From: Carnobacterium iners
GTDB taxonomy: Bacteria > Bacillota > Bacilli > Lactobacillales > Carnobacteriaceae
Reading direction: 5' to 3'
Length of the DNA stretch: 64,000 bases
Assembly: GCF_900177385.1 (NCBI RefSeq)
Contig: NZ_FXBJ01000002.1
Span: forward strand, 562,001 to 626,000
Below are positions 1 through 64,000 of this stretch, one piece after another (positions within the stretch are counted from its first letter, which is position 1; each line of letters starts with the position of its first letter). Made by a program: the position numbers and the translations under genes. The notes below the pieces were generated by a model. The model saw nothing but the letters and a program-made list of their open reading frames with translations, made no database searches and had not been told where the DNA came from.

Positions 1-1202
1 TCTTTTCCAATGATGAGTAGCCTCATTGATTCACTAATCGGTGCTGGTGGAGTACCATACAAACCACGAACATAATCCTTAATCTCGTTTGGGATTATTT
101 TATAGCGTTCACCTGATAAAACATTAAATACTGCCTGTGTTCCTATCATTTGACTCATTGGTGTTACTAGTGGAGGAAAGCCTAAGTCTTCACGTACTTT
201 TGGTACCTCACGCAAAACTTCTTCATACCGTTCTTTTGCATTGGCTTGTTTCAGTTGTGAATACAGATTAGATAACATACCACCTGGAACTTGATACAGC
301 AATGCTTTTGGGTCAGCGGTCATCATTTTAGGATCTAAAATCATCTCTTTTAAATAATGATCTTTAATTGGCTTAAAATAATCGGCTATTTCTTCTAAAA
401 CTTCTTTATTTAAATGGGTATCATAGCCTAACTCTGTCAAAACAATGCTTAAGGACTCAGTAGCTGGCTGACTTGTCCCACCTGAAAAAGGAGAAATAGC
501 TGTATCGATAATATCTGCCTCTACTTCAATAGCTGTTAGATAGGTCATTTCTGACACGCCACTTGTTGCGTGTGTATGAATTTCGATAGGTAAAGAGGTA
601 ACCTGTTTAAGAGCGGGAATTAATTCTTTTACAACATACGGTGTTAAAATACCAGCCATGTCCTTAATGCAAATTGAATCTGCTCCTAATTCAACCAGTC
701 TTTTCGTTAGGTCTTGATAATAATGAACCGTGTGGACTGGGCTAATCGTATAACAGATGGTTAATTGGGCATGTCCACCATGTTTTTTTATCGCGTTTAT
801 ACACGCTTCCATGTTGCGACTATCATTTAAAGCATCAAATACTCGGATAATATCTATTCCATTCTCAATCGTTTTCTCGATAAATTTATCGACAATATCA
901 TCTGCATAATGGCGGTATCCTAATAAATTTTGACCACGTAAAAGCATCTGCAAAGGAGTGTGTGTTACTCTTTTTTTGATTTCTCTCAATCGTTCCCATG
1001 GATCCTCGTTTAAAAATCGTATCGATGCATCGAATGTTGCTCCTCCCCAACACTCAATAGCATAGTAACCTGCTTCATCCATTTTCTCTAGAATTGGCAA
1101 CATATCTTCTGTTTTCATACGCGTCGCCATCAAACTCTGATGGCCATCTCTTAAAACTGTTTCTGTAAACTTGACTTCTTTCTTCTTATTCAATTCCTTC
1201 AC
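1..1202 (-). CDS. oadA: Oxaloacetate decarboxylase alpha subunit (partial, C-terminus beyond window)
   Basis: This is the biotin-dependent carboxyltransferase subunit that decarboxylates oxaloacetate to pyruvate, usually in citrate fermentation in lactic acid bacteria. The N-terminus carries the family signature FTETVLRDGHQS, followed by the TIM-barrel motifs RVFDALND and IKDMAGILTP and the metal-binding region IEIHTHATSG. About 400 residues are visible; the remainder runs off the left edge. The start is ambiguous. A GTG at 1202 has AGGAT just upstream, and an in-frame TTG at 1193 is also possible; neither has ideal spacing, so the start is not certain. The same fold occurs in pyruvate carboxylase, but the protein beginning directly with the carboxyltransferase domain favours OadA. 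A cre-like palindrome lies about 110 bases upstream, which fits carbon-catabolite control. Confidence 0.88.
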   Translation of the reverse strand, partial: MKELNKKKEVKFTETVLRDGHQSLMATRMKTEDMLPILEKMDEAGYYAIECWGGATFDASIRFLNEDPWERLREIKKRVTHTPLQMLLRGQNLLGYRHYADDIVDKFIEKTIENGIDIIRVFDALNDSRNMEACINAIKKHGGHAQLTICYTISPVHTVHYYQDLTKRLVELGADSICIKDMAGILTPYVVKELIPALKQVTSLPIEIHTHATSGVSEMTYLTAIEVEADIIDTAISPFSGGTSQPATESLSIVLTELGYDTHLNKEVLEEIADYFKPIKDHYLKEMILDPKMMTADPKALLYQVPGGMLSNLYSQLKQANAKERYEEVLREVPKVREDLGFPPLVTPMSQMIGTQAVFNVLSGERYKIIPNEIKDYVRGLYGTPPAPISESMRLLIIGK

Positions 1203-1310
1203 ATCCTATCTTAAGTCGTTTCTTAGCCCTTAAAATTTATTCTTCTGCAAATAAACTGATTTCCTCACAATCGACCTTTCTTGATTATTTTTCATTGAGT
1301 TTCTCCCTTA

Positions 1311-1326
1311 AGTAAAGCGCTTACAT
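1311..1326. promoter_or_regulatory. cre-like site upstream of oadA
   Basis: The sequence AGTAAAGCGCTTACAT contains a near-palindrome around AGCGCT. It resembles the CcpA site TGTAAGCGCTTACA with one extra base in one arm. It lies in the intergenic region between oadA (minus) and the Gfo/Idh/MocA gene (plus), so it could act on either. The assignment rests on motif similarity only. No confident -35/-10 pair was seen in the rest of 1203-1521. Confidence 0.45.
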
Positions 1327-1521
1327 TTAAAAACTTACCCTTTGTGTTTATTTTAACATAAGATTCTATAATCGCACTGATTATCCTACTAAAAAAAGTT
1401 ATTTCTTTAAAAATTGAATTTAAACTATTAGTACAGTAAACTTTAATCTATATGGGAACTCCTATTTTAAAATAAAAAACTAACATACTCTCTACAAAAA
1501 AGTTTAATGGAGGAATAATAG

Positions 1522-2424
1522 ATGCGGATTGGAATTATTGGTTTAGGTGATATCGCTCAAAAAGCTTATTTGCCTGTTCTCAGTGAAAAAGAAGGAATTG
1601 AATTAATCCTTTGTACTCGTGATAAGGAGAAACTAGAGAGGCTTGCTAAAAAACACCGCATATCAGAATACGTACGGACTGTCGATGAATTAATTGATTT
1701 GAAGATTGATGCTGTTTTAATTTGTACTCCTTCTCCTACTCATTTTGAACTAATTAAAAAAATAATGGAAAATAATATTCATGTCTATATCGATAAACCA
1801 ATTGCAATGAATTTAGCAGAAACAAAGCAAATTGTCCAACTAGCTAAAGAAAAAAAACTAATTGCAATGGTTGGATTCAATCGAAGATTCGCTCCAATGA
1901 TTGCCGCTCTAAAAGATGAAGGAAAAGCGGATATGGTCGTAATCCAAAAAAATAGATACATTCTTCCTGGTGATAAGAGAAATTTTATCGTTCAAGATTT
2001 TATTCATGTTGTTGATACATTGCGTTTTCTTATGGATACACAAGTAATAGACTTAACGGTTCAGCATTTAGAAAAAGAGGACTCACTGTATAATGTTGTG
2101 ATTCAATTAATTGGAAAAGATTGTACCGCTATTGGTATTATGAATCGCAATAACGGTACAACAGAAGAAATTATCGAGTATATGGCTGAAGGAAATAAGC
2201 TTGTTGTTAATGATCTCGTTGAAACGACTCATTATTTAAATAATAAAAAAACAACGCTTGATTTTAATGGTTGGGAACCAACCTTGGTTAAGCGAGGATT
2301 TCATCAAATTATCAATCACTTTATTGAATGTGTTAATCAAAATAAACAGCCTAATCCCTCTCTTTCTGATTCTCTTATTACCCACGAAATTTGTGAAGAA
2401 ATTTATGAAAGAGTGACAAAATAG
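1522..2424 (+). CDS. Gfo/Idh/MocA family NAD(P)-dependent oxidoreductase
   Basis: A 300-residue cytoplasmic dehydrogenase-type protein. It opens with a Rossmann dinucleotide motif (IGIIGLGDIAQKAY, residues 3-16). The EKP-type catalytic motif of the family appears as DKPIAMN near residues 92-98. Length and arrangement fit the virulence factor MviM/YceM-like subgroup, which lacks a long C-terminal extension. The likely substrate is a sugar or cyclitol derivative, but nothing here identifies it. A ribosome site GGAGG sits about 8 bases before the ATG. The gene stands alone, divergent from oadA, and ends just before a strong hairpin. Confidence 0.85.
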   Translation: MRIGIIGLGDIAQKAYLPVLSEKEGIELILCTRDKEKLERLAKKHRISEYVRTVDELIDLKIDAVLICTPSPTHFELIKKIMENNIHVYIDKPIAMNLAETKQIVQLAKEKKLIAMVGFNRRFAPMIAALKDEGKADMVVIQKNRYILPGDKRNFIVQDFIHVVDTLRFLMDTQVIDLTVQHLEKEDSLYNVVIQLIGKDCTAIGIMNRNNGTTEEIIEYMAEGNKLVVNDLVETTHYLNNKKTTLDFNGWEPTLVKRGFHQIINHFIECVNQNKQPNPSLSDSLITHEICEEIYERVTK

Positions 2425-2450
2425 TCGCCTGCTTTAGCAGTCATTAAAAT

Positions 2451-2508
2451 AAGTCCTAAAAATGTATCTTTATAAAATAGATACTTATTTTTAGGACTTA
2501 TCTTTTTT
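2451..2508. terminator. Bidirectional rho-independent terminator
   Basis: A long, nearly perfect inverted repeat (arms starting AAGTCCTAAAAAT and ending ATTTTTAGGACTT) is followed by a T-run on the plus strand. It lies between two convergent genes and can serve both. Confidence 0.8.
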
Positions 2509-2513
2509 CATAT

Positions 2514-2696
2514 TTAGTTATGCCAATCTCTTGGACTCCACAGTCTTCCGTCTAGTTCACCTTCCATTTGATTTATCCGTTTAAATTGTTCTTTTACTAG
2601 TTCCATTGCCGCTTTAAGAAGTGCCTTTTGTTTGTATTCTTGGCTACTCGTAAACAATTTTTCTAGTTCTAATAATAGCCAGTCTTCTTTTTCCAT
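2514..2696 (-). CDS. Small conserved-looking hypothetical protein, 60 aa
   Basis: A short, highly charged, probably helical protein (starts MEKEDWLLLELEKLF, ends GRLWSPRDWHN) of unknown function. It follows the flavodoxin-fold oxidoreductase by only about 10 bases, so the two are likely co-transcribed. AGGAGG precedes two adjacent ATG codons (2699 and 2696). The second has the better 6-base spacing and was chosen. The only support is the good ribosome site, codon quality and operon position; no family is recognised with certainty. Confidence 0.6.
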   Translation of the reverse strand: MEKEDWLLLELEKLFTSSQEYKQKALLKAAMELVKEQFKRINQMEGELDGRLWSPRDWHN

Positions 2697-2706
2697 CATA
2701 AACCTC

Positions 2707-3399
2707 CTAGTTCATATCATCTAATAAAATTTTCAAATCATCAATTGTTTCTCTATTTTCTTCGATCATTTCAATAACGTGCTGCAGTATTTCTTCGTTT
2801 CCTGTCCCTAACGTAGTCACATTCGTTTTTTCTAGTTGATTTAATAGCCAGTTTTCGCGCGATAATAAACTTTGTTCTGGATCACCAGTCACAAATAGTT
2901 GGTAGTCAATTAACAACGTCATTTTTTCTTGTTCGGTCATATAGACAAACTGATAGATAGAAAACGTCTTAAGAAATATCATTCCTGTTTTATGAGCCAT
3001 TGCCTGGAAAGGTTTCGTTAATTCATCCATACTAAACAATTCTTTTCCACCAGCTTGGTAATCTGATTTTGCAGCACCTATCAACAAAACAAGCGCAAAT
3101 TCTTTATTCTGTAATTGAGTGCCTTTTTTCCCATAGGCAAAATCACCTGTTAAGACTTCGTCCTGCCATTGTTTAAGCAATGCCGGCGAACTGTACCAGT
3201 AAAGCGGAAATTGAAAAATAATGCGGTCATGAGCGGCTACTAATTTTTGCTCCGCAACAACATCAATCGGAGTATCAGAATAAAACTCCTCTAAGTGATG
3301 GATGGTTAAATCATGGTCATCAGGAATTGAATGAAGCAAATATTGTTGACTACTTGATTCTTTAATTTCAGGATGAGAAATAATAATTAATGTTTTCAC
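2707..3399 (-). CDS. NAD(P)H dehydrogenase (quinone), flavodoxin-like fold
   Basis: A 230-residue protein of the KefF/MdaB/NQO-type flavodoxin-like family. It begins KTLIIISHPEIKESSSQQY, the flavin phosphate-binding segment. IIFQFPLYWYSSPALLKQW (around residues 80-98) is the typical FMN/FAD-binding and active-site stretch. Such enzymes carry out two-electron reduction of quinones or related electrophiles in the cytoplasm. The C-terminal roughly 60 residues are an additional helical tail. It is followed directly by a 60-residue small protein. Substrate unknown. Confidence 0.85.
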   Translation of the reverse strand: MKTLIIISHPEIKESSSQQYLLHSIPDDHDLTIHHLEEFYSDTPIDVVAEQKLVAAHDRIIFQFPLYWYSSPALLKQWQDEVLTGDFAYGKKGTQLQNKEFALVLLIGAAKSDYQAGGKELFSMDELTKPFQAMAHKTGMIFLKTFSIYQFVYMTEQEKMTLLIDYQLFVTGDPEQSLLSRENWLLNQLEKTNVTTLGTGNEEILQHVIEMIEENRETIDDLKILLDDMN

Positions 3400-3480
3400 T
3401 TATTTATTCTCCTTCGTCTTTCATTTCTATACTCACTATAACCTGTTACTTATTTATAAGTATAAATAAATTAGAAAAAA

Positions 3481-3522
3481 AAAGAAAGAAATCGACTTTT
3501 ATTGATTTCTTTCTTTTTTTCT
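3481..3522. terminator. Terminator hairpin between two minus-strand genes
   Basis: The arms AAAGAAAGAAATC and GATTTCTTTCTTT flank a roughly 10-base loop, with T-runs on both strands. It ends transcription of the 342-residue gene at 3531-4559. Confidence 0.7.
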
Positions 3523-3530
3523 TACTTTTA

Positions 3531-4559
3531 TTATAAATAGTCGAGTAGTCCTTTTTTAAAAGCAGAAATCATTGGTAATTTTTGAATAGGAACTAACTCA
3601 ATCTCTAAGTTAAGTAATAAATTTTCTAAATACCTAGCAACTCTGCAGTACTGATTAGTACTAACAACAATTTTAGGAGGCTTTTTATTTTCTGATAAAA
3701 TTAATTGAATGAGTAACCGCTGAATCGTTTCGCTATCTCCTGGTTTGAAAAACTCACTGCAAATAATTTCACTTTCTTCACTATCTACTATTAGCAGCGC
3801 TAATGGAAAAAAAGGTCTCTCTCCTTCTATCGAGACAACAGGAGAGCTCATAAAATCAATATCTATTTCCCATATACCAGAACCAAGTTTTTGACTATTT
3901 ACTCTTTTCATCTCAAAAGAGGTCAATAAAATTGGTGCGGTTTTTTTAAACTGAGAAGTTCCTTCCATTATTTTTTTAGGTAATCTAAATAAGCCATCTG
4001 TATAAGTATCATTTTTTTGATAGGTTCGAATGGGTATCTCTGAGGGGTGTTTTTTATCTTTATCAAGCACTAATTTCTTTTTAAAATCTTTAGCTGTTTC
4101 TATTAATTTTCCAATTACTTCTATGATTAATAAATTATCTGATTCATCCATTATTGAAGGGTAGTAACCTGGAAAATAATCCACAAAAATTGGCCAAGAT
4201 TTTTTCCCTCTAAATGGTACGCCACTATCTTTGATGAGTCGGTACTCTTCTTCACTAATAGCCCCTCTGTCTTCGAATTCTAAAGACAGACAATTTTGTA
4301 ATTGGATGACATCTGGCATAGCCCGAAAATTTTGTTGTTTTGCTCTTATTGTTGCTTCAAAAAAACAAGCTAATTCTTCTAAATTCCGATAAAATAAAAA
4401 CCCATAGTTGTGATCTGTTTGACCCAACACAGAGATAATGACCGGCTCTTTCCGGTTAGCTAGTTGGATAGCGATCAAATCAGTCTTTAAATAATCATTC
4501 CAAAAATTTTCTTTATATAGTTGTTTAGCAAGTGAATACAACTGTTTTTGCTGATCCAT
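3531..4559 (-). CDS. Uncharacterised 342-aa protein, resembles DUF7309/DUF6930 proteins
   Basis: I do not know a function. The N-terminal half (for example VIISVLGQTDHNYGFLFYR, then FPGYYPSIMD near residue 130) looks like the DUF7309 domain and the C-terminal half like DUF6930. That pairing occurs in Firmicutes, sometimes fused to a pRiA4b ORF-3 domain; the assignment is from memory of the families. There is no signal peptide or membrane segment, so it is probably cytoplasmic. It is monocistronic, bounded by a terminator on the left and divergent from the dhaKLM operon. The start ATG at 4559 is preceded by a GAGGGG-type ribosome site. Confidence 0.6.
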   Translation of the reverse strand: MDQQKQLYSLAKQLYKENFWNDYLKTDLIAIQLANRKEPVIISVLGQTDHNYGFLFYRNLEELACFFEATIRAKQQNFRAMPDVIQLQNCLSLEFEDRGAISEEEYRLIKDSGVPFRGKKSWPIFVDYFPGYYPSIMDESDNLLIIEVIGKLIETAKDFKKKLVLDKDKKHPSEIPIRTYQKNDTYTDGLFRLPKKIMEGTSQFKKTAPILLTSFEMKRVNSQKLGSGIWEIDIDFMSSPVVSIEGERPFFPLALLIVDSEESEIICSEFFKPGDSETIQRLLIQLILSENKKPPKIVVSTNQYCRVARYLENLLLNLEIELVPIQKLPMISAFKKGLLDYL

Positions 4560-4616
4560 CCTAGTCTAACCCCTCTCTTAAATAGCTAACTATCTTATTC
4601 TTTTTATTATACCAAA

Positions 4617-4631
4617 TTAAACCGGTTACAA
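4617..4631 (-). promoter_or_regulatory. cre-like site upstream of dhaK
   Basis: On the minus strand this reads TTGTAACCGGTTTAA, one mismatch from the relaxed CcpA consensus WTGNAANCGNWNNCW. It lies about 60 bases upstream of the dhaK -35 box. Confidence 0.35.
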
Positions 4632-4690
4632 GTCAGTTATTTTATTGCGTTATTTAACTAACCTTTCTTCTACTACTTTGAGCTAAGTAT

Positions 4691-4719
4691 TTGTTGTTAT
4701 CTAAAAAAACGGTTACAAT
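4691..4719 (+). promoter_or_regulatory. Sigma-A promoter of dhaKLM, overlapped by a cre-like site
   Basis: TTGTTG (4691-4696), a 17-base spacer and TACAAT (4714-4719) form a good vegetative promoter 41 bases before the dhaK start. On the minus strand 4704-4718 reads TTGTAACCGTTTTTT, one mismatch from the cre consensus, and it overlaps the -10 box. CcpA binding there would block transcription; this is inference from the motif. Confidence 0.6.
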
Positions 4720-4759
4720 GAGAGAATAGAGACAAATAAATTAATAGGAGGACTTTTTA

Positions 4760-5749
4760 ATGAAAAAAATTATGAATGATCCCTCATCCATTTTAGATGA
4801 GATGCTTGATGGTATAGCTTTTGCCTACGATAATTTGGTAGAACGTTTGCCTGAATCAAATGTTATTCATCGAAAAACTTCACATAACAAAAAAGTAGCA
4901 CTTGTTAGTGGTGGAGGAAGCGGTCACGAACCTGCTCATGCTGGTTTCGTTGGGCAAGGAATGCTTTCTGCTGCAGTTTGTGGAGAAGTATTTACATCTC
5001 CTACACCAGATCAAATTCTAACAGGCATTAAAGCTAGCGACGAAGGACAGGGTGTTTTCTTAATTATCAAAAACTACTCTGGAGATATTATGAATTTTGA
5101 TATGGCAAAAGAATTGGCTGAAATGGAAGACATCGCTGTTGACTTTGTTGTTGTTGACGATGATATCGCTGTTAAAGATAGTACCTATACGGCTGGAAAA
5201 AGAGGCATTGCCGGAACTGTATTTGTTCATAAGATTTTAGGTGCTGCAGCCGATGAAGGGTTCTCTTTAAAAGAAATCAAACAACTAGCTGACCAACTGA
5301 TTCCAGCCATTAAATCTCTTGGCGTAGCTCTAGGTGCTGCTACTGTTCCAGAAGTAGGAAAACCTGGCTTTGAATTAGCTGAAGATGAAATTGAATTTGG
5401 TGTTGGTATTCATGGTGAGCCCGGTTATCGTAGAGAAAAAATTAAACCTTCTAAAGAATTAGCAAAGGAAATGATCAAAAAATTAAAAGATGAGTTTCAA
5501 TGGGAAAAAGGCGAAAAATATGCCTTATTAGTTAATGGTATGGGCGCAACACCTTTAATGGAGCAGTTTATCTTTATGAACGATGTCAAAGAATTACTAA
5601 TAAAAGAAGGACTCGAATTACCCTTTAAAAAAGTGGGAGATTACATGACCTCAATTGATATGCAAGGACTCTCATTAACGTTAGTCAAATTAGAGGATGA
5701 CAAATGGCTTGACTATTTGAACGCACCTGTAAAAACTATTGCTTGGTAG
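4760..5749 (+). CDS. dhaK: PTS-dependent dihydroxyacetone kinase, subunit DhaK
   Basis: The dihydroxyacetone-binding subunit of the phosphoenolpyruvate-dependent kinase that makes dihydroxyacetone phosphate. The glycine-rich GGGSGHEPAHAGFVG (residues 51-65) and the substrate-binding histidine in GVGIHGEPGYRRE (His218) are present. At 329 residues it has the usual length. Perfect AGGAGG lies 8 bases before ATG. It is the first gene of dhaK-dhaL-dhaM, with only about 15 bases to dhaL. No dhaS or dhaQ regulator lies next to it, so control may be through the cre-like sites seen upstream. Confidence 0.96.
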   Translation: MKKIMNDPSSILDEMLDGIAFAYDNLVERLPESNVIHRKTSHNKKVALVSGGGSGHEPAHAGFVGQGMLSAAVCGEVFTSPTPDQILTGIKASDEGQGVFLIIKNYSGDIMNFDMAKELAEMEDIAVDFVVVDDDIAVKDSTYTAGKRGIAGTVFVHKILGAAADEGFSLKEIKQLADQLIPAIKSLGVALGAATVPEVGKPGFELAEDEIEFGVGIHGEPGYRREKIKPSKELAKEMIKKLKDEFQWEKGEKYALLVNGMGATPLMEQFIFMNDVKELLIKEGLELPFKKVGDYMTSIDMQGLSLTLVKLEDDKWLDYLNAPVKTIAW

Positions 5750-5764
5750 GAAAGGATGACTAGT

Positions 5765-6352
5765 ATGCTATCTTTAGAAAATACAAAAAAATGGCTCACT
5801 CTTTTTACAGCTCAATTAATAGAGAATAAAGCTTATCTTAGTGAATTGGACACAGCCATTGGCGACGGAGATCACGGCAACAATATGGCTCGAGGAGCAA
5901 CAGCTTTAAACGATGCTTTAGATTCTGAAACTCCAGAAGATATTCCTTCTTTATTAAAATTAATTGGGATGACTTTAGTCAGTAAAGTCGGTGGTGCTTC
6001 TGGACCATTGTATGGCTCTGCTTTCATCAGTATGGCAAAAGCCAGTCAAGAAAGTTCTGATTTATCTCTCTTACTGGAAGCCGGCTTAGAGGGTATTCAA
6101 AAAAGAGGAAAAGCTGTAGTTGGTGAAAAAACAATGATCGATGAGTGGTTCCCAGTTATTGAAGCTATCAAAGAAAATAAGCTAACCGTTGAATTAATTG
6201 AAGAAAGTGTTCAACTTACTAAAGATATGAAAGCTACTAAAGGACGCGCATCTTATTTAGGCGATCGCTCAATAGGTCATATTGACCCAGGTGCTATGTC
6301 TAGTAGTTATCTATTTAAAACGATGATGGAAGCAGGTGTTTACGATAACTAG
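5765..6352 (+). CDS. dhaL: PTS-dependent dihydroxyacetone kinase, subunit DhaL
   Basis: The ADP-binding subunit that receives phosphate from DhaM and transfers it to dihydroxyacetone on DhaK. The Mg-binding motif DTAIGDGDHGNNMARG sits around residues 26-41, and GGASGPLYGSAF and DPGAMSS follow as expected. An ATG at 5756 lies directly against the ribosome site. The in-frame ATG at 5765 is preceded by AAGGA at about 8 bases and gives the standard N-terminus, so it was chosen (195 residues). Its end overlaps the proposed dhaM start. Confidence 0.94.
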   Translation: MLSLENTKKWLTLFTAQLIENKAYLSELDTAIGDGDHGNNMARGATALNDALDSETPEDIPSLLKLIGMTLVSKVGGASGPLYGSAFISMAKASQESSDLSLLLEAGLEGIQKRGKAVVGEKTMIDEWFPVIEAIKENKLTVELIEESVQLTKDMKATKGRASYLGDRSIGHIDPGAMSSSYLFKTMMEAGVYDN

Positions 6353-6719
6353 AGAGTATGCAGTTCTATTGATTTCACATGTAGAAGACTTAGCAAATGG
6401 TGTTGCAACATTACTAAACGAGATTGCCGCAGATGTTACAATTAAAACCGCTGGCGGAACTTCACAAGGAACGGTTGGAACTAGCTTTGATAAAATAAAT
6501 GACAGGCTAGAATCTTTTGAAGAAGAAACTATTTTAGCTTTTTACGATTTAGGCAGTGCAAAAATGAATTTGGAATTAGCTTCTGAGATTTCCGATAAAA
6601 ATATACTCGTTTATGACACAGCTTTTGTAGAAGGTGCCTACACAGCTGCTGCGTTACTGCAAGCAAAGGCTCCGCTCAAGGCAATTGAAGAACAGCTCAT
6701 ACCTCTGAAAATAAAATAA
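6336..6719 (+). CDS. dhaM: Dihydroxyacetone kinase phosphotransfer subunit DhaM (EIIA-Man fold)
   Basis: The small phosphocarrier that takes phosphate from HPr and passes it to the ADP on DhaL. The active histidine is in LLISHVEDLANGV (residue 15 from this start), and GGTSQGTVGTSF follows. At 127 residues it is the single-domain form typical of Gram-positives. The start is odd. Family members begin about 5 residues before the ISH motif, but the only ATG there (6358) is out of frame and hits a stop after four codons. The usable start is GTG at 6336, inside dhaL (17-base overlap), with GGAAG 3 bases upstream. Translational coupling to dhaL is likely. TTG at 6369 would be too short. Confidence 0.88.
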   Translation: MFTITREYAVLLISHVEDLANGVATLLNEIAADVTIKTAGGTSQGTVGTSFDKINDRLESFEEETILAFYDLGSAKMNLELASEISDKNILVYDTAFVEGAYTAAALLQAKAPLKAIEEQLIPLKIK

Positions 6720-6895
6720 AAAGTATCTTTTTTCAAAAAAATATTTTGAATACGATGGCTAAAAAATAAAGCTAATTATCTATCAGCTTCCTTTTTAGTG
6801 TTCGTATTCATTTGCCTGTTATTTCTGTGAATAAGTGAGCATAAAGCGCTTTTTTATGATACAATAGATGTATAAATGAATAGGAGGTTATTTTT

Positions 6896-7336
6896 ATGGC
6901 AATAGAAACATTTCATGCAGTAGCTAAATCAATCGGTGGATTAAAAGTCTCATGTACCTCAAGAAATTTTGAATTCATATTGGATGAACCAAAGAACTTA
7001 GGTGGATCAAATGAAGCGATGAATCCTGTTGAAGCGCTACTATCTTCTCTTGGTGGTTGTAAAGTAATCGTAGCTCGCTCTTTTGCTAAGATGCACGGTA
7101 TTAACTTAAAAGATATTCGTGTAGAGTTAGAAGGCGAATTGGATCCAGATGGTTTTATGGGAAAAAATAAAGATGCTAAAATAGGTTTCTCCTCAATTGT
7201 ATCTAAAATGTATATTGATGCAGATAATACAGATGAAGAAATTGCAAATTTCGTAGCTTTCATTGACCGCACTTGTCCAGTAGCTGATACGATTCATAAT
7301 GCACCAACTACTAAAACAGAAATACACAAACTTTAA
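6896..7336 (+). CDS. OsmC/Ohr family peroxiredoxin-like protein
   Basis: A 146-residue thiol peroxidase-fold protein. The two conserved cysteines are visible: one in SSLGGCKVIVARSF (near residue 56) and one in DRTCPVADTIHNA (near residue 128). NPVEALLSSLGGC is the usual family core. Members reduce organic hydroperoxides using dithiol partners, but the YhfA-like branch to which this seems closer is poorly characterised. A TACAAT -10 box (6860-6865) with a weak -35 lies upstream, and AGGAGG precedes the ATG. It stands alone and ends at a terminator. Confidence 0.88.
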   Translation: MAIETFHAVAKSIGGLKVSCTSRNFEFILDEPKNLGGSNEAMNPVEALLSSLGGCKVIVARSFAKMHGINLKDIRVELEGELDPDGFMGKNKDAKIGFSSIVSKMYIDADNTDEEIANFVAFIDRTCPVADTIHNAPTTKTEIHKL

Positions 7337-7339
7337 TTC

Positions 7340-7391
7340 AAAAACACGAAATTTTTCTCTTTTACTTAGAGAAAAGTCTCGTGTTTTTTTA
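7340..7391. terminator. Bidirectional terminator between osmC-like gene and DUF1456 gene
   Basis: Inverted repeat AAAACACGA...TCTCGTGTTTT with an inner TTCTC/GAGAA pairing and T-runs on both sides, between convergent genes. Confidence 0.75.
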
Positions 7392-7398
7392 GTTGTTT

Positions 7399-7926
7399 TT
7401 AGTCATTTCGGTAACGAATAGCTAATCCTTTCAAGAAGTTTCTAGCGTAACGGTCACCACATTCTTTATAATTGCGCTGTCCTTCTCTTCTTAAAACAGC
7501 ACTTAATTCACTTTTTGATAAGTGAACACCTGTTTCGTCTAAAATCCCTAATATATCATCACTAGTCAAAGAAAGAGCTATTTTTAATTTTTTCAACAAA
7601 ACGTTATTAACACTTTGATCGTTTCTTATCATTACTTCTGCTTTTTTTATCGGTTCTCCTGGTTTAACTTCTTGTTTGCCTCTTTTAAAGACAATCAATC
7701 CATTTAAAAAAGATTCTAATACCGTATTCTTACATTTTTTCATGTATTCATTAACTGAGTAGCCTTCGTCATCTTCTTGATTTTGTTTGGCTTTAACCTT
7801 TGTTAAAAGTTGTTGAACTTCTTCTTTAGTTATTTCTAACTCACCTAATTTAAATATATCAACCATTTCTGCATCTTTAATGTCTAATGCATATCTTAAG
7901 CGTACAAGTCTATCATTATTATTCAT
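7399..7926 (-). CDS. DUF1456 family protein (YehS-like)
   Basis: A 175-residue cytoplasmic protein made of two repeats of about 70 residues. Each starts with a helix pattern (RLRYALDIKDAEMVDIFKLG near 8-27 and KLKIALSLTSDDILGILDETG near 112-132) as in YehS. The function is not established. The ribosome site GGAGGA lies before the ATG at 7926. It is monocistronic, convergent with the OsmC-family gene and divergent from the uracil permease gene. Confidence 0.8.
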   Translation of the reverse strand: MNNNDRLVRLRYALDIKDAEMVDIFKLGELEITKEEVQQLLTKVKAKQNQEDDEGYSVNEYMKKCKNTVLESFLNGLIVFKRGKQEVKPGEPIKKAEVMIRNDQSVNNVLLKKLKIALSLTSDDILGILDETGVHLSKSELSAVLRREGQRNYKECGDRYARNFLKGLAIRYRND

Positions 7927-8087
7927 TTTTCATCCTCCGATTCTATTGGATTAGGCTGCTTATCCCTAGACGAGTTCCTATACCTTGTTTATTGCATTAT
8001 GCCATGAAATAATACTCTTGACCAGCTAGGCAAAAGTTACTGTTTCTATTACTAGTGAGTCCTTTTCTTAAAAATATCATTCCTTTA

Positions 8088-8116
8088 TTGTAATTCCTAT
8101 TTTTTACTGCTAGAAT
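8088..8116 (+). promoter_or_regulatory. Promoter of uracil permease gene
   Basis: TTGTAA (8088-8093), exactly 17 bases, then TAGAAT (8111-8116). It lies just upstream of the PyrR leader, so the transcript would begin about 15 bases before the PyrR-binding hairpin. Confidence 0.65.
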
Positions 8117-8128
8117 AATTGAAGCGAA

Positions 8129-8229
8129 GTCCTTTTAAACTAGTCCAGAGAGATTAGAAAGGGTAACAAATCAAATTTTGATACCTTAGGTCCTTTTGCG
8201 AATAACACATTCAAAAGGCTTTTTTTGTG
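8129..8229 (+). promoter_or_regulatory. PyrR-dependent attenuator leader
   Basis: The sequence AGTCCAGAGAGATTAGAAAG (8142-8161) closely matches the PyrR-binding loop consensus and is closed by CCTTT (8131-8135) pairing with AAAGG. Downstream, CCTTTTG (8192-8198) and CAAAAGG (8212-8218) form a terminator stem followed by CTTTTTTT. In this known mechanism UMP- or UTP-bound PyrR stabilises the anti-antiterminator so that transcription stops when pyrimidines are plentiful. The stop lies about 25 bases before the permease start. Confidence 0.9.
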
Positions 8230-8251
8230 CCTAAAACAGGGGGAATCATAG

Positions 8252-9514
8252 ATGTCAAAGAAGAATATTATTCAAGTAGATGAAAAGGTCCCAGTAAAAT
8301 TACTTATTCCTTTAAGTCTTCAACATACGTTTGCAATGTTTGGAGCATCGGTTTTAGTGCCTATCATTTTCGGAATTGATCCAAGTATTGTTTTATTAAT
8401 GAATGGACTTTCAACATTGTTGTTCATTTTCATTACAAGAGGAAAGGCTCCTGCTTACCTTGGTTCAAGTTTTGCTTTTATCGGACCAACCAGTATCATT
8501 ATTGCCAATCAAGGATTCCAATACGCACAAGGAGCATTTGTTGTTTTAAGTTTAATCGGTTGCCTTTTGGCACTCTTCATTCATCGAGTGGGAACAGGAT
8601 GGATCAACGTTGTCCTTCCTCCAGCAGCTATGGGAGCCGTTGTCGCTTTAATTGGTCTAGAATTAGCAAGCAATACTGTTAATGGTGGGACAATCGGTGC
8701 TAACTTAATGACTGATACTGCGACTCCTCAAAACTTTATTATTTTCTTCATCACTTTAGGTGTAGCTGTTTTAGGCTCGGTATTATTTAAAGGCTTTTTA
8801 TCTACTATCCCCATTTTAATCTCCATTATTGCTGGTTATCTTACCGCAATCGCATTTGGTATGGTTGATTTTGCTCCTGTTTTAGAAGCATCTTTGTTCA
8901 CAATACCATATTTTCAATGGGCAAAATTTGATTTACAATCTACTTTAACAATGCTGCCGGTTCTTCTAGTGGTAACTTCGGAACATATCGGACACCAAGT
9001 TGTGACGTCTAATGTGATTGGCCGAGATTTAATGAAAGAACCAGGCTTGCACCGTTCATTATTTGCAGATTACTTAGCTTCGGCTATTTCCGGCTTAATT
9101 GGTGGTGTTCCTACAACTACTTACGGTGAGAATATCGGCGTGATGGCTATTACCGGCGTTTATAGCGTTCGAGTCATTGCTGGTGCAGCTATTTTCTCTA
9201 TTTTCATGGCTTTTGTCGGACCATTAGCAGCTTTAATTTCTACTATTCCTGGAGATGTTATTGGCGGAGTAACCTTTTTGCTTTATGGAATGATTGGAAC
9301 AAGCGGATTACGTTTATTAGTTGAATCAAAGGTTGATTACAGTCAATCTAGAAACCTCATCTTAACATCAATCGTTTTCGTAGCTGGTTTAAGTGGCCTA
9401 ACTGTTAACTTTGCCGGCATTGAGTTAAAAGGAATGATTCTTGCCAGTGTTGTTGGTATTATCTTGAGTGTCTCATTTTACTTATTTGATAAATTAGGCT
9501 GGATGAACGAATAA
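8252..9514 (+). CDS. pyrP: Uracil permease (NCS2 family)
   Basis: A 420-residue membrane protein with about 12-14 hydrophobic segments that imports uracil with protons. NCS2 signatures are seen: LQHTFAMFGASVLVP near the N-terminus, the TM10 motif GGVPTTTYGENIGVMAIT, and LVVTSEHIGHQVVT carrying the conserved Glu of TM8. The PyrR attenuator directly upstream argues for uracil rather than xanthine. GGGGGA precedes the ATG. No other pyr gene is adjacent, so this is a lone transporter brought under the pyrimidine regulator. Confidence 0.94.
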   Translation: MSKKNIIQVDEKVPVKLLIPLSLQHTFAMFGASVLVPIIFGIDPSIVLLMNGLSTLLFIFITRGKAPAYLGSSFAFIGPTSIIIANQGFQYAQGAFVVLSLIGCLLALFIHRVGTGWINVVLPPAAMGAVVALIGLELASNTVNGGTIGANLMTDTATPQNFIIFFITLGVAVLGSVLFKGFLSTIPILISIIAGYLTAIAFGMVDFAPVLEASLFTIPYFQWAKFDLQSTLTMLPVLLVVTSEHIGHQVVTSNVIGRDLMKEPGLHRSLFADYLASAISGLIGGVPTTTYGENIGVMAITGVYSVRVIAGAAIFSIFMAFVGPLAALISTIPGDVIGGVTFLLYGMIGTSGLRLLVESKVDYSQSRNLILTSIVFVAGLSGLTVNFAGIELKGMILASVVGIILSVSFYLFDKLGWMNE

Positions 9515-9524
9515 ATAAATAAAC

Positions 9525-9568
9525 GAAAAAAAGATTCCATGCTAGTCAAAAGCATGGAATCTTTTTTA
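9525..9568. terminator. Bidirectional terminator after uracil permease
   Basis: The arms AAAAAGATTCCATGC and GCATGGAATCTTTTT form a perfect 15-base stem with T-runs on either strand, between convergent genes. Confidence 0.88.
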
Positions 9569-9579
9569 TTTTGTAAAGG

Positions 9580-10146
9580 CTATTTTTTTGCATACCTTTT
9601 TAATTTTTGATTTAACTTTTGATAGATAACTTTCATCTCTGCTTCACTGCATGCCATAACGGCATCGTCTAATTCCTTCCATTCTACGCCACTGTTTTCA
9701 TCCGGTTTAATAGAGGTTAATTCATCTTCATCTGCCTCAATGAGATAGGTAAGATTTAAATGCAGGTGTTTGGCTATTGGTTTATCTTTTTTTATATGAG
9801 CTGGAACTTCTAGAATCTCAATGGAGTAAATTTCTTTGGAAATTGCTGTAAGATTTGTCAAGCCTGTTTCTTCTTGTGTTTCCTTGAAAGCTACGTGTAG
9901 CAAATCAGTATCGCCGTCTGTGTGTCCGCCAACCCATGACCACGATTGATAAATATTATGATACGCCATCAATACTTTTGTTCTCTTCTTATTTACCACC
10001 CACGCTGAAGCAGTGAAATGAGCCTGTTCATTTTCTCTAGTTAATAAATTATCGAAAGTCATCAAGTAACGCAGTATTTCTTTTTGATCTACAGCTTCTC
10101 GATCATTGTACGGTTTATATTGAGTTAATTGTTCTTTTAAGTTCAT
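9580..10146 (-). CDS. NUDIX hydrolase
   Basis: A 188-residue NUDIX-fold protein. The NUDIX box is at GHTDGDTDLLHVAFKETQEE (residues about 74-93). It matches G-x5-E-x7-REUxEExGU except that the first Glu is Thr and the Arg is Lys, so metal binding still has the core EE pair but the box is not canonical. These proteins hydrolyse nucleoside diphosphates linked to another group; no substrate can be inferred. The start ATG at 10146 has AGGAG upstream. Monocistronic, convergent with the permease. Confidence 0.85.
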   Translation of the reverse strand: MNLKEQLTQYKPYNDREAVDQKEILRYLMTFDNLLTRENEQAHFTASAWVVNKKRTKVLMAYHNIYQSWSWVGGHTDGDTDLLHVAFKETQEETGLTNLTAISKEIYSIEILEVPAHIKKDKPIAKHLHLNLTYLIEADEDELTSIKPDENSGVEWKELDDAVMACSEAEMKVIYQKLNQKLKRYAKK

Positions 10147-10436
10147 CTAAGATTCTCCTTTAGTTCTATCATTTATTTAAGCTTTTATCTGATACCTATT
10201 ATATCAGAAGAACCAACTGTAGAAAAATAAATCAGTTAAAACTAACTAAAACGCTTCTCTTAAAATAAATTAGTTCATTATTTGAAGAAAAAATGAATAC
10301 TTCCTGTTCATTAGCTAAATAGGAAGATTGCTTGTCTTTCTCTACTTACTACTACCTTTTTTAAAATTTAATCTTTCAAAGATTTAATTAATTAACTGCA
10401 AATCATATTTATATACCCAGTATTACAATATAACGT

Positions 10437-10466
10437 TTTACATCTATCCATCCAGAAAGGTATAAT
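10437..10466 (+). promoter_or_regulatory. Promoter of the CofE-like gene
   Basis: TTTACA (10437-10442), an 18-base spacer and a perfect TATAAT (10461-10466), 70 bases before the start codon. The remainder of 10147-10436 is AT-rich with no other signal that I recognise. Confidence 0.6.
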
Positions 10467-10535
10467 GGACCAGTAGTATATAGATAGTTGTACTTACTTA
10501 TTTATATATAAAGTAATTTGTTAGGGGAGATTTTA

Positions 10536-11726
10536 TTGGAAAGAGCCGTTGGAACAGTTGTACGTGGTCTTCGAGGACCAATTATTAATGAAGGTGATAA
10601 TATTGAGAAAATCGTAGTAGATACTGTATTGAATGCAGCAAAAGTTGAAGGCATAACTTTTGAAGATCGCGATATTATAACGATTACCGAATCAATCGTC
10701 GCACGCGCACAAGGAAATTATGTTAGCATCGATGATATTGCTGAAGATATTCAAACAAAATATGGAGACGAAAAAATTGGGGTTATCTTTCCAATTCTTA
10801 GTCGTAATCGTTTCTCAAATATTTTACGCGGTATTGCAAAGGGAGCAAAAAGTATTGTTTTGATGTTGAGCTACCCTTCTGATGAAGTGGGTAACCAACT
10901 TGTTGATATCGATGAATTAGATGTTAGAGGCGTTAATCCTTGGACAGATGTATTGACTGAAAGTGAATTCCGTGAGCACTTTGGTTATAAAAAACACGAA
11001 TTTACTGGTGTTGATTATATCGAATACTATCGCTCAATCATCGAAGCTGAAGGAACGAGTTGTGAAATTATTTTCTCAAACGATCCAAAAACAATTTTAA
11101 AGTATACAAAAAGTGTACTAGCAAGTGATATCCATTCAAGAGCTAGAACAAAGCGAATTCTTACTAATGCTGGAGCCGAAAAAGTATACGGCCTTGATGA
11201 TGTGTTATCAAAATCAATTAATGGCAGTGGCTTTAATGAATCTTATGGTCTACTTGGATCTAATAAAGCTACCGACGATACCTTAAAATTATTTCCTCAT
11301 AGTTGTCAACCCATTGTTGATCATATTCAAGAAAAAATGAGAGAACAAACAGGTAAACTAATCGAGGTAATGGTTTATGGAGATGGAGCCTTTAAAGATC
11401 CTGTCGGAAAAATTTGGGAATTAGCAGATCCAGTTGTTTCTCCTGCTTATACGTCCGGTCTTGCTGGTACACCTAATGAGGTAAAACTGAAATATTTAGC
11501 AGATAACAACTTCTCGCATCTTCGTGGGAAAGAGTTGAAAGAAGCGATTTCTAGTTACATTGTAAACAAAAAAGAAGATCTTGTTGGCGCGATGGAAGCT
11601 CAAGGGACAACTCCTCGTAGACTAACTGATTTAATTGGATCTTTATCTGATTTAACTTCCGGTAGTGGAGATAAAGGGACGCCTATTATCTATATTCAAG
11701 GATATTTTGATAACTTTACAGAATAA
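10536..11726 (+). CDS. Coenzyme F420:L-glutamate ligase (CofE)-like protein
   Basis: A 396-residue protein of the CofE-like ligase superfamily. The N-terminal region (VVRGLRGPIINEGDNIEKIV, then DRDIITITESIVARAQGNYV) corresponds to the F420-0:gamma-glutamyl ligase fold. MVYGDGAFKDPVGKIWELAD (near residue 290) includes the aspartates expected to bind metal. Lactobacillales are not known to make F420, and no other cof gene is here, so the real reaction is unknown; amide or peptide ligation on another acceptor is possible. An in-frame TTG at 10518 lacks a ribosome site. TTG at 10536 follows AGGGGAG by 7 bases and was chosen. Monocistronic. Confidence 0.75.
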   Translation: MERAVGTVVRGLRGPIINEGDNIEKIVVDTVLNAAKVEGITFEDRDIITITESIVARAQGNYVSIDDIAEDIQTKYGDEKIGVIFPILSRNRFSNILRGIAKGAKSIVLMLSYPSDEVGNQLVDIDELDVRGVNPWTDVLTESEFREHFGYKKHEFTGVDYIEYYRSIIEAEGTSCEIIFSNDPKTILKYTKSVLASDIHSRARTKRILTNAGAEKVYGLDDVLSKSINGSGFNESYGLLGSNKATDDTLKLFPHSCQPIVDHIQEKMREQTGKLIEVMVYGDGAFKDPVGKIWELADPVVSPAYTSGLAGTPNEVKLKYLADNNFSHLRGKELKEAISSYIVNKKEDLVGAMEAQGTTPRRLTDLIGSLSDLTSGSGDKGTPIIYIQGYFDNFTE

Positions 11727-11754
11727 TTCACTTATCGAAAAATAGTTTAATAAA

Positions 11755-11795
11755 AAAGCAATAATCCTAATCTAAAATAGGATTATTGTTTTTTT
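11755..11795 (+). terminator. Terminator after the CofE-like gene
   Basis: The stem GCAATAATCCTA / TAGGATTATTGT is followed by eight or more T. Confidence 0.85.
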
Positions 11796-11990
11796 TCATT
11801 CACGTATCCTTTTTATCTCTTCAAAATCGTTTAATTGTTTTTTGAAAACTAACTTGTCTACTATTTTATTGATTTTTAGATTTAGATAAGATTTCCGAAT
11901 TATAGATAAGATAACTATCACTTCTCCTTAATCCTTATTCCCAGTGGTAAATGATTGTTTTAAATTTTATTAGTTTTATAAGTTGGATAA

Positions 11991-12034
11991 GGAGGTAAAG
12001 ATAGTACGTGTCCTTCTGGCTAAACGACTGGTAG
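11991..12034 (+). other. Strong Shine-Dalgarno followed by an 8-codon open frame
   Basis: AAGGAGGT (around 11989-11996) is a perfect ribosome site not attached to any annotated gene. Eleven bases on, GTG at 12008 opens a frame encoding VSFWLNDW and stopping at 12034. A TTATAA-like box lies about 20 bases upstream. This could be a leader or signal peptide, or chance. The rest of 11796-12084 shows no other feature. Confidence 0.2.
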
Positions 12035-12084
12035 CTTTTTATTCGTTTCTCTTTGTTCAACACACTATCCTCTTTATCTACTTT

Positions 12085-13644
12085 TTACTTAACTCTCTTA
12101 TAAACATGGACTTGGTTACGTCCTGCTTGTTTTGCAGAATATAATGCTTTATCCGCTTTATTCAATAACTGATCTATCGTTTCTATTTTATCCGGTACTG
12201 CTTGGGCTACTCCCATACTAAAAGTAACTGAGATAATCCCTTTAGAAGAATAAAGGCTCTGTCCTTCCAAACTTTCACGTAGCCTATTTCCTAATAACTC
12301 AGCCTCTACTGCTGTATATCCATTTAAGGATAAAGCAAATTCCTCCCCACCATATCTAGCAAAAATCTGTCCTTTTGTTAATTGGCTTTTAAAAATGTTT
12401 ACAACATGTTTGAGTAATTGATCCCTTATATAATGTCCATACGTATCATTTACTTTTTTAAAATGATCAATATCCATCAAGATAACTGTAAAGGGAATCT
12501 CTTTCTGCTCTGCTTCTAAGAAATTTTGTTCGCAATGTTCCATAAAAGCACGGCGATTGTATATTTGAGTTAATCCATCATAGCTAGCCTGATACTCTAG
12601 TTTAATTTGTAATTCTCTCAATTCAGTAATATCTGTAAAAATTATAATCAGACCTTTGTTATTTCCAACTTCAATCAATGGCGAGACGCGAATTTGATAA
12701 ATACGTTTTGTTTCTTTAACGACCAATTGTATCTCTTGGTTATGACTCTCCAGCTCAAGTACTAAGGGGAAAGTCTTACCTATTAGTTCAAGCCAAATAT
12801 CGTAGAAATATTTTCCAATCAACGTCTTATTTAACTTCGGGAAATATTTCCCACAAATTTGATTAAATTCAATTAACTGAAGAGACTCATCCAATACCAT
12901 TACTCCATCATTTATACTATTAAATATAAGGTTTTTTGCAACAGGCATTAATGTAAACATTCGAGACGAACTAATTGACCATAAATATAAAATCGAAGAA
13001 AGCCATAAAATCATTGGAACAGGATCAACCCCTCGAGGAGTAAGTTCCATTAAATATAAAAAAGCTGTTACCATAGGAATAAATTGTCCTAATATCAAAG
13101 AAAGTAACTGTGGCCGATATATTTTTGCTATCTCTTTCCAATGTGATATAGCTAGTAAAAGAGCGACTAGCATACAAAAAAAGATATACGCTCCATGAAT
13201 CATATACCATAGGCCTATCTCTTGATTTATGTAAGGTGCTCCTAAAACAGGATCTATTTCAAAAACCCGATAATAAAGATGATGAAAGTCATTCGTTGCT
13301 ACCATAATTGAAGTGATTATTGGTACAACAAGTAAAGCAACTATCTTAATTTTTGAAAGATGAAGTCCTAGATAGTGCATGATAAATAGTAAACCTAATA
13401 TCGCAGAAATTGGCATACCGATGTATTGAATAGTTGTCCAAAATTTTATTTGTTCTAGTGTCACACTCATTAAAGAAAAAGCTGAAGCAAAACAATAAAT
13501 CGCTATTGTTGCAGTATAGATCATAAAATAACAAGCAATATTTCTATAGCGTTGACGTTTAAAATACACATATAAACATAAATACACGTTTAATACGCCC
13601 GATGCAGAAATAAGTGCTATATAAGCTGTCAGAGGTGAGTTCAT
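12085..13644 (-). CDS. Membrane diguanylate cyclase: 7TM, PAS and GGDEF domains
   Basis: A 519-residue membrane protein. About seven hydrophobic segments in residues 1-220 resemble the 7TM sensor region of histidine kinases. A PAS-like domain follows at roughly 225-340, then a GGDEF domain with the active motif RYGGEEFAL. It should make cyclic di-GMP from two GTP in response to a signal sensed at the membrane. The RxxD product-inhibition site normally just before GGEEF is absent (TKGQ there). The first in-frame ATG (13674) has no ribosome site; ATG at 13644 has AGGAGAGG 8 bases upstream and was chosen. No EAL or PilZ partner is in the window. Confidence 0.88.
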   Translation of the reverse strand: MNSPLTAYIALISASGVLNVYLCLYVYFKRQRYRNIACYFMIYTATIAIYCFASAFSLMSVTLEQIKFWTTIQYIGMPISAILGLLFIMHYLGLHLSKIKIVALLVVPIITSIMVATNDFHHLYYRVFEIDPVLGAPYINQEIGLWYMIHGAYIFFCMLVALLLAISHWKEIAKIYRPQLLSLILGQFIPMVTAFLYLMELTPRGVDPVPMILWLSSILYLWSISSSRMFTLMPVAKNLIFNSINDGVMVLDESLQLIEFNQICGKYFPKLNKTLIGKYFYDIWLELIGKTFPLVLELESHNQEIQLVVKETKRIYQIRVSPLIEVGNNKGLIIIFTDITELRELQIKLEYQASYDGLTQIYNRRAFMEHCEQNFLEAEQKEIPFTVILMDIDHFKKVNDTYGHYIRDQLLKHVVNIFKSQLTKGQIFARYGGEEFALSLNGYTAVEAELLGNRLRESLEGQSLYSSKGIISVTFSMGVAQAVPDKIETIDQLLNKADKALYSAKQAGRNQVHVYKRVK

Positions 13645-13715
13645 AGTTATATATCCTCTCCTGGTAAATTTCACAACGAATCATTAAACAGCTTTAATTT
13701 TTTATTTATTTAAGT

Positions 13716-13764
13716 AATAAAAAATCGTTACTTATTTCACTAAATAATTAACGATTTTTATTAT
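13716..13764 (-). terminator. Terminator after adenosine deaminase
   Basis: The arms AAAATCGTTA (13721-13730) and TAACGATTTT (13749-13758) have T-runs on both strands. It separates add from the diguanylate cyclase gene downstream. Confidence 0.7.
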
Positions 13765-13828
13765 AAGAGTTTAAAAAAAGTGACACATAGTCCGATTAAT
13801 ACCTGTAAGTCTCACCTTTCATTTTCTA

Positions 13829-14833
13829 TTACATGTAGGGTGCGTAATCTTCTTCCATTACTTTGAAAAGCTGTCCTTTTAGCTCTGGAGTCGTGAAAGC
13901 ACCTTTTAAGCCATTTAGGTTTAATAATTTCATTGTTGGATAACTAATTCCAGTATGTTCAGCTAATAGCATATATTCTTTCGTCAACGTTGTATTTGAA
14001 ACGGTACGATTATCTGTATTGATACAACAGCTTATTCCTTTTTCCAAAAAATCGACTAAAGGATAATCTTCCCAGTCTTTAACCGCATTGGTTTGGATAT
14101 TACTAGTCGGGCACATTTCGATGATGGTTTCCTTTTCTAAACAAAGTGCTTGCGCCGCTTCATTTTTTTGAATAGCTATCCCATGTCCAATACGTTTTGC
14201 TCCCAAGCGTATCGCTTGAACAACATTATGAGCACAACCACACTCACCAGAGTGAAGTGTGATTTGTAATTCATTTTCTTTTGCACAGGTCGTTAATGGT
14301 TCAATATGATCGTTTGCAAAATCAGGTTCTGGACCAGCCATATCAAAACCAACCATTAACTCTTCTTTTATCTTTATGACTTCAGATAACATCGTAAGAT
14401 TATCTTCGTTAGAATGCTGGCGCATCCCACATATCAATAAATTTACTACAATGGTAGACTCTTCCATAGCACGGCGAATTCCTCCACTGACTGCTGCAAT
14501 AACTTCTGGTACGGTTAAATCCGCTTCGATATGCAAGAGTGGAGCGAAACGCAACTCCATGTAGCGAACATTTTCTAAAGCTGCAGCTTTTGCAGTTGCG
14601 TAGGCTGACTCTTCCAGTTGCTCATAAGTTTGCATTAGCTGATGAATAATATCAAAACCTTTTAAATAATCGACTAAGTTAGTACATTTTGCTGGTGCAA
14701 TAATTTGATCAAGTAAAGCTAGATCAAACTGTTGTTTTTTTGCCATTTTTTTTAGTGTTTCCATAGGAACAGAACCGTCTAAATGACAGTGTAATTCTAC
14801 CTTAGGTAATTGATGAACGATTTTTTCCTCCAT
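13829..14833 (-). CDS. add: Adenosine deaminase
   Basis: A 334-residue zinc enzyme converting adenosine to inosine. Metal and catalytic motifs are in order: VELHCHLDGS (His15, His17), ITLHSGECG (His and catalytic Glu region), RIGHGIAI, and CINTDNR, where most members have NTDDP; the metal-ligand Asp is retained. The start ATG follows a usable ribosome site. It is preceded by about 390 bases of AT-rich sequence (14834-15220) in which I see no feature. It stands alone near an IS cluster and is the only intact adenosine/adenine-deaminating gene in the window, since the ade gene at the right end is broken. Confidence 0.93.
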   Translation of the reverse strand: MEEKIVHQLPKVELHCHLDGSVPMETLKKMAKKQQFDLALLDQIIAPAKCTNLVDYLKGFDIIHQLMQTYEQLEESAYATAKAAALENVRYMELRFAPLLHIEADLTVPEVIAAVSGGIRRAMEESTIVVNLLICGMRQHSNEDNLTMLSEVIKIKEELMVGFDMAGPEPDFANDHIEPLTTCAKENELQITLHSGECGCAHNVVQAIRLGAKRIGHGIAIQKNEAAQALCLEKETIIEMCPTSNIQTNAVKDWEDYPLVDFLEKGISCCINTDNRTVSNTTLTKEYMLLAEHTGISYPTMKLLNLNGLKGAFTTPELKGQLFKVMEEDYAPYM

Positions 14834-15316
14834 ATTATTAAATCCCTTCTTAAATTATTTTGTAATTTAATTGCTCTTTTTAACAATGACTTATTTCTTC
14901 TTATCTCTTGAACTATAGAATCAGAATGTGCTAAAGTGTAGGCAAAATAAAAGTACTCTAGCTCTATATTTTCCCTTTAAATTTTTTTACTATTTACGAC
15001 TACTTAAAATTAGCATGAATTAGTTATTTCTATTCATTATAAGTTATTAGAACGCTAATACAACCGTCTTCATCTTATTGATTAGTCACGATACATATTT
15101 TATATTCTACTTTAAAATAAATATAGCTTTTAAAAATAATAAGCAAAAAGTACCTCTATTAATAAAATCTGAATAAAGAATTTTGTAATTATAAATATAG
15201 CAGAAATCTTTCTATTTAACCCTGAATAATTCATAGCTTTTCTAAAAATACTAATCGATGTTGATTTTACAGCGTTTAAACTAATTTGCTTTATCACCCA
15301 TTAGGTGATGAAAAAA

Positions 15317-15370
15317 GAACCCCTTTCTGCTATGGTTATATCATCACAACCAACCAATAGAAAGGGGTTC
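15317..15370 (+). promoter_or_regulatory. Hairpin hiding the IS1380 transposase ribosome site
   Basis: A perfect 12-base inverted repeat, GAACCCCTTTCT (15317-15328) and AGAAAGGGGTTC (15359-15370), contains the AAGGGG ribosome site in its right arm, 5 bases before ATG. A transcript entering from outside would fold this stem and mask the site. Confidence 0.6.
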
Positions 15371-15375
15371 TCTCA

Positions 15376-16695
15376 ATGATTACTTTACAAGAAAAAGCAA
15401 TGAAATTCAATAACCATTTATATGTCTCTCATACAGGTGGTCGTTTATCGAGTGATTCAGGATTAATTTTAGTTGATGAATTAATGGATACTTTTCATTT
15501 TGAAGAATTGTCAAAAAAACTCATTTCATATAATGAAAATCGTCGCTATTGGAAACACACTAACCATAAAATTTTAAAACAACTAATTCTTCAACTAATT
15601 GCTGGCTATAAAGCTGATTCGTCTGCGACTATCTTACAATATGATCCAGTATTACAAACTCTATTACAAGAAGAGTGTTTGGCTTCTCAACCGACTATCT
15701 CTCGGTTTCTTGATCGCATTACAGACCAAACGATTAATGATTTACAAACCTTTAATCAAACATTAATTGACCAAGCGAGATTTGTTCGCAATGATATGAA
15801 TATGATTATTGATTTGGATTCTACACACTCTGATACCTTCGGTATTCAGGAACAAACAGATTATAATGCCCACTATCGAACAAACGGTTATCATCCATTA
15901 GTCGTATTCGATGGATTAACGGGCGATTTTTTAAAAGCTAAACTTCGTTCAGGAAATCAATACACGTCTAAAGGAGTTAAAGGGTTTCTTGAACCGTTAT
16001 TAGATCATTACAATCGAGCAGTCCCTACGACAGATATTTTAGTGCGTGGAGATAGTGGATTTGCAACACCTGATATTTATGAGTTATGCGAAGAATATGG
16101 GTCAAACTTTGTCATTCGCCTAAAACATAATAATAATTTATACCGATTAGCAGAAGAGTTTGTGTATTACGACGATAATTATCCTTGGAATGAAAAAGAA
16201 GAATACTATTATTCCGTTTCCTATCAAGCAGCGTCTTGGTCTAAACCGCGTAGAGTATGCATTCAATCCATTCGAGAAATGGGTGAATTACTTTTCAAGC
16301 ATACGTTTATTGTCACAAATTTTTCAGAAAATATTTCATCAAAACAAGTTTTTAAGACGTATAAAAAGCGTGGTGCTATGGAAAACTACATTAAAGAAGC
16401 AAAAAATGGTTTCTATTTTGATAAGACAGATAGCCCTAAATTTATTGAAAATCATGCACGTATGATGATAAGTGTCCTTGCATACAACCTAATCAATTTT
16501 TTGCGTACAACTTGTTTTGATAAAAATTATAAAGGACTTCAAATTAATACGATTCGTCTTCGCTTATTCAAAGTAGCTGGCAAACTAGTGAGTACTGCGA
16601 GAGAAATGTATCTAAAAATTTCTAGTTCGCATGTTTATCAAGCGGAGTTTTATGCCGTCTTTAATCGAATCCAAAGGATTCGGCATTATATTTAA
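15376..16695 (+). CDS. IS1380 family transposase
   Basis: A 439-residue DDE transposase that cuts and moves the element around it. Family-like features are the N-terminal THTGGRLSSDSG-type stretch (SHTGGRLSSDSGLILV, near residues 19-34), IIDLDSTHSDTFG with the first catalytic Asp (near 155), ILVRGDSGFATPDIY with the second (near 225), and a C-terminal region with Glu in MENYIKEAKNGFYFDKT. The gene is uninterrupted and of normal family length. Translation is probably limited by the upstream hairpin. Confidence 0.88.
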   Translation: MITLQEKAMKFNNHLYVSHTGGRLSSDSGLILVDELMDTFHFEELSKKLISYNENRRYWKHTNHKILKQLILQLIAGYKADSSATILQYDPVLQTLLQEECLASQPTISRFLDRITDQTINDLQTFNQTLIDQARFVRNDMNMIIDLDSTHSDTFGIQEQTDYNAHYRTNGYHPLVVFDGLTGDFLKAKLRSGNQYTSKGVKGFLEPLLDHYNRAVPTTDILVRGDSGFATPDIYELCEEYGSNFVIRLKHNNNLYRLAEEFVYYDDNYPWNEKEEYYYSVSYQAASWSKPRRVCIQSIREMGELLFKHTFIVTNFSENISSKQVFKTYKKRGAMENYIKEAKNGFYFDKTDSPKFIENHARMMISVLAYNLINFLRTTCFDKNYKGLQINTIRLRLFKVAGKLVSTAREMYLKISSSHVYQAEFYAVFNRIQRIRHYI

Positions 16696-16983
16696 AAACT
16701 CCTTAATTTTTTTTAAAAAAACCAATCAAAACCAAGGACCAACTATGCCCAAAATTCGTACTTTCTTAATGAGAAACCAATAAATAAATGAATTAAGTAC
16801 CAAAAAGTAAAACTATTAAACGTTAATTTGAAAAAAATTTGAAAAAAGTGTGTTAATTGATTAAAAACAACAAAAAATTAAAGGTATGAATTATTCAGGT
16901 TAACAACTCAACTTGTAATCGCTTTAATTATTTTGTGCTTGTTATTTTATTTGATTACTATGAGGTCTATTTATATAAAAAAT

Positions 16984-18369
16984 CACTAGTGTTGCATGAA
17001 ACATTATGTGTTTCACAAATTTGTTTATATTATTCCAATATGCAAAAAAGTCCTTTATACTGAACTCAGATGACTCATCCAAGACCAATAAAAAGGACCC
17101 AACACATGGATAAGTATAAAACAAATTCTGCTTTTAATAAATGGTTTTCTTCCATTAAGCTAAATCTTTTACCAAGCCCTATTCAAAAAAAGATTGTTGA
17201 CTTTGATAAATACCATAAGAAACTTAGTTTCTTCCAAGCTCTTCAACTTTTTCTTCATGGAATCAATGACGAAAAAGAAAGTCTTAGAGAGATGGATGCG
17301 GCTTTTGTTTCGAAAGAACTTCAAAAAGAAATGGGTATGACTAGTATCAGTTATTCTCAGCTCTCTAGAACTCTCTCAAAAATAGATTCAGAGATTCTTT
17401 TAGCCATTTTTAGTCAGCTAGTTAGTCAGGCTAAAAATAAAAGGCCCGTAACGAAACGAAATAGTCTCTACCTAATTGATTCTTCGACGTTTTCACTTAA
17501 CCAAAACCTTTATCAATGGGCTGATTTTCGTAAAACAAAATCAGGAGTTAAGCTTCACTTAAAACTCTGCTTTATGGATAATGACCATCTTTACCCAGAT
17601 GAATTTACACTGACTAACGCCGTCGAGCACGATACAAATCAGTTAGAAGTATTGGTTAATCAACCTGAAGCGACTTATGTGTTTGATCGCGGTTACCTTG
17701 ATTTTGAACGATTAGATACGATGCACTCGCAGGGCTACTTCTTTGTGACAAGAATCAAAAAGAATACAAAAGTTCATGTTTTAGAACCATTAGTAGCTTC
17801 CAAGAGTGAGTCCGTTATCAGCGACCAAATGGTCGCATTAGGTGCTCAGAACCATCTAACGTCCAGATTTCGTTTAGTAACCGTTCAAGACAAAAAGGGG
17901 AAAACTCTCCAGTTTATTACCAATCGTTTTGACTGCTCCTCTACTGACATTGCAGAAATGTACAAAGCACGTTGGCAAATAGAGCTGTTCTTCAAGCATA
18001 TTAAACAACATATGACGATTAAAAAGTTTTTTTCGAGAAGTGAAAAAGGGGTTGTCAATCAGCTGATTTTAGCCATGATTGCCAGTTTATTAACCTATTT
18101 GATTAAGTTAAAAACAAAAAGTAACCAGTCTGTTTTCCAAATCAAACGATTTTTTCGTTATCTGTTATTTCAACCGGCAGAAGAATGGTTTAATCTTTTG
18201 ATACCGACTTAGACCCTTAAAGAAAGGGTGTCCGTTGGTAATGGAATCAGTTGAATAAGTAAAATTTTCTGGAAATAGTCATCTTTTGCGTAAGCACTCC
18301 CTTTTTTTGCCTTTTTTCAGAAAAACAAGAAATGAGGTCAAATTAAGCTATGTTTATGCAACACTAGTG
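16984..18369 (+). mobile_element. Complete IS4-family-like element, copy 1
   Basis: A 1386-base element with terminal repeats CACTAGTGTTGCAT (16984-16997) and ATGCAACACTAGTG (18356-18369). It has a perfect 9-base target duplication ATAAAAAAT (16975-16983 and 18370-18378). It is inserted 84 bases to the right of the IS1380 element. A second copy of the same length lies at 25749-27134 in the opposite orientation. Short open frames in its right end (about 18286-18486) are not genes. Confidence 0.93.
17106..18212 (+). CDS. IS4 family transposase, copy 1
   Basis: A 368-residue DDE transposase. The first Asp is in LYLIDSSTFSLN, the second in YVFDRGYLDFERL, and the signature Y-x2-R-x3-E-x6-K appears as YKARWQIELFFKHIK near residue 290. 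An in-frame ATG at 17070 exists, but the ATG at 17106 follows AAAAAGGACC and gives the same N-terminus as copy 2. An inverted repeat GTCCTTT...AAAGGAC spans the leader and covers that ribosome site. It differs from copy 2 at about four residues, so one copy arose recently from the other or from a shared source. Confidence 0.92.
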   Translation: MDKYKTNSAFNKWFSSIKLNLLPSPIQKKIVDFDKYHKKLSFFQALQLFLHGINDEKESLREMDAAFVSKELQKEMGMTSISYSQLSRTLSKIDSEILLAIFSQLVSQAKNKRPVTKRNSLYLIDSSTFSLNQNLYQWADFRKTKSGVKLHLKLCFMDNDHLYPDEFTLTNAVEHDTNQLEVLVNQPEATYVFDRGYLDFERLDTMHSQGYFFVTRIKKNTKVHVLEPLVASKSESVISDQMVALGAQNHLTSRFRLVTVQDKKGKTLQFITNRFDCSSTDIAEMYKARWQIELFFKHIKQHMTIKKFFSRSEKGVVNQLILAMIASLLTYLIKLKTKSNQSVFQIKRFFRYLLFQPAEEWFNLLIPT

Positions 18370-18839
18370 ATAAAAAATATATCATTTTTCTTTTATCTTC
18401 CTTCAAGACTTTTTAGAATGTCCTATTCTATTACTAGCTTATTATTATATTTTACATTAATTAACAATAGGCGTTTCCAAAAATAATCTTTATATCATTA
18501 TTGAGTATAAGTACCTCTATCGTCAAAAAAGTTGTTCATTTTTTAGAATAATTAAGATTTTATGACAAGCTTTTAGAGTTTCCTTCCTAGTTCCATATAC
18601 CATCCAGAATAACATGTGTAAATTAATTACCAAAAAAGTTTATTATCACACAGATTTTTAGTATTAATGAACATAAAAAGCTAATTTCGTCTCAAAATTT
18701 TGACTACTCTCCTAATTAATAGAGCACATTTTCTTGTGTCCTATTTTTTAAATAGTAAATAGAATTAGATTATTTAGTGATAAAGAGTTTTTTCTGGTAT
18801 TATATTCTTACTAACATTTAAATAGGAGGTAAAGACACC

Positions 18840-20036
18840 ATGCTGAAATTTGAACATAAATTACGTGGAAACGTAGCACTAGGCATAAATCCAGTTGGAT
18901 GTATGCAAGAAGTAGTGAATGAAATTGATTATGTAAAAAAGAAAGGACCTTATGAAGGAGCAAAAAAGGTTTTAATCGTTGGTGCATCATCAAGCTATGG
19001 TTTAGCTACTCGAATTAGTCTAGCTTTTGGAGCAGGAGCAGATACAATCGGTGTTTCTTTTGAAAAAGGCCCAAAAAGTGAAAGAAATTTAGGCACCGCT
19101 GGTTGGTATAATAATATTGCGTTTCGAGAAGAAGCTGAAAAAGAAGGATTAATTGCTAAAAACTTTGTTCAAGATGCTTTCAGCTATGAAAGTAAGCAAG
19201 AAGTTATCAATTATATAAAGAATGATTTTGGTGGTAAAATAGATTTAGTCGTTTATAGTTTGGCAAGTGGTGTTAGAAAAGATCCTGACACTGGAGAAGT
19301 CTACCACTCTTCTATTAAAGCTATTGGAGAACCCGTCGTTGGTCCAACCATTGACATGCAAGAACAACTGTACTACACTGAAACACTCGATTACGCAACG
19401 GATCAAGAAATCGCTGATACGGTAAAAGTAATGGGTGGAGAAGACTGGCAATTATGGATGGAAGCACTAAAAGAAGCGGACGTATTAGCTGATGGTGTTT
19501 TAACAACAAATTATTCTTATTTAGGAACTGAACTGAATCATTCTTATTATGGTCAAGCAACTCTTGGTGCTGCTAAAGCAGATTGCGATGAGAAGGCAAA
19601 TAATATCAATGCATTACTGTCTGATATCAATGGTAAAGCTCAGATTGTTGTAGCAACTGCTGTTACGACTAAAGCAAGTGCCGTTATTCCTTTTTTCCCT
19701 GTTTATTGTATTGCACTTTATAAAGTAATGGCTGAGCAAGGTACCCACGAAACACCAATCATGCATCAAGATCGAATTTATCGAGAAATGATTTATGGTG
19801 GCAAACCTGAGTACGATGAGTTTAATCGACTTAGACCTGATAACTGGGAAATTGATGAAGATATTCAAGCTAAAACAAAGGCATTAGTCCAAAAAATAAA
19901 TGCAGAAAACTTTAAATCTGATATGACAGCTTATGATATGCTTTTCAAAGAATTCTCAGTTTTAAGTGGCTTCTTAGTTGAAAACTATGTAGAAAAAGAT
20001 GTTACTTTAGAAGAATTAAAAGCATTGAAGTATTAA
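18840..20036 (+). CDS. fabV: Trans-2-enoyl-CoA/ACP reductase FabV
   Basis: A 398-residue NADH-dependent enoyl reductase of the short-chain dehydrogenase superfamily. The cofactor site is near VLIVGASSSYGLATRI (residues 44-59). The FabV-type catalytic Y-x8-K is in YGQATLGAAK (near 236-245). The length of about 400 is characteristic and longer than FabI. It performs the last step of fatty-acid elongation or reduces crotonyl-CoA, and FabV enzymes are generally tolerant to triclosan. AGGAGG lies before ATG. No other fab gene is adjacent; it sits alone between IS elements. The 18379-18839 stretch upstream is AT-rich, with only weak -10-like boxes visible. Confidence 0.93.
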   Translation: MLKFEHKLRGNVALGINPVGCMQEVVNEIDYVKKKGPYEGAKKVLIVGASSSYGLATRISLAFGAGADTIGVSFEKGPKSERNLGTAGWYNNIAFREEAEKEGLIAKNFVQDAFSYESKQEVINYIKNDFGGKIDLVVYSLASGVRKDPDTGEVYHSSIKAIGEPVVGPTIDMQEQLYYTETLDYATDQEIADTVKVMGGEDWQLWMEALKEADVLADGVLTTNYSYLGTELNHSYYGQATLGAAKADCDEKANNINALLSDINGKAQIVVATAVTTKASAVIPFFPVYCIALYKVMAEQGTHETPIMHQDRIYREMIYGGKPEYDEFNRLRPDNWEIDEDIQAKTKALVQKINAENFKSDMTAYDMLFKEFSVLSGFLVENYVEKDVTLEELKALKY

Positions 20037-20071
20037 TTTCCACTATCTAAATCACCTATTTACCAATCTAT

Positions 20072-20127
20072 CAAAAAACGGTATGTATCAAGAGGTTCTA
20101 GTCTCTTTGATAAATACCGTTTTTTAC
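20072..20127. terminator. Bidirectional terminator after fabV
   Basis: A long stem (AAAAAACGGTATGTATCAAGAG pairing imperfectly with CTCTTTGATAAATACCGTTTTTT) with T-runs on both strands, between convergent genes. Confidence 0.85.
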
Positions 20128-20128
20128 A

Positions 20129-21040
20129 TTACCTATTAATCAGTATTAAGGCAATAATCGTCAAAATAATCGCTACTTGATTTTTTCTGGTTATTTTTTC
20201 TTTAAATAGTAAAAATCCACCTATATTAATTAGTACAATACTCCCTGCACTGTAAATTGGGAATACGACAGACGTTTTTAAAGTCGCTAATGCTAGAATT
20301 AAAAAATAAGAAGAAAACAAATTAGGTATTCCTACCGCAAAGCCTATGAGTATATCTTTTTTCATTATTTCTCCTTTTTTTCTAAACGTATAGAAAATAC
20401 TAATTAAAAATGCTACAAAAAACAGAGCAAAAAGAAAGACATCTTTGTAGTCATTTAAAGCATATTTTTGATAAAACTTACTTGAAAACTCGGCCATCCC
20501 TCCAAAGATAAATAAGAAAATAATAGTCGGTTTAACGTCAAATTTTTCAAGAGACTTTTGTGATAAATTAACAATTAAGATGGAAACTAAGGATAGAATA
20601 ATCCCTATCCATTGAATGGTAGAAGGAAATTCTTTCCATATTACGATTGAAAAAATCATTGGAATCAATATCCCTAATTTAGCAATTGTACCTGAAATCC
20701 CTACCCCATTTTCCTTTATACTTTTTTGATAGTAGACAAATGAAAGAAAAAAGAATGATCCAAATATTCCTCCGATGATTAATCCCCATATAATACTAGA
20801 ATAAGGAGATAAAATGTAATCATTGTTACTAGATAACAATGAAAACTCAGTTGCAAATGAGCTTTCACGAGTAATACCAAATAATAATCCTTTTGAAAAA
20901 ATTAGAAACAGACTGATAGCAAATGCGATAAAGTAGTTGGCATTTGTTATAACGTATCTATTTGCATTTGTTCCTTCTGTGTATTTAAAAATAAGAGCAA
21001 TCGACGCACTACATATAATGGCTAACGTTAGATAAAACAT
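20129..21040 (-). CDS. EamA/DMT-type membrane transporter
   Basis: A 303-residue membrane protein with about ten hydrophobic helices in two similar halves, as in the drug/metabolite transporter superfamily. Short charged linkers and the C-terminal pattern FPIYSAGSIVLINIGGFLLF, then FKEKITRKNQVAI, are typical of EamA domain ends. Direction and substrate are unknown; members often export amino acids or metabolites. Monocistronic, downstream of gloB but separated from it by a hairpin. Confidence 0.75.
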   Translation of the reverse strand: MFYLTLAIICSASIALIFKYTEGTNANRYVITNANYFIAFAISLFLIFSKGLLFGITRESSFATEFSLLSSNNDYILSPYSSIIWGLIIGGIFGSFFFLSFVYYQKSIKENGVGISGTIAKLGILIPMIFSIVIWKEFPSTIQWIGIILSLVSILIVNLSQKSLEKFDVKPTIIFLFIFGGMAEFSSKFYQKYALNDYKDVFLFALFFVAFLISIFYTFRKKGEIMKKDILIGFAVGIPNLFSSYFLILALATLKTSVVFPIYSAGSIVLINIGGFLLFKEKITRKNQVAIILTIIALILINR

Positions 21041-21067
21041 ACTAGCTCCTTTTCAAATTCCGGTATA

Positions 21068-21115
21068 TTTTTAATAGCTAACAGAGATCGTCTTTGTTAG
21101 CTATTATTTTTTATT
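21068..21115 (-). terminator. Terminator after gloB
   Basis: The stem AATAGCTAACA / TGTTAGCTATT with an 11-base loop and T-rich flanks, located between gloB and the transporter gene. Confidence 0.7.
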
Positions 21116-21147
21116 CTATTTAGATTTTTTATCCTTTAGGAGGTGCT

Positions 21148-21849
21148 CTAAAAAAGATCACGAGCTTGACGCAGTTCTTTAAAATCTTCTAAGCTATTTG
21201 CTTGAAGGAATAGATTGATCTTTTTCTCCCTACCAATCGTCGTTGGTAAGGTTGGTTGTCCTTTTGTACGCAAATCATTAGTTTTTACTAAGACTTCAGA
21301 AATCACCTTATTAGACGGTTCTATAGCCTGCGAAAAGCGTAAATTAGTTTGCGTATATTCATGCGCTGCGTATACTAGTACCTCATCATCTAATTGGTTA
21401 AATTTTTGTAAGGCATCGTATTGAGCTTGATAATCTTTTGTAAAAACTCGACCACAACCTGCTGAAAATAAAGCATCTCCGCAAAAAAGTATCTTTTTCG
21501 CTAAGTAACTAATGTGACCATCAGTGTGTCCGGCTGTTTTTATTACATTGAAATTTTTATTTAATAGATTAAAAGAGTCGCCTTCAACTACGATATGATT
21601 AGCTAAAGAACTTGTTTCTTCAGGTCCATAAATAGAAATGCCTGGATACGTTACCAAAATTTCTTGGACTCCTCCAATATGATCGTCATGATTGTGAGTT
21701 AGTAGGATAGCCTTCAACTCTAGATTCTTTTCTACTAGATAACCTATCACACCTCTAGCTTCTCCTGGATCGACTATTACTGCCTCTGTGCCTTCTTCAA
21801 TAACCCAAATATAGTTATCAGAAAAAGCTTTTATTGGATGAATGGTCAT
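21148..21849 (-). CDS. gloB: Hydroxyacylglutathione hydrolase (glyoxalase II) type MBL-fold enzyme
   Basis: A 233-residue metallo-beta-lactamase fold hydrolase that releases D-lactate from S-lactoylglutathione. The metal motif THNHDDH (residues 51-57), the HTDGHISYL segment and FCGDALFSAGCGRVF (bridging Asp) are present, as is the C-terminal AAHEYTQTNLRFS expected for true GloB. It is slightly shorter than the classical 250 residues. It follows the YbaK gene by 2 bases, so the pair is an operon. A glyoxalase-I-like gene lies 7 kb away at 28921. Confidence 0.87.
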   Translation of the reverse strand: MTIHPIKAFSDNYIWVIEEGTEAVIVDPGEARGVIGYLVEKNLELKAILLTHNHDDHIGGVQEILVTYPGISIYGPEETSSLANHIVVEGDSFNLLNKNFNVIKTAGHTDGHISYLAKKILFCGDALFSAGCGRVFTKDYQAQYDALQKFNQLDDEVLVYAAHEYTQTNLRFSQAIEPSNKVISEVLVKTNDLRTKGQPTLPTTIGREKKINLFLQANSLEDFKELRQARDLF

Positions 21850-21851
21850 CG

Positions 21852-22328
21852 TTAACCCTCCTCATTATAGCTAAATAATTCATTCCCAAGTAAATCAATA
21901 ATTTTTTTCAAATCTTTAGCTAAAATAACCATCGTTTGGTCAGGTCTAGCAGGAGCAAAAACAAGTTTTTCTTGTTCAAAAAGCTCTTCATCTACTATTA
22001 TTGGAATCGTATTTTCATATCCTAAAGGTGTTACTGCCCCTGCTTTTTGACCAGTGATCGTTTCCATTTCCTCTTGTTTCACAACAGCTACTTTTTCGCC
22101 TACAACTTGCTTTAATCGCTTAAAATCAGTTCGTTTCGTTGTAAAAGTTACAAATGAATAGTACTGTTCAGATTTTCCTTTTAAAAATAGTGCTTTAGTC
22201 TCCGTACCTGCGAATCCTTTTTCTGCTTTCATTATTACAGCATCTTCATTTGTATAAATAGGATCATGATTATACAATTCAAAATAAATGGAATGACTTC
22301 TTAAAAATTCTTCAAGATTTACTATCAT
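21852..22328 (-). CDS. YbaK/ProX-type aminoacyl-tRNA editing domain protein
   Basis: A 158-residue free-standing editing domain related to YbaK and ProXp-ala, which hydrolyse mischarged tRNA. Family features include the TKALFLKGKSEQYYSFVTF core strand with its conserved Lys, and QKAGAVTPLGYEN with the GxxxP loop (near 92-104). Which tRNA it proofreads cannot be told from this. The start ATG follows AAGGAGGAAAA. First gene of a pair with gloB. Confidence 0.82.
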   Translation of the reverse strand: MIVNLEEFLRSHSIYFELYNHDPIYTNEDAVIMKAEKGFAGTETKALFLKGKSEQYYSFVTFTTKRTDFKRLKQVVGEKVAVVKQEEMETITGQKAGAVTPLGYENTIPIIVDEELFEQEKLVFAPARPDQTMVILAKDLKKIIDLLGNELFSYNEEG

Positions 22329-22447
22329 CTTTTTTCCTCCTTATTTGTATATCTACATCTATTTTGTTCTTTTTGACTGTTTTTCAAAAGTACCGTTGAG
22401 ATTGTCCTACTAAACTACTAATCAGCGACTCTTCATTAGTATAAAAT

Positions 22448-22478
22448 AAAAAAGACCTGTTCACAAAAAAACAAGTCC
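22448..22478 (-). terminator. Terminator next to the ISLre2 insertion
   Basis: On the minus strand GACTTGTT and AACAGGTC pair and are followed by TTTTTT. It probably ended transcription of the 129-residue gene at 24196-24585 before the ISLre2 element inserted between the two. Confidence 0.55.
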
Positions 22479-22482
22479 CATT

Positions 22483-24163
22483 GTTTGTGTCAAGTTTTTC
22501 TCGGTCGTCCTATTACTAGGCTAGTTTGGCGTTCTACTTTTGTACACCTATCTGCTACCGCACGGCTTTGCCGTTTGCTGGCCCATCTGTTTGGAGAACG
22601 TTCCAAAAAAATGGAACCTTCCCCAAACAGACAGGAATTATCGAAAACTTTTAATTAACTGCCCCATTGCTGAAGAATGAGGGGCATACAACGGAATCGT
22701 TCCTTTCTTTGCCCCAACTGACTGACGCGTCTTTTGATGCATTAAAGACGATACACGAACGGTTTGTTTCACCTTACGTTGTTGTCTTGTACTTCTAGTT
22801 TGCTGGTGAAGATATGCTTTACGTAACGTTTGATTTAAGATCCCTTGTTTCACTTTCACCATGGCTTCACAACCGACTTCGCTCCAATGCATTCCACGTT
22901 TTTTCATCCGATAAGAAATATGGCGTTGATTCGATTCCATTGCGCCTAAACCTCTGGCATCCTTCGGTACTTGTTCTACTTTTTCTCGCCAATCAAAAAT
23001 CCGATCCCAATTTCTTAAAAGATAAGTTCGAAAACTAGTCAGTTTTTCTACTGCTTGTGTTTCTTCTAAGGTACTTTCATAAGTGTCCAACCAGATCGTT
23101 AGGGCCTCTAAATCATGTTTTTTAAGCGCTTGATGAATGTTCTGTTTAAAGAGATTACTTTGTACACCAAAAGCACGGTTCAGGCCTTGAAAGATGTGAT
23201 AAGCGTCTAATTGATTCAACACGGGATAATTCGACTGCGAAAAAGTTTCTTGGAATTTATCTGCGGTATAGCCTGGTCCACCATCGCTATTGGTAATGAT
23301 TTGAGCGTGTTGTAACGCGTAATGAGTCGCTGTAAAAGCTTGTACTTCTGCCCAAAAACCAGCCGTCTTTTTAGTCGTCATAATGGCTTTAGGCTCGTTC
23401 AAGGAGACTCTCTTTCCATTTTTCTGCCAGCCTTCATAAACAAGTGCATGATGAACCTCTAAACTTTTTTTCTTTGTTGTCCCACGGACAAATACACCAT
23501 CTGCTTCGGCATAGAAATAATCGACTTTTTTTCCTTCTGGTAACGCTGCTGACTCTTCTAGCTCAATCACCATTTCTTCGTCTTCACACGCTTGTGCTTC
23601 TCCCACTCGTTTAAGGAGGCTGCCTACTGTTTGATGGCTCATCGCTACTGCTGTCCATTCTTTCAGTGTTTCAGCGGTGTCCCGATAGGTACACTTACTG
23701 GCTAACTCTGCTACTTTGACTTCTACGAGTGGACTATGACGTTGGTATTTTCTAATCCCCAACCACTCATCTAATGGATAATGATTTTGATTCTCTTGAT
23801 CTGCCATTAAAGTACGACGGTAACGGACAGGCCCAAAAATAAATTGGACTGTTTTCCAATCTTCTCGCTTTACTTTCCATCCTTCTTGTTGCTTTTGTTC
23901 CTTAATCGTTTGGTTTATGTGTATAAATATATCTCCTAATAATTCCGTAAATACTTCATACATATAAAGCTGAATAGATTCTTCTGTAGCAATTAAATCG
24001 CTTGATTCCTTTATTATTTCGTATAATTTTGATATAATGTTATCCATAAGAAGGCCTCTTCCATTTATGTATTTGCCGTGTAAGCATACATTTATGATAG
24101 AACGCCTTCTTTATTTTTGCTAGTAAAAAGATAATATCCTCTCGAGAACTATTTTACACGTAC
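22483..24163 (-). mobile_element. Complete ISLre2-family-like element, copy 1
   Basis: A 1681-base element. The left end begins GTTTGTGTCAAGTTTTTCTC and the right end is the complement of GTATGTGTACAATAG-like sequence; specifically it ends CTATTTTACACGTAC. These are imperfect inverted repeats of about 23 bases. A perfect 9-base target duplication AGTCCCATT flanks it (22474-22482 and 24164-24172). Same length as copy 2 at 27165-28845 but clearly diverged in sequence. Confidence 0.9.
22638..24047 (-). CDS. ISLre2 family transposase, copy 1
   Basis: A 469-residue transposase of the ISLre2 (UPF0236) family. Typical segments are the FGPVRYRRTLM strand followed by DEWLGIRKYQRHSP, the acidic VDYFYAEADGVFVRG with a likely catalytic Asp (near 180), IITNSDGGPGY, and the C-terminal LGAMESNQRHISYRMKKRGMHWS. 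It is uninterrupted. The start is preceded by a hairpin whose right arm GGCCTTCTT abuts the ATG. Against copy 2 the N-terminal 60 residues differ at many positions, so the two elements were acquired separately. Confidence 0.9.
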   Translation of the reverse strand: MDNIISKLYEIIKESSDLIATEESIQLYMYEVFTELLGDIFIHINQTIKEQKQQEGWKVKREDWKTVQFIFGPVRYRRTLMADQENQNHYPLDEWLGIRKYQRHSPLVEVKVAELASKCTYRDTAETLKEWTAVAMSHQTVGSLLKRVGEAQACEDEEMVIELEESAALPEGKKVDYFYAEADGVFVRGTTKKKSLEVHHALVYEGWQKNGKRVSLNEPKAIMTTKKTAGFWAEVQAFTATHYALQHAQIITNSDGGPGYTADKFQETFSQSNYPVLNQLDAYHIFQGLNRAFGVQSNLFKQNIHQALKKHDLEALTIWLDTYESTLEETQAVEKLTSFRTYLLRNWDRIFDWREKVEQVPKDARGLGAMESNQRHISYRMKKRGMHWSEVGCEAMVKVKQGILNQTLRKAYLHQQTRSTRQQRKVKQTVRVSSLMHQKTRQSVGAKKGTIPLYAPHSSAMGQLIKSFR

Positions 24164-24195
24164 AGTCCCATTCATCTATTAATTCATCTATTAAT

Positions 24196-24585
24196 TCATT
24201 TAAGATTTAAATCTGCTAACGAAACAATTTCTGAGGTGAGTTTGACTTGTCCAATAACTCCTAGTACTGTCGTTGGTGCAGCTAATAAAAATAAAGGACC
24301 AGATACGACGGTTGTAATCAGCCCACCTGAAATTTTAGAAAGCCACTTACCTTCACCGATTTTCACTTTTATTAAATTATCTGAAAAATCCTCAATTACG
24401 ATAGTTAAAGCTTTACTACCAATGCCTAATGTCCACTTACTCTCTTTTTTTATCTGACAGACCCATTCTAACTGATTACCCTCTTGCTCTTGAAGTTCAT
24501 AGTCTTTTGAAGCAACATATTTTCTGACGTTTTCTTTAAAAGAATCTAATTTTGATAAATCTTTTTTGTAATAAATCTCTTTCAT
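24196..24585 (-). CDS. Hypothetical protein with C-terminal hydrophobic segment, 129 aa
   Basis: No family recognised. Residues 1-85 are a mixed, charged domain (EWVCQIKKESKWTLGIGS, then IVIEDFSDNLIKVKIGEGKW). Residues 88-112 (GGLITTVVSGPLFLLAAPTTVLGVIG) form a hydrophobic stretch that may be a membrane hairpin or anchor. There is no signal peptide at the N-terminus. The ATG at 24585 has GGAGGA upstream. Its 3' flank was separated from its probable terminator by the ISLre2 insertion. A short direct repeat (CATCTATTAATT twice, 24173-24196) overlaps its 3' end. Confidence 0.65.
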   Translation of the reverse strand: MKEIYYKKDLSKLDSFKENVRKYVASKDYELQEQEGNQLEWVCQIKKESKWTLGIGSKALTIVIEDFSDNLIKVKIGEGKWLSKISGGLITTVVSGPLFLLAAPTTVLGVIGQVKLTSEIVSLADLNLK

Positions 24586-24696
24586 TTTTTATTCTCCTCC
24601 GCTAAAAAATTAGTGTATAAGGGTATTATAACACGTTAAGTTTATTAAATATAAAAAGTTTTCTTGTTATTTTCACTACAAAAATAGATTAGAGAT

Positions 24697-24746
24697 AAAA
24701 AAAGAGAGAAAGCATTTTTAAAACAATTTCTCTTCTTCTCTTTTTC
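24697..24746 (-). terminator. Probable terminator after the yghU-like gene
   Basis: An imperfect stem AAAAAGAGAGAAA / TTTCTCTTCTTCTCTTTTT with flanking T or A runs, just downstream of the stop codon. Confidence 0.5.
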
Positions 24747-24770
24747 TATAAAAGAAAATTTTATCTTGAC

Positions 24771-25559
24771 CTACTCTCCAAGTGGTTGATACTCTACTTC
24801 TAAACCTTTTTGAACACCTGGTCGCTCTGCAATACGATGAGACCATTCTAAGAAATGAGGGTATTCATCTATATTTAAAAATTCGTAAGAACCTTTATAT
24901 AATTTTCCTAAAGCTAAAAGACCATACCAAGACCATATAGCAATATCTGCAATACTGTAGCTATCTCCCGCGATATAAGGACGCTGTTCTAAGGTTTTAT
25001 CAAGTAAATCTAACTGACGTTTCGTTTCCATCGTAAATCGATCGATTGGGTATTTCAACGGCTCTGGAGCATAAGCGAAAAAGTGGCCGAATCCTCCACC
25101 AACATAAGGGCCTGCTCCCATTTGCCAGTATAACCAATTAAGTGTTTCGGTTCGACCATGAATATCCGTTGGAATCAGTTGCTCAAATTTCTCAGCTAAA
25201 TAAAGAAGAATAGAGCCTGATTCAAAAACCTCTAGACGAGGACTTTGGCTTTGGTCAACAAGGGCAGGAATCTTAGAGTTAGGATTAATTGTGACAAATT
25301 CTGAACCAAATTGATCGCCTTTCCCGATATCAATCGCATACAAATCATAATCTGCGCCCTCTACACCTAATTCCTTTAACTCTTCAAACATAATAGCGAC
25401 TTTAATACCATTTGGTGTTCCTAATGAATAAAGTTGGAACGGAGCCTCCCCAATTGGTAATTTTTGCTCAAAACGACTGCCTGCTGTTGGACGATTGCCA
25501 CCTTTTTTTGCGTTCTCTTCTTCCCACTGCCATACTTTTGGTAATGTATATTCCGTCAT
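24771..25559 (-). CDS. Glutathione S-transferase family protein, YghU-like
   Basis: A 262-residue thioredoxin-fold plus helical-domain protein closely resembling E. coli YghU, a glutathione-dependent disulfide-bond reductase. Matching stretches include LPIGEAPFQLYSLGTPNGIK, the cis-Pro segment NPNSKIPALVD, the ESGSILLYLAEKF loop that holds the gamma-glutamyl group, and GGGFGHFFAYAP. The first in-frame ATG (25598) gives a non-homologous extension; ATG at 25559 follows GAGGAG by 7 bases and matches the family N-terminus. A glutathione-linked enzyme in a Lactobacillales genome suggests imported or endogenous glutathione. Confidence 0.9.
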   Translation of the reverse strand: MTEYTLPKVWQWEEENAKKGGNRPTAGSRFEQKLPIGEAPFQLYSLGTPNGIKVAIMFEELKELGVEGADYDLYAIDIGKGDQFGSEFVTINPNSKIPALVDQSQSPRLEVFESGSILLYLAEKFEQLIPTDIHGRTETLNWLYWQMGAGPYVGGGFGHFFAYAPEPLKYPIDRFTMETKRQLDLLDKTLEQRPYIAGDSYSIADIAIWSWYGLLALGKLYKGSYEFLNIDEYPHFLEWSHRIAERPGVQKGLEVEYQPLGE

Positions 25560-25748
25560 CATACCACTCCTCATAATAATCATTTGTGCCTTCATCATAC
25601 TACTCCTAAACTAATATAACTAAAATTTAGCTCATTCATCTGTGGCAAAATTAGTCGTATCCTTTATCATGACTATTTTTATATCAATAATTTTGATACG
25701 AATCTCTCGACTCCTTTAGTACTCTCTCTGCTTTTACCTATTGATAAT

Positions 25749-27134
25749 CACTAGTGTTGCATAAACATAGCTTAATTTGACCTCATTTCTTGTTTTTCTG
25801 AAAAAAGGCAAAAAAAGGGAGTGCTTACGCAAAAGATGACTATTTCCAGAAAATTTTGCTTATTCAACTGATTCCATTACCAACGGACACCCTTTCTTTA
25901 AGGATCTAAGTCGGTATCAAAAGATTAAACCATTCTTCTGCCGGTTGAAATAACAGATAACGAAAAAATCGTTTGATTTGGAAAACAGACTGGTTACTTT
26001 TTGTTTTTAACTTAATCAAATAGGTTAATAAACTGGCAATCATGGCTAAAATCAGCTGATTGACAACCCCTTTTTCACTTCTCGAAAAAAACTTTTTAAT
26101 CGTCATATGTTGTTTAATATGCTTGAAGAACAGCTCTATTTGCCAACGTGCTTTGTACATTTCTGCAATGTCAGTAGAGGAGCAGTCAAAACGATTGGTA
26201 ATAAACTGGAGAGTTTTCCCCTTTTTATCTTGAACGGTTTCTAAACGAAATCTGGACGTTAGATGGTTCTGAGCACCTAATGCGACCATTTGGTCGCTGA
26301 TAACGGACTCACTCTTGGAAGCTACTAATGGTTCTAAAACATGAACTTTTGTATTCTTTTTGATTCTTGTCACAAAGAAGTAGCCCTGCGAGTGCATCGT
26401 ATCTAATCGTTCAAAATCAAGGTAACCGCGATCAAACACATAAGTCGCTTCAGGTTGATTAACCAATACTTCTAACTGATTTGTATCGTGCTCGACGGCG
26501 TTAGTCAGTGTAAATTCATCTGGGTAAAGATGTTCATTATCCATAAAGCAGAGTTTTAAGTGAAGCTTAACTCCTGATGTTGTTTTACGAAAATCAGCCC
26601 ATTGATAAAGGTTTTGGTTAAGTGAAAACGTCGAAGAATCAATTAGGTAGAGACTATTTCGTTTCGTTACGGGCCTTTTATTTTTAGCCTGACTAACCAG
26701 CTGACTAAAAATGGCTAAAAGAATCTCTGAATCTATTTTTGAGAGAGTTCTAGAGAGCTGAGAATAACTGATACTAGTCATACCCATTTCTTTTTGAAGT
26801 TCTTTCGAAACAAAAGCCGCATCTATCTCTCTAAGACTTTCTTTTTCGTCATTGATTCCATGAAGAAAAAGTTGAAGAGCTTGGAAGAAACTAAGTTTCT
26901 TATGGTATTTATCAAAGTCAACAATCTTTTTTTGAATAGGGCTTGGTAAAAGATTTAGCTTAATGGAAGAAAACCATTTATTAAAAGCAGAATTTGTTTT
27001 ATACTTATCCATGTGTTAGGTCCTTTTTATTGGTCTTGGATGAGTCATCTGAGTTCAGTATAAAGGACTTTTTTGCATATTGGAATAATATAAACAAATT
27101 TGTGAAACACATAATGTTTCATGCAACACTAGTG
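25749..27134 (-). mobile_element. Complete IS4-family-like element, copy 2
   Basis: 1386 bases, the same length and ends as copy 1 but inverted (CACTAGTGTTGCAT at 25749-25762, ATGCAACACTAGTG at 27121-27134). Its own perfect 9-base target duplication is ATTGATAAT (25740-25748 and 27135-27143). It lies 30 bases from the ISLre2 copy 2 element. Confidence 0.93.
25906..27012 (-). CDS. IS4 family transposase, copy 2
   Basis: A 368-residue DDE transposase, identical to copy 1 at all but about four residues (for example REIDAAF against REMDAAF, and FRLETVQ against FRLVTVQ). The catalytic Asp motifs LIDSSTF and FDRGYLDFE and the Y-R-E-K signature are intact, so both copies look active. The leader carries the same GTCCTTT/AAAGGAC inverted repeat over the ribosome site. 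Confidence 0.92.
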   Translation of the reverse strand: MDKYKTNSAFNKWFSSIKLNLLPSPIQKKIVDFDKYHKKLSFFQALQLFLHGINDEKESLREIDAAFVSKELQKEMGMTSISYSQLSRTLSKIDSEILLAIFSQLVSQAKNKRPVTKRNSLYLIDSSTFSLNQNLYQWADFRKTTSGVKLHLKLCFMDNEHLYPDEFTLTNAVEHDTNQLEVLVNQPEATYVFDRGYLDFERLDTMHSQGYFFVTRIKKNTKVHVLEPLVASKSESVISDQMVALGAQNHLTSRFRLETVQDKKGKTLQFITNRFDCSSTDIAEMYKARWQIELFFKHIKQHMTIKKFFSRSEKGVVNQLILAMIASLLTYLIKLKTKSNQSVFQIKRFFRYLLFQPAEEWFNLLIPT

Positions 27135-27164
27135 ATTGATAATAATATAAAAGATAACATGGGT

Positions 27165-28845
27165 GTATGTGTAAAATAGTTCTCGAGATACTATTATTTT
27201 TTACTAGCAAAAAGAAAGAAGGCGTTCTATCATAAATGTATGCTTGAGCGGCAAATACATAAATGAAAGAGGCCTTCTTATGAATAAGATTATATCAAAG
27301 ATTTACCAAATAATAAAGGATTCAAGCAATTTAATAGAGACAGAAGAAGCTATTCAAGTCTGTATGTATGAAGTATTCGCTGAATTAGTAGGAGATGTCT
27401 TCACTCATCTCAATCAGGTAATCAAAGAGCAGAAACAAGAGGAAGGTTGGAAAGTGAAACGAGAAGATTGGAAAACCGTTCAGTTTATTTTTGGGTCTGT
27501 TCGTTATTGTCGTACCTTGATGATAGATCAAGAGAGTCAAAATCATTATCCGCTAGATGACTGGCTAGGTATTCGGAAATATCAACGCCATAGTCCACTA
27601 GTAGAAGTAAAAGTGGCAGAGTTGGCGAGTAACGTTACTTATAGAGATACTGCAGATATGTTAAATGAATGGACAGCTGTTACGATTAGTCATCAAACAG
27701 TCGGTAGTCTTCTCAAACGCGTTGGATCCGCACAAGCACGTGAAGATGAAGAGAGCGTATTGGAACTAGAAGAATCAGCTGAGTTGCCGGAAGGAAAAAA
27801 GGTAGACTATCTTTATGCCGAGGCTGATGGAGTTTTTGTCCGTGGGACAAAAAAGAAAAAGAGCTTAGAAGTTCGTCATGCCATCCTTTATGAAGGCTGG
27901 AATAAAAATGGAAAACGCGTCTCTTTAAAGGAACCCAAAGCCATTATGACGACTAAAAAAACCGCTGGTTTTTGGGCAGAGATTCAAGCCTTTACAGCGA
28001 ATCATTATGCCTTACAACAAGCTCAAATCATTACAAATAGTGACGGCGGACAAGGGTATACCGCAGACAAATTCCAAGAAGCTTTTTCTCAATCGAACTA
28101 CCCTGTTTTAAATCAGCTAGACTCTTATCATGTTTTTCAAGGGTTAAACCGTGCATTTGGCGTGAAAACTACCATTTTTAAACAGCAGGTCAAGCAAGCA
28201 TTAAAGACGCATGATTTAGATCATTTAACTATTTGGTTGGATACGTATGAAAGTACGCTAGATGAAACTTCTGCAGTGGAAAAACTGACTACATTTCGAA
28301 CCTATGTAGTACGAAATTGGGATCGAATTTTCGATTGGTGCGAAAAAGTAGAACAAGCGCCGAAGGACGCAAGAGGTTTAGGCGCAATGGAGTCCAATCA
28401 ACGACGTATCTCTTTTCGCATGAAAAAGCGAGGAATGCATTGGAGCGCAGAAGGTTGCGAAGCTATGGTAAAGGTAAAACAAGGGATGTTTAATCACACC
28501 TTGCGTGAAGCCTATCTTCACCAACAAAATAGAAGTGCGAGAAATCAACGTAAGTTAAACCAAACGGTTCGTTTATCGTCGTTATTGCATGAGAAAACAC
28601 GGCAGTCAGTCGGGGCAAAAAATGGGACTATTCCGTTATATGCCTCCCGTTCATCAGCAATAGGACAATTAATTAAAAGTTTTCGTTAATTCCTGTCTTT
28701 TGGGAAAAGGTTCCTGGTTTTAGGAACCTTCTCCCAAAAGATGGGCCAGCAAGCGGAGTAGCCGTGCGGTAGCTGATGAGTGTACAAGAATAAAACGTCT
28801 AAACTAGCATGGTAATAGGACGCTCGAGAAAAACTTGACACAAAC
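27165..28845 (+). mobile_element. Complete ISLre2-family-like element, copy 2
   Basis: 1681 bases with imperfect roughly 23-base terminal repeats (starts GTATGTGTAAAATAG, ends CTTGACACAAAC). It has a perfect 9-base target duplication AACATGGGT (27156-27164 and 28846-28854). It is inverted relative to copy 1. The boundary was fixed by requiring the same 9-base duplication as copy 1, which also gives equal element lengths. Confidence 0.88.
27280..28689 (+). CDS. ISLre2 family transposase, copy 2
   Basis: A 469-residue ISLre2 transposase, same length as copy 1 but with many substitutions. The VDYLYAEADGVFVRG, IITNSDGGQGY and LGAMESNQRRISFRMKKRGM blocks are intact. The in-frame ATG at 27244 lies inside the leader hairpin; ATG at 27280 aligns with the copy 1 start. 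The leader pairs AAGAAGGC (27216-27223) with GCCTTCTT (27272-27279), covering the GAGGCC ribosome site. Confidence 0.9.
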   Translation: MNKIISKIYQIIKDSSNLIETEEAIQVCMYEVFAELVGDVFTHLNQVIKEQKQEEGWKVKREDWKTVQFIFGSVRYCRTLMIDQESQNHYPLDDWLGIRKYQRHSPLVEVKVAELASNVTYRDTADMLNEWTAVTISHQTVGSLLKRVGSAQAREDEESVLELEESAELPEGKKVDYLYAEADGVFVRGTKKKKSLEVRHAILYEGWNKNGKRVSLKEPKAIMTTKKTAGFWAEIQAFTANHYALQQAQIITNSDGGQGYTADKFQEAFSQSNYPVLNQLDSYHVFQGLNRAFGVKTTIFKQQVKQALKTHDLDHLTIWLDTYESTLDETSAVEKLTTFRTYVVRNWDRIFDWCEKVEQAPKDARGLGAMESNQRRISFRMKKRGMHWSAEGCEAMVKVKQGMFNHTLREAYLHQQNRSARNQRKLNQTVRLSSLLHEKTRQSVGAKNGTIPLYASRSSAIGQLIKSFR

Positions 28846-28920
28846 AACATGGGTTAAAAAAATGCGTAGATAACCTATTCATGCTAGAATAAAAATAAGA
28901 CATTATTGGAGGATGATATT

Positions 28921-29301
28921 ATGAAACAAGAACTCGTTGAGATTTGCCTACGTGTCAGAAATATTGACGCTACTTTAGACTTCTATACTAATCTATTTGA
29001 TTTTGAAGTTGCTAGCCGCAGAGAATTCCCTGAAAAAAAGTTTGATTTAGTTTATCTGAATTCTCCCGGTTCTTCTGTACAGATTGAGCTCACTTATAAT
29101 TATGATGCTGAGCCATATAATGTAGGAAATGGCTTCAGTCATTTAGGTGTGGCTGTCGGTGATTTAGAAAAAATGTATGAAATTTGTACAGCCTCTACTT
29201 ACGAAACAGGTGAGTTAAGAGGACTTTCAGGCGGTACACCAACCTATTTCTTTGTGACAGACCCTGATGGCTATCGCATTGAAGTAAAACGCGCAAAATA
29301 A
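28921..29301 (+). CDS. Glyoxalase I-like VOC-superfamily protein
   Basis: A 126-residue VOC-fold protein close to GloA (lactoylglutathione lyase), which isomerises the methylglyoxal-glutathione adduct. Of the four metal ligands of GloA, three are visible: Glu in VQIELTYN, His in FSHLGVAV and the C-terminal Glu in YRIEVKRAK. The first, normally His in the HTMLRV-type motif, is Glu here (VEICLRVRN). Activity or metal preference may therefore differ. ATG at 28921 follows GGAGG by 8 bases; an upstream in-frame ATG at 28906 was rejected. It lies just outside ISLre2 copy 2. Confidence 0.8.
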   Translation: MKQELVEICLRVRNIDATLDFYTNLFDFEVASRREFPEKKFDLVYLNSPGSSVQIELTYNYDAEPYNVGNGFSHLGVAVGDLEKMYEICTASTYETGELRGLSGGTPTYFFVTDPDGYRIEVKRAK

Positions 29302-29314
29302 TTGTTTGAATAGT

Positions 29315-29358
29315 TAAAATAGATGCCTGTTGGTAATAACCAATAGGCATCTATTTTT
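29315..29358. terminator. Strong terminator between gloA-like gene and endonuclease pseudogene
   Basis: A nearly perfect stem (AAAATAGATGCCTGTTGGT and its partner ending in GGCATCTATTTTT) with T-runs on the plus strand and A-rich sequence on the other side. Confidence 0.88.
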
Positions 29359-29422
29359 ATTCTTTAATTTCCTGCTGTTTTTATTTAAGATTAAATCAAT
29401 TATTTTCTAAAAATAGTATCAT

Positions 29423-30355
29423 TTATGGTACTATTCTCCGTGATGTATCTAAATGAGGTTTTAGAGTTTTCTCCATCAATAACTTTTTCTTTTCATAATC
29501 AATATACAATCGATCACTTACTTTTCTATACCTACGCAACTTATTGTCCTCTGAAATTTCCTTTAACCGAAAATTCCCAATATATCTATAGCTAAATTTC
29601 CCGAAATTATCTTTTATCTTAGCAAAAACCACTCTTAAATCACCTAATTCATGATCAACTGTTTTACCGTCTTCACGAATATTCTCTTCTGTGATAACAC
29701 TCCAGTCTTCATTTAAGTAGTTCAACCATTGACTATGCTCTTCTTTTTCTTTTGTTGAAATAGTCGGAAACCAAACGTGCGTAAGTTCATCATCAATAGT
29801 AACTAAGAAGCTTGCTTGTTGCTAGCCTTTATAATTTTTGAAAAACAACTGGTTAGCAACGTCAGTAATTAAACGAAAGCGATAAAAATCATCAATCGAT
29901 ATATATTCTTTTTTCTTTATTTGCTCTTTAATAGATACATCTGTATCCCATTCTGTAATTTTTTTATCTACTATTTTTTCTTTTATCTCTGCTGAAACTG
30001 TCTCTATTCTCTCTGTTAATTTTTGTAATGGTAATGTTGCATCAATTCGTTTTAATTCAAATAGACTACTTTCGCGAATGGATGATAATTTTTCTTCAAT
30101 AGTTAATTCACGTTTTAAATCAGATTTAGTATTTTTTTTATGAAAAGCCTCATCTACTTCTACGCCTACATTTATTTGGGGAAAGTATAAATCGATTAAA
30201 TAGTATTTATTATTATCACCCTTTACATATTGCTGGGTTACAGGTCGTATATTTAAATAATTAGTTTTTTGCCAGATAGCATTAAGTATATAATTCTCAT
30301 AATCCTTTCGTTTAGTACGAGAAAAAGTCTTAATTAAATATTCAAGCTTGTTCAT
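29423..30355 (-). pseudogene. PvuRts1I/AbaSI-like modification-dependent endonuclease, broken by an in-frame amber codon
   Basis: A single reading frame of 310 codons with one TAG at codon 178 (29822-29824). The N-terminal half carries a Vsr/PD-(D/E)XK-like core, YYLIDLYFPQINVGVEVDEA (Asp55, Glu66, Asp68/Glu69), then His72. The C-terminal half (VTIDDELTHVWFPT, then GKFSYRYIGNFRLKEI) fits the SRA-like base-reading domain of this family. The order and about 300-residue length match PvuRts1I/AbaSI, which cut DNA containing (glucosyl-)hydroxymethylcytosine; this assignment is from remembered family resemblance. The frame continues without a shift on both sides of the stop, so it is a point nonsense mutation, a sequencing error or readthrough. 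Follows two small genes. Confidence 0.65.
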
Positions 30356-30458
30356 CTAATCCTCCTTGTAAAAATTTTCTCTTTCTTTATAAAGTCAAAA
30401 ATAAATGATTTTCTATAAAGATGATCTACTGATGGTATTATTATTGATTCTAAACTAC

Positions 30459-30674
30459 TCATCTCATTTTTTTTGATACTGTTGTAAGTCGAAAATTATT
30501 ATCGACAATATTAAATAAATAAATAAAATTATTCCAAAGTGTCGGATAATCTTTATTATCTTCAATCCAATCACGATTAACAATAATTGATACTTCTCTG
30601 ACATTACCAGTATCACACATTTTTATTGGCTCTTCTAAACCTTTTTCATATCTTATTAAAACACTAGATTGCAT
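30459..30674 (-). CDS. Hypothetical 71-aa protein upstream of the endonuclease
   Basis: No family recognised. It starts MQSSVLIRYEKGLEEPIK and ends FRLTTVSKKMR, soluble and basic. The ribosome site is poor: AGGGGA lies about 14 bases upstream of the ATG. An overlapping frame starting at about 30707 (MNIFRGKQTLYAI, then stop) reads plausibly into this one through a one-base shift, so this may be the 3' part of a frameshifted gene. It is the same strand as, and about 100 bases from, the endonuclease gene, suggesting one transcript. Confidence 0.4.
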   Translation of the reverse strand: MQSSVLIRYEKGLEEPIKMCDTGNVREVSIIVNRDWIEDNKDYPTLWNNFIYLFNIVDNNFRLTTVSKKMR

Positions 30675-30718
30675 ATAATGTTTGTTTTCCCCTGAATATA
30701 TTCATTAAATTTTTTTAC

Positions 30719-30868
30719 TTATACATACTTTGAAATGTTAAAATATTCAATTACATCTTCTAATGACCATTCTTTCTCAATAGAATTGTCATTAATTTTT
30801 TCTATAACTTTATCCAATTCCCAGCTACATGCCAAATCATATTCAGATAAAAATTTAACTCTATTCAT
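30719..30868 (-). CDS. Small acidic hypothetical protein, 49 aa
   Basis: Starts MNRVKFLSEYDLACSWELDK and ends VIEYFNISKYV; acidic and probably helical. No family recognised. ATG at 30868 has a strong GGGGGAG ribosome site 7 bases upstream, which rules out the longer in-frame start at 30913. First in the minus-strand row with the 71-residue protein and the endonuclease; a small partner or regulator role is possible but unproven. Confidence 0.5.
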   Translation of the reverse strand: MNRVKFLSEYDLACSWELDKVIEKINDNSIEKEWSLEDVIEYFNISKYV

Positions 30869-31037
30869 TTTTATCTCCCCCAATCTTAGTAATATTAAAT
30901 ATATCAGATTCACTAAATTAAGCTCATTTTATAACATATTCATATTTTCTTTACTTAATACTTAATTATAACTAAAAGATCACGCCTCTTGATTCTTTTC
31001 CATACCAATATTTTAAATATTTCTTACAAAACCTCAT

Positions 31038-31517
31038 TTACTTATGATATGGTTCATTCTTCATAATGCGAAAACCACGATAAATCTGTTCAATAAGTAC
31101 TAATCGCATCAATTGATGGGGAAGGGTCATCTTGCCAAAAGAAATCTTTGTATTGCTTCTTTTCATAACTGCTTCACTTAAACCTAAAGAACCACCGATA
31201 ACAAATACAAGGTTACTTTTTCCTTGAACACCTAATTGCTCGATTTCTTTTGAAAATTTTTCTGATGTTCGTTGATCTCCTTCAATAGCTAGAGCGAATA
31301 CAAAAGCTTGCTCAGGGATTTTAGCTAAAATTCGCTCTCCTTCTTTTTCTTTTACCTGAATCATTTCTGCTTCGCTCAATTTTTCTGGAGCTTTTTCATC
31401 TGCTACTTCTATTAACTCCATTTTACAATAGGCGCTTAATCTTTTAATGTATTCAGCGATACCCATTTTTAAATACTTCTCTTTTAATTTACCAACCGTT
31501 ATAATTTTAATATTCAT
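31038..31517 (-). CDS. rlmH: 23S rRNA (pseudouridine1915-N3)-methyltransferase RlmH
   Basis: A 159-residue SPOUT methyltransferase acting on helix 69 of 23S rRNA. The knotted C-terminal SAM site is clear ([13 protein letters not shown], then [20 protein letters not shown]) and the protein ends NEPYHK, the conserved RlmH tail. Its last 18 bases on the coding strand, GAACCATATCATAAGTAA, match the staphylococcal SCC attachment core at 15 of 18 positions. Downstream lies an accessory region. DnaA boxes flank its start. Confidence 0.96.
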
Positions 31518-31519
31518 AG

Positions 31520-31877
31520 TTATCCACCTTTATAAATTAGTTATCCACAATAGTTACGCACATGTTCACAACTAGACCACTTCATATGGTATGCGAATGT
31601 CCGTTCTCTACCACATATATAGGTGCTGCCTCGCAATAAGCACACTTATCGTTTTGCTTGTCCACAGGTGAAAAAGCCTTCAAAACCGGCAATTCAAAAC
31701 CTCCATAAACAGCGTCATCTAGACCTTCTTCAATATGTTCTTGACACGCTTTAATATGTTCCATCCACAGCACTCCTTTTATTTTGTGGATAACTTTGTA
31801 ATCCACGAGTTCTTTCTTTTCTTATTTTACAGCACTTATCCACAATGTCCAAAACTTTTTATTATTTGTTATCCACA
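31520..31877. promoter_or_regulatory. Cluster of DnaA boxes next to rlmH
   Basis: Four perfect boxes, TTATCCACA or its complement, lie at 31541-31549, 31785-31793, 31836-31844 and 31869-31877. One near-match TTATCCACC lies at 31520-31528. They bracket the small CxxH/CxxC gene, about 27 kb from dnaA. This density (four perfect 9-mers in about 340 bases) is similar to the origin itself. Confidence 0.75.
31582..31764 (-). CDS. CxxH/CxxC family small protein
   Basis: A 60-residue protein of the Firmicutes family named for paired metal-binding-type motifs: CQEH near the N-terminus (residues 7-10) and CAYC near residue 41. It probably binds zinc; the role is unknown. The longer start at 31806 overlaps a DnaA box and lacks a ribosome site. 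ATG at 31764 follows AAAGGAG by about 9 bases. Located between htrA and rlmH, its usual neighbours. Confidence 0.8.
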   Translation of the reverse strand: MEHIKACQEHIEEGLDDAVYGGFELPVLKAFSPVDKQNDKCAYCEAAPIYVVENGHSHTI

Positions 31878-31916
31878 AAATAGCTAAGAAAAGAATAAAC
31901 TCTTCCTTTTTACTAC

Positions 31917-31958
31917 AAATAACCCCCGATTACCTATAAGGCAATCGGGGGTTATTTA
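31917..31958 (-). terminator. Terminator after htrA
   Basis: A GC-rich stem AAATAACCCCCGATT / AATCGGGGGTTATTT with a short loop, one of the strongest hairpins in the window. Confidence 0.9.
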
Positions 31959-31967
31959 CAGATTAAT

Positions 31968-33218
31968 TTAGGAGATTGATTCAGAAGTGGTCATCGTTAC
32001 AGTTGTCTTTTCAAGTTTACCATCACGATAATAGTCTATTTCAACTTCCTTGCCTAATTCTGATTTATAGATTCCTTTACGTAAGGAAATCGTATTTTTA
32101 ACTTCTTCACCATTAAATTTTACAATAACGTCATATTTTTGAAGTCCTCCTTTTTCTGCGGCTGAACCTTCCTGGACTTGACCTACGACAACACCTGCTG
32201 TTACCTCTTTAGGCAATTTGAGTACACTTTCTTTTTGTTGTTCAGAGATTTGAGAAATGTCTAATAAACTTATCCCTAGGACTGGACGAACAACTTTTCC
32301 TTCTGTTTCCAATTGATTAATAATATCAACAACATCATTACTTGGAATAGCAAAACCCAATCCTTCAACTGTATCTGCTGAGATTTTCATTGAGTTGATT
32401 CCAATAACTTGGCCTGCAATATTAATTAAAGCGCCACCTGAATTTCCAGGATTAATCGCTGCATCTGTTTGGATAACAGTCATTTCCCAGTCTACTACGC
32501 TATCCCCGTCTATATCTGTATCAACTGTTCTATTCTTTGCTGAAACGATCCCTTGGGTTACAGAAGAAGCAAAATTTGTGCCTAGAGGAGAACCAATTGC
32601 AATTGCTGGTTCGCCTACTTGTATGCTATCAGAGTTTCCGAATGTCGCTGCTTTCTTCACTTTATCAGCAGGAACAGATAGCACAGCTAAATCTGTCCAT
32701 ATGTCTGTACCGATTACTTCGGCTTTAAATTTTGTCCCATCTTTTAGTAAAATTTCTATCGCATCAGAATTATCGATAACGTGGTTATTCGTTACAATAT
32801 AAGCAGTATCACCATCTATTTTATAAATAACGCCGCTTCCTTCTCCAATTGTTTGTAGATTCGTTTCATTTGTAGGTTCCGTAGTTCCTGAGCCAAAGAC
32901 TCCATCGAATCCTTCTAAGTTTTGTTCTTTCATATTTATGACCGAAACAACTGAGTCTTCAACTTTTTTTACTGCTTCTGTCACTTCTGAAGTAACATTA
33001 ACAGTAACATCTGTCGTTGTTACTTTTCCGTTGCCATCTACTAAACCAGATTCTTGTGTTGGAATTCCTCCACCATCTAGATTGTCAGTAGCATATAAAT
33101 ATCCACCACCGAGTAAGGCTACTATTAAACCACCGAGTAATCCGCCTAGAATAATTGCTTTAAATCCTTTATTTTTCTTAGGAGTTACTTCTTTTACATG
33201 GTCAGCTTTTTGTTTCAT
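31968..33218 (-). CDS. htrA: Membrane-anchored serine protease HtrA/DegP
   Basis: A 416-residue surface quality-control protease. There is a short cytoplasmic tail, one membrane segment (about residues 20-42), a low-complexity linker, and a trypsin-like domain with the triad His146 (TNNHVID), Asp176 (TDLAVL) and Ser260 (NPGNSGGAL). One PDZ domain (about 310-405) contains GVVVGQVQEGSAAEKGGLQ. It degrades misfolded exported proteins. It lies downstream of the wal operon, the common order in Lactobacillales; ribosome site GGGGTGA before ATG. Confidence 0.96.
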   Translation of the reverse strand: MKQKADHVKEVTPKKNKGFKAIILGGLLGGLIVALLGGGYLYATDNLDGGGIPTQESGLVDGNGKVTTTDVTVNVTSEVTEAVKKVEDSVVSVINMKEQNLEGFDGVFGSGTTEPTNETNLQTIGEGSGVIYKIDGDTAYIVTNNHVIDNSDAIEILLKDGTKFKAEVIGTDIWTDLAVLSVPADKVKKAATFGNSDSIQVGEPAIAIGSPLGTNFASSVTQGIVSAKNRTVDTDIDGDSVVDWEMTVIQTDAAINPGNSGGALINIAGQVIGINSMKISADTVEGLGFAIPSNDVVDIINQLETEGKVVRPVLGISLLDISQISEQQKESVLKLPKEVTAGVVVGQVQEGSAAEKGGLQKYDVIVKFNGEEVKNTISLRKGIYKSELGKEVEIDYYRDGKLEKTTVTMTTSESIS

Positions 33219-33403
33219 TTTTCACTCACCCCTTGTAATTATTTCTATTATCATTTTAACAGTCTATTTTGAATTTTTCGTGAATAACCAGTGACTTAAA
33301 TAAGGAATATAAGCTAACAAAAATCTTATTTCATCTTACTAATGGTTGCTTTTATTCTACCGTTATTTTTTTAAAATGACTACTAAAAACCCTTTTCCAT
33401 AAA

Positions 33404-33450
33404 AAAATTCAAAGTAGAAAAAGGACTTTTCTACTTTGAATTTTTTTTAT
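33404..33450 (-). terminator. Terminator after walJ
   Basis: The stem AAATTCAAAGTAGAAAA / TTTTCTACTTTGAATTT with a T-run, between walJ and htrA. Confidence 0.88.
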
Positions 33451-33458
33451 TTTTCTAA

Positions 33459-34271
33459 CTAAACAATAAATAATGAAGTTGGCTCACTAGGATCTGTATC
33501 ATACACGGAAAAAGCTCTGCCAACATCTAGTTCTTTTTCTTTTAAAATATTTTCTGCCGTCATGTGCGCTAATTCTTTCATATTGTTATCTTTACTTAAG
33601 TGTCCCAAGTAAATACGTTTTGTTTTATTCCCAATCATTTCAGCTAAAGCTAATGCTCCATCTTCGTTTGATAAATGACCCTTATCGCCTAGAATACGTT
33701 GTTTTAAATGCCAAGGATACGGTCCCATTCGCAACATTTGTAAATCATGGTTGCTTTCAAATAAATAGGCATTTGCATCAGATAAAACGCCTCGCATCCG
33801 ATCGCTAACATAACCTGTATCTGTTAACATAACAAATCGCTTATCATTTTTATGGAAACTATAGAATTGCGGTGCAATCGCATCATGAGAGACACCAAAA
33901 CTTTCGATATCAATATCCCCAATTGTTATCACTTTGCCCATTTCAAAAATAAATTTTTGCTCGTTTTTAATCTCGCCAATAATCGGTGACATAGCCTGCC
34001 ATGTTTTTTCATTTGCATAAACATCTAAATGATATTTTCGCGCAAGAACCCCAACTCCATGAATATGATCTCTGTGTTCATGAGTCACTAAGATAGCATC
34101 TAAATCTGCAGCATCTCGATCTATTTTTTTAAGCATTTCTATAATTTTTTTACCACTTAATCCACTATCTACTAATATTTTTTTTTTCTCAGATTCAATA
34201 TAAGTCACATTTCCAGAACTGCCACTAGCTAAAATACTAACTTTTAATCCTTGATTTTGATTGTACAACAT
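33459..34271 (-). CDS. walJ: MBL-fold exonuclease-like protein WalJ (YycJ)
   Basis: A 270-residue metallo-beta-lactamase fold protein with the metal motif THEHRDH (residues 63-69) and the SHD and YLGHLS later motifs. YycJ/WalJ is reported as a 5'-3' exonuclease in mismatch repair and is usually the last gene of the wal operon. Here a hairpin terminator lies between walI and walJ, so it may have its own promoter or receive readthrough. Confidence 0.93.
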   Translation of the reverse strand: MLYNQNQGLKVSILASGSSGNVTYIESEKKKILVDSGLSGKKIIEMLKKIDRDAADLDAILVTHEHRDHIHGVGVLARKYHLDVYANEKTWQAMSPIIGEIKNEQKFIFEMGKVITIGDIDIESFGVSHDAIAPQFYSFHKNDKRFVMLTDTGYVSDRMRGVLSDANAYLFESNHDLQMLRMGPYPWHLKQRILGDKGHLSNEDGALALAEMIGNKTKRIYLGHLSKDNNMKELAHMTAENILKEKELDVGRAFSVYDTDPSEPTSLFIV

Positions 34272-34362
34272 TTAACTAAATCCTCCTCGTTCCTCTCGTT
34301 TAGTTTATATCAAATTATCTAAAATATCCATAGAACTATTTTTTAAACTAATTTCAAAAAAT

Positions 34363-34411
34363 AAAAAAAGTCATACTATTAGGTCCTGAAATCCTAATGG
34401 TATGGCTTTTT
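34363..34411 (-). terminator. Terminator after walI
   Basis: A long stem AAGTCATACTATTAGG / CCTAATGGTATGGCTT with T-runs, directly after the walI stop codon. Confidence 0.85.
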
Positions 34412-35317
34412 TTATTCTTTTCGAGAAGAAGAGTCGTTCGTTGAACTTGGATTAGATGAATCTGATTCGTTAGAAGGTTTTAACCTATTCTTCGTAGTGG
34501 ACTGAGGTTGCTCCAGTGTTGGGACTTTCAACAGCGTCCCATTAATAGCATCTATACGTTTAACTTGTGTGTCTGTACTAGATTCTATTTCTATAAACCA
34601 AGCTGGAGCATACATACTCAGTTCTTCTAAATCTAGCGTCCTATAGTAACTTAATACTGGTTTCTTAACGATTGTATCTGCAGGTATTTCATTATTCTGG
34701 TATAAAATACCTACAGCACTCTTATCCGTTATTAATTCCCGACTTTCTCCTTGAACTGTTACTGGTCCAGCATAGCTTTGTTCATAGGAAATAACTCTTT
34801 TTGAATTATCTAAATGGAAAATCACTTCTGAGGTACCATCTGCGATAGGAATATTATTAGCGATTTGTGTGAATATGACTTGTTGACTATTCTTTATATA
34901 ACGAAAAAACTGATAATCTTTATCAAATAAAACTTGGTTATTTTTTACATAAGACGTTAATTTTTCAATATCTTTAGCATTGAATTCTTTTTCCTCTGTT
35001 AGTAAGATGGGAGAAGATAAGATACTACTAAAAATAGAGCCTTTTTCTTCGATAATATCTACTTGATTCGCTAGGCTATAACTTTCTGCTAACAAACGAT
35101 TCGCTTCAGATTGGACATAAGGAACCTTATTTTTTTCATCTTGAAAGGTAGGCAATTCAATATTTGATTTAGACATCTCTTCTATAAAATTCACTTCTGA
35201 ATTAGAAGAATTTGATGAGAAGTCATTGTAGTTTTTATCAAAGTAAGTGGATAAAAGAAAAGCATTGAGTGCTAGAAAGGTTAAGACAAAAATGATTTCA
35301 ATTCGTTTAAAGTCCAT
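34412..35317 (-). CDS. walI: WalK regulator WalI (YycI)
   Basis: A 301-residue bitopic membrane protein: short N-terminal tail, one membrane segment (residues about 8-25), then an extracytoplasmic YycI domain. The C-terminus beyond residue 275 is a Ser/Asn-rich tail. It works with WalH to adjust WalK kinase activity. The gene starts 3 bases after walH ends, within walRKHI. Confidence 0.93.
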   Translation of the reverse strand: MDFKRIEIIFVLTFLALNAFLLSTYFDKNYNDFSSNSSNSEVNFIEEMSKSNIELPTFQDEKNKVPYVQSEANRLLAESYSLANQVDIIEEKGSIFSSILSSPILLTEEKEFNAKDIEKLTSYVKNNQVLFDKDYQFFRYIKNSQQVIFTQIANNIPIADGTSEVIFHLDNSKRVISYEQSYAGPVTVQGESRELITDKSAVGILYQNNEIPADTIVKKPVLSYYRTLDLEELSMYAPAWFIEIESSTDTQVKRIDAINGTLLKVPTLEQPQSTTKNRLKPSNESDSSNPSSTNDSSSRKE

Positions 35318-35320
35318 TTT

Positions 35321-36619
35321 CTAATCTCCCCCGTTCTCATCAAGTTCTTGAACATTTATCCAACTTCCTTCGGTATAAATATACCAATTCGGATCTAGCG
35401 TAATTACGCGATCTGATTCTAGATTGTTCGTCCACGTATATCCTATCTTGATATCATCAATCGTTTCAAGTGTGTAATTTTTTTCAGCTAGTCCTTTTAA
35501 AAGATCAGAACCACTCTGCAACGTCTTTGGATTTTTTTCATCAGAAATAGGTGTTTGAGCTACAACCATTGGAACTTGTAACCTAGACATACCGTCTTCT
35601 ACTACAGTAAGATAAGTAGCACCATACCCTATCGGACTAAAGACAGGAAACCCATCAATGTAACGTCGGTAAGTTACTTCGTTTGTCTGCTTATTGTAAT
35701 CAAAAAAATGTATTTCATCTGACCAACTTTCATAAAGTGTTAGTTCTTTAAATGAAAGCATTAACGTTTTTGTTAGCGGCATTGCTTTTGAAGAAGAACG
35801 GTTACGGTAATAATTTAAAATATTTGTTTCTTCATTTATTCTTATTTCGCTAATGTAATCAAGATACTGAACAGATTGTTCGCTTCTTTTTTCGCGTACT
35901 TCTGAAGTATCATCAAACAAACGTCCAATAAATAGGCTGTTGGGTTGTTTTTCTACCATATACGTCAAACAAGGCAATTTTATCTCGTTAATTGGAAGAT
36001 AAATATACTTTTCACCGATTTCTCTTATTTCTACAAACCGATAAGGAACTCCCTGTCTATGAATAGCTGCCAGTAGTTGTTCTTGGTCAATCTCTTCTAT
36101 TTCGCTCGTGTAAAGTAACTTATCAGCAGTATTATAAAAGTTGATTTCACTCGGATTTGTCTCAGTTAAATAGATACGGTCAAATGTTTTCTCTAAATAT
36201 TCTTCTTGTAGATTAGAGAATAAATTACTCATTATACCAAAAGGAATGCTTTTGAAATAAAGCCACTCAATTTTATCATCTTGTTGACTTAATTCTGTTT
36301 GGTAATCTCCACTAGAAAAATTAATCGGTTCTTCTAACTTATCTAATTTAATTTCATTAAATACTTTATTTGAAGAGGTTAAAACTTCTTTTTTCATTGT
36401 CATTCTCGCTTGCCCTGCATGATGCAAAACAATTTGAGAGGGGCCAAATACACGAGAAAGTTGTCGTTTTATTACTACGGATGAAGACTTTTTCTGTTCA
36501 TTCCCAGTCTGATTATCATACTGACTTGGCCCCGTCCAGATGCCCCACATCAAAACAAGACTAAGAAGAATTAGAATGATTAATAATGGTCGAATTAACT
36601 TGCTCCATTTCACTCCCAA
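35321..36619 (-). CDS. walH: WalK regulator WalH (YycH)
   Basis: A 432-residue protein with one N-terminal membrane segment (residues about 8-28) and a large extracytoplasmic YycH domain. It interacts with WalK and WalI at the membrane. Its start overlaps the end of walK by 10 bases, so translation is probably coupled. Length is normal. Confidence 0.94.
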   Translation of the reverse strand: MGVKWSKLIRPLLIILILLSLVLMWGIWTGPSQYDNQTGNEQKKSSSVVIKRQLSRVFGPSQIVLHHAGQARMTMKKEVLTSSNKVFNEIKLDKLEEPINFSSGDYQTELSQQDDKIEWLYFKSIPFGIMSNLFSNLQEEYLEKTFDRIYLTETNPSEINFYNTADKLLYTSEIEEIDQEQLLAAIHRQGVPYRFVEIREIGEKYIYLPINEIKLPCLTYMVEKQPNSLFIGRLFDDTSEVREKRSEQSVQYLDYISEIRINEETNILNYYRNRSSSKAMPLTKTLMLSFKELTLYESWSDEIHFFDYNKQTNEVTYRRYIDGFPVFSPIGYGATYLTVVEDGMSRLQVPMVVAQTPISDEKNPKTLQSGSDLLKGLAEKNYTLETIDDIKIGYTWTNNLESDRVITLDPNWYIYTEGSWINVQELDENGGD

Positions 36620-38454
36620 TCATCCTCCTCATAAGGAACATAAGGCAACAAGATGTAAAATGTTGTTCCCTCGCCCTCAATACTATTAGCCCAGATTTTA
36701 CCGTTGTGTTTCTCGATTGCTTCTTTTGAAATAGCAAGTCCTAGACCTGTTCCACCCATTGAGCGTGCACGGGCTTTATCCACACGATAAAAGCGATCAA
36801 AAATATGTGGCAAATCTTTTTTAGGAATTCCCATTCCTTCGTCAGTAATACTGATGATGACGTTATCGTGCGTTTCTTTTAAGCTACAATTGATAACGCC
36901 GCCCTCAGGTGAATATTTAAGCGCATTATTCATAATATTATCAAATACTTGTATCATTTTATCTGTATCTATCTCCATCCAAATTTGACGATTGGTTATT
37001 TCCCGTTTAATTGTATACTTTTTTTCAAACTGATCAGCGGATTGAATCATCATATCAAATCGATCTAGCACATGATTAAATAATCGATTGATATTAACGT
37101 ATTCTAGAGCTAATGTACTTTCACTAGCATCCATTCTAGATAAGTTAAGTAGATCGGAAATCATTCGAATCATGCGATCTGTTTCTTCTTGTGTAACTTG
37201 TAAAAATTTTGGAGCAATAGCTGGATCTTGCCAAGCACCATCAATTAACGCTTCTAAATAACTTTTCATACTAGTCAAAGGCGTGCGGAGTTCGTGTGAA
37301 ACATTCGAAACAAAATCTCTGCGTTCACGTTCGATTTTTTCTTGTTCAGTAATATCATGTAACACACAAACTATTCCGCTAATAAAACCTGTTTCTCTTT
37401 GGATTAAAGAGAAGCCACCTTGTAAAATTAATGGCGTTTCAGGAGTTGAAAAGTCAAAAGTTAATTCTTGATCGTTTTTTAATAAATTACGTAAAGTAAA
37501 CTCATTTTCTTTTTTTAGTATTTTCAAAATAGATTGACCTACAGCATCTTCTTGCGATGTATTTAACATCTCAAGTGCCATCTCGTTGATAATAATAATT
37601 TTCCCTCTACGATCTGTAGCAATTACACCATCTGTCATATGTGTAAGAACACTATTTAACCTTCGCCGTTCAGCTTCTGTGGATTCTTGAGCATCTTCTA
37701 CTTTAATAGAAAGTTCATTGATTGCTAATGAAAGCTGACCTAATTCATCTTCACTGTATATTTTTACTTGTCCTGAATAGTTTCCACCTGACATTTGGAC
37801 AGTTTGATTCGTCATTTCAGCAATAGGTTTAGTAATCGCTCTAGAGATAAATAAAGCTAATAAAATAGTTAGCCCCATCGAAATTAAGGATGCATTTAAA
37901 AAAATAAAAGTAATTTCTTCAATTTGTTCGTAAACCGTTTCGATATTAGTTTTCAAAGAAATAGCGCCCAATACTTTATTTGAGCCATCACTAGCAATAA
38001 TAGGAGAAACCAACTTCCAGATTCGGTCGTTGGTTGTTTGGTCTCTATATTGGCTTGTTATTTTACTGTTCAATAATAGCGCTTGATGAACATCACGATC
38101 GTTAGAATTTTCACCAACAATCGATTGGTTTGTGCTATCACTCGTTCCTATAATACGATGTTTGGGATTAATAACTTGAGCTTCGATTACACCATTTCCG
38201 GAAAAATCCGTTAAAAGTCTAGTGATTTCCTCATTCAAGCTAAGATTTTTATCATCTTTTAATAAAGGTTGAAGAGTATTATCTAAAAATCCTACTTGAA
38301 GACGTCTTTCCTCTTGAAAATTATCAATTAACTTTGTTTCTAATTGTCTAACAAAATAAGCACCAATTAATTCTAATGCAACCAATAATAAAATAATGAA
38401 AACAAACACAATTTTAAAATCGATTGATTGAAAAAATCCAATTTTCTTTTTCAT
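36610..38454 (-). CDS. walK: Cell-wall sensor histidine kinase WalK (YycG)
   Basis: A 614-residue kinase of the essential WalRK system controlling cell-wall hydrolase genes. Order: membrane segment 1 (about 12-33), extracellular sensor domain, membrane segment 2 (about 181-204), HAMP, PAS (about 265-370), HisKA with the phosphoacceptor in VSHELRTPLTS (His387), and HATPase (NNALKYSPEGG, GTGLGLAIS). All motifs are intact. Starts 6 bases after walR. Confidence 0.97.
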   Translation of the reverse strand: MKKKIGFFQSIDFKIVFVFIILLLVALELIGAYFVRQLETKLIDNFQEERRLQVGFLDNTLQPLLKDDKNLSLNEEITRLLTDFSGNGVIEAQVINPKHRIIGTSDSTNQSIVGENSNDRDVHQALLLNSKITSQYRDQTTNDRIWKLVSPIIASDGSNKVLGAISLKTNIETVYEQIEEITFIFLNASLISMGLTILLALFISRAITKPIAEMTNQTVQMSGGNYSGQVKIYSEDELGQLSLAINELSIKVEDAQESTEAERRRLNSVLTHMTDGVIATDRRGKIIIINEMALEMLNTSQEDAVGQSILKILKKENEFTLRNLLKNDQELTFDFSTPETPLILQGGFSLIQRETGFISGIVCVLHDITEQEKIERERRDFVSNVSHELRTPLTSMKSYLEALIDGAWQDPAIAPKFLQVTQEETDRMIRMISDLLNLSRMDASESTLALEYVNINRLFNHVLDRFDMMIQSADQFEKKYTIKREITNRQIWMEIDTDKMIQVFDNIMNNALKYSPEGGVINCSLKETHDNVIISITDEGMGIPKKDLPHIFDRFYRVDKARARSMGGTGLGLAISKEAIEKHNGKIWANSIEGEGTTFYILLPYVPYEEDDWE

Positions 38455-38460
38455 GAAATT

Positions 38461-39168
38461 CTACTCCTGTTCGGGGTTTCTTAAATAGTACCCAACCCCG
38501 CGCCTAGTAACCAACCAAGTTGGATGACTCGGGCTGTCTTCAATTTTTTCTCTCAATCTTCTTACCGTTACATCTACTGTTCGAACATCACCAAAATAAT
38601 CGTATCCCCAAACGGTTTGCAATAAATGTTCTCTCGTCATCACTTGACCAAGATGTTTAGCTAGATAATGTAACAATTCAAATTCTCGATGAGTCAGTTC
38701 AATTGTTTCTCCTCTTTTTGAAACAATATAAGCATCTGGATGTACCGTTAGTGCCCCAACTTCAATATCATTAGTTTCTTCTTCTTCAACAACAACAGAT
38801 TTTGCATTGCTGTGTCGTCTTAAGTTTGCTTTCACGCGTGCAACCAATTCACGATTTGAGAACGGTTTGGTTACGTAATCGTCTGCACCTAGTTCTAAGC
38901 CAAGAACTTTATCTATTTCCGAGTCTTTTGCTGTTACCATGATGATTGGCATATCGTGCGTTTTTCTTATTTCACGACAAACTTCTAATCCATCAATTTT
39001 AGGTAACATCAAATCTAAGATAATCAAGTCTGGCTCAACTTCTTTCACTTGTTCTAGTGCTTCTTCACCATCGTAAGCTATAAATACTTCATAGCCTTCT
39101 TTTATTAAATTGAATTTTACAATATCTGAGATTGGCTTTTCGTCATCAACTACTAAAATTTTCTTCAT
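38461..39168 (-). CDS. walR: Response regulator WalR (YycF)
   Basis: A 235-residue OmpR-type regulator. The receiver domain has acidic pair DDE (residues 8-10), phosphoacceptor Asp52 in ILDLMLP and Lys in TKPF. The winged-helix DNA-binding domain ends with [17 protein letters not shown]. First gene of walR-walK-walH-walI. The ATG at 39168 follows AAGGAGG; the 39169-39330 region upstream presumably holds the promoter but no clear consensus was seen. Confidence 0.97.
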
Positions 39169-39330
39169 TATAATAAATCCTCCTTGGAGTTTTAATCTTT
39201 CAGATAAGGGAATAAAATAAATCTACTCTGCCCTCTATTATACCCAACACGTCGAGGAAGTGCAAAAAAGTAGTATCCGCTTTCTTTCATGAATTTAGCT
39301 AAGAACAGATTCTAAAATAGTTTTCTAACA

Positions 39331-39864
39331 TTATTTCCCCGTCTTTTTAAAAACTGTTAACACAATAGTTTCACCAGCCAGTGCTTTTGCTTCTGGATTT
39401 AATTCATAGCGATACAAATCACTGCAACCATTGATAATTACTACCGATATCGTTAACTCTTTTTCTTGTTCGATTAAATAATCAAAATCTACCGTGGCTA
39501 AGAGCTCTCCACGCTTAACCAACATCCCTATTTTCAAAGAGCTTTTAAACCCTTGACCTCTTAAGGTTACCGTATCTAAACCAATATGAACCAGTACTTC
39601 AATGCCTTTATCTGTAACGATACCATATGCATGCAACGCATCTGCAACTTGAAATAACCTTCCGCTGACGGGCGAAAGTACACTCTCTGATGTAGGTTCT
39701 ATTGCAAAACCATCACCCATCATTTTTTCTGAGAATACAGGATCTTTTACATCTTCAATTGAAATAATTTTACCATCCGTTACAGCATATAATTCTGTTT
39801 TTATCGTCTCTTCTACATTCGTTTCTTGTGCTGAATTTTTTGATAACATAATCACTTTAATCAT
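39331..39864 (-). CDS. Stand-alone PTS glucose-family EIIA component
   Basis: A 177-residue EIIA-Glc domain that carries phosphate from HPr to a sugar permease. The active site VLVHIGLDTV holds His93, with His78 (ADALHAYG) as the partner. An N-terminal extension of about 25 residues precedes the domain. No EIIBC gene is adjacent, so it may serve several permeases lacking EIIA. The start is unclear: GGGGG abuts the ATG at 39864. An in-frame GTG at 39855 has better spacing and ATG at 39849 is also possible. Confidence 0.88.
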   Translation of the reverse strand: MIKVIMLSKNSAQETNVEETIKTELYAVTDGKIISIEDVKDPVFSEKMMGDGFAIEPTSESVLSPVSGRLFQVADALHAYGIVTDKGIEVLVHIGLDTVTLRGQGFKSSLKIGMLVKRGELLATVDFDYLIEQEKELTISVVIINGCSDLYRYELNPEAKALAGETIVLTVFKKTGK

Positions 39865-40117
39865 CCCCCAATGACATAGTATCTGCTTATTTCAATAAAT
39901 TTTTTTATTTGCTGTTCATATAACCTTTATTGTAACGGATAAAAGCTCATTTGACTATATGTTCAAATAAATATGCAGCTTTTATTCCTTAACTTCCTTG
40001 AGAAAAAAATGAATTAGACTAGCAGATATGATTACATATTATTTGGATATTCACTCATTTAATGGTAATCTTAAGACGTAAATTATCTTCAAGAATAGAA
40101 AGGAGCTCGAAAAATAG

Positions 40118-40501
40118 ATGACTGGTGGAATTATTGCCTTAATCATTGCTGTTTTAGCTTTAATCGTGTTAACCGTATTCGGCTTGAATGTTTTGAAAAA
40201 AGTTTCTCATTTAATGAAAGAAATTGATAAAACAACTGTTACTGCCCAAGATAAAATAGATTTTTTTACTAAGGACACAGATGCCATTAAAACTAAACTA
40301 GATCAGATAACACAAAGAGTAAATGGATTGTCTATAGAATTAAATATAAAAATGGAAAAAATTGATTATTTTTCTAAGACGACAGCTGATTTTCAAGACG
40401 CTTTAGATGAACTAAAAAACTCAATCGAAAGTTTATTTTCAGGATTTTTTAATTTTTCGAACAAAAAATCACCTCAACATACATCTTCTGTTTCTATTTA
40501 A
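40118..40501 (+). CDS. DUF948 family membrane protein (YtxG-like)
   Basis: A 127-residue protein with an N-terminal membrane segment (IIALIIAVLALIVLTVFGLNV, residues 4-24) followed by a coiled-coil region that fits DUF948. It probably acts at the membrane as a general-stress protein, by analogy with B. subtilis ytxG, which is next to ytxH. AAAGGAG lies 12 bases before the ATG, a long spacing. The next gene, about 95 bases on, is YtxH-like. Confidence 0.8.
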   Translation: MTGGIIALIIAVLALIVLTVFGLNVLKKVSHLMKEIDKTTVTAQDKIDFFTKDTDAIKTKLDQITQRVNGLSIELNIKMEKIDYFSKTTADFQDALDELKNSIESLFSGFFNFSNKKSPQHTSSVSI

Positions 40502-40596
40502 AAAAAAACAGCTAAAAAACTCGTTGAAAAAAGAAAAACAGTCTAAATTTATTTTTAGATTTATATAAATTAACTCAACTAAAGGAGAATGTCATC

Positions 40597-41001
40597 ATGT
40601 CAAAAAATAATTTTATGGGTACTTTGTTTTTCGGAGCAGCAGCAGCTGTAACAGCTTTATTATTCGCTCCAAAATCTGGTAAAGAATTACGTAATGATAT
40701 AAAAGAAGAATCACTGTCTATGAAGAGTCAGATAATGGACAAAGTAAATGAATTAGTAGATGAAGTAAAGGTAGCTTATAAAGAAGTTGAAGAAGAAATA
40801 TACGATGATAACCAAGATTTAGCTGATACTATCGAAAGTATTGAAAATGATTTAGATATAACCGCAAATTTTTCAAATGAATCGGCTATCGAACTAGATC
40901 CAATGGCTATTCAAGATGAAGCTCCTCTTGATGAGTCAACAGTAGAAGAATTAACTGCTCATAATGATTTAAAAATAAATGATCACCGTGGACAATTTTA
41001 A
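40597..41001 (+). CDS. YtxH domain protein
   Basis: A 134-residue protein with the YtxH signature: an N-terminal hydrophobic segment (FMGTLFFGAAAAVTALLFAP) immediately followed by KSGKELRND, then a helical acidic tail. Associated with general stress in Bacillus. AAGGAG precedes the ATG. It pairs with the DUF948 gene upstream and ends at a bidirectional terminator. Confidence 0.85.
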   Translation: MSKNNFMGTLFFGAAAAVTALLFAPKSGKELRNDIKEESLSMKSQIMDKVNELVDEVKVAYKEVEEEIYDDNQDLADTIESIENDLDITANFSNESAIELDPMAIQDEAPLDESTVEELTAHNDLKINDHRGQF

Positions 41002-41011
41002 TTTATTTGAA

Positions 41012-41056
41012 TAAAAAAGTTTCTCTGCTTAAAAATGCAGAGAAACTTTTTTTATT
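41012..41056. terminator. Bidirectional terminator between ytxH-like gene and alpha-amylase
   Basis: A perfect stem AAAAAAGTTTCTCTGC / GCAGAGAAACTTTTTT between convergent genes. Confidence 0.9.
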
Positions 41057-42512
41057 CAGTATTTTTTTTCACCCAGACAGACAATGAACCAGCCTCAACA
41101 ATAAACTGGCCCCATCCATTCTCGTCAATCGTTACAAAATCTTGACTATTTTTTAAATAGTCTACGAATATCTCTCCAGATTGTTCTTCACCAACGTACA
41201 TATTTTTGTATCCTTTTTCTGAATTAGAAAGAATTACCGCACAACCATGTGGGTTATCTTCATTGCCAAATCGAGTCCAACCAATACAATTAGCATGATC
41301 TAAATAATCAACTTGCTCTCCATACGCATAGTTAGCTCGGATATAAAGGAGTTGGTCAATTGTTTCTCTTTGAGGTTCAATTGGGTTATCTCCTTGAATA
41401 CCATAATAATCACCATAAAAAATACAAGGATAGCCTTTTTCTCGTAATAAAATTGAACCATAGGCCATCGGTTTAAACCATGGCTCAACAAATGATTCCA
41501 GTGATTGACCTGGTTGAGAGTCGTGATTGTCAACAAACGTAACTGAATGAGGATCGTTTTTTTGCATCAGCGTTTCATCAAATAGCTTACGCAAGTCGTA
41601 ATCATTTCCAGATTTTGATGCTTGTTCAAAATTTGTATGCAAACTTACATCAACTAAATCTAGATTAAAGTCTCCTGCTTCTAAATAATTTTCCATTTCG
41701 TCATAATCATTTCCCCAATACTCTCCAACTATATAAAATTGTTCGCCAAATTTGTTGCGTATTGTTTTAACTAAGTCAAAAATAAAGTCCTCATTAATAT
41801 GTTTAATAGCGTCTAATCTGAAGCCGTCTACCCCTGTCTCTTCTACAAACCATTTAGCCCAATTCTTTGTTTCTTCAATTACATCTGGATGGCTATAGTC
41901 AATATCAGCGTACATTAAATAATCATAATTTCCATGTTCATCATTTACTTTGCTATCATCTGCCCAACTCTTGTTCTCTCCTTGGATAAGGTAAATAGCT
42001 TCCTTACCGTTAGCTTGATTGTAATCAATTCCTGTAAAATGTTCCCATGACCATTTAAATTTTGAGTAAGTATTTTTTCTGCCAGGATAAGTGAATTTAG
42101 TCCACCCCGTAATTTCGTAAGCATCACTAACTATTTTATTGCGATCATCAGGATCTACTTCAATAGCTAAAAATTTTTCTGTTTCATCTGCTCCAGCTTT
42201 ATGATTTAACACAATATCTGCATAAACTTGAATGTCGTATTTGTGCAACTCATCTATTGCTGCTTTTAATTCTTGTTTTACTCCATACTTCGTTCGAATA
42301 ACCTCTTTTTGTTTAAACTCTCCAAGATCATATAAATCATAAATACCATAACCAACATCATTCGTACCTGTTGCTTTAAAACAAGGTGGAATCCAGACGC
42401 TGGTTACTCCTATTTCACTCAAATGTTTTGCATCATCTTTTAATCGTTGCCAATGTTTGCCATCGTCTGCTACAAACCATTCAAAATATTGCATCATAAC
42501 ACCATTTTCCAT
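41052..42512 (-). CDS. Cytoplasmic alpha-amylase (GH13)
   Basis: A 486-residue glycoside hydrolase that cleaves alpha-1,4-glucans. The four GH13 regions are seen in order: YADIVLNHKAGAD, GFRLDAIKHI (nucleophile Asp), IVGEYWG (acid/base Glu) and VTFVDNHDSQP (third carboxylate). There is no signal peptide (starts MENGVMMQYFEWF), so it acts inside the cell on imported maltodextrins or storage glucan, like AmyA-type enzymes. Ribosome site GGGAGATG. A cre-like site lies about 100 bases upstream. Confidence 0.95.
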   Translation of the reverse strand: MENGVMMQYFEWFVADDGKHWQRLKDDAKHLSEIGVTSVWIPPCFKATGTNDVGYGIYDLYDLGEFKQKEVIRTKYGVKQELKAAIDELHKYDIQVYADIVLNHKAGADETEKFLAIEVDPDDRNKIVSDAYEITGWTKFTYPGRKNTYSKFKWSWEHFTGIDYNQANGKEAIYLIQGENKSWADDSKVNDEHGNYDYLMYADIDYSHPDVIEETKNWAKWFVEETGVDGFRLDAIKHINEDFIFDLVKTIRNKFGEQFYIVGEYWGNDYDEMENYLEAGDFNLDLVDVSLHTNFEQASKSGNDYDLRKLFDETLMQKNDPHSVTFVDNHDSQPGQSLESFVEPWFKPMAYGSILLREKGYPCIFYGDYYGIQGDNPIEPQRETIDQLLYIRANYAYGEQVDYLDHANCIGWTRFGNEDNPHGCAVILSNSEKGYKNMYVGEEQSGEIFVDYLKNSQDFVTIDENGWGQFIVEAGSLSVWVKKNTE

Positions 42513-42609
42513 CGTTTCATCTCCCTTGAGGTTATTTTTCCTTAGACTAAATAATAAGGCTTAAAAGAAATTTTGGCAATTTTAACTTAAGTACATAAAA
42601 TAAAAAATG

Positions 42610-42624
42610 TTGAAATCGATTCTT
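42610..42624 (+). promoter_or_regulatory. cre-like site upstream of alpha-amylase
   Basis: TTGAAATCGATTCTT differs at one position from WTGNAANCGNWNNCW. Its location upstream of a starch-degrading gene fits catabolite repression; motif evidence only. The remainder of 42513-42779 shows nothing else. Confidence 0.35.
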
Positions 42625-42779
42625 AGTTTATTCGAATTCACTCTTTTTATACTATTATTTAATGATACATTCTACACTAGTCCATATTATTAATAGACTT
42701 TATATTTTTTATTCTCTAGTGTTTTTCTTATCTATTTCAAAACGTAAATTTTAAAAGTAAATCTTCAAGAAAAATAAAA

Positions 42780-42823
42780 TAAGAAAACCTATTAGCCATG
42801 AAAAAGCTAATAAGTTTTCTTGT
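42780..42823 (-). terminator. Terminator after purA
   Basis: The stem AAGAAAACCTATTAGC / GCTAATAAGTTTTCTT with flanking A/T runs. Confidence 0.8.
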
Positions 42824-42842
42824 TTTGATGACTTGATAATGA

Positions 42843-44159
<1,317 letters not shown>

Positions 44160-44208
44160 TTATAAAACACTCGATTAGTTTATCAGTATTCTTAAAAAAA
44201 TTCAATCA

Positions 44209-44221
44209 AAATCCGAATATT
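44209..44221. promoter_or_regulatory. Possible PurR box upstream of purA
   Basis: AAATCCGAATATT matches the PurBox consensus AWWWCCGAACWWT at 12 of 13 positions, 75-90 bases before the purA start. It is on the strand opposite the gene and no clear partner box was found, so this is tentative. Confidence 0.35.
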
Positions 44222-44276
44222 CCTTATTAAAAAAACGGATTATCATCATATAAGCGAATGATTAGTATTTTATCTA

Positions 44277-44327
44277 TAAAAAATAAAGTTAAAAACGAAC
44301 GATATCGTCTTTAACCTTATTTTTTAT
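44277..44327 (-). terminator. Terminator at the end of dnaB
   Basis: The stem AAAAAATAAAGTTAAA / TTTAACCTTATTTTTT. It overlaps the dnaB stop codon. Confidence 0.75.
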
Positions 44328-45709
44328 CTTTGGGGTATATCATCTGGGAAATAAGATAGGGATGAAAATTTATTGTATTCCTTAATAAATAAAAGTTTAA
44401 CGGTCCCACGTGCCCCACTTCTATTTTTCTCAATAATGACTTCTATAATATTTTCTTGACCAGCCATATCTGAGTCTTTTTCTTCATCGCCGTCTTCACG
44501 ATCGTAATAGTCATCTCGATAAAGAAAAGCAACAATATCCGCGTCTTGCTCGATAGAACCAGACTCACGAATATCACTCAATACTGGACGTTTATCTTGT
44601 CGTTGCTCTACTCCACGTGACAATTGGGATAATGCCATAACAGGTACATCCAATTCTTTAGCTAATTTCTTTAATTGCCGTGAAATTTCAGAGACTTCCT
44701 GTTGACGGCTCTCTCTACCAGTTCCTTCAATGAGCTGCAAATAATCAATTAAAATAAGACCTAATTCGCCTTTTTCTTGTTTCAATCGACGACATTTTGC
44801 TCTGATTTCAGCAACTCTAATTCCTGGTGTGTCATCTATATAAATACTCGCTTTAGATAGACTACCCATCGCTACAATTAGATTTTGCCATTCCTCTTCG
44901 GAGAGATTACCGGTCCGTAAATTACTAGCATCAATACTTCCTTCAGCGCAAAGCATTCGATTAACAAGTGACTCTGCACCCATTTCTAAACTAAATATAG
45001 CAACTGTTTTATCTGTCTTTGTTCCAACATTCTGAGCAATGTTTAAAGCAAAAGCCGTTTTACCAACAGCTGGTCTAGCAGCTAAAATAATTAGTTCTTC
45101 TTTTTGAAGTCCTGCCGTCATCTTATCTAGTGCTTTATAACCTGTCGGTAACCCCGTAATTTCTTCATCGTTTTGGTACAATTCATCAATTCGTGCAATA
45201 GAAGTGTTCAAGACTTCTGAAATAGACAAAAAACCGCTCCTGCTACGCTTTTCGGAAACTTCTAATATATTACGCTCTGCTTCATCTAAAATAGATGCAA
45301 GCTCTTCTCCTTCATCATATCCTTTTGCAACGATTTCTGTGGCTGTTCGAATTAAATTTCTTAAAATAGATTTTTGCTCAACAATCTTAGCATAATGCTC
45401 CATATTGGCAGCAGTTGGAACTATGATAGCTAGTTCAGCTAAGTAAGCCATTCCACCAACATCTTCTAATTGATTTTTAGATGCCAGTGCATTTGTAATG
45501 GTTACAATATCAATAGCTTCATTATTGTTATTTAAATCCAACATTGTTTGAAATATAAGTTGGTGCCCGCGTCGATAAAAATCTTTTGCTTCAATAAATT
45601 CTAATGCCCCTACAACCGTATCAGGATCTAAGAAAACAGAGCCTAATACAGCTTGTTCAGCTTCGATACTCTGAGGTGGTAAGCGGTCCTGAAAAGCTTC
45701 ATTTGCCAA
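44324..45709 (-). CDS. dnaB: Replicative DNA helicase
   Basis: A 461-residue hexameric helicase that unwinds DNA ahead of the fork (called DnaC in Bacillus). The N-terminal domain has PPQSIEAEQAVLGSV. The RecA-like domain has Walker A AARPAVGKTAFALN, Walker B LILIDYLQL and the C-terminal SDIRESGSIEQDAD. No ATG exists at the start. TTG at 45709 follows GGAAGAGG and gives the standard N-terminus ANEAFQDRLPPQ; an upstream in-frame TTG at 45727 was rejected. Downstream of rplI. Confidence 0.97.
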   Translation of the reverse strand: MANEAFQDRLPPQSIEAEQAVLGSVFLDPDTVVGALEFIEAKDFYRRGHQLIFQTMLDLNNNNEAIDIVTITNALASKNQLEDVGGMAYLAELAIIVPTAANMEHYAKIVEQKSILRNLIRTATEIVAKGYDEGEELASILDEAERNILEVSEKRSRSGFLSISEVLNTSIARIDELYQNDEEITGLPTGYKALDKMTAGLQKEELIILAARPAVGKTAFALNIAQNVGTKTDKTVAIFSLEMGAESLVNRMLCAEGSIDASNLRTGNLSEEEWQNLIVAMGSLSKASIYIDDTPGIRVAEIRAKCRRLKQEKGELGLILIDYLQLIEGTGRESRQQEVSEISRQLKKLAKELDVPVMALSQLSRGVEQRQDKRPVLSDIRESGSIEQDADIVAFLYRDDYYDREDGDEEKDSDMAGQENIIEVIIEKNRSGARGTVKLLFIKEYNKFSSLSYFPDDIPQR

Positions 45710-45837
45710 TTTTCCTCTTCCTTTCAATAGTACAATTTCATTCTACTATTTTTAACGGATTATTCTCCTTATTTTACCTTAGTCCTTTAATAAATACAAT
45801 CAAATAATACGAACATTTGTTCTTTTTTTATTGCATT

Positions 45838-45880
45838 AAAAAATGTTTAATCAGCTTTTTCTCTGATTAAACATTTCAGT
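45838..45880 (-). terminator. Terminator after rplI
   Basis: A perfect stem AAATGTTTAATCAG / CTGATTAAACATTT followed on the minus strand by further T. It separates rplI from dnaB. Confidence 0.85.
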
Positions 45881-45889
45881 AAATCGTTT

Positions 45890-46342
45890 TTATTCAGGTA
45901 ATACGTTTACTGTCATTGTCGCAACAACTTCAGGATGGACTTTAACGTCTACTTTCATTGATGTAACTGTGCGAATAGGAATATTTAATTCAATTTTACG
46001 TTTATCTAATTTTATTCCTAATTGTTTTTGAGCTGCTGCTGAAATTTGTTTGGTTGTAATTGAACCAAATAATCGACCATCCTCAGCTGCTTTAGACTTT
46101 ATTACTAGTGCATTAGATTCTCTTTCTAATAATTCTTTTATTTCTTGTGCTTCTTGCTTTATTTCTGCTTGTTGTTTTTCTTCAGCATGAATTTTACCTT
46201 TTAATTCGCTTAAAGAACCTGTGGTTGCTTCTTTAGCTAATCCATTTTTAATTAAGAAGTTATGTGCATATCCATCAGCTACATTTTTAACTTCTCCTTT
46301 TTTACCTTTACCTTTTACATCTTTTAATAAAATAACTTTCAT
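45890..46342 (-). CDS. rplI: 50S ribosomal protein L9
   Basis: A 150-residue ribosomal protein. The N-terminal [18 protein letters not shown] and [13 protein letters not shown] match the L9 RNA-binding domain; a long connecting helix and a C-terminal domain follow. Of two ATGs 6 bases apart, 46342 has proper spacing from GAGGAGG, whereas 46348 sits against it. It follows gdpP closely and its ribosome site overlaps the gdpP 3' end. Confidence 0.97.
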
Positions 46343-46344
46343 TT

Positions 46345-48342
46345 TCATTCCTCCTCATCTTGTTTAGCCACTACTATACGCAAATTTTCTTTTGCTTGTG
46401 CAATAGTGCAATTTTCTATTTGCGTAGCTGCGTTTGATAAGTGACCGCCGCCACCCAATTCTTCCATAATAATTTGAACATTTATTTCACCTAAACTTCG
46501 TGCACTGATTCCTACTTTTCCATCTGAACGTTTTGTGATGACAAAAGCAGCATCGACGTCTGTCATTCCTAACATAGTGTCTGCTGTTTGTGCCGCTACT
46601 ACTGTATCATAAATCTTATCTTCTTCGCCAACGGTAACAGCCATTTTATCACTAATGAATTCGATTGTTTTAATTAAATGGCTACGAAGTAAATAAGTAT
46701 CTTTATCTTCTTTTAAGAATCGCTGAATTAAAACAGCGTCAGCTCCACAAGATCTTAGATAACTGGCTGCATCAAATGTACGAGAGCCTGTACGTAAAGA
46801 GAAACTTTTAGTATCGACTATAATACCACCTAGCATAGCTGTTGCTTCAATCTTATTAATCGATTCTGATTCATTTGGTTGGTATTCGAATAGTTCTGTA
46901 ACCAATTCAGCAGTTGAAGAAGCATAGGGCTCAATATAAACTAATACCGGTTTTTCTGGAAACTCTTCACTTCTTCGATGATGGTCGATAATAACGATGT
47001 CATTGATTTGATTAACTAGTTTGGGTGCTATAGAAAGTGAAGGCCGATGGTGATCTACCATCACTAGTAAAGTAGTAGAAGTAATCATTTCCTCAGCAAT
47101 CTCAGGTGTGATAATATAACGACTAATAGAATTATCTTTTTCTACTTCTGCAACTAATTGAGTAATATCTTTACTAAGATTATCCGGATCTATAATAATC
47201 CACGCCTCTTTGTTATTCATCTCAGCGATTCTTCGAACACCCAGTGCAGATCCTATAGCATCCATATCAGGATAACTATGTCCTATAATAAAAATCTGAT
47301 CTGCTTGTTTCATCAATTCTTGTAGAGCTTGACTAATTATCCTGGAACGAACACGCGTTCTTTTTTCCATTGGGTTTGTCTTACCGCCATAATAACGTGG
47401 CTCACCGCTCGATGATTTGACAACAACTTGATCTCCACCTCTTCCTAATGCTAAATCAAGATTAATTTGAGCTTGCTTAGCTAAGAGACTCAAGTCATTG
47501 TTGTCATAAGCTAATCCAATGCTTAATGTTAATGGAAAATTTTGTTTAGAAGTTCTTTCTCTGATTCGATCAATAATGGCAAATTTATCTTCTTCTATTT
47601 TTTCTAAAGACCATTGGTACATCATAACGATGAAGCGATCTTCCGATACTCTTTTTAAATAAATATGGTGTTCTTTTGCCCAATTAGATAATTCTGTTGT
47701 AACAAAATTATTCAAATTAGAAATACTTCGATCATTCATCCCTTGAATAATTTCATCATGATTATCTACAAAAATATTTCCAATCGCAATTTTTTCGTCT
47801 TCGTATTTCACTTTAATTTGGGCATATTCAGTAATATCCATCAAATAAACGACACGGATATCTTCTTGAACAATAATTTGATAAACGTTCTCGCCCCAAT
47901 GAACTGTTTGTAAGCCGGAAGACTGACTACTTTGAATGACATCTGCTAATTCTTTATCAATCTCAGTAATTTTTTTACCAAGAACTCCTTGATGCCCGAA
48001 ATAATTCTGAAGATAAGGATTTGTCCATTGTACTTCATACTCTTCATTAAACAATAAAATACCAATCGGCATTTTGATAAGTGCTTCTTGTTCCCCTCTT
48101 TTAATTCGGTATGATAAATCAGTAATATACTTACGAGTTTCTATACTAATTTTTTTAGCCAAATAATATAAAGAAAGAACCGTAATGATAAAAGCAACTA
48201 GCAAAACTATTCCAATCGTAAAATGTACAAAAAAACCTAATATGATTGTAACTGTCTGTAACAAACCAATAACAACAGCAAACCATTTAAATTTATTATC
48301 ATTTAAAAAATTCGGGAGCTTTTCTATAGATAACTTTTCCAT
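46345..48342 (-). CDS. gdpP: Cyclic-di-AMP phosphodiesterase GdpP
   Basis: A 665-residue membrane enzyme that hydrolyses cyclic di-AMP and so sets its level. There are two membrane helices (residues about 15-58), a PAS domain (about 85-165), a degenerate GGDEF domain, then DHH/DHHA1. The catalytic motifs [34 protein letters not shown] and the C-terminal [13 protein letters not shown] are intact. Located between rpsR and rplI, a conserved order in Firmicutes. Confidence 0.96.
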
Positions 48343-48420
48343 AATTAACTCCTTTTAATCTGTCCCTTTATTTAACCAACTACTTGTATTTTAACATGTT
48401 TTCTATTCGGATACTAGATA

Positions 48421-48470
48421 TTAGATTTTTTAAAAATTGTTTCATGTGAAACAATTTTTAAAAAATCTAA
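48421..48470. repeat. 50-base perfect palindrome with a parS-like core
   Basis: Two 24-base arms (48421-48444 and 48447-48470) are perfect complements around a 2-base centre. The core TGTTTCATGTGAAACA (48438-48453) differs by one base from the ParB site TGTTTCACGTGAAACA. The outer arms are A/T-rich. It lies in the gdpP-rpsR gap. It could be a ParB-binding site, a hairpin in RNA, or both. Confidence 0.75.
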
Positions 48471-48485
48471 AACTAAAAACGAAAA

Positions 48486-48518
48486 AAAGAATCATGATAA
48501 ATTATCACGATTCTTTCT
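48486..48518 (-). terminator. Terminator after rpsR
   Basis: The stem AAGAATCATGATA / TATCACGATTCTT with a 3-base loop just downstream of the rpsR stop. Confidence 0.8.
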
Positions 48519-48525
48519 AACTTTC

Positions 48526-48762
48526 TTATTCAGCTGTGACGAATGGTAATAATCCCATGATACGTGCACGTTTGATTGCGATTGTTATTTTACGTTGGTT
48601 TTTAGCTGAAGTGCCACTAACACGACGAGGTAAAATCTTACCTCTTTCAGAGATGAATCGTTTTAAAAGATCAAGATCTTTAAAATCGATATGTTCAATG
48701 TGGTTAGCTGCAATATAATCAACTTTACGGCGCTTGCGTCCGCCTCTACGTTGGATAGCCAT
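48526..48762 (-). CDS. rpsR: 30S ribosomal protein S18
   Basis: A 78-residue ribosomal protein: basic N-terminus [13 protein letters not shown], core [20 protein letters not shown], then [14 protein letters not shown]. It carries no zinc-type cysteines (C-minus form). Last gene of the rpsF-ssb-rpsR operon. Confidence 0.97.
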
Positions 48763-48796
48763 TTTTTCTATTCCTCCCTTATGTTTCTAATTTAAA

Positions 48797-49324
48797 TTAG
48801 AACGGTAAATCATCATCTGAAATATCAATCGGTTGGCTACTCTTCTCGAATGGATCAGAGTTTCCAAAATCAGGATATTGTGAATTTTGATTTTGAGGAG
48901 CTGATTTTTGCGAATAATTATTTTGTGTTTGGCTAGCTGAATTTTGTTGATGTGTTTTCGCTGTATTATCTGTATCATCTGAACCCCGACGTTGATCGTT
49001 GGCAGACTTAGATTCTAACATTGAAAAATTCTCAACGACTACTTCAGTAACATAAACACGCTGCCCTTGTTGGTTATCGTAAGAACGTGTTTGAATACGC
49101 CCTTCTACACCAATCAACGATCCCTTACGAGTAAAGTTGGCTAACGTTTCAGCCGTCTTTCTCCAAGCTACACAGTTAATGAAATCTGCTTCTCTTTCAC
49201 CTTTTTGGTTTGTAAACTGCCTGTTTACCGCTACAGTAAACGATGCAACAGCTGCACCATTTGAAGTGTATCTCAAATCCGCATCTTTAGTTAATCTTCC
49301 AACTAAAACAACATTATTAATCAC
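48797..49324 (-). CDS. ssb: Single-stranded DNA-binding protein
   Basis: A 175-residue OB-fold protein protecting single-stranded DNA. The core [19 protein letters not shown] and [15 protein letters not shown] are typical. A Gln/Asn-rich linker leads to the acidic tip SDDDLPF that recruits partner proteins. GTG at 49324 follows AAAGGAG by 8 bases and starts exactly at the family N-terminus; the longer frame from 49342 would lack a ribosome site. Confidence 0.97.
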
Positions 49325-49347
49325 AATAATAGCTCCTTTCAAAAAAA

Positions 49348-49363
49348 TGTTTCACATGAAACA
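49348..49363. promoter_or_regulatory. parS-like site between rpsF and ssb
   Basis: TGTTTCACATGAAACA matches the parS consensus with one mismatch at the centre, 910 bases from the similar core at 48438. It lies just upstream of the ssb ribosome site. No parA/parB gene is inside the window. Confidence 0.7.
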
Positions 49364-49372
49364 ATCACAAAT

Positions 49373-49672
49373 TTAAGCTTCTACTTTAATAGTCATATGA
49401 CGTAAAATATCATCATTGATTTTAGATAGACGATCGAATTCATTGATTGCTGCTGCGTCTGTTGCTGATAGTTTTACGATATGGTAAATTCCTTCGTGGA
49501 ATTTTTTAATTTCGTAAGCTAAACGGCGTTTAGACCAGTCTTTAGATTCAGTGATTTCAGCACCATTATCTTTTAAAATAGTATCGAAACGTTCGATCAA
49601 AGCAGCTTTATCAGCTTCTTCAATGTTTGGACGAATAATGTATAAAATTTCGTAGTTTGTTACTTTGCTCAT
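49373..49672 (-). CDS. rpsF: 30S ribosomal protein S6
   Basis: A 99-residue ribosomal protein (starts [16 protein letters not shown]; contains [19 protein letters not shown]). ATG at 49672 follows AAGGAGGTGA by 8 bases; a longer frame to 49684 overlaps this ribosome site. A hairpin GCTCGTTC/GAATGAGC lies in its leader (49701-49720, minus-strand RNA). It is possibly autoregulatory, but I do not see the CCG bulge of the known S6:S18 motif. Confidence 0.97.
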
Positions 49673-49903
49673 CTTGACTGTCACCTCCTTATGGACTTTG
49701 GCTCATTCATTTGAACGAGCAAGGAGAGCATCTATATATAGATTACTCACGTTTAATAAATATATCATATCCTCCAACAAACAGCAATACTTTTTATTGA
49801 AACTTATGCTCTATTTTAAAATTAAATAGATTTATGTCCATGCTTTTAAAAAACATTCTATATTGTCTAATGAATTAGCTAATTCGCTTGTCCAAACTAA
49901 AAA

Positions 49904-49945
49904 CAGACTTCAACTGAGGTGACGAACCGCTCATTTGAAGTCTAT
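49904..49945 (-). terminator. Terminator after gyrA
   Basis: The stem AGACTTCAACTGAG / CTCATTTGAAGTCT with about an 11-base loop. Confidence 0.75.
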
Positions 49946-49963
49946 TCGACTTATTTATTCTTT

Positions 49964-52516
49964 TTAGTCGCTTTCTTCTTCGTTAAACAATGGTTGGTCT
50001 ACAACAGGCTTTGATTCTGCTGTAAGTATTTGTTCATCCGTTGATGTACCCTCTAAATCAGTCTTTTCTTCTTCAACGTCTACTTCTTCAGCCTCTACTT
50101 TTGCCATAGTAGATACGGCACCATTATCCCCCACACGTATTAAGCGTACACCCAACGTTACACGTCCAGTCTGCGAGATGCTAGATGCACTAAAGCGAAT
50201 GATTACGCCAGCATTAGTAATTAGCATGATGTCTTCTTCACCTTTTACAGTCGTTAAACCAGCCAATTTTCCATTTTTATCGGTAACATTAGCCGTTTTG
50301 ACTCCCTTACCGCCACGGCCTTTAATAGCATATTCACTTGCACTTGTGCGTTTGCCATATCCTTTTTCGGTAATAATCAACACTTCAGATTCAGGTGTTA
50401 ATAAGTCCATACCAACAACATAATCCTCTTCACGTAAACGAATGCCACGAACACCACTAGCACTTCTTCCCATATTACGTACTGCATTTTCTTCAAAGCT
50501 CACTGCGTAGCCTTGGTGAGTCCCAATGATAATGTTTTGTTTTCCATCTGTGATAGAAACTTTCATTAGTTCATCGTTTTCACGCAATACAATTGCCCTG
50601 ATTCCATTGCTTCGAATATTTAAGAAGGCTGAAATACTTGTCCGTTTAACGGTTCCTTGACGCGTTGTAAAGAAGAGGTAACGATCATCGTCTTCTTTAT
50701 TTTTCAAGTTAATAACCGTCTGGATTTTTTCATTGGAATCTATTCCTAATAGATTAATGACAGGAATACCTTTAGCTGTACGGCCGTATTCTGGAATCTC
50801 ATAACCTTTAGAACGATATACCTTTCCGCTATTCGTAAAGAATAGTAACGTATCATGAGTTGAACAAGAAACCAACGTTTCAATAAAGTCATCGTTGTGA
50901 ACGCCCATTCCTTGTATGCCACGACCACCACGTCTTTGAGTTTTGAACTCTGAGCTTGCAATACGCTTAACGTATCCATTATGAGTCAACGTGATAACTA
51001 CTTCTTCTTCTTCGATTAGATCTTCATCTTCAAGGCTTAGTACTTCACCGACCAATAATTCTGTTCGACGAACATCACCAAATCGATCCTGTAATTCCAA
51101 TAATTCTGTTTCAATAATAGTGTGGACGCGTTCCGGATTATCTAAAATATCCTTTAAATCAGCAATTAACGCAATCAAATCGTTGTATTCAGACTCTATC
51201 TTCTCACGTTCTAAGCCCGTTAAACGAACCATCCGCATATCTAAGATTGCTTGAGTTTGTTTATCAGATAAGCCATATGTTTCAATCAACGCGTTTTTAG
51301 CAATTTCACCTGTTTTAGATCCACGAATAATGCGGATGATTTCATCTATATGATCTAGCGCAATGCGTAACCCTTCAAGAATATGAGCACGCGCTTCTGC
51401 TTTTCGCTTATCGTAAGCTGTTCTTCTACGAATGATGTTTTCTTGGTGTTTTAAATATTCTTCTAAAATTTCTTTTAAGCTTAATACTTTTGGAATACCG
51501 TTAACAATAGCTAACATATTGAAGCCAAATGACGTTTGTAGCGAAGATAATTTGTATAAATTATTTAAAACAACACTGGCACTCATATCACGACGAACAT
51601 CAATAACCACGCGCATGCCATCACGGTCTGATTCGTCCCCTAAATCAGTTATTCCCTCAATTCTCTTATCCCTTGCCAAATCGGCAATACGTTCCACTAA
51701 GCGGGCTTTATTGACCATATAAGGCAACTCATGCACGATGATTCTTTCTCTGCCCGTTTTTGTAATCTCAATTTCTACTTTTGCACGAATTGTAATAGAT
51801 CCACGGCCTGTTTCATAGGCTCTTCTAATACCTGATTTACCCATTACTAATCCACCAGTTGGAAAATCTGGACCAGGTAAAGCTTCCATCAAATCAGCAG
51901 TGGTTGCTTCAGGGTCTTTCATCAAGATATGAAGCGCAGAGATAACCTCGGTCAAGTTATGTGGTGGAATATTTGTTGCCATTCCTACAGCAATTCCTGT
52001 TCCCCCGTTAACTAAAAGATTAGGAAAGCGAGCAGGTAAAACTTCTGGTTCTCGCTCTGACCCATCATAGTTATCACGATAATCAACTGTATCTTTATTT
52101 AAGTCACGCAACATTTCTAAAGCCATACGAGTCATACGAGCTTCGGTATACCGCATTGCTGCAGCCCCATCTCCATCAACTGAGCCAAAGTTCCCATGTC
52201 CATCCACTAACGGATAGCGGTAACTAAAATCTTGTGCCATACGAACCATTGATTCATAAATCGCACTGTCACCATGAGGGTGGTACTTACCCATAACGTC
52301 TCCAACAATACGAGCTGATTTTTTATGTGCTTTATCAGGCGTGACGCCTAATTCACTCATTCCATACAATATTCTACGATGAACTGGTTTTAAACCATCA
52401 CGTACATCCGGCAATGCCCGTGCTACAATAACACTCATTGCGTAATCAAGGAATGATGTCCGCATTTCCTGGCTTAAATTTTTATGTTCAATATTTTCTT
52501 CAAATTCTTCGGCCAT
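49964..52516 (-). CDS. gyrA: DNA gyrase subunit A
   Basis: An 850-residue subunit that cuts and rejoins DNA. The catalytic tyrosine is in MRYTEARMT (Tyr123). The quinolone-determining region reads [10 protein letters not shown] with Ser84 and Glu88, the susceptible-type residues. The C-terminal beta-pinwheel includes the GyrA box QRRGGRG. It ends in an acidic tail. It follows gyrB by about 20 bases. Confidence 0.98.
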
Positions 52517-52536
52517 TCTTCATTATCCTCCCTCGA

Positions 52537-54480
52537 TTAAATATCTAAGTTCTGAACGTAGCGAGCGTTGTCTTCGATAAATTTACGACGTGGTTCCACT
52601 CTGTCACCCATAAGCATATCCATTACTTGATCTGCTTCAATTGCGTCTTCAACAGTTATCTGAAGCAAACGTCGATTTTCTGGATTCATTGTTGTATCCC
52701 ATAGTTGTTCAGCATCCATCTCTCCTAGTCCTTTGTAACGTTGAATAGAAGGTTTTGGAGCAAGAGGCCATTCTTTCAATAGATTATCTAATTCCTCTTC
52801 AGAATCAAGATAGACCATCTTTTTACCTTGTTTTACTTGATATAAAGGCGGTTGTGCGATATAAACAAATCCTGCCTCGACGACTGGCCGCATATAACGA
52901 TAAAAAAGTGTTAATAATAATGTACGAATATGTGCCCCATCAACATCGGCATCCGTCATAATAACTAATTTATGATAGCGAGCTTTTGATAAATCAAAAT
53001 CTCCACCAAAGCCAGTTCCCATAGCGGTAAAGAGCGCGCGTATTTCTTCGTTTCCTAAAATCCGATCTAATGTCGCTTTTTCAACGTTTAGAATTTTACC
53101 ACGGATAGGCAGAATTGCTTGGAATAAACGAGAACGTCCTTGCTTAGCTGAACCTCCAGCAGAATCTCCCTCAACAATGAATATTTCACTGATTTCTGGA
53201 TTTTTGCTAGAACAGTCTGCTAATTTACCAGGTAAATTACTAATTTCTAAGCCACTCTTTTTACGTGTCACTTCACGAGCACGTTTTGCTGCTAAGCGAG
53301 CTCTAGAAGCTAAAAGCCCTTTTTCAACTATTTTTCGGGCTGTCTGAGGATTTTCCATTAAAAATTTATCAAAATGTGCAGAAAAAAGACGATCGGTAAT
53401 CGTTCTTGCTTCAGAGTTACCTAATTTTGTTTTTGTTTGTCCTTCAAATTGTGGATCTGGATGTTTAACCGAAACAACAGCCGTTAATCCCTCACGGACG
53501 TCTTCACCTGTTAGGTTATCTTCGTTTTCTTTTATTAGTTTATTGCGTTTTGCGTAATCATTAATGACACGTGTTAAAGCCGTTTTAAAACCCGACTCAT
53601 GTGTTCCACCTTCGTAAGTATGAATATTATTAGCAAATGTTAATAAATTAGAATGATAGCCATCTGTGTATTGCATCGCTACCTCGACTGCAATACCTTG
53701 TTGCTCGCCTTCTAGGAAGATTGGCTCTTCGAATAAAATATTTTTATTTTTATTTAAAAATCCAACATAACTCTTAATTCCACCTTGGTAATGGTATTCT
53801 TGAATTTGAGGTTTTTCTTCTCTCTTATCCTCAATCGTTATTTTCAATCCTCGATTCAAGAACGCTAATTCGCGAACACGAACAGCTAATCTGTCGTAAT
53901 CAAACTCAATCGTTTCTTTGAAAATATCCGTATCTGGCAAGAAATAGACTGTTGTACCGTGACGATCGGTATCCCCAATAATTTCAACGTCATTTAAAAC
54001 GGCTCCTCTAGAGTAACCTTGGAAATAAATTTTTCCATTCTTGTATACTCGCACTTCTAAACTTGATGATAAAGCATTAACAACAGAACCACCTACGCCA
54101 TGTAAACCACCAGAGACTTTGTAGCCTCCACCACCAAATTTTCCTCCAGCATGAAGAATAGTAAACACTGTTTCAAGAGCTGGACGACCCGTTTTCTTTT
54201 GAGTATCAACAGGAATTCCACGCCCATTATCGATTACAGTGATACCATTATTAGCTTCGACAGTAACATTAATTTCATCCGCAAAGCCAGCTAAAGCTTC
54301 ATCAATTGAGTTATCTACGATTTCCCATACTAAATGATGCAAGCCTTCTCCACTCGTTGATCCAATATACATACCTGGTCGTTTACGTACAGCTTCTAAT
54401 CCTTCTAATACTTGAATTTGACTTGCATCATAATCTTGGGCAATATCTTTTTTACTTCTAATTTCTTCAGACAAATTCAT
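52537..54480 (-). CDS. gyrB: DNA gyrase subunit B
   Basis: A 647-residue ATPase subunit. The GHKL site [10 protein letters not shown] and [15 protein letters not shown], the TOPRIM motif [16 protein letters not shown] and [14 protein letters not shown] are all present. The start overlaps the recF stop as ATGA, so the two are coupled. Confidence 0.98.
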
Positions 54481-55598
54481 TCACTCTCCATTTCTACATG
54501 ACCATTCTCAATACGGAAGACCTTGGGAGCTTCCAACATTTCTTTTTTAACTCCGTCTAAACTAGTTGTTGTTAAAAAAGTTTGAACTTTATTTTGAATC
54601 GCCTTTAGCAAATGCGTTTGGCGTTCATCATCTAATTCAGACAGGACATCATCCAGTAATAAAAGTGGATATTCACCCGTCATTTCTTTCATCAAATCAA
54701 TTTCAGCTAATTTAATACTTAAGGCTGCTGTTCTTTGCTGACCTTGAGAGCCATAAGTTTGCACATGGCGCCCATTAACTTTAAATTTCAAATCATCTCT
54801 ATGAGGGCCAAAAAGAGTGATCCCTTGATCTAATTCTCGTTTTTGTCCCTCTTTATATGTTTGGAGCAAATCTAAGTAGATTTGTTTTTTATCTTGCGTA
54901 TTAGATAAAGTAATAGTGCACTGATAATCAATTCCTAAGTGTTCTTTTTGTTTAGAAATTTCATAATGAATCGGAGCAGCCCAATTTCCTAATTTAGCTA
55001 CAAACAAATAGCGTTCAGCCAAAATAGCTGCACCATGCTCGGACAATTGCTCCGTTAAGACCTCTAAAAAAGTAAGGTCTTTTTTTTTTTGAAAAGCTAG
55101 TTGCTTTAAATACTGGTTTCGCTGTTTTAATATCCGCTGATATTGCACTAAATGGTGTAAATAAATAGGGCTCATTTGCCCCATTTCCATGTCTATGAAT
55201 TTTCTTCTTACAGATGGCGAACCTTTGACTAAAGATAAATCCTCGGGAGCGAAAAGAATGACATTTAAATTACCAATATAGGCGCTTAATTTTTTCTGCT
55301 CTAATTGATTAAATTTAGCTTTTTTTCCTTTGGTGGAAATTGAAATAGCTAAAGGGAAATTAGAGTTCTTTTTTTGAATTCTTCCACTTACTCTTGCGTT
55401 ATCTTGTTCCCAGCGAATTAATTCTTTATCATTTACTGTTCGATGGCTTCTTGCCATAGCCAACACATAGATAGCTTCCATTAAACTCGTTTTACCTTGT
55501 GCATTTTCTCCTAAAAAAACATTAATTCCTTGGGAAAAAGTTACTTCTGCACTTTCATAATTACGATAATTTAACAGTTTAATATCTTTTAAAAACAT
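54477..55598 (-). CDS. recF: DNA replication/repair protein RecF
   Basis: A 373-residue SMC-like ATPase for gap repair. Walker [15 protein letters not shown] (residues 31-44), signature [14 protein letters not shown] and Walker [13 protein letters not shown] are intact. The start overlaps the yaaA stop by one base (TAATG). Confidence 0.97.
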
Positions 55599-55849
55599 TA
55601 GTGCTCATCCTTAATTGTTTTATTAGCTGAATGAACAGATTGAACAAAAAATGTTCCTTCCCCTGGAATTTCTACAACTGTTCCTGGATAAAGTTTTTTG
55701 CCTCTTCGATTTTCTAGCTCATTATCTACTAAAATAGTATTTTCAGCTAAGTAGCCTTTTGCCATTCCACCACTACTAATAATATTAGCATGCTTTAAAA
55801 ATTGACCTAAAGTAATAAATTCGTTGTTAATTGAAATATTTTTTTTCAT
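55598..55849 (-). CDS. yaaA: S4-domain RNA-binding protein YaaA
   Basis: An 83-residue S4-like domain protein conserved between dnaN and recF. ITLGQFLKHANIISSGGMAK and LVDNELENRRGKKLYPG match the S4 fold. ATG at 55849 has AGGTGA upstream; the longer frame to 55906 reads into the promoter region and was rejected. It probably binds structured RNA; exact role unclear. Confidence 0.93.
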   Translation of the reverse strand: MKKNISINNEFITLGQFLKHANIISSGGMAKGYLAENTILVDNELENRRGKKLYPGTVVEIPGEGTFFVQSVHSANKTIKDEH

Positions 55850-56064
55850 TAAATCACCTGCTTTCATTAAAATAAGCGTAGAGTGTAAAAACCACGCAAG
55901 TCGCACTTATTCATTAATTCTATTATACCTTCTTTTCACGAAGAATACAATCGCTATAAGTATTTAGATAAGGTTCTTTACGTTTTAATGATTAAATACA
56001 AAAAGACCTTAAATACTCGAAAGTTGCTTAAAAGTGAAAATAAACCTGTTTTTGAATGATTCAA

Positions 56065-56107
56065 CAAAAAACGACTCTCCTGATAATTCAGAAAAGTCGT
56101 TTTTATT
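56065..56107 (-). terminator. Terminator after dnaN
   Basis: The stem AAAAACGACT / AGTCGTTTTT with a loop of about 17 bases. It separates dnaA-dnaN from yaaA-recF-gyrBA. Confidence 0.75.
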
Positions 56108-56109
56108 TA

Positions 56110-57252
56110 TTAAAATGTACGAACAGGAGTAATCAATTGAATAAAGGTTTGATCATTTTCACTTGGTACTAAAATAAACGGTCTAACAGGTGAAGTAAAT
56201 TTAATTTTAATTGTTGTCTGCCCAAAGGTTCTTAAGGCATCCTTCATATAATCTGGATTAAATGATAGCTCAATTGGATCACCACTAACAGATATATAAT
56301 CTAATTCTTCTTGAACATTGCCTATATCTGGTGAATTCCCTGAAATTTCAACTAAGTCTGGATTAATTGTGATTTTAACAACATTATTTTTCCCTTCATG
56401 TGAAAGCAAAGATGCTCTTTCAATTGCACCTAATAACGTATTTGCGTTAAATTCGATTTCTGCTACTGATGTTTCAGGTATCAAGCGTTTCGTATCTGGA
56501 TAATAGCCTTCCAGCAAGCGAGAGTAGAAAAACATATTTTCTGTTTTAAATAAAACCTGATTTTCGGCAATCGTTAATTCAATTGTCTCAGAATTATCAT
56601 CCAGAGTACGAGACAATTCAATTAAACTTTTACCTGGAATAATAACGTTGTATTTTTTCCCAGCTTGTTCTTCAGTCATTTCTAAAGGAATAATTCTTTG
56701 ACTTAACCTATGGCTGTCTGTAGCAACAGCTAAAATTTGCCCGTTTTCAATGACCATATTGATTCCTGTTAGGATTGGTCTGCTTTCATGAGTAGAGACA
56801 GCAATCACGGTTTGCCCTATTACTTGTTTAAATAAGCCTACTGGTAAATGAAAAGATTCATTTGTGTCAATCACTGGTAAATGAGGATAGTTATTTGCAT
56901 CTAAGCCATTAATAGTAAATGAAGCACTTGCTGAAGTAATTAATGTCTGAAAATGATCAAGAACTTCTATTTCCATTGTTTCTTCAGGTAATTTTTTTAC
57001 AATTTCACTAAAGAAACGGGCTTGCAATACGATGCTACCGGTTTTTTCAATGATTAAAGTATTGGATTCATCTGATATTGGAATAAATGTTTCTATAGAG
57101 ATATCTGAATCACTACCAGTTAACGTAATTCCTTCTTCATTTGCTACAATTTTTATTCCGGTCAAAATGGGAATAGTTGTTCTCGAAGAAATGGCTCTCT
57201 GAACGTCAGCCATACTTTTCAAAAATGCGCTTCTTTTTATTGTAAATTTCAT
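56110..57252 (-). CDS. dnaN: DNA polymerase III beta sliding clamp
   Basis: A 380-residue ring-forming clamp: MKFTIKRSAFLKSMADVQRA at the N-terminus, three similar domains, and the C-terminal RPFILVP and ITPVRTF. ATG at 57252 follows GGAGG by about 8 bases. The same frame stays open for 49 more codons through the dnaA-dnaN gap, but that extension is DnaA-box DNA and not part of the protein. Confidence 0.98.
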   Translation of the reverse strand: MKFTIKRSAFLKSMADVQRAISSRTTIPILTGIKIVANEEGITLTGSDSDISIETFIPISDESNTLIIEKTGSIVLQARFFSEIVKKLPEETMEIEVLDHFQTLITSASASFTINGLDANNYPHLPVIDTNESFHLPVGLFKQVIGQTVIAVSTHESRPILTGINMVIENGQILAVATDSHRLSQRIIPLEMTEEQAGKKYNVIIPGKSLIELSRTLDDNSETIELTIAENQVLFKTENMFFYSRLLEGYYPDTKRLIPETSVAEIEFNANTLLGAIERASLLSHEGKNNVVKITINPDLVEISGNSPDIGNVQEELDYISVSGDPIELSFNPDYMKDALRTFGQTTIKIKFTSPVRPFILVPSENDQTFIQLITPVRTF

Positions 57253-57518
57253 TGAATAAACCTCCAAAATATAGTTAATTAATTTAATAAGATCTTTAGT
57301 AATAGTAGTAGGGCCTGTGGATACTGTTGGTAAGTAAGTTGAGCCTAAACACAACAAGGTTTTACACATGTGGATAACTTGTGGAAAAAACGAGTACAAC
57401 TTTAGCAGTTATACACATGTTAATAAATCTGTTTTGTTGATGAACAAGAAAAAAATAGCTAACTATCATTTCTTTCGTTCAAAATAATGTAAGAAAAAAG
57501 GATGGTTATTCTTGAAAG
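57253..57518. promoter_or_regulatory. oriC: Origin region between dnaA and dnaN
   Basis: It holds one perfect DnaA box, TGTGGATAA (57369-57377), and near matches TTATACACA (57409-57417) and TGTGGATAC (57316-57324), next to an AT-rich stretch (about 57420-57500) that could be the unwinding region. The dnaA-dnaN location is where unwinding occurs in Bacillus. Confidence 0.8.
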
Positions 57519-58856
57519 TTAGTTTAGTTTATTTTTTATTTCTTCTATATCTTGTTTTAATTGATAATCTTTTGTAATGGCACGATTGATTTTTTCGTAG
57601 GCATGAATAACGGTGGTGTGATCTTTTCCACCAAACTCAGCACCGATTTTTGGTAAAGAGTTTGCAGTCAATTCGCGTGAAAGGAACATAGCAATTTGTC
57701 TAGGTAAAACAATCGCTTTAACGCGCTTTTTACCTTTTAAATCCGTTAATGAAATTTGATAATACTTAGAGACAACGTTTTGAATATCTAAAATAGACAA
57801 GATATTTGGTTTGTTTGAAGGAAGCATACTTTTTAGAGCATCTGCTGCGAGGCTAGTTGTGATATCACGATTTTCGATAGCTGCGAAGGCTTGAACCCGT
57901 ACTAAAGCTCCTTCTAATTCACGAATATTAGAATCAATTTGTCCAGCAATATAACTTAAGGTATCATCAGGAATCTCTAACCGTTCTGCATTTGCTTTTT
58001 TTCTCAAAATCGCAATGCGTGTTTCAAGATCAGGTGGAGTAATGTCTACAGATAAGCCCCAAGCAAAACGTGAAATTAATCGTTCTTGTAATTTAGGAAT
58101 CTCATTAGGTAGTCGATCACTGGTCAAGACAATCTGTTTACGATCATCATATAAGGCATTAAAGGTATGAAAGAATTCTTCTTGTGTTCCTTCTTTATCT
58201 GCAAAGAACTGGATATCATCAACCAATAACAAGTCAACACTGCGGTATTCGTTTCTGAATTTTTCTTGTGTCTTATTTTGGATTGAGTTAATAAAATCAT
58301 TTGCAAATGTCTCACTACTTACATACTTCACTTTTGCGTCTGGATCGAGCAGCAACATTTGGTGTCCAATAGCATGCATTAAATGTGTTTTTCCTAATCC
58401 AACGCCACCATAGAAAAATAAGGGATTATAGATGGTTCCTGGTTCTTCTGCAACGACTAATGCAGCAGCATGAGCCATTTGGTTGCCTTTACCAATAACG
58501 AAAGTATCAAATGTATATTTATCGTTTAATTGAATATCTTTTCTAAAGGAATTTTTTTGTATCAAAGTTTGACTTTGTTGCCTTCCATTATGATTGGAAT
58601 TTTCTTGTTCGTTCTTTATAACAAATAGCGGTGAGATCTCGCGACTAGAGTATTCATAAATATTTTCAACAATACGAGTAGCTAAATTATTTTCCCAATA
58701 CTCTTTATGTAAAGAGGATGGAACTTCAATAATAATATTATTTTCAGTTATACGAATCGGATTGGCACTTTCAATCCATGTATCGTAACTGACCTTTGAT
58801 AATGACTCTTTAAATTTTTCCTTTAAAAAATTCCATAGAGATTGTAAATCATCCAA
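57519..58856 (-). CDS. dnaA: Chromosomal replication initiator protein DnaA
   Basis: A 445-residue AAA+ initiator. The N-terminal domain begins [17 protein letters not shown]. Walker [10 protein letters not shown] (residues 150-158), Walker [11 protein letters not shown] and the DNA-binding signature [14 protein letters not shown] near the C-terminus are intact. AGGAGG precedes the ATG at 58856. Boxes on both sides mark the origin. Confidence 0.98.
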
Positions 58857-59222
58857 ACAGAGAACCTCCTTTATAAATATGTCTGTTTCATTTTAGCACG
58901 TTAATAAAAAGTTTTCCACAGATAGTTTAAACCTGTTAAATATTTATACCTAGCCTGTAGATACAGTTATCCACAGGCTAGAAAAAACTGTTAACAACTA
59001 TATTTTTTCCACCACTTATAAGGCTAAAAGTGGATAAAATATCTTTCTGAAGATTGATTTAATAACGTTTTAAAAGGTTATCCACAGAACTATTAGATTC
59101 CAGGCAGCATCATATACACAGGCTGTTCATTTGTGGATAACTATATTGTAACTTAAATTTAATAAAATCACAAAAAAAAGTTATACTGGAACATGTGGAT
59201 AATAAAAATGGATTGTGGATAT
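58857..59222. promoter_or_regulatory. oriC: Origin region upstream of dnaA
   Basis: Perfect DnaA boxes lie at 58967-58975, 59078-59086, 59132-59140 and 59194-59202 in both orientations. Near matches lie at 58912-58920, 59029-59037 and 59214-59222. The cluster presumably also covers the dnaA promoter, allowing autoregulation. The next 59223-59580 is AT-rich with no gene. Confidence 0.92.
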
Positions 59223-59601
59223 CTTTTTACTGATAGAAAATACAAGGTGAGCGACTATAAGATTTTAGTTATAGCTGCTTGTTATAAGTAAAAACAGCTA
59301 TTATTTACTAGCTGCTTAGATTGCCCATAATGACTAAATAGAGTGTCTTTTTATAAAAAGAATTAAAGAAATTGTAGGTTAAATAAATTAAACTCAATAA
59401 ATAGTAAAAAAAATTCAGTGGAAATATGAAAAGAAGGTTTCTTATTTTTTTTATTTATGCTATCATGTTGAAGTGAATGATTGAAAATAAGAAGTTCTTA
59501 ATTTTGATAGGACTATTTTTATTTCGTTGTCATAAAATTAAAACTGTCTTATACTGATAAAAAATTAATGAGAGATAGTTATCGTAGGAGGTGTATTACG
59601 A

Positions 59602-59736
59602 ATGAAAAGAACTTACCAACCTAAAAAACGTAAACGTCAAAAATTGCATGGCTTCCGTAAACGTATGAGTACAAAAAATGGACGTAATGTATTGCAAAGT
59701 AGACGCCGTAAAGGCAGAAAATCATTGTGTGCATAG
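59602..59736 (+). CDS. rpmH: 50S ribosomal protein L34
   Basis: A 44-residue, highly basic ribosomal protein beginning [18 protein letters not shown] and ending GRKSLCA, a slightly unusual tail. AGGAGG lies 9 bases before the ATG. First gene on the right side of the origin; a terminator follows before rnpA. Confidence 0.97.
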
Positions 59737-59770
59737 ATCACTGAACGTTTCAGTGGTCTTTTTTTTCTTT
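59737..59770 (+). terminator. Terminator after rpmH
   Basis: The stem GATCACTGAA / TTCAGTGGTC with a 3-base loop, then a long T-run. Confidence 0.85.
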
Positions 59771-59826
59771 TTTTTTATTAATTTTGAAAAGAGTAGTTTA
59801 AGAAAAAGAGATGAGAGGTTATTTGA

Positions 59827-60165
59827 ATGAGAAAAGCCTATCGTGTCAAAAAAGAATCAGATTTCCAAAAAGTTTTTCATAACGGAAAATCGACAGCCAA
59901 TCGACAGTTTGTTCTATATATATTAGACAAAAAAGAGCAGCCCCATTTTCGCGTAGGATTATCTGTTGGAAAAAAAATTGGAAATGCTGTCGTTAGAAAT
60001 AGCGTTAAAAGAAAAATACGACAAAGCTTAACAGAATTAAAGCCTAAATTAAAAACGGAGAAAGATTTTATTGTCATCGCCCGCAAACCAGCGGCAGATA
60101 TGTCAGTAAAAGAAACTAAAAAAAGTTTGATTCACGTTTTGAAATTGGCTAAGATGTTAGATTAG
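59827..60165 (+). CDS. rnpA: Ribonuclease P protein component
   Basis: A 112-residue basic protein that assists the RNase P RNA in trimming tRNA 5' ends. The RNR motif is in [16 protein letters not shown]. It begins [16 protein letters not shown], as usual. Located between rpmH and yidC. Confidence 0.97.
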
Positions 60166-60201
60166 CTTATTTTTTTATATATAGAATGTGGAGGGAAAAC
60201 G

Positions 60202-61035
60202 ATGAAAAACCGTAAGCGATTACTTCTTTTGCTCGGAACTGTTTTGCTGGCTGTTGTACTAGTCGGCTGCGGAACCGCGCCTATCAATGCGGACAGCACA
60301 GGTTTCTGGGATCGATATATTGTATTAAATTTTTCACGTGTGATTATTTGGTTGTCAGATTTATTTAGTGGAAGCTATGGACTAGGAATTATAGTCTTTA
60401 CTTTATTAATTAGAATCGTTTTATTGCCCTTAATGCATGGACAAACTAAAAGTACGCGTAAAATGAGTGAAATACAGCCTCGATTGAAAGCTTTACAAGC
60501 TAAATATTCTTCTAAAGATGCTGAAACACAAGGCAAATTGAAAGAAGAAACGTCTAAACTTTATTCTGAGGCAGGAGTAAATCCAGCTGCTGGTTGTTTG
60601 CCTTTAGTCATTCAAATGCCACTTTTAATGGGATTGTATCAAGCTATTAGTCGTACTGAAGAATTGCGTTCGGGTAGTTTCTTGTGGTTGAATTTAGGTA
60701 GGCCAGATCCAATTTTTATACTACCAATTGTAGCAGCTGTTTTAACTTATGCCACAACTAAACTATCTACTATGAGCCAAGCAGAATCAAATCCAGCGAT
60801 GTCATCAATGATGTACATGATGCCGGCTTTAATCTTATTTATGGGTATCACGTTGCCTAGTGCTTTATCTTTGTATTGGGTAGTAGGAAATGCGTTCTCT
60901 GTTGGTCAAACGTTGCTTTTAAATAATCCATTTAAAATTATAAAAGAACGTGAAGGGAAACTTCAAATTGAACGTGACCGTCAACGTACGTTAGAAAAAG
61001 CGTTAAATCCGAAAAAGAAAAAGAAAAAGAAATAA
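60202..61035 (+). CDS. yidC: Membrane protein insertase YidC (lipoprotein form)
   Basis: A 277-residue insertase. The signal peptide ends in a lipobox, LVGC with Cys23, so it is a lipoprotein as in Gram-positive SpoIIIJ/MisCA. Five membrane segments follow, with the conserved Arg71 in the first (LLIRIVLLPLMHG). The C-terminus is lysine-rich (KKKKKKK), as expected for ribosome contact. Between rnpA and jag. Confidence 0.96.
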   Translation: MKNRKRLLLLLGTVLLAVVLVGCGTAPINADSTGFWDRYIVLNFSRVIIWLSDLFSGSYGLGIIVFTLLIRIVLLPLMHGQTKSTRKMSEIQPRLKALQAKYSSKDAETQGKLKEETSKLYSEAGVNPAAGCLPLVIQMPLLMGLYQAISRTEELRSGSFLWLNLGRPDPIFILPIVAAVLTYATTKLSTMSQAESNPAMSSMMYMMPALILFMGITLPSALSLYWVVGNAFSVGQTLLLNNPFKIIKEREGKLQIERDRQRTLEKALNPKKKKKKK

Positions 61036-61078
61036 TCTTTACTATCGTTTAACAAAAGATAGAACGGAGGATAAACAG

Positions 61079-61855
61079 ATGGATAAGTACACAGCTCAAG
61101 CAGCAACAACAGCAGAAGCCATTCAAAAAGGATTAGAAATTTTAGGTATCAATAAAGAAAATGCTTCTATTGAGATTGTTACTGAAGGAAAGAAAGGTAT
61201 CTTTGGATTTGGTAAAAAATACGCAATAGTTATAGTAGAAAAACGCTTAGTTGATGAAGAAAAAACGAATGAACAAAAAAAGACATCTACTCAAGGGTAT
61301 TCTGAAACACTAACGGGAGATACAACAATAAGAGCCCGAAAGTTAGAAGAAGAGACAGATGAGAGTGATATGTCAAAAAATCAAGTTGTTCAAGATGATG
61401 ATAAAGCTTTACAATTAGTTTCTGATTATTTAGTAGATATTTCTAGTAAAATGGGAATTGAAACGACGGTCACAACTGATGTTAATTTATCTGATCGACA
61501 AGTAGTTTTTCATATCCATACTGAGAATGCTGGTTTGATGATCGGCAAACATGGTAGAATTTTAAATGCTTTGCAATCGCTCGCGCAGGTTTTGTTGTAT
61601 CAACAGGCTAAAACTAAATTTACTGTTATAGTAAATGTTGGTGATTACCGTGAACGACGTGAAGCTAGTTTGAAAAATGTAGCTGAACGCACTGCTGATA
61701 AAGTTGTACGTACTAATTTACCTGTTTTTCTAGAACCAATGCCTGCTTTTGAAAGAAAGCAAATTCATTTTTATTTAAGTAAAAATAAACGTGTCACAAC
61801 ACACTCTGAGGGCAATGAACCACATCGTTACTTAGTTGTTGAACCGTTAAAATAA
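61079..61855 (+). CDS. jag: RNA-binding protein Jag/KhpB
   Basis: A 258-residue protein with an N-terminal Jag domain (AIQKGLEILGINKENASIEI, then GKKGIFGFGKK), an acidic linker, a KH domain (MIGKHGRILNALQSLAQVL) and an R3H domain (NKRVTTHSEGNEPHRYLV). It binds RNA and influences cell division and elongation in relatives. Follows yidC by 43 bases. Confidence 0.95.
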   Translation: MDKYTAQAATTAEAIQKGLEILGINKENASIEIVTEGKKGIFGFGKKYAIVIVEKRLVDEEKTNEQKKTSTQGYSETLTGDTTIRARKLEEETDESDMSKNQVVQDDDKALQLVSDYLVDISSKMGIETTVTTDVNLSDRQVVFHIHTENAGLMIGKHGRILNALQSLAQVLLYQQAKTKFTVIVNVGDYRERREASLKNVAERTADKVVRTNLPVFLEPMPAFERKQIHFYLSKNKRVTTHSEGNEPHRYLVVEPLK

Positions 61856-61860
61856 ATTTA

Positions 61861-61903
61861 TTATTTGAGTATCTTGAGTAGCATAATAAGCTTAAGATGC
61901 TTT
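61861..61903 (+). terminator. Terminator after jag
   Basis: An imperfect stem AGTATCTTGAG / CTTAAGATGCT followed by TTTTTTT. Confidence 0.65.
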
Positions 61904-61954
61904 TTTTAATTTCTTGAATAAGACTAGTTAAAATGGTCTTTATAAAGTCTTAAA

Positions 61955-61988
61955 AAATAAACTCTAACAGACCTGTTGGAGTTTATTT
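61955..61988. terminator. Second hairpin, probably ending the right-hand minus-strand genes
   Basis: The stem AATAAACTCTAACAG / TTGGAGTTTATT with A/T flanks, between jag and the broken amidohydrolase gene. Confidence 0.6.
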
Positions 61989-62027
61989 GACTACCTATTT
62001 TTTTTTACCCATTTCAATAGCAACTTT

Positions 62028-63289
62028 TCAAAAATCAGTCATTTGCTTTGAAAGGTTGTGATGTAAAGTTGATAAATCTTGTTGAACAAGCAATTTATCG
62101 CGTACAATCTATTTTCCCTTAATCATGACATCTTGTACGTTACTAGCATACTAGTACAGAATAAGGATCAAAGGTGGGAAACATATTAGCTGAATTCGTT
62201 TCTACTAGAATTAAATCAGCTTTTTTACCTTTTTTTAAAGATCCAATCTTACTAGCCATACCTAATACTTCAGCACCTCCAATAGTAGCCATTCGAACAA
62301 TGTTACGAGCTGGAAAAACAGAACAATCTTGTAAGAGCGTTTTGTGAAAATTAACAAATAGTTTCATTTAAATGAATAAATCTAACGTATTTCCACAACT
62401 AGGTTCATCAACTATCAAGCCAGCTTGTATCATTTTTTGTACTGGTGCAACTCCTTTAGCAGATTTTGTATTGGCACCGATACAATGAGCGATAGCTACA
62501 TCAGCTTCTTTAAGAATTTTAATATCTTCATCATTAAAAAATATACCATGAGCGGCAATAACTTTTTTATTTAAGATAGCCAAATCAGCTAAATATGCAA
62601 CAGGTGTTTTATTAAATTCTTTAGCATACTTCCGCATTTCAAAATCCATTTCACTCAAATGAATGGTAAGTGGTACTTCGTATTTACGGGCAATACGTGC
62701 TGCTTTTTGTAAAGAGGCATTAGTATTCGTGTAGGGTGCATGAGGAGCGATAGCGGGGTAATAAGATCATGATGCAGCCATTTAGCGATAAACTGTTCAG
62801 AATAAGCCAATCCACAAATGGTCCTCCTACATCGCATGCCTTTTCTAAAATACTTTGTCCTAATATAGCGCGTGCATCCATTTCATCAGTTGCATGTGCT
62901 AGTTCATCTTCATAATAATACATATCTAAAAAGGTTGTAATACCGGCTAACTGTATTTCAGCAATCGCATATTTCCCGCTATGACAAGCTAATTCTTTTG
63001 TCATACAAGCCTGCTCTAAAGGAAATAAGAAACGAGTCAATCGATCAGGTGTATCGTCACCCAATGAACGAAACGGAATCATCCCAATATGGGTATGAGT
63101 ATTAATCATTCCTGGTAAAACAATTGCTCCTTTGCCATCCATAATTTGGATATCAGATAAAGGAGGAATAGTTGACATTGCTCCTATTTCTAAAATAAGT
63201 GTATCTTCGAGAAGGAGATAACCACAGGGGTATTCGCTAAAGGTATCATCCATAGTCAAGATATGAATATTAGTAATGACTGTCTTCAT
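62028..63289 (-). pseudogene. Decayed amidohydrolase (AtzA/MtaD-like, purine or adenosine-derivative deaminase)
   Basis: An amidohydrolase split over three frames. The N-terminal metal motif GMINTHTHIGM and LAGITTFLDMYYYED are intact in the first frame. A shift near 62840 moves into LAYSEQFIAKWLHHDLITP. A second near 62770 moves into IAPHAPYTNTNASLQKAARI and MDFEMRKYAKEFN. The segment around GLIVDEPSCGNTLDLF has lost the expected D-G region; a TAA at 62368-62370 interrupts it. Another shift near 62145 precedes the C-terminal ASNVQDVMIKGK, then a TAG at 62109-62111. At least three frameshifts and two stops make it non-functional. Its ATG overlaps the end of ade. Confidence 0.85.
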
Positions 63290-64000
63290 TCAATTGCCTC
63301 GATTAAAGGCACATGAGCGTGTGTATACACATCCATCATTCCAAAATCAGTTAGTTTTAACTTTGGTGAAACAGGCAGAGAAAGAGTAGAAAAAGACATA
63401 ATTTCATTGGTGTTTTTATAGCCTAAATCAACCATAGCTTGTCTGACTTCTTTCAATTGATTTCCTACTTCATAAATAGATTTATCACTTAGAATCCCAC
63501 CAATGGGTAAGGGACAACTAGCAGATAAACTCCCTTCTTTGCTGATGACATAGCCGCCTTTTAATTTTACTATCTGATGTTGTGCACGAAGCATATCTGC
63601 TATAGAAGTCCCCATTGCCATTAGATTATGGTGGTCATGTGCCTATGTTGTTGCAATTGCTCCTTTTTCTTTAAGAGCATTTTCGACTAAGCCATAACCG
63701 ATATTGCCGTTCTTTCCGTAACACTCCATGACAATAATGAAAGAAAGGCCACTATTTTCCCAAATTTGAACGGTTCGTTGCACATGTTTAGTGAATGTTC
63801 CAACTTCTTGAATTTGAATGACATTACAGGTGACAGTATTTTGCTGCGTTTCTACTGAAATCTGTAAATCTTTAGCAGTCAAAGATTTACATTGGAGGCT
63901 ATCATAAAAGTGGGCGGGAAACTTAGGTTTAGTAGAAGGATAAGCCATTTTATTTTCTCTTTGGTGAACACACTTCCCTTTTTTATATACACTTTCGATA
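63286..64000 (-). pseudogene. ade: Adenine deaminase, 3' part, interrupted by an in-frame amber codon (runs off window)
   Basis: The visible part is the C-terminal half of adenine deaminase. From the right edge the frame reads SVYKKGKCVHQRENK, then MECYGKNGNIGYGLVENALK, KEKGAIATT, a TAG (63643-63645), then AHDHHNLMAMGTS and PLPIGGILSDKSIYE and LPVSPKLKLTDFGMMDV. Frame is kept on both sides, so only the stop breaks it. Adenine deaminases have Val or a similar residue before AHD. It overlaps the amidohydrolase start by four bases, so the two were one operon. With both damaged, adenine-to-hypoxanthine conversion probably relies on other routes. Confidence 0.82.

Follow-up and report, generated by a model that had tools for sequence, protein, structure and literature searches.

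We report that an interrupted gene in a stretch of 64,000 nucleotides of the Carnobacterium iners genome (contig NZ_FXBJ01000002.1, positions 562,001 to 626,000 of the forward strand; hereafter the window) is by descent a member of the PvuRts1I/AbaSI family of 5hmC/5ghmC-dependent restriction endonucleases, which attack hydroxymethylcytosine-containing phage DNA, and is not a working member as read: the family is characterized by one uninterrupted polypeptide, whereas this gene carries a TAG at codon 178. It is probable that the gene was acquired laterally, as cargo of an island that resembles a cassette chromosome, and that it was silenced very recently by one nonsense mutation. The island appears to be decaying; the candidate defence gene adjacent to the endonuclease is a wreck, and the endonuclease itself has most likely been silenced. 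The striking single stop near a domain border is most simply explained by the ordinary decay of a defence gene, and its surroundings point to an ordinary phenomenon rather than to a split or read-through enzyme of a novel type; the island is a modest side result.

The endonuclease frame runs from 30355 to 29423 on the minus strand over 310 codons, and the TAG at codon 178, which is followed by a C, is its sole internal stop; a reading of the same interval on the plus strand was ruled out by its many stops. The frame, its single TAG and the lack of a shift had been described correctly in a first-pass annotation of this DNA, which left the strand unstated. A strong Shine-Dalgarno sequence, AAGGAGG, precedes the ATG (Table 1), and a search of the 2.57 Mb genome (3 contigs) found the gene in single copy. 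At its other end, the frame extends 15 codons beyond the end of its closest relative, the AbaSI-family endonuclease gene of Alkalibacterium olivapovliticus (locus L024), whose stop codon is absent here. This run-on, which is defined relative to L024, reaches into the distal att-like end of the island. Together with the frameshifted and partly deleted gene remnant that adjoins the endonuclease upstream, it contradicts the earlier statement that there is no other decay.

Table 1. Features of the rlmH-glyoxalase interval (positions in the window)
Feature	Position	Strand
Glyoxalase-family gene, far side of the island	28906..29301	+
Distal att-like end: one inverted-repeat arm, then TACCATAA; overlaps the endonuclease run-on	29419..29462	-
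Endonuclease, 3' part, same frame: SRA beta-barrel with aligned pocket residues, then 15-residue run-on	29423..29821	-
Endonuclease, 5' part: nuclease domain with aligned catalytic residues, linker and first 32-39 SRA residues; ends with TAG (29822-29824)	29822..30355	-
Shine-Dalgarno region (AAGGAGG) ahead of the endonuclease ATG	30356..30370	-
PDC-S56 candidate defence gene, present only as a largely deleted remnant with shifted frames	30384..30972	-
att-like sequence at the rlmH 3' end: TATCATAA and the other arm of the 13-base perfect inverted repeat	31028..31049	-
rlmH (SPOUT methyltransferase), insertion-site gene	31038..31517	-

The call of a hydroxymethylcytosine-dependent endonuclease was borne out at the level of the family, since both halves of the frame were assigned to the PvuRts1I/AbaSI family. 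Pfam PF21598 (PvuRts1I-like_N) is matched by the sequence ahead of the stop (E 1.4e-32) and Pfam PF18491 (SRA) by the sequence that follows it (E 4.3e-21), and the read-through protein matches the PADLOC model mREase_II over residues 1-289 (E 1.1e-51), by which the gene is classed as a type II methyl-directed restriction endonuclease; an NCBIfam search gave nothing useful. HMM searches of both halves had been proposed as a check that could place them in unrelated families, and they returned the same one. With family matches on either side of the stop and in one common frame, an interval with only one stop is far beyond chance. Convincing relatives of solved structure were, by sequence, only AbaSI and PvuRts1I (E 1.2e-21 to 4.8e-20; the next at E 0.13). 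The structure of the read-through protein was predicted with a mean pLDDT of 88 and a pTM of 0.83, and a Foldseek search with this model returned 4oq2, 4oky and 4par as the best entries (E 2.7e-20 to 5.3e-18), whose five chains were the only ones below 0.001.

The study of PvuRts1I assigns residues 1-140 to the catalytic domain and 141-293 to the SRA domain, and names the catalytic and pocket residues of the enzyme (PMC4027163). E20, D55 and E66 of the window protein align with Glu20, Asp57 and Glu68 of PvuRts1I, and W195, P197, W210, N212 and E223 align with the pocket residues Trp205, Pro207, Trp215, Asn217 and Glu228; these five are all encoded 3' of the stop. The window protein thus shares with PvuRts1I and AbaSI (PDB 4oq2, 4oky, 4par) the order of the domains, the aligned catalytic and pocket residues and, in the read-through model, the fold, and differs from them in the in-frame stop within the SRA part and in the 15-residue run-on; the residues aligned with Tyr210, Ala212 and Tyr237 of PvuRts1I also differ. 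The 140/141 domain boundary of PvuRts1I maps to 138/139 of the window protein, and in the read-through protein Pfam sets the start of the SRA match at residue 146, which puts codon 178 between 32 (from the Pfam start) and 39 residues (from the mapped boundary) inside the SRA part. In the predicted model it falls in the loop that leads from the SRA helix (163-170) to the first strand of the barrel (182-187). The stop is therefore near the junction of the two halves, but not exactly between them as had been stated.

The truncated product would keep the whole nuclease domain, with its aligned catalytic residues, and miss the pocket. As PvuRts1I is proposed to dimerize through its nuclease domain (PMC4157451), one might suppose that the 177-residue product is itself under selection, e.g. 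as a nuclease freed from its reader or as a dominant-negative partner. We regard this as extremely unlikely: the truncated form is absent from the relatives examined, the neighbouring gene is decaying too, and a nuclease without its reader would probably be useless or harmful. Equally hard to credit is a split nuclease and reader whose halves are translated separately, a case that the first-pass annotation had raised, and then come together again. Each half is recognizable alone, and in the predicted model the stop precedes the entire SRA beta-barrel, as a split of this kind might have it; but ATG, GTG and TTG are all absent for 32 codons 3' of the stop, and the earliest candidate, the TTG at codon 211, has no visible Shine-Dalgarno sequence. 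A start at this TTG would drop the strands 182-187 and 190-195 and the pocket residues W195 and P197. A split gene was thus rejected for want of a usable restart, and by eye none of the four broken relatives found among 86 loci (see below) has a credible second start either.

The age of the stop was approached by comparison with the closest relative (L024, which contains the locus L012). The two genes share 83% amino-acid identity, and 87% DNA identity over 916 bases; as in the window, the endonuclease gene of A. olivapovliticus comes right after rlmH and is followed farther on by a glyoxalase gene, but unlike that of the window it has an intact frame of 295 residues, no PDC-S56 remnant was found beside it, and an extra 213-aa ORF lies ahead of the glyoxalase gene. 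The dN/dS ratio (Nei-Gojobori) between the window and L012, the exception to pairs of which most are near saturation at synonymous sites, was 0.17 before the stop and 0.09 after it. When four outgroups were used to polarize the changes, 6 unambiguous window-specific amino-acid changes were found in the 177 residues before the stop and 1 in the 105 residues after it; the L012-specific changes numbered 9 before the stop position and 9 after, and the ambiguous ones 11 and 7, respectively. The 3' part has thus not drifted, and the sequence fits three cases alike: a very young stop, a stop that is absent in the cell because of an assembly error, or one that is tolerated through read-through. In this respect, the single window-specific change in 105 residues counts against recent silencing as the preferred reading, as it fits an assembly error or read-through equally. 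A young mutation is favoured here because of the prior odds and the surroundings of the gene. Among the three options given by the first-pass annotation, i.e. a recent stop, an assembly error or read-through, the first fits best.

It is unlikely, though conceivable, that the TAG stems from a miscalled base or a fault of the assembly and that the gene is intact in the cell. A single difference would suffice to produce it, the 3' part shows no relaxation, and none of the aligned active-site and pocket residues is lost. On the other hand, the assembly, with 3 contigs and a completeness of 100%, is close to finished, and single-base substitutions are generally rare at that stage; moreover, such an error would leave both the run-on end and the wrecked neighbour unexplained.

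Read-through of the TAG at a useful rate, by which a little full-length enzyme would be made, is a distinctly improbable reading, even though purifying selection appears to continue past the stop. The first-pass annotation had pointed to a leaky context, and the base after the TAG is indeed a C; but the increase in read-through caused by a C at position +4, for all three stops, is cited for yeast (PMC5289835), and in E. coli TAG is ranked as less leaky than TGA (PMC11126739). A suppressor tRNA was rejected, as ARAGORN, applied to the regions around the genome's 72 Rfam tRNA matches, found 72 tRNAs and no anticodon CUA among them; the underlying tRNA search scored 150 of 211 first-look candidates. 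According to PMC5289835, near-cognate tRNA-Gln misreads UAG in E. coli without any dedicated suppressor, so read-through at a low level may occur. TAG terminates 12 of 40 ORFs hand-picked from the 66 in the window. The RNA 3' of the stop shows no stimulatory structure: when the 125 bases that begin at the stop were shuffled 200 times, 135 of the shuffles folded as well or better (z 0.48). The stop is common to none of the relatives examined. The read-through option thus gained no positive support. A variant of it, in which the amber codon is functional and a type II modification-dependent endonuclease is held at a trickle by inefficient read-through as a low-cost defence, would, if true, account for just the 1 window-specific change in the 105 residues of the 3' part; we give it slightly less credence still.

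In the course of events that we favour, the endonuclease gene would have arrived within a small island, as its cargo, when this inserted at the 3' end of rlmH. By analogy with PvuRts1I and AbaSI, the intact enzyme would flip a hydroxymethylated or glucosylated cytosine into its SRA pocket and cut at a fixed distance through dimeric PD-(D/E)XK domains. A single nonsense mutation would then have ended translation past the nuclease domain and the first SRA helix, so that the pocket is missing from the product, and the rest of the gene would go untranslated, because there is no usable restart after the stop.

In a scan of 395 sampled genomes of the order, the nuclease domain was matched in 15, of which 13, including the window, were above the Pfam cut-off; the 12 others above the cut-off all have open frames of 285-342 aa, and none has a TAG at this position. 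Of the two below the cut-off, one (G035) has a 226-aa frame with no stop, and the other (G014, of the same family as the window) has a 222-base stretch with five stops (E 2.5e-4), which may be a wreck or a chance match; its weak PvuRts1I-like_N match (locus L018) is possibly an old wreck of the same kind of gene. Within the genus, where the comparison set holds one genome per species, the gene occurs in one of five genomes, i.e. that of the window, and was absent from the four others searched. A wider set of 86 loci, comprising 79 loci from a genome contig scan (the best 80 of 129 relatives) and 7 viral ones, with near-identical loci retained, included 80 loci with one intact frame, defined as a single frame matched from residue 20 or before to residue 255 or beyond. 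Four loci are broken at other places, L046 by a stop and L050, L083 and L086 by frameshifts, and two further loci lack a full frame because of a contig end (L098) or a diverged C-terminus (L101). As these four relatives are broken elsewhere, sporadic breakage of such genes appears to be normal.

A residue is present at position 178 in all relatives of two overlapping alignments (17 of 17 and 46 of 46), and its identity is Tyr, Phe or Trp in 12 of the 17 and 30 of the 46, so that the position is not strictly conserved. The first alignment holds 17 of 19 matching ORFs, L003 and L017 having been dropped as one weak fragment seen twice, and five of its sequences come from plasmids (4 of the 49 records) and phages (1 of the 8 records); the second holds 46 of 73 intact ORFs. 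A search of plasmid DNA found no near copy of the endonuclease gene: two plasmids from Paenibacillus matched 12% of the query at 70% identity, and a further plasmid DNA search gave a 204-base match that lies only within a UPF0236 gene. A search of the literature on split or pseudogenized PvuRts1I found nothing beyond work on BisI homologues.

The endonuclease gene lies between rlmH and a glyoxalase-family gene. The rlmH locus was compared in 17 further genomes of the family, and in four of these (L155, L159, L161 and L162) the two genes stand side by side; there the same glyoxalase gene, about 82-91% identical and in two pieces in L161, lies about 120-200 bases past rlmH and faces it; in the other 13, no glyoxalase gene was found within 1.5 kb of rlmH. 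As the interval is uninterrupted in these four genomes, the window carries an insert of ~1.6 kb. The insertion is at the 3' end of rlmH and has inverted repeats, as in cassette chromosomes: a perfect 13-base inverted repeat lies at 29450-29462 and 31028-31040, and each arm occurs once in the 64 kb window, and the 1.8 kb searched holds six more inverted repeats, all imperfect. The sequence TATCATAA, reported in PMC6222049 as the core of SCC and ECC att sites, is present exactly at 31042-31049 and with one mismatch, as TACCATAA, at the distal end, although this 8-mer alone occurs 9 times in the window. The distal arm runs into sequence that is shared with the contig end L182, where it also lies beside a glyoxalase gene and contains TACCATAA. 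With two substitutions allowed, the att-like pattern was found 4 times in the 79 loci, where simple (single-base) shuffles would give 1.0, and the exact pattern occurs near the endonuclease only in L024 (position 4888) and L032 (position 4552) among these loci.

The insert resembles the Enterococcus cassette chromosome and SCC, as they are described in PMC6222049, in its insertion at the 3' end of rlmH, in the TATCATAA and inverted repeat found there, and in its variable cargo. It differs from them in its size (about 1.6 kb against 21-78 kb), in its distal core, TACCATAA, and in its gene content, as the rlmH-glyoxalase interval holds the endonuclease frame and the remnant only, with no ccrAB. 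As there is no ccr gene in the interval, we term the island cassette-chromosome-like, and not a member of that class. In another genome of the same family (L158), a second copy of the att-like rlmH end follows the first, about 100 bases past rlmH, and suggests another small island or a scar. Past the glyoxalase side of the island, the window contains two UPF0236-family genes and a DDE_Tnp_1 transposase gene (22638-24047, 25906-27012 and 27244-28689).

The remnant next to the endonuclease was identified solely through order-wide searches and PADLOC. The stretch 30719-30913 matches positions 4-54 of the 649 of the PADLOC model PDC-S56 (PDLC05039; E 2.6e-10), and 30459-30674 matches positions 254-319 (E 2.4e-16); the pieces are in different frames, with one more shift in addition. 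No match to the remnant was found by phmmer against the ORFs of the relatives' loci, nor to its pieces by tblastn against these loci, in plasmids or in Pfam; a Priestia gene upstream of the Priestia endonuclease was read as a comparison. The whole remnant matches, with 77% and 85% DNA identity, two contig ends of a genome (G160) with the same genus label as L012, one of which (L183) carries rlmH, and the other (L182) a 605-aa PDC-S56 frame followed by the glyoxalase gene. If the two contig ends are neighbours, as seems probable, a PDC-S56 gene appears to occupy the rlmH-glyoxalase interval of this genome. On L183, the first part of the PDC-S56 gene stops after 88 codons, near the contig end, so this copy may be interrupted too.

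As the rlmH-glyoxalase interval carries an endonuclease insert in some genomes, apparently a PDC-S56 insert in another, and no insert in the four genomes of the family mentioned above, it looks like a site of defence-gene turnover, which would lie outside the staphylococci and enterococci. Both the present genome and that of A. olivapovliticus carry a PvuRts1I-type endonuclease as cargo at rlmH, between ends that are cassette-chromosome-like. In another genome (L185, positions 1-552), an AbiH-like gene comes immediately after a PDC-S56 relative.
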